From NCBI RefSeq assembly GCF_000313135.1, contig NW_004457490.1:43323-60381 (forward strand): 17,059 nt of DNA, given 5' to 3'. The notes below the pieces were generated by a model, which did no database searches, was not told where the DNA came from, and saw only the letters and a list, made by a program, of their open reading frames with translations. Positions 1 to 17,059 of the stretch are shown here, one piece after another. A program made the position numbers and the translations under genes. The stretch comes from Acanthamoeba castellanii str. Neff. Taxonomy: Eukaryota; Discosea; Longamoebia; Acanthamoebidae. Every line of letters begins with the position of its first letter. Positions within the stretch are counted from its first letter, which is position 1.

Positions 1-1220
1 GGGCGTACGTACGTAGAGTGGAACTCGGGGTCCAGTGAATGGACCTCGACGCCACGCATCAAGTACGGCAGGGCCTTTTCGTAGTTCTTTACGCTTAGCC
101 ATATCTTGCCTGCACACCACAGCTGTGCGTGAGCAAAACACTGTGGCGTTTGTGGACCACACGGACGCAAGCAAGCAAACAAACAACATAGGGAATGAAG
201 TGGACGCACCCAATTGCAAGAGGCACATCTTCTGGTTTGGAATAAGAGCCAGCACTTGCTCGAATATGGAAACCGCGTGCTGTAGCCAACAACCGCACAC
301 AGAGACGCACACGACACACAACAGAGTAAGATCATAAAAGAAGCGAACAAGAAGACCAGAAGCCGAGTGGGCGGTACTCTATAGTTGCCCTTCTGGCGCG
401 ATTGCTCGGCGATGGCTAGCGAATGTTCGATGTACTGCCGCACGGCGGGATTGGCGGCCGTGCTCGAGTCGAGCGGGTCCGGCAGGCCAGGCGCCACCAC
501 GTCGTCGCTGCCCCTGTGTACGGAGTCAACGCGCGTGGAAGTGACGGTCAGCGCCTCGCGATGGAACGTACCCGTGAGTAGCATTCAACGCCGAGAGCCG
601 CAAGGCGGACATGAGCGCGGTCGGATCGGACGACGCGGCGGACGGCGTTGATGAAGAGGAAGACGACGAAGAGGACGAAGTAGAAGTAGACGTGGACGTA
701 GGCGTAGTAGCGGGAGTAGTAGTAGAGGCGGCAGTCGAGGCTGATGGCGCAGGAGCGACAGACTTCGACGGGGTTGCGGAAGTGGCTGGTGGCGAGGCCA
801 GCGCGATGACGTAGAGGTCGGCTCGGTCGTCAACAGACTTGACCACTCGTGCGTCTTGCTTGTACTGCCGCTTCCTGTGGTACCGCAGGTGGGCAGAGCA
901 AGATAACATGATTAAAAAGAACATAAAAGAAATAAAATCAAAATTATGTCGTACTTTTCGTTCATCACGGCGAGTGAGGGAGGTAGTGAGTGCCCTGCCG
1001 GTGCGTGCCGCTTGTTGTACGCCACCACGAATTTCTGCACAATACATCAATCAGATGATATAAATCAGATCTGATTGATATCAATGTTGTTAAATGATCG
1101 AGCGAACCGCACGTCTAAAAGGTCGCTAAAGGTGTCCGGTGCATCGTTGGCCAGCGTCAGGATGAGCGTGTACTCTGGCAGCCCGCTGCCCTCGAAGTGG
1201 AGGTACACCTTCATCTCCCG
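1..1220 (-). other. C-terminal ubiquitin-like segment, Ser/Thr linker and TPR-like helices
   Basis: The exons 1220-1113, 1034-955 and the start of 874-572 give REMKVYLHFEG, LPEYTLILTLANDAP, DLLDKFVVAYNKRH and VDDRADLYVIAL, which look like a beta-grasp fold (strand, hairpin, helix, closing strand). A Ser/Thr/Pro run follows (about 800-600). Exons 513-378, 279-210 and 109-1 give QKGNYRHAVSIFEQVLALIP and SVKNYEKALPYLMRGVEV, both with the G-x-Y-x2-A / Y-E-K-A spacing of TPR helices. The open frame runs toward the left edge; a GTACGT near 12-7 may be the next donor. The TPR call is fair; the ubiquitin-like call is tentative. Confidence 0.55.
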
Positions 1221-4200
1221 CTGTGCGAACAAGGAAAAACAGTTTTCTTTTTACTTTCTTTCACACCACGCAACTACGCTAGCTTCTTGGTCGGGCGAGA
1301 AGGCGGTGGTGCGGCGGGTGCGGTGAGATGGAGCCGCAGCTGCGGATGTCCGCAATAGCTTCGCTTCTTCTTGGAACGGTCCAGGAACTGCTGCGCGCTC
1401 TGGGTCAGGCTCTCCCGCGGCGCCACGATGAACGTGCAGCTTCCGTGCCCCGCTATGCATCAAGCGTAGGTTCACGTGAGTACGTGCGTGTGTGTCGTGT
1501 GTGTCGTGTGTGCCGTGTGTCGTGTGTGTCGTATACCAAGCGCAGAGCATCCAACTTCGAGCGCGCTGAGCTGGGTGACCGGGGCTTTGTCGCCCTGGCT
1601 TGCGCTCAGACACTCGTTGATGAATCCCGTGATGTAGCCCGCGCTCATGACGCACACCGGCGATCGCTTGCTGGTGGCTCTCGTTGACGTCGCCTCGTCA
1701 GCCCGCGACTCTCGCCTCTCGTGCGCGGCGCCTTTCTCCACTTCGCTCGACTCCGCCTCCGTCTGGCGTGTCTCCGACTCCTCGCGCGCCTTCCACGCTT
1801 CGGCCTCCGCGCTGCCCAGGCGTAGGTTTTAGTTGAGTGTTACGCCCACAGCACACACGCGACCGCACACACGACCGCACACGCCGAGTAGGTAAAGTAC
1901 CTGCGGTGGACCACGAGTTTGAGGAAGAAGTTGGACAACTGGTCGGGAGCGGTGCTGATGTGTGCGTGCTTGGCCTGGATGCGCATCGTGCCCCAGCCCA
2001 TGTGCGCCATCAGCGGCGGCAGCGTCAGCAGGCTCTCGAAGAACGACGGCGACGGCGATGACAACGCCGGGTCCGCGGCGTAGTGGCGCTGGTCGGTCTT
2101 GCCCAGGCAACAGCCAAAGTCGAACAGGAAGTTGGCCGCGATGACGTCGGCCTGCGGCTTCTTGACCGGGAGGACCTCGGACAGCAGCTGGAAGAAGCCG
2201 TGCGACACGGCCTCGGCCCGGAGAAACACGTGCCGGCGGCCGCCGATCGACACCGCCCCCTGGCCGGCGTTGAGCTCCTGCCGCCCGAACGCGTGTTCGG
2301 CCAGCAGCTCCCGGATGCGCTTGCCCTCGCTGGCCAGCACCTCTCTGTCCAATCCGGCCGACGTCGCCTCAATGCCCGCACCACGCTGTGCGGACTTCTG
2401 CTGGTCTGCGGCGGTGTCGCTGCCCCGGCGCGGCCTGGCCTCCGCCATTTTGGTTTCAGTGGCAGACGGCGTCGGGGAGATGATCACGCTCGATGACGAC
2501 GCCGAGAGCGAGTTGCGACGCGGGCTCGGTCGCGCTGAACCCGCCGCGCCACCGCGCTCCGCTGCCACGATCGTGCTGCCCTTGGTCGTCGCGCTCCCAA
2601 ATGCCGCCGAGGCCGAGGCCGGGCTGGCCGCAGGCAGCACCGGCGCCGGCGTCGAGTTGGAGCGGGGCGAGGCCATGGGCTGCTGGGTCCCAGTGGACGA
2701 CGATGCCGGCACCGAGAGCGTGGTCGGCGTGCGGCTGCGCCACCGATTGATCAGGCCGCGGACCCCGTTGGGCTTCTCTGATTCTGCGCCATTGGTTCCG
2801 TCGGCCCCTGCGTTGCTGGTGCCCGATTGGCGGGAGGTCGATGGCCGATCGGAGGAGGAGTCGTCGGCTGTTGACACCTGGCTGAGGGCTTTCATGGAGT
2901 CGAGGAAGCGGTGCAGTATCACCCGGCGCCGTCGGTCGGCCGAGTAGTTGTGTTCGGCGCAGAAGCGGTCCAGGTGCACTGCCATTTTGCTCGGGTGGGC
3001 CACAATCACGCGGCACACATCATCCCCTGCGCGCCACACTCATCGATTAGTCGTGCGTCGTGCGTCGTGTGTCGGTCGTTGGTCGTGTCGTGTGTCGTGT
3101 GTCGTGTGTCGTGTGCGGCGCACCTCTGGCACGGCACATGACCTCGGCGGCGACGAGTTCCGAGTGTCCCAGCGCTTCGCACAGCCAGCCGCTGCTGTAG
3201 CCCGAGTTCATGACACAAACCGAGTGGTACGTGCTGCTCTGCTGTTGGTCCTCGTCCGCCGCAGCAAAGTGCGCGTGCGAGTGCGTTTCGAACGAGTTGA
3301 GGTGGTCCAGCTGCAGCGCCACGGTGCTCTCATCGCGCAGCAGCTGGTGGTCGTCGACGTTATTGAGCGCCACCACGGCCCAGCCCGCGTGGGCCATGTG
3401 CGCGGGCGCCGCGGCGAGCGCCTCGAGCCCCGGTGCTAGGTTCATCTTCTTGGCGAACACCCGCGCGTCGGACCTGCCCACGGCGTGGGAGAAGTCAAAC
3501 AGTATGCAGTGCGCCATCTGTTCCCTCTGCTCCTTGCTGAGCGTCACCCCTGGTTGTGTCGTCGACGTGTCATCAGTCTTGAGTCGCGTGTGCGGTGGTG
3601 CGCACCGCCTTTGGGTGTCGTGCGTACCGCTGGCAGTGAATGTTTCGGAGACGGCGTAACAGAATTCGACTGAAAGCGCGGAGGCCCGCAGTAGAAGGTA
3701 TCGCTCGTCGAAGATACTGACCGTGCCGTTCTTGGCGGACTGTGAGCACTCGGCGTAGTGCTGGCCAACAGTTCTCTCGGCGGTGCGGTAGAAGGGCTGG
3801 GCCGCCGCGAAGGGCTGGGGTAGTTGGGGCGGCAGCACGGAGGCGGAGTGCGGTGAGCGCGGCGAGGCGCTGGGCGTGGTCGAGCCCTTGGGGCTCTTCC
3901 GGCCCGAGACCTGGTCAGTCGCCGCCGCCATCGCCGCAGTGAAGTTGAATTTACGCAGCGACGCCCCGAGCATCTTGCGCCCCGACGCGCTCTCCTCGTC
4001 CTTGTTGATGAAGTTGTTGACCGTCTTTGCCTTCTCCTTCTCCGCCTTTTCTTTCTTCTTCTTCGACTTCTTCCTATCTCCGTTGAGCGAGGCGTCATCG
4101 CGGCTGACGCCGCCGGGGTGGTGGCTGTGCAGCCGGTTGACTTCGGAGGGCCGTCGCACGATCGTATCGTCGCGCAGGTTGTTGAGATCGTCGAACGACT

Positions 4201-6527
4201 GGAACAGGCGTGTCTGCGAGTTGGCCAGCGTGCGCGGCTGCAGAGTTGACGTCGAGCCGCTGCTGCCATCGCCCTCCTTCACCAAGTTGCGCCCGCGGCC
4301 GGTCTCCTGGTCGCTCCTGGGCGTGAGCTTGCCATCCGCGTCGCCGCCGTTGTTGTTGGCCTCCTTCTTAGATCGCACCTCCCGGCTGTGTCGCTTCCGC
4401 GAACTCTCCTCGCCACCAATGAAGGACCCGCCGCCCTCGCCGTCGGTAGCATCATCCTTGGGCGCGGTCGTGGTCGTGGCCGCTCTGGGCCGGCCCACCT
4501 GCGACCCCGAGTGCGACAGCGTGTCCGCTGTATCGACATCGGACGCACTGCGATGTGTCGACAGGGCATTAGCGGTGTGGAAGTGAATGGTGAGTGGTGG
4601 GAGCTGTACCTGCGATTGTTACGGCGTGCCCTTAGAGTCCCGTGGCCCATTTCCGAGCCGCTTCCCTTGCGCGATTTGACCTGGCTCGACTCGGTGCTGG
4701 TTTCCTGCGAGGTGGTGTCTTCGCTCGCCGGCTCCACCCACAGGCTGGGCTGCGATTGCAGCGACAGGGCGTACAACTCATCCTGCACACACGACACACG
4801 ACACATGACACACGACGCGTGGGGAGATAAATCGAAAGAAGAAAGTTGAAAAAAATCTGAAGCGGTGGCACCTACCTCGTCATACATGATATCCATGGCG
4901 AGTGACGAGATGTACTGCTTGGCGTCCGGCTGCCCGGTTGAATCCAGTGTGTAGGACACGCTCTGGAAGCTTTTCACCTCGCTCACACGCTCATAGAGCA
5001 AATTTACATACTTGTCGTTGATTGCGCCTGCGCCCAAGGACCAGTCAGCTCTGTGTTGCGTGCGTTTCGGTGGAGAGAAAAATACCGTCTGGCAGGTACT
5101 TCTGGTTGCCGTCATTGATGAAGGTGAAGTCGCGCAGATAGATGCCAAAGTAGGGCAACACGGGCGTCTTCCGCTTCTTGAGTTCGCGCCGGTAGTGCCT
5201 GAAGTTGTGCTGCGGGCTCATCAGCGTGTCGATCTCGCGCCACTGCTCCTTCGCCTTGTCCGACACCCGAGCCCACAGGCCCTTCAGCCGCTGCAGCGAG
5301 TTGTGATTGAGCCCTGTGTGAAACGAGTACGTTTCAGCATCAATGTTAAAGTGGTTAGGCGTGTTGTGTGTGTGTGTGGTGCGTGAGGTGGCGCATTTTT
5401 ATGCATGTGCAGGGTGATACCCGAGACGATCTCCATGAATGTGTTAAAGTTATTGAGAAGCAGGCACTGATTCGCCAGGCGAATGAACTTCTCTAGCACC
5501 TGCACCTGCAACTCGGCCTTTCTGGCCATCAGGATCTCCCGGGCCACCCAGTGTGCCACCTGAAAATTGGATAAAATTGGGGTTTCGGTGAGTCTCGAGC
5601 TTACGTCTATGGGCGTATACCAGGGGCTAATAGTACGCACCATGTTGTACTGTGCAATGAGCGGCTCGAACAGTGAGTCGCCGTCCTGGTTCTTTACGGT
5701 GAGTAAACTGCGGAGGTCCACGTCCCTGAACAACTGAAACTCGACCACCGTGAACTCTCTGTGTTGTTACCACACGTGGTTAGTGGCAACGACACGACCA
5801 ACGACACGTGAGGCAAAAACAAAGTCAGACAGGAACGAACCTGGCGAGCGCGGGCTCGGGAATGTCCAAGAATTCAACGGGCTTCGATGCGGCGTCGTGC
5901 TTGGCGATGGTCTCCCGGAGCGTGTGGCTCATATCATATCGCTGGCTGTTGTGTCGCAGAAAAAGCAGCTTTATCTCGTTCGCCAGGCAATTGCCTCGAA
6001 GCCACTGCAGGATGCTCGTCCGCTGGCGTGCCGTGAAATCGCCTGCGCGTTTGTGCGGTTGCAGTTTGGTGAGCTGGGGCGCACGTTCTGAATTCAGGGA
6101 ACTAGGGACGCACTGCCGTGTGCGCGACACCACGCCGCAATAAAGTTGTTAAGCCGGGCGAGTTCCTCCCCGCCCGTACTATCGCTCTTGGCGGTGAGTT
6201 CTGTATATCTGAAAAGCACACAAAATAGAAGAACGTTGCGCTGCAACCTTAGATTGGGGGAAAAAAGCAGAAAAAAGAACTTGAGCGGTTGTTGTACCGC
6301 TGTGCGCAGAGGTCGAAGAGGGCGGCAGCCGGCGCGCCGGCCGTGTTGAAGCTGGTGAAGAGCGGGAAGGTGAGTAACCACGCTTCGATTTCGGCCTGCG
6401 TGCCCTCATTGAGCACTCGCCGGTAGTATTGTACGAAGGCCGCCTGTTTGGCTGCCTTGTCACCGCATATTCCGCTTCCGTCGCCGCCGGTAGCCACTCC
6501 CGGTTCGAGCGCGTACGCGCTCTCCAT
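1..6527 (-). CDS. RasGEF fused to tandem XylR_N/V4R sensor modules, with ubiquitin-like and TPR-like C-terminus (5'-complete, 3' end outside window)
   Basis: Exons (minus): 6527-6298, 6208-6114, 6042-5841, 5758-5641, 5559-5421, 5313-5086, 5027-4876, 4782-4610, 4547-3628, 3549-3124, 3026-1901, 1811-1537, 1452-1278, 1220-1113, 1034-955, 874-572, 513-378, 279-210, 109-off edge. Phases match at every junction if about 38 nt inside 1377-1340 are removed. The ATG at 6527 lies just before the RasGEF_N domain. Domains in order: RasGEF_N (about residues 28-130), CDC25 catalytic domain (170-402), polar Lys/Ser-rich linker (403-718), XylR_N/V4R copy 1 (719-912), Ser/Ala/Pro linker (913-1147), XylR_N/V4R copy 2 (1148-1385), ubiquitin-like segment (1408-1489), Ser/Thr run, TPR-like helices (1590 on). 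Expected role: GDP/GTP exchange on a Ras-type GTPase, probably tuned by the sensor modules (inference). No stop codon, poly(A) signal or promoter-like gap separates the parts, so one gene is favoured, but transcript evidence is lacking. It diverges from the Frizzled-like gene. Confidence 0.8.
1340..1377 (-). other. Frame disruption or 38-nt mini-intron in gene A
   Basis: The V4R frame runs through QSAQQFLD and would hit TAG near 1276. The next exon at 1220 is in phase only with the frame one base over. Removing 1377-1340 (GTTCCA donor, CCGCAG acceptor) restores the frame, but 38 nt is shorter than every other clear intron here (57 or more). A one-base sequence error or a real frameshift would look the same. 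Confidence 0.5.
1382..2265 (-). other. XylR_N/V4R sensor module, copy 2
   Basis: About residues 1148-1385, also over three exons. It has HVFLRAEAVSHGFFQLL, NFLFDFGCCLGKTDQRHYA, the motif MAHMGW, then VCVMSAGYITGF, LSALEVGCSAL and GSCTFIVAPRESL. It aligns block for block with copy 1 but the two are clearly diverged. Candidate zinc ligands are C1323, E1355, C1358 and C1367. A charged insert of about 45 residues (Arg/Glu-rich) sits between the XylR_N half and the V4R half. The intron at 1536-1453 falls at the same codon position and phase as the one in copy 1. Confidence 0.82.
1484..1533. repeat. GTGTGTCGTGTGTGTCGT repeat in intron 12 of gene A
   Basis: Short tandem GTGT(G)TCGT units on the plus strand; they sit within the intron 1536-1453 next to its donor, in the V4R copy 2 coding region. 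Confidence 0.8.
2975..3727 (-). other. XylR_N/V4R sensor module, copy 1
   Basis: About residues 719-912, spanning three exons. The XylR_N half has YLLLRASALSVEFCYAV, then HCILFDFSHAVGRSDAR and the motif MAHAGW. The V4R half has VCVMNSGYSSGW, then AEVMCRARG joined across an intron to DDVCRVIVAHP. This follows the bacterial order of an R-x-LLR-like start, an FDFG/GR-D block, a Cys-x3-GYxxG block and an E-x2-C-x7-C tail. Candidate zinc ligands are C864, E888, C891 and C899. In bacteria the module binds aromatic effectors and controls an attached output domain; the ligand here is unknown. Confidence 0.82.
3051..3117. repeat. CGTGTGTCGTGTGTCGTGT repeat in intron 10 of gene A
   Basis: About 67 bp of GTCGTGT/TCGTGCG units filling most of the intron 3123-3027, which splits V4R copy 1 between its third and fourth zinc ligands. 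Confidence 0.8.
4740..6450 (-). other. RasGEF_N + RasGEF (CDC25) catalytic module
   Basis: The N-terminal part shows the RasGEF_N pattern EIEAWLLTFPLFTSF, then FIAAWCRAH joined across an intron to SDFTARQRTSILQWL. The catalytic part has EFTVVEFQLFRDVDL, QYNMVAHWVAREIL (joined across the intron at 5640-5560), LLLNNFNTFMEIVSGL followed by NSLQRLKGLW, and VLPYFGIYLRDFTFINDGN. It closes with DELYALSLQSQP, the usual end of the Cdc25 fold. All signature blocks of an active Ras-family exchange factor are present and in order. The substrate (Ras, Rap or Ral type) cannot be told from the sequence. Confidence 0.93.
4787..4819. repeat. ACACGACACACGACAC repeat in intron 7 of gene A
   Basis: Same unit as elsewhere but with CACGACAC on the plus strand, i.e. 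in the opposite orientation relative to transcription from the copies at 1484 and 3051. It lies beside the acceptor of intron 4875-4783. Confidence 0.7.
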
Positions 6528-6986
6528 TCTTACAATCTACTTCTCAAAATGAAAACACACAAGCCGCCTCTGGCTTTGTGGTGTTCTGTTTCTACAGCGA
6601 GTTCCACGTTTACCTCTCTTCTCCTGGCTGCCTCTATTATGGAGGCCTCATGCAATGCGCCTGGCAACGGCTCCCCGACAGGCTGGATCCAGACTGGCTC
6701 TGCTACTTTGCAGCAGTCCCACCACCCTTAGTCGACATTAATGCTCTTTTGAAGGGGGGAGTGCAAGTGTGTTTTCAGAGCGAAGGTGCCTTCGCTGTAC
6801 CGAATTAGGGCGGAACTCGATCGAGTTGCTGCAAGGTAACAACTGGCGGCATACTCGAGGCAGCTACCCAAGACGCAGCCATTTGTATCCCACAGCGGAG
6901 AGGAAAAGAAAGGCTTAACAGAGAAAAGAGAAGGAAAAGTGATTTTATTTGGTATTTTCGCAACATTAGGATATCTTGCGGCTGCG
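6528..6986. promoter_or_regulatory. Divergent spacer between the RasGEF-sensor gene and the Frizzled-like gene
   Basis: 459 bp between two opposed ATG codons, so it should hold both promoters and both 5' untranslated regions. I see no clear TATA box on either side. A purine-rich stretch (6897-6940) followed by an AT-rich stretch (6940-6970) lies just before the plus-strand ATG. A 61-codon plus-strand ORF at 6549-6731 is present but unsupported. No RNA gene is recognisable. Confidence 0.5.
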
Positions 6987-9149
6987 ATGGCTCGTGCGAA
7001 GCCGGCGAAGCGCTGCTCCAGGACTCCTTCGCTTCTGGTTTTGCCCATCATCTTCCTCCTCATCGGCCTCCAGGATATTCATGGAGGAGCCGGTGCCGAG
7101 GAGTTGAGTCTGGGCTCAGAATTCTATCGTCAGTTCGTGGATCTTGATGCTGATCAAAGCATGGTTGCCGCTCGAGCCGTCAACAGTTCTGTCAACGGCG
7201 CCTGCCTTCGGGATAACCTGGCCCCCTCGGTTGACCTCACCATTGGCGGCGCCTCCTCGGGGCCGCGAACGCTCAACCAGTACGACTGCCTGGTCTACGG
7301 CTTCACAGTCCAACTTGACGACCTGGGCGAAGACGACATCGTCTTCACCATCACCTCCCCGTCCTCGCCCACGCCGCGCTACACCACCTGGCGATTTTAC
7401 CGCGAGGAGATCACCCTCGCACGCAACGACAACACCTTTGATCTCACCAGTACCATCTCATCTGCCCTCAATATAGTGATGTTGATCTCTAACAAAAACA
7501 CGGCAGGTGAGGGCTTGAGCTTTTTGATGCCCAACTGCATGGCCAAGCTCACCAGGAGGTGGATCTTCACGCTTACCTCGACCGAGACCTACACCGTGAA
7601 CCTGGCCACTGCCTACGGTACGTGCACAAGGCTGCAAACGGCTTTGGTTTTGGGCTTAAAAGGAGGCATTGCGCAGCGGCACCTGCGGATGAGATCGAGC
7701 TGGACGGGATCTCAGACTTTGTGGGCACGTGGACGACCACCAATGCCTGGCAGGTCTTCAAGTTCAACAGCGACAGCGTGCTGGCCACCCAGAGGTTCGC
7801 CGTTACTGCATTGCTCCGTTGAAATCCTGCCCTGACCCCTCTTCCTGCCATTGCAGCGCGACTCTGAACTTTGCATCGAGTACGTCGGAGATGACCATCT
7901 ACACCCGGATAGGCGCATGCCCCACCATGCACTACACCTACCGATACTCGGGTACGCCGCCGACAGTCACCTTGTCCGCCACAACAGCGTATAACTGATG
8001 TGAGCGTTTGATTTTGACCCACAGTCGTCAAGCCAGACACTACTGAAGGACAGTACGTCCACCAAGCGCCAGTCTCTGTTCGGATTATCATCACCTGAGA
8101 CTTCCATGTGTTGTTGGTCGCGCACAGGAAGAGGTTGGCGGTGAGCAACACGGACAGCGTGGTGTACATGGCTGTGGCGCCTCTGGCCGAAGGGTACTCG
8201 GGCACCGGCGACATCACCCTCGGCTACACTCTGGGTACTTCATCTCCTCCTCTTCCCTGGAATGGCGCTGTAACACTGATTCCTGACCTCAACTGTGCAG
8301 AGCCATCGGTCTGCCGGGAGTTGCCAACATCGCTGCCCTTCTGCTCTCAGGTGTACTGGCCCACGGTGGGCAACGACAGCCAGGCCCACGTGCGCACGCG
8401 AGACGACAGTGCCAAGACGTACATATCTATGTCACTTGCATTGATGCAGTTGCTGTATTTCTGAGGACATCAAAATGCTGTGGCTGCGGCTCAGGTTCTA
8501 CGATGACACCGTGTTGGCCTACCCGAAGGTCAATTCCGACTGCCTGAGGGTCTTCAAGGACTTCATCTGCCTCACCACGGTCGCTCCGCCTTGTCGTGTG
8601 GTACTGTACCCCGCCGTACCTCCTGCACAACTTGAGCTCTTCCGCTAACCAGTGATCATGGGTGATTGTTGATTGCCAACAGGAGAGCAAGAAGGGGATT
8701 CCGTTATGTCAGGACTGGTGCGACATGGTCTACAGCTCGTGCCCCGCCCGATTCGTGAGCCAGGTGCTCCAGGCCGAGCTGCGGGATTGGTGCCTGAGGC
8801 CCGGCGCCGAGATCCGAAACACCGAGGCCCAAAGCAAGATCAAGCCACCCATCAACTGCTTCCACACGCCCATCCCAGACCCCATCGACATCTGGGGTAC
8901 GCCAACGTTGCCTTGCAACGCCCAGTGAAGTGATTGGTGACTTTGTGCGGCGGAATGTGTGCAGATTTTACGGAGAGGCCTATGCGCAACCCGTTGATGT
9001 GGACGCTGGCCGGGTTCGGCGCCTACATGGCGGCGGCGCTGTGTCTGGCGCTGGCCGCCGTGGCCGTCTTCCTCCACATGGAGCGCAAGCGACGGAAGCA
9101 GAAGCGCCTCACGACCGCCCTTCAGCAGCTTGGCCTCGCGCTCGACTGA
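6987..9149 (+). CDS. Single-pass membrane protein with Frizzled-like cysteine-rich domain
   Basis: Exons: 6987-7617, 7677-7794, 7857-7951, 8025-8052, 8128-8234, 8301-8418, 8495-8600, 8683-8896, 8965-9149. All phases close to give 533 residues. The ATG at 6987 begins a signal peptide (basic RAKPAKR, then SLLVLPIIFLLIGL, likely cut after about residue 37). Residues 38-326 form a beta-rich ectodomain of unknown family with N-x-S/T sites. Residues 327-465 carry ten cysteines (331, 341, 382, 391, 399, 410, 414, 421, 438, 460) in the order and spacing of a Frizzled (FZ) domain, with PLCQDWCDMVYSSC matching its second half. A transmembrane helix (about 483-509) is followed by a 24-residue tail rich in Lys/Arg. 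It is not a seven-helix Frizzled receptor: one helix only. Likely a plasma-membrane receptor or adhesion protein; ligand unknown. Confidence 0.85.
8025..8052 (+). other. 28-nt micro-exon of the Frizzled-like gene
   Basis: Flanked by an ACAG acceptor at 8024 and a GTACGT donor at 8053. It adds about nine residues (VVKPDTTEG) and is needed to keep phase 1 to phase 2 between the exons ending at 7951 and starting at 8128. Confidence 0.65.
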
Positions 9150-9301
9150 TTCTCCTTCGCCACCTCCCGTCCAGCACCCCCCTCGATGCAGTATCAACAT
9201 GTTCATACCATTCATACCACAACTTAACATTATCAAACATACTGAAGAAATTTTTTTGATTAGACAGTGTAGAAGGGGTTGGTATATACATGAAGAGAGG
9301 C
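9150..9301. other. Convergent 3' spacer between genes B and C
   Basis: Only 152 bp separate the TGA of the Frizzled-like gene (9147-9149) from the TAG of the RhoGEF gene (9304-9302). AT-rich around 9220-9265, including a run of seven T at 9251-9257. It must hold both 3' ends. No canonical AATAAA is seen on either strand. Confidence 0.5.
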
Positions 9302-12300
9302 CTAGGCCATGTCGACGACGTAGTTGGCCGGGAAGAGACCTCGTCGCTTTGTTGCAACGAGCTCGCCTTCCCACCAACCCGAATCCGACCTGTGCGTTCG
9401 CGTGTGCGATGTGTGTGCGTGCAGAGTGTGCGGTGCGTGTCAGCGAGGCCACGATGGAGAACAGTCGCAGAGAGACGTTATACCTCTGATGAACGATGAT
9501 GACCTCATCGAAGACTAGGTCCAGTTCGTCGTCACGCTGCGCCTGGTACTCGAAGGCCACTCGTGCGCGACCTCCGCCACCGGCGGCCGGTGACGAAGCC
9601 GCGCCCACGGGCTTTGCGTCGGGTTGGCCGCGCGGCGTGAATAGCGGGTCGCCCGCCGCGTCAGCCACCTCCACATACACGCCCTGCACCAGGCCCACCT
9701 GCCCCTGCCGCTTGGCTGCCCCCGCCCCGCACCACGCGATGAGAACTTCGCACACGCGTGCGTGTGCGTGTCGTGTCGTGTCGTCTCACTTACCGAGGTA
9801 CCACGGCTTCTCGTCGCAGTTCTCGTTCATCTCGACGGTGAGAGTGTCCCCCACGCTGCTCTCCAGCTCGTACTTGAACTTGGGTGCGTACCCATGTACG
9901 ATTCTCGCCTGCGCGCGCGGTGGTGACGTGTCGTGTCAGCACCGATCTACGGTGCGTGGTGGCGGGTGGCTGGAAAAGACCTTCTTTTCGGTGCCCCGCG
10001 GGCACTGGGCGACGATGCGGGCCTTGAGCTGGGTGCTCTCCTGCTCGGCCTGCGCGAGCAGCGCCCGGTACCGCTCGACCTCGGCCTTCTTCACCGCCAG
10101 CTGGTGGTACAGCTCGCACCGGACCAACAGCGGCTCGGGCGGCGGCGGTCCCCCCGAGCTCTTGAACAGCGCGAGCTGTGTGCGACGTGTGCGTGCGGTG
10201 GCGTGAGTGCGTGTGCGGTCTGAGAACTATGTGAGGAATTTTTCGCACCTTGCCTAGACCGCTGCCTTGTTGGATGAGCTTCTTCTCCCGCGGCGAAGGC
10301 GGAGGCGCCCCTCGGGCCGGTGGTGAGGGCAGCGGGGTGCTGCCGACGATCGGCAGGTCCAAGATGGGCGGCGGAATGGCCGCCATCGCCAGCGTCGCCA
10401 TCAGCGGCAGCGGCGACGTCGGTCCAGATGCAGCCGCGGCCGAGGCCGGTGGTGGCAAGGGCAGCGGCGGCAGCGCCGATGGCGCCGACGACGGCGACGG
10501 CGACGACTTGGAGAGCGCGCAGTCCCTGACGGGGCGCCTGGGCCTGCTATTGTTGTGGCTGTTGCTGCCAGTGGTCGTGGTGGTGCTTGCGGTGCTTGCG
10601 GTGACGGCCGTGACGTTGCTGGTTTGCTGTCGCAGGTTGGCGCAGGCCGATGGGGCCACCATCGCACTGTTGGACGAGGCCGACAGCTGGTGGCTGCGCC
10701 CCGCCGCGGGGCTGGTGGTTGTGGTGGCGCTGCGGGCCTCGGCCGCCATGGCGAGCACCGAGGGCGACCCGGGCGCCGAGTGCGTGGAGGGCGACGACAG
10801 GGGGCTGGACTTGAGCGAGGGCGCCGCGGCACCGGAGGCGGGCGCGGAGCGGGCAAGGGGCGACCCCCCGGCGGGGAGCGTGTGCGCGGTGGTGGTGGCA
10901 GTGGGCAAGTCGGGCAACGGGCCGCGGGTGCGGAGCGCGGACTGGAGCTGGGTCGACAGGCCACGCGTGAAGTTAAGATGCGCATCCGTCGGCATCGGCC
11001 CATCTACACAGACGCGCGTCACTTCAGTTAACAACCACCACCACCGCACAGCATCACCGCACACGACACGACACGCACTCAGTTTGTCCTTGATTCCTGC
11101 GCGCTCGATTCGGTCGCGTTCCTTGCCGCTGAAGGATTTCGCCTGCACCGAGGCCAGCATCTTGCTACTGTCGAGCAGCGACGACCGCCGGCTGATGATC
11201 CCGCCGCCGCCGCCGCCAGCAGCCGCAGCGGCGGCCGACTTCTTGTCCTCCCGGTCCTTCTCCTTGCGCTCGCGGCCCTCCTTGCTCTTCTTCTCCTTTT
11301 CCTCGCGGCCCTTCTTCTCCTTCTCCTTCCGCTCCTCGCGGTCCTTCTCCTTCTTCTCCTTCCGCTCGTCCCGGAGGCCCTTCCTCTCCCGGCCCGACGG
11401 CTCGTCGCCCGCCGGGCACTCCTTCGGGGCCAGCAGGTTCGCAATCGCCGCAAAGCCCGACGCCTTGGAGGGGAAAAAAACAATATATAGAAAAAATGTT
11501 AACCACCATCGCACACGCACACCGCACCGCACACACCGCACACAGGAGAGGGGAGGAAGGAACCTTGGCGATGGCAAGGGGCGAGTAGCGCGGGTCGGAG
11601 CACCGGGTGCTGTCCGCGTTGAACTCGTCGACCAGGATCCGCACGATCTCCATGTGTCCCTTCTTCGCCGCAAAGTAGAGCAGCCTGTGCGGTCATCATG
11701 GGACCGCACGCGTGTTCACATGAATCGTGCGTCGTGTGTTGTAAGTGTCGTGTGTGTTGCGTCGTGTCGTGCGTGTGTCGTGTTCATGAATGGCAGACGC
11801 ACGTTCGACCCTTGGCGTCAAAGGTGTTGACGGCAGTCGGCTGCGCTGTCAAAAGCTGCCGGAGCTTGGCCGCGTCGTTCGATTTACAGGCCTGAGCCAC
11901 CGGCATCGATTCTACGTAGATCACGCACCGAGCCAACAAAAAAGATTACAAAAATGTTGTCCATGTTTGTGACAGTATGTGGCATGTGTTGACTGACGTA
12001 TTTCTATATTAATATATATACATATCTACGACGTACCCGCGGTTTTTCTTTTGCTGTCGGTGTAGAGCTTGCTCTGGGCGTCGATGTCCTCGCTCCACTG
12101 GCGCATCTCGTCGACGTCCTTGGCATAGAAGATCACCGTCACCCCCTCCTTCGATCGGATCAGCACCTGCAGATGGAAGTCCGCCAGCGCACTCGCACCG
12201 GGCGAAGTATCTCTGTTCCCAGGTTTCAGCAATTTCTCATTAGCTCTGGCCGTGTGTGTTGTGCGTGTGCGTGTGCGTCTGCGGTGAGACATGCTGCCGT

Positions 12301-14007
12301 TACCCGACGTTGATGATTGTAGGGATGGAGACCGGCCCGACGGAGCGCACGGTGGCTTCGAACAGGCTGATCATGGCCAGGAAGGTGAGCTGCTCGCCGC
12401 GCTCGCCGGCGGCCTCAGCCAGCAGCAGCGCGTCGTTGAACAGGACCACGAGGCACGGGACCTGCTGTCCGCGTATCGTCTTTCGCACCGTCCCCTCCTT
12501 CACAATGATACGACTCGGCTTGACCAGGCTCGCCAACTGTGACCAATGTTCATCAATTAGCCAAAGCACTTTGTGTCGTGTCGTGTCGTTGGTCGTGTCG
12601 TGTCGTGTCGTGTCGTTGGTCGTGTCGTTGGTCGTGTCGTTGGTCGTGTCGTGTCGTGTCGTATGAGTCATGGGCGTGCCTTGTCTTTCTTCTTGGCCAG
12701 TGCATCGCACTGTAGGTTGCAATGCAGCTGCCACAGCCGCTGGCGGTTCTCGAGTCGGCTCTTCGTGTCATTTACATACTGCGCGACTTCGGTGATCACC
12801 TTCTTGGCTTCCTGTAATCAATTGAAAGAAAAACAATGCTGAGCGCCAACAATACCTTACAGGCCGCGGGAAGAGGGAAGTGGGTCCAACATACATTAAG
12901 GTCGGCGAAGTCCACATGCGTGTCGTCCGTGTATTTGATCATCTCCCTCAGTAGCAGCTCATATCGAGGAATTCGTTGCACTGCAACAGTGTTAGGAACA
13001 TGTCAAATATGAATTTCTTATTCTCTACATGTTGATCTACGTACCGGGCAGGATGAGCAGTTGCGACAGGTACCAGTCGCCTCGCACCTCTTCCGTGGGT
13101 CCTTTCCGCGACTGGAAGAAGGGCACAAACTTCTTGTTCTGTTGGAGGCCGCTCAGGAACTTGACGGTCGACTCGTAGTTGTTGACATAGGCCGTGTAGA
13201 CTTTGAGGCAAGGCGCCTGTCGAGTTCGATCTGTTAACACACGACACTCACGACACACAACACGCGCTGATGGCACTACACACGCGACACAAGACACAGG
13301 GAAGAGGTGGTACGATGTTGAGGAGCACATCGCCCACTTTGGAGTTCTCGCTTTGCCAGTCGACAATCCGGGTCTGCAGCTGCATGAGGAGGTCCTCGTG
13401 GAGCTTGCAGATGATATTTACACCGGAGAAGCTCATCGTGAGCTCCTTGCCCGACACGTCCGGGTGTTCCTTCAGCAGCTGGGTCAGCGGGACCAGGTAT
13501 TCCTGATACCACCGCCAAACCCACACAATGTTTACAGATATTTGACAAATGTTAAAGGTCAGTTTGTTGTTTTCTTCCATTATGATATATATTTCGTACA
13601 ACTATATTGATTTACTGGTGTAGGTACTCAGCCAAACTGGAGAGGGGGGACGTACCGTGAGGAGGTATCGCAAGTTGTCGACGTAGGTACGCTCCGTGGA
13701 GTGGAGCTCCTCTGCAATCCTCTTGCGCGTGTTGTGCTTTTGTGCTGGAGGAAGAAAGGGAGTAGAGATTAGCAAGTCCACGTTCGTAGAAGAGGAGGAA
13801 GAGGAAGAAGAGGAACAAGAAAAGACCACACATGGGTCAAGTACCTTCAGGACCGCTGCGGGGGCTGGTCGAAGCTTCTGGTTTGATGTCGCCCGTGGAG
13901 GAACGTACTCCTCCCTCCATACTTCGGGGAGGCGAGACCCCGCCAACGTTGTCGTTGCTTTTGTTGTTGCCGGGGAGACGATGCTCACCCACGCTCGGAC
14001 CCTCCAT
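9302..14007 (-). CDS. RhoGEF (DH-PH) with ankyrin-like repeats and two C-terminal SH3 domains
   Basis: Exons (minus): 14007-13845, 13744-13656, 13502-13314, 13216-13045, 12980-12895, 12811-12680, 12536-12304, 12212-12037, 11911-11803, 11684-11564, 11463-11079, 11003-10249, 10175-9981, 9908-9794, 9715-9484, 9389-9302; 1,079 residues with phase closed. An in-frame TGA at 14016-14014 supports the ATG at 14007. The DH domain (about 59-270) has RKRIAEELHSTERTYVDNL and the signature LPVQRIPRYELLL. The PH domain (about 278-410) ends EMRQWSEDI. Ankyrin-like repeats follow (416-505; GRTLLYFAAKKGHMEIVRIL). Next come a Lys/Glu-rich segment, Ala/Gly runs, a 250-residue Ser/Pro/Thr region and a short coiled coil (about 890-925). 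SH3-1 (936-990) has FKYELESSVGDTLTV and SH3-2 (1023-1079) has GWWEGEL and GLFPANYV. It should activate a Rho/Rac-type GTPase at membrane or cytoskeletal sites. The donor at 9980 (GTCTTT) is weak; 9950 is an in-frame alternative. Confidence 0.88.
11033..11076. repeat. CACCGCACACGACACGACACG repeat in RhoGEF intron 11
   Basis: CACC/CACGACACG units just inside the donor of intron 11078-11004, oriented with CACGAC on the plus strand. Confidence 0.65.
11725..11785. repeat. TCGTGTGTTGTAAGTGTCGTG repeat in RhoGEF intron 9
   Basis: Imperfect GTCGTGTGT units fill the intron 11802-11685 that splits the ankyrin-like region. Confidence 0.7.
12537..12679 (-). other. Probable GC-AG intron between DH and PH coding regions
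   Basis: Exon 6 ends in AAG at 12680 and is followed by GCACGC, with no in-phase GT nearby. The acceptor ...GTCACAG at 12537 opens the PH exon in phase 0. Using the nearest GT (GTGCGA at about 12709) would need a different acceptor inside the PH exon and would remove about ten residues. Most of the 143 nt is a GACACGACACGACCAAC-type repeat. Confidence 0.55.
12571..12663. repeat. TCGTGTCGTGTCGTTGG tandem array in the GC-AG intron
   Basis: The cleanest array in the window: about 93 bp of GTGTC units in which a GTTGGTC variant recurs at intervals, giving a higher-order period of about 15-30 bp. It occupies most of the intron between the DH and PH exons. Confidence 0.85.
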
Positions 14008-14257
14008 CTCGCCTCAAGACGGCGTTCGAGATCTGGTGTGAATACCAAATAAAACAGAAAATGGAAATAGAAATAGAAAAAACATCAAGTCTAAATAAGG
14101 ATAGGCATGTACCAAGAAAGGCATATTGAATCTGGCAGTTTGTCAGCTGGTCGGGAGCCGAAGGCGTTAGCGAGCACACGACACGCACACAACTCGGAAG
14201 CAAACGAAGTCGGAGGAGCGAAAAGAAAGGTTGGATTGTTGAAAGAAGAGAACGCGC
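14008..14257 (-). promoter_or_regulatory. Spacer between RPP40 stop and RhoGEF start
   Basis: 250 bp head-to-tail spacer. The part nearest the RhoGEF ATG is pyrimidine-rich on the coding strand, with repeated TCTATT-type units (about 14045-14100). It should hold the RPP40 3' end and the RhoGEF promoter. A CGTGTCGTGTGC stretch near 14170-14190 resembles the intronic repeats, so a 5'-UTR intron is possible. Confidence 0.4.
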
Positions 14258-16642
14258 TCAAGCTGAATAGGTGTCGTTCTTGCCCGTGGCAACGAACAAC
14301 CAATACTGGTCGTTCGGCAACACCAGAAACGTGTAGTCGTTCTCACCCCCTGGTGGCACGTCGCCAGCTCCATGTTCGTTCCTCCCCCTGCACACAGCAC
14401 AGCACACATGACACACACACACACACACCACACCACACACACAGCACACAGCACACAGCACAACACAGGAGCAAGAAGGATTCAACAAATGGCTAAGACG
14501 GTAGATCGACCAGAGAGGGGTGTACCATGACAACGGAGCATCTTCGAATCCGGTCACCATCACCGCCGCCCAGGGAACAGTTTTGTTCGCCACCTGCACA
14601 CGGTGAGTGCAGGGCATCAGATCCCGCAGTGCTTTCGGCGTGCGTGCGTGCGTGGACTAGTGGCTGTGTCGTCCGTACCAACTTTCGCGCCTTCGTGAGC
14701 AGGTCGTCGATGAACGCACACGGGATGAGGCCGCTCCACTGATAGTGCATGACCTTGGCGGCTCTGTGAAATCGGTCGAGCGACAGGAACGAGTAGGCCT
14801 GCTCCCTCGTCAACGATGATGCCAGTCCCCTGCAGACGGCCACAGGCCAGAGTCACGCACGCTGTGTGGTGAGCCGCGCGTGTCGACTGAAGACAGTATA
14901 CAGTCAAGCCAAGCCGGAGAGCGCACCATGAAGCCTTGATGGCGAAGTGGCCGAGGTACTCGAACATATCGTGCAGGAAGGCGCGGGCCTCGTCGCTTCG
15001 TCTGCGACGGTTTGTTCTTCTTGCCCTTTGGACCCTGCAGCTGCATCTTCTTCATCACCTTCTCGATCTGGTCCATCTCCTTCCGCTTGCTGCCATCCTC
15101 GTCGTCGTCATCACCACTATCCTCGTCGTCGTCGTCAACTTCGATCTTGATCTGCATGACGTCGTCTTTATCGCCCATCTTTCCTTTCGCTTTCTCCTTT
15201 CCTTTCGCCGGCTTGGGCTTGGGCTTGTCGGCCGCCCGCGCCTCCGCAGCCGCACCGGCGGTGAAGAGGTCGGCGAGCAGGGCTTCGTCGATGATCGGCA
15301 CGTTCATGTCCTTCAGCAGCCGGCTGGCCTCCTTGAATGCGAGCGGCTTGGACTTGACCGCTCGGGCAAACTCCATCTTCTTCGTCTTACCGCCTGCAGA
15401 CCGTGACAGTTAGATTATTAATTAATTTCCTAATTTATTCTATATTATTGTTTGTTGTTTATTAATTTGTTAAAAATTATATGAATAATGGTGCTTGCGG
15501 GAGGGCACACGGTACCAACAGACCAGAAGGCCAGCAGTTCAACGTCGCTCAGTCGCCCGGAAAGACACCAACGCACCCTGAGATGGAAGAGCCATTGAGC
15601 TGTCGAACACACGGCACGCAAGCCGCGGTGCAATGGTAGCACGCACCTTTCATAGAATTTCATGCCCGGTACGAAGTTCGGCGCGCAGAGGTCGATGTGA
15701 ATGTCTAAAGAAAGCAGGAAGCGTAAGGTCTTGTGAAGAGGCTGACATACAGCAGAAGAAGAAGAAGAAGAAGAAGTTGCATCAAAGCTGACGTACTGTA
15801 ACGTTTTGTTGTCTTGAACACACTCTTCTTTCCCTCGAGGCCCAGCTGCTCGTAGGTCTCCTTGTCGACCGAGAGCACAAGGGTCGCCTTACCCTCGCCG
15901 CCTACCCGAGAAAGGGAGGAGAGATGGGTCAGCAAACCTTCGGTGGCCACCGAAGAGACACGGTCACTGGGCTTACCTAGCGGCACGATCGCGGCAACGT
16001 TGTGTCGGTCGATGCCCGTGCCCACACTGATCGCCGTGAACTGACCCGTCTTCATGTACCTGCCAATGTTGTTCAACAGCGCGATTGAGATTTTGTTTTC
16101 GTCAGTGACTGGCGGCAAGGAGAAGAAGGAGGGGCAGAGTGGTGCACACCTGGCGATGAAGTTGGGATGAAGAAGGTCCACCAACTGACACCGGAGCAGG
16201 TAGAAGAAGGGATCGTCGCCATCATCCGGTGCGGTGCCGGAGTGCTGACTGTCCCAGTAGCGCGCCTGTGCGCTCCCGGCGTTGAGCCCGGGCGCGAAGG
16301 CGGCGCTGATCTCGGTGAGCGTTGGCTTCTCCTGGCTCGCGTGGGGAACCACCACCGGACATACTACCTCAGCCTGCCCAAGAGATTAAATCGCGTAGAT
16401 GAACATTAGAGATCTATGAATTGAATACAAAGGGCAGTCTGGCAGCGAGCGCAGATGAACGCGAAAGAAGAATGAGCAAGAGGATTTAGGAGGGCGGAAG
16501 ATCCGCAAGATCGAATTCGAACCTTGTAGTTGAACCAATGCGTGTGCACGGTCTGGATGTGTGTTGATCGCGGATGCGCGAAGCTGGACCGCCACACAGT
16601 CAGCCGCGGCCCCTTCATCCGTGGCAATCCGAACGCCTCCAT
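14258..16642 (-). CDS. RPP40: Ribonuclease P/MRP protein subunit Rpp40
   Basis: Exons (minus): 16642-16523, 16373-16150, 16059-15977, 15901-15797, 15704-15647, 15577-15516, 15393-15059, 14988-14927, 14829-14679, 14593-14526, 14387-14258; about 465 residues. Rpp40 is a nuclear/nucleolar protein of the tRNA 5'-processing enzyme RNase P and of RNase MRP. Recognisable blocks in family order: HIQTVHTHWFNYK near the start; LLHPNFIARYMKTG; LVLSVDKETYEQLGLEGK; a short DL block (IHIDLCAPNF) then FYERVRWCLSG; FEYLGHFAI; GLIPCAFIDDLL; and at the end VPWAAVMVTGFEDAPLSW with QYWLF. It exceeds the roughly 360-residue animal protein mainly through a Lys- then Asp/Glu-rich insert (about residues 268-329). 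The intron 15058-14989 (GTGATG donor, purine-rich) is weak: it is needed only because the frame shifts by one there. The ATG at 16642 is 85 bp from the stop of the upstream gene. Confidence 0.87.
14394..14465. repeat. (AC)n-rich repeat in RPP40 intron 10
   Basis: AC/ACAGC units with one ACATGAC break; lies in intron 14525-14388, so the transcript carries a GT-rich run before the final acceptor. Confidence 0.8.
14989..15058 (-). other. Frame change in RPP40: weak 70-nt intron or one-base shift
   Basis: The acidic/Lys-rich frame reads on through PKGKKNKPSQTK, but the following FEYLGHF block is in the frame one base over. A 70-nt intron with GTGATG donor and GACGAG acceptor restores phase exactly. 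It has no pyrimidine tract, so a sequence error or real frameshift is equally possible. Confidence 0.45.
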
Positions 16643-16727
16643 CTTCTGATGTTTGTATTTTTATTTTAGTGCTTTATTCACTATGGAGGAGAAGTAATTT
16701 CCGTGAGTTGAGTTTAATAGGGCTTTA
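16643..16727 (-). promoter_or_regulatory. 85-bp spacer with gene E 3' end and RPP40 promoter
   Basis: The gene E stop codon overlaps an AATAAA-type signal on the minus strand (about 16730-16724), and a second AATAAA lies near 16680-16673. An AT-rich stretch (AAAATAAAAATA, about 16668-16656) precedes the RPP40 ATG and may serve as a TATA-like element. Both functions must fit in 85 bp. Confidence 0.5.
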
Positions 16728-17059
16728 TTATTCGTCGCCAAGCACAGGCCACCACGCGTTTTTCTCGGCCTCGAACTCCTCATACGATGGCAAGCGCACC
16801 TTGAGCTTTGGCTGGCGCGTGAACAGCTCCTCCACCACCCGCATCTGCTCGTCATAGAGCTCGTGGCGGAAGTGGAGGCATGCTGGCGCCGCACCACACC
16901 CACAAGCGTCGTACTTTTTTGAGAGTTTGGTGCACGTCGACCGTAGTTGGTTCAGCGTGCTCAGCTTGAACTTGATGTGCCATGGGTTCACGCACCGTGA
17001 GTGGATTTTGTTGCCCGTGCCTCCTATCAGGCGCCAGAAACATTCACACAGGTGTGATG
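16728..17059 (-). CDS. C-terminal exon of an unrecognised Cys/His-containing protein (5' end outside window)
   Basis: The minus-strand frame is open from the right edge to a TAA at 16728, about 109 residues. It holds LCECFWRLIGG, HSRCVNPWHIKF, STCTKLSKKYDACGCG, CLHFRHELY and ends LPSYEEFEAEKNAWW then a short acidic tail. The spaced cysteines and histidines could bind a metal, and the frame looks genuinely coding (aromatic and charged residues well mixed, no low complexity). I do not recognise the family. A GTGCGT at about 17000-16995 could be a donor, but no convincing acceptor follows, so I keep it as one exon. Confidence 0.6.
   Translation of the reverse strand, partial: SHLCECFWRLIGGTGNKIHSRCVNPWHIKFKLSTLNQLRSTCTKLSKKYDACGCGAAPACLHFRHELYDEQMRVVEELFTRQPKLKVRLPSYEEFEAEKNAWWPVLGDE

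Follow-up and report, generated by a model that had tools for sequence, protein, structure and literature searches.

An Acanthamoeba castellanii gene predicted to join a Ras exchange factor to two XylR_N/V4R-type sensor units of prokaryotic kinship

In eukaryotes, Ras is usually controlled via receptors, adaptors and second messengers, and the exchange factors directly gated by a ligand are few, responding to cyclic nucleotides, diacylglycerol or calcium. On the bacterial side, the XylR_N/V4R sensor pair is known from DmpR: in the passages of PMC7264223 dealing with this domain, two sensors form a homodimer by interlocking at their N-terminal parts, phenol is positioned by His100 and Trp128, and close to this pocket a zinc is coordinated by Cys151, a Glu (printed as Glu172), Cys177 and Cys185. 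Cavities of the V4R type, according to PMC10933270, bind phenols in the case of PoxR and palmitate in that of mouse TRAPPC3. For a RasGEF joined to V4R, no description was found in the full-text literature searched, whose reach excludes most subscription papers; the first-pass annotation of this DNA likewise knew of no eukaryotic RasGEF described with such an architecture. The word V4R is also absent from the main text of a survey of 25 Dictyostelium RasGEFs (PMC1273635) and from that of the Acanthamoeba genome paper (PMC4053784).

The window, i.e., the whole stretch of 17,059 nucleotides analysed here, corresponds to C108:43323-60381 of a 38.4-Mb genome in 250 contigs. On its minus strand, a splice model runs without frameshifts from an ATG at 6527 to a stop codon at 1276-1274 (Table 1), and its 12 predicted introns are all GT-AG and 45-107 nt long. 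For two of them (6113-6043 and 4609-4548) alternatives existed, and the choice was made by size, splice signals and branch-point-like sequence. The gene model forms one continuous frame, with the RasGEF and the sensor parts in one protein. This bears out the fusion of a RasGEF with two XylR_N/V4R-type units claimed by the first-pass annotation, whose residue ranges for the sensors (719-912 and 1148-1385) fit the units delimited here; the gene boundary that it set at 1382 leaves out the final 108 coding bases.

Table 1. Features of the RasGEF gene in the window (positions in window coordinates).
Feature	Position	Strand	Extent	Basis
Whole gene	1274..6527	minus	13 coding exons, 1432 aa	predicted splice model
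Exons	6527-6298, 6208-6114, 6042-5841, 5758-5605, 5559-5421, 5313-5086, 5027-4876, 4782-4610, 4547-3628, 3549-3124, 3026-1901, 1811-1537, 1452-1274	minus		
N-terminal region, where RasGEF_N/REM is expected	5849..6449	minus	aa 27-173	43% identity with C124 paralog, aa 20-170
RasGEF (CDC25) catalytic domain	4750..5848	minus	aa 174-411	PF00617, PDB matches, 72% identity with C124 paralog
Linker 1	3779..4749	minus	aa 412-714	26% identity with C124 paralog
Sensor unit 1 (XylR_N-like + V4R)	2941..3778	minus	aa 715-935	aligned zinc ligands C876, E900, C903, C911
Linker 2	2359..2940	minus	aa 936-1129	35% identity with C124 paralog, 101 alignable residues
Sensor unit 2 (XylR_N-like + V4R)	1373..2358	minus	aa 1130-1400	aligned zinc ligands C1335, E1367, C1370, C1379

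Some of the predicted introns carry, by eye, runs of ACACGAC/GTCGTGT-type short repeats (at about 1480-1530, 3050-3115 and 4788-4815); introns similar in appearance to these were seen in the C124 paralog described below, and a run of the same type lies at about 12570-12690, in a neighbour of the RasGEF gene. This neighbourhood (11168-14084, minus strand) holds one or more genes with weak matches to RhoGEF (E 8e-4), PH (E 0.016) and ankyrin (E 0.004), all below the cut-offs, and perhaps the RasGEF has a further GTPase exchange factor as its neighbour. Furthermore, a stretch resembling the Ribonuclease P subunit Rpp40 (Pfam E 4e-11) lies at 15708-16385 on the minus strand, and a divergent frame at 6986-7835 on the plus strand has, by eye, a signal-peptide-like opening, its ATG lying some 460 bases away from that of the RasGEF gene.

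The RasGEF domain (PF00617) was recognised by Pfam at residues 174-353, with 161.8 bits against a cut-off of 23.1 (E 2e-47). The same part of the protein matched 28 PDB sequences, including 2ije (E 2e-29), RasGRP1, Rap GEF 4 (Epac2), RalGPS1, a CDC25 and Sos; 2ije is labelled guanine nucleotide-releasing protein, and we take it to be RasGRF1. Pfam listed no RasGEF_N (PF00618) match for the window protein at E <= 10, and none at E <= 1 for the two proteins of like architecture introduced below (the C124 paralog and P0013). The host genome holds a large RasGEF family, with 134 exon-level matches at E <= 0.001.

At the level of Pfam, the sensor part scored close to the thresholds. V4R (PF02830) was found in two stretches of the window protein with 31.1 bits, barely above the cut-off of 31, and the single units fell below it (22.5 bits for unit 1; 19 bits, E 0.0015, for unit 2), while XylR_N (PF06505) stayed under its cut-off of 23 both in the whole protein (12.9 bits) and in unit 1 alone (18.1 bits). 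Thus, among the four families by which the first-pass annotation had proposed to check the architecture, PF00617 and, narrowly, PF02830 were recovered; PF06505 remained sub-threshold and PF00618 unlisted. V4R reached 44.1 bits in the C124 paralog, 40.8 in P0013, and 32.2 and 34.1 in the first and second parts of a RasGAP gene on C60 (cut-off 31), and XylR_N had no listed match at E <= 1 in either the C124 paralog or P0013. No AAA+ sigma-54 or HTH domain was listed in the window protein at E <= 10.

Comparisons beyond Pfam point to the same family. Used as protein queries, the two-unit region of the window protein and unit 1 of the C124 paralog matched bacterial sensor proteins at E 1e-37 and E 1e-64, respectively. 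A profile built from eight unit 1 sequences, among them that of the window protein, matched the sensor domains of MopR (E 4e-15), PoxR (E 6e-7) and DmpR (E 4e-6). Unit 2, for which no PDB chain was matched by sequence or by profile, belongs to the family of unit 1 on profile comparison (E 6e-31 between the two profiles). In a partial structure model of residues 766-906, the best matches were MopR, DmpR and PoxR, and the others included V4R and TRAPP chains, cellulose-synthase D proteins, YslB and a photosystem chain; the modelled fold is, then, consistent with that of the XylR_N/V4R module.

A paralog with the same domain order was found on another contig of the host genome (C124:773314-767538, minus strand), where a predicted splice model of 15 exons encodes 1337 aa with a RasGEF (E 1e-50) followed by both sensor units. 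The sensor units are 54% (unit 1) and 51% (unit 2) identical between the two proteins. Seven of the 12 window introns share alignment column and phase with the C124 model, one more is off by one column and four are unmatched, an agreement that is not fully independent as the C124 model was drawn with the window model in view. One of the shared introns, at aa 458, sits between the RasGEF and unit 1. Outside the host, a RasGEF and two V4R stretches are present in P0013, a 1300-aa EukProt protein from a Trinity transcript of another eukaryote, whose relatives include a Polysphondylium RasGEF. P0013 was the best match of the C124 unit 1 query (506 matches among 5.8 billion proteins), with 71% identity over unit 1, and the only non-host protein with both domains among the matches listed (12, 120 of 506, and 45). 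Two of the protein searches took in proteins of 787-2506 aa and 735-2340 aa, a range that leaves shorter relatives, XylR-sized ones too, outside.

We consider the fusion real because the same order recurs in the C124 paralog and in the transcript-derived P0013. It could be objected that the gene model or the assembly joined two neighbouring genes, or a bacterial contaminant, into an artefact, the splice models being predicted and the shared introns partly dependent on how the C124 model was drawn. We find this hardly credible, given that introns are predicted inside both sensor units (aa 765, 907, 1282 and 1374) and, shared with the paralog, between them and the RasGEF, and that the order is repeated at a locus on another contig and in a second eukaryote. 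The first-pass annotation had raised the case of transcripts ending between the two halves: P0013 holds both, which answers it for that other eukaryote only.

Four sensor-unit queries (both units of the window protein, unit 1 of C60 and one from a bacterium) were also run against the host genome, with the best candidates scored exon by exon; they gave no further carriers beyond three genes, one weak match on C161 aside. The latter (E 0.09) was dropped; it lies antisense to a serine/arginine-rich frame. As far as these searches reach, the module is confined in this genome to Ras regulators, two activators and one inactivator. A direct search of the host genome with the Pfam V4R and XylR_N families returned nothing, probably because exons were scored singly; one of these two families also returned nothing in the control genomes.

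The inactivator lies on C60 from 30587 to about 36795 (plus strand; L021:88-6296), where the predicted splice model places a RasGAP domain before two XylR_N/V4R-type units. Its N-terminal part comprises the first 1047 residues in 18 exons, with the end set by hand, and holds the RasGAP domain (PF00616, 68.9 bits against a cut-off of 28.3, E 7e-19) followed by a unit 1 with 34% identity to the C124 unit (E 7e-37). The second part holds unit 2 (27% identity, E 9e-20). The stretch between the two parts was left unspliced, and by order and strand both are likely in one transcript. A match to neurofibromin (E 1e-16) was obtained for the RasGAP part, and the alignment shows that the Arg of TLFRGNSL, presumably the arginine finger, and the LRF..PA.VSP motif are kept.

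A scan of the GTDB species genomes, made without any restriction on protein length, identified 265 prokaryotic loci encoding a relative. The best 80 of these 265 show 44-50% identity to the C124 unit and come from Planctomycetota, Myxococcota, Thermodesulfobacteriota, Acidobacteriota, Bacteroidota, Pseudomonadota, methanogenic archaea and others. Window unit 1 scored 128-166 bits with all 81 prokaryotic rows (the 80 and P0016), compared with 46 bits for MopR and 36 for DmpR; its identity was 33-44% to the 80 rows and 25-26% to MopR and DmpR. Unit 2 is more diverged, with 45-81 bits to the prokaryotic rows. The Pfam scan covered the 70 of the 80 frames that are closed at both ends, and found V4R in 70, XylR_N in 53 (E <= 0.001), HATPase_c in 45, HisKA in 41, a response regulator in 24, GGDEF in 9 and the LuxR-type GerE in 8, with no sigma-54 AAA+ family among the 25 of 29 families listed. 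Eleven of the 70 frames are shorter than 460 aa (the shortest 271 aa), and such short frames may lack an output domain. Among the other 119 rows of the best 120 of 506 protein matches, counted by eye, 97 were labelled as histidine kinases, 16 as GGDEF/EAL, 3 as STAS and 2 as HD proteins, and 1 was unlabelled.

In prokaryotes the module is, therefore, mostly paired with signalling outputs. On the bit scores and the Pfam content of the complete frames, sequence comparison places its closest kin among the sensors of two-component and cyclic-di-GMP proteins, and not among XylR, DmpR, PoxR and MopR, the bacterial activators to which the first-pass annotation had referred the sensor pair. In a tree of 91 rows (80 kept of the 265 loci, P0016, MopR, DmpR and the eight eukaryotic units), the eukaryotic rows stand on long branches amid unresolved rows, mostly of Myxococcota and Planctomycetota, and the tree singles out no donor lineage. 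The unit 1 rows fall together with support of 77/56 and the unit 2 rows with 91/93, and the tree hints that the tandem may be older than the split between the GEF and GAP genes. A viral source was considered and rejected: none of the 25 pattern matches in viral contigs proved to encode a relative. The prokaryotic kinship of the sensor units is evident from these alignments, and horizontal transfer from a prokaryote is its simplest reading.

The Cys-Glu-Cys-Cys positions of the zinc ligands are intact in the alignment in 8/8 eukaryotic units (six from the host genome and two from P0013), in MopR and DmpR, and in 81/81 prokaryotic rows, although prokaryotic residue counts are biased here, the loci having been fetched with two short patterns, one with the first Cys and one with the His at the Trp128 position. 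The DmpR Glu aligned here stands three residues before Cys177, while PMC7264223 prints Glu172. Preservation of the four positions in every eukaryotic unit would also suit redox or metal sensors, whose Cys3-Glu site, on exposure to oxidants, would lose its zinc or form disulfides and thereby tune Ras; the V4R-domain regulator MsvR is reported to have redox-sensitive DNA binding modulated by cysteines (PMC3729527). We regard this explanation as quite improbable: the corresponding site of DmpR simply coordinates zinc near the phenol pocket, according to the passages of PMC7264223 cited above, and nothing in the present data points to oxidant sensing.

The residues that position phenol in DmpR tell a different story from the zinc site, His100 and Trp128 being kept in 0/8 eukaryotic units and 0/81 prokaryotic rows. 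Phe occupies the His100 position in 81/81 prokaryotic rows, and the eukaryotic units have Phe, Met, Ala, Leu or Cys there. His occupies the Trp128 position in 81/81 prokaryotic rows (with the same bias in fetching) and in all three unit 1 rows linked to a GEF; C60 unit 1 has Asn there, and the unit 2 rows have Ile, Val or Leu. In the window protein the two positions are Met/His in unit 1 and Met/Val in unit 2. Because both residues are replaced, the sensor pocket is unlike that of the phenol sensors, and the alignment does not support phenol as the ligand, nor the aromatic ligand proposed by the first-pass annotation. Since V4R-type cavities hold phenols or palmitate, our guess is that the window units probably bind a hydrophobic molecule. 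Unit 2 may bind nothing, because it is diverged and has Ile, Val or Leu in place of the family His at the Trp128 position.

A different role for such a cavity would be to place or scaffold: the units would permanently bind a lipid or acyl chain, or else a partner, and hold RasGEF and RasGAP at the membrane, like TRAPPC3/Bet3. This seems to us unlikely, if well short of negligible. Against it, the identities of window unit 1 to the 80 prokaryotic rows make the kinship with bacterial sensors plain; no TRAPP/Bet3 family was listed by Pfam in the window protein at E <= 10; and the zinc site kept here is replaced in mouse TRAPPC3, as described in part of PMC10933270.

Our preferred reading, held with moderate confidence, is that of a Ras exchange factor set by a C-terminal, zinc-bearing XylR_N/V4R pair of prokaryotic origin. 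Each unit, or both folded together as an intramolecular version of the sensor homodimer, would close around a small, probably hydrophobic molecule, with unit 1 as the better preserved binder of the pair; the idea that the units could pair within a single chain is drawn by analogy from the DmpR dimer. Binding would then alter the exposure or the membrane placing of the RasGEF domain. Candidate ligands would be metabolites, from prey bacteria or the surroundings, or one of the cell's own lipids, and the matching RasGAP would let the same or a related molecule also turn Ras off. The ligand, the gating and the direction of control are what we infer here. More tentatively, and with rather more doubt than confidence, one bacterial module, doubled, on two Ras activators and one inactivator could let one small molecule, perhaps originating from bacterial prey, act on Ras in a push-pull manner. 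If so, the V4R fold would have been joined to small-GTPase exchange a second time, after TRAPP and independently of it, and the input of a bacterial two-component system would have been rewired straight to Ras.

A bacterial small-molecule sensor on RasGEFs and on a RasGAP would mean that horizontal transfer has fed directly into the Ras switch. It would also pose a testable ligand question with a clear read-out, nucleotide exchange, and the sensor module could serve for steering Ras in laboratory cells.

Compared with known systems, this protein is a new combination of known parts. Among the XylR_N/V4R sensor kinases and GGDEF/EAL proteins we know of no named system. The unit 1 family shares its length and zinc-ligand positions with the bacterial PAS/histidine-kinase and GGDEF/EAL sensors (such as P0016, P0026 and P0062), as well as the motifs DH[PL]xS[FM]E and VC[VI]M[NS][AS]G[YW]SSGW, with a best identity of 44% to window unit 1 and of 50-51% to the C124 unit. 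In the bacterial examples inspected, a single N-terminal unit precedes the kinase or cyclase, whereas here two units follow the RasGEF or RasGAP. Of the aromatic-responsive sigma-54 activators, XylR among them, those compared (DmpR, MopR and PoxR) have in common with the window protein the XylR_N/V4R family and the zinc-ligand positions; in the window protein, unlike these activators, no AAA+ or HTH domain is listed, the sensor is C-terminal and doubled, and the counterparts of His100 and Trp128 are replaced.

Among exchange factors, Epac/RAPGEF4 and the Dictyostelium RasGEFT and RasGEFU (GbpC and GbpD) likewise carry a CDC25 domain and ligand-binding domains in one chain, and in RasGEFU these also come after the RasGEF part, according to the portion of PMC1273635 that covers them; their ligand-binding domains are of the cyclic-nucleotide type and not V4R. 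In TRAPP (Bet3/TRAPPC3), too, a V4R-related fold is tied to GTPase exchange, and the locus would be a second natural example in which to ask why folds of the V4R type come to partner GTPase regulators. TRAPP is a Rab exchange complex of separate subunits, found in all sequenced eukaryotes, whereas here a Ras GEF and a bacterial-type module are united in one chain.
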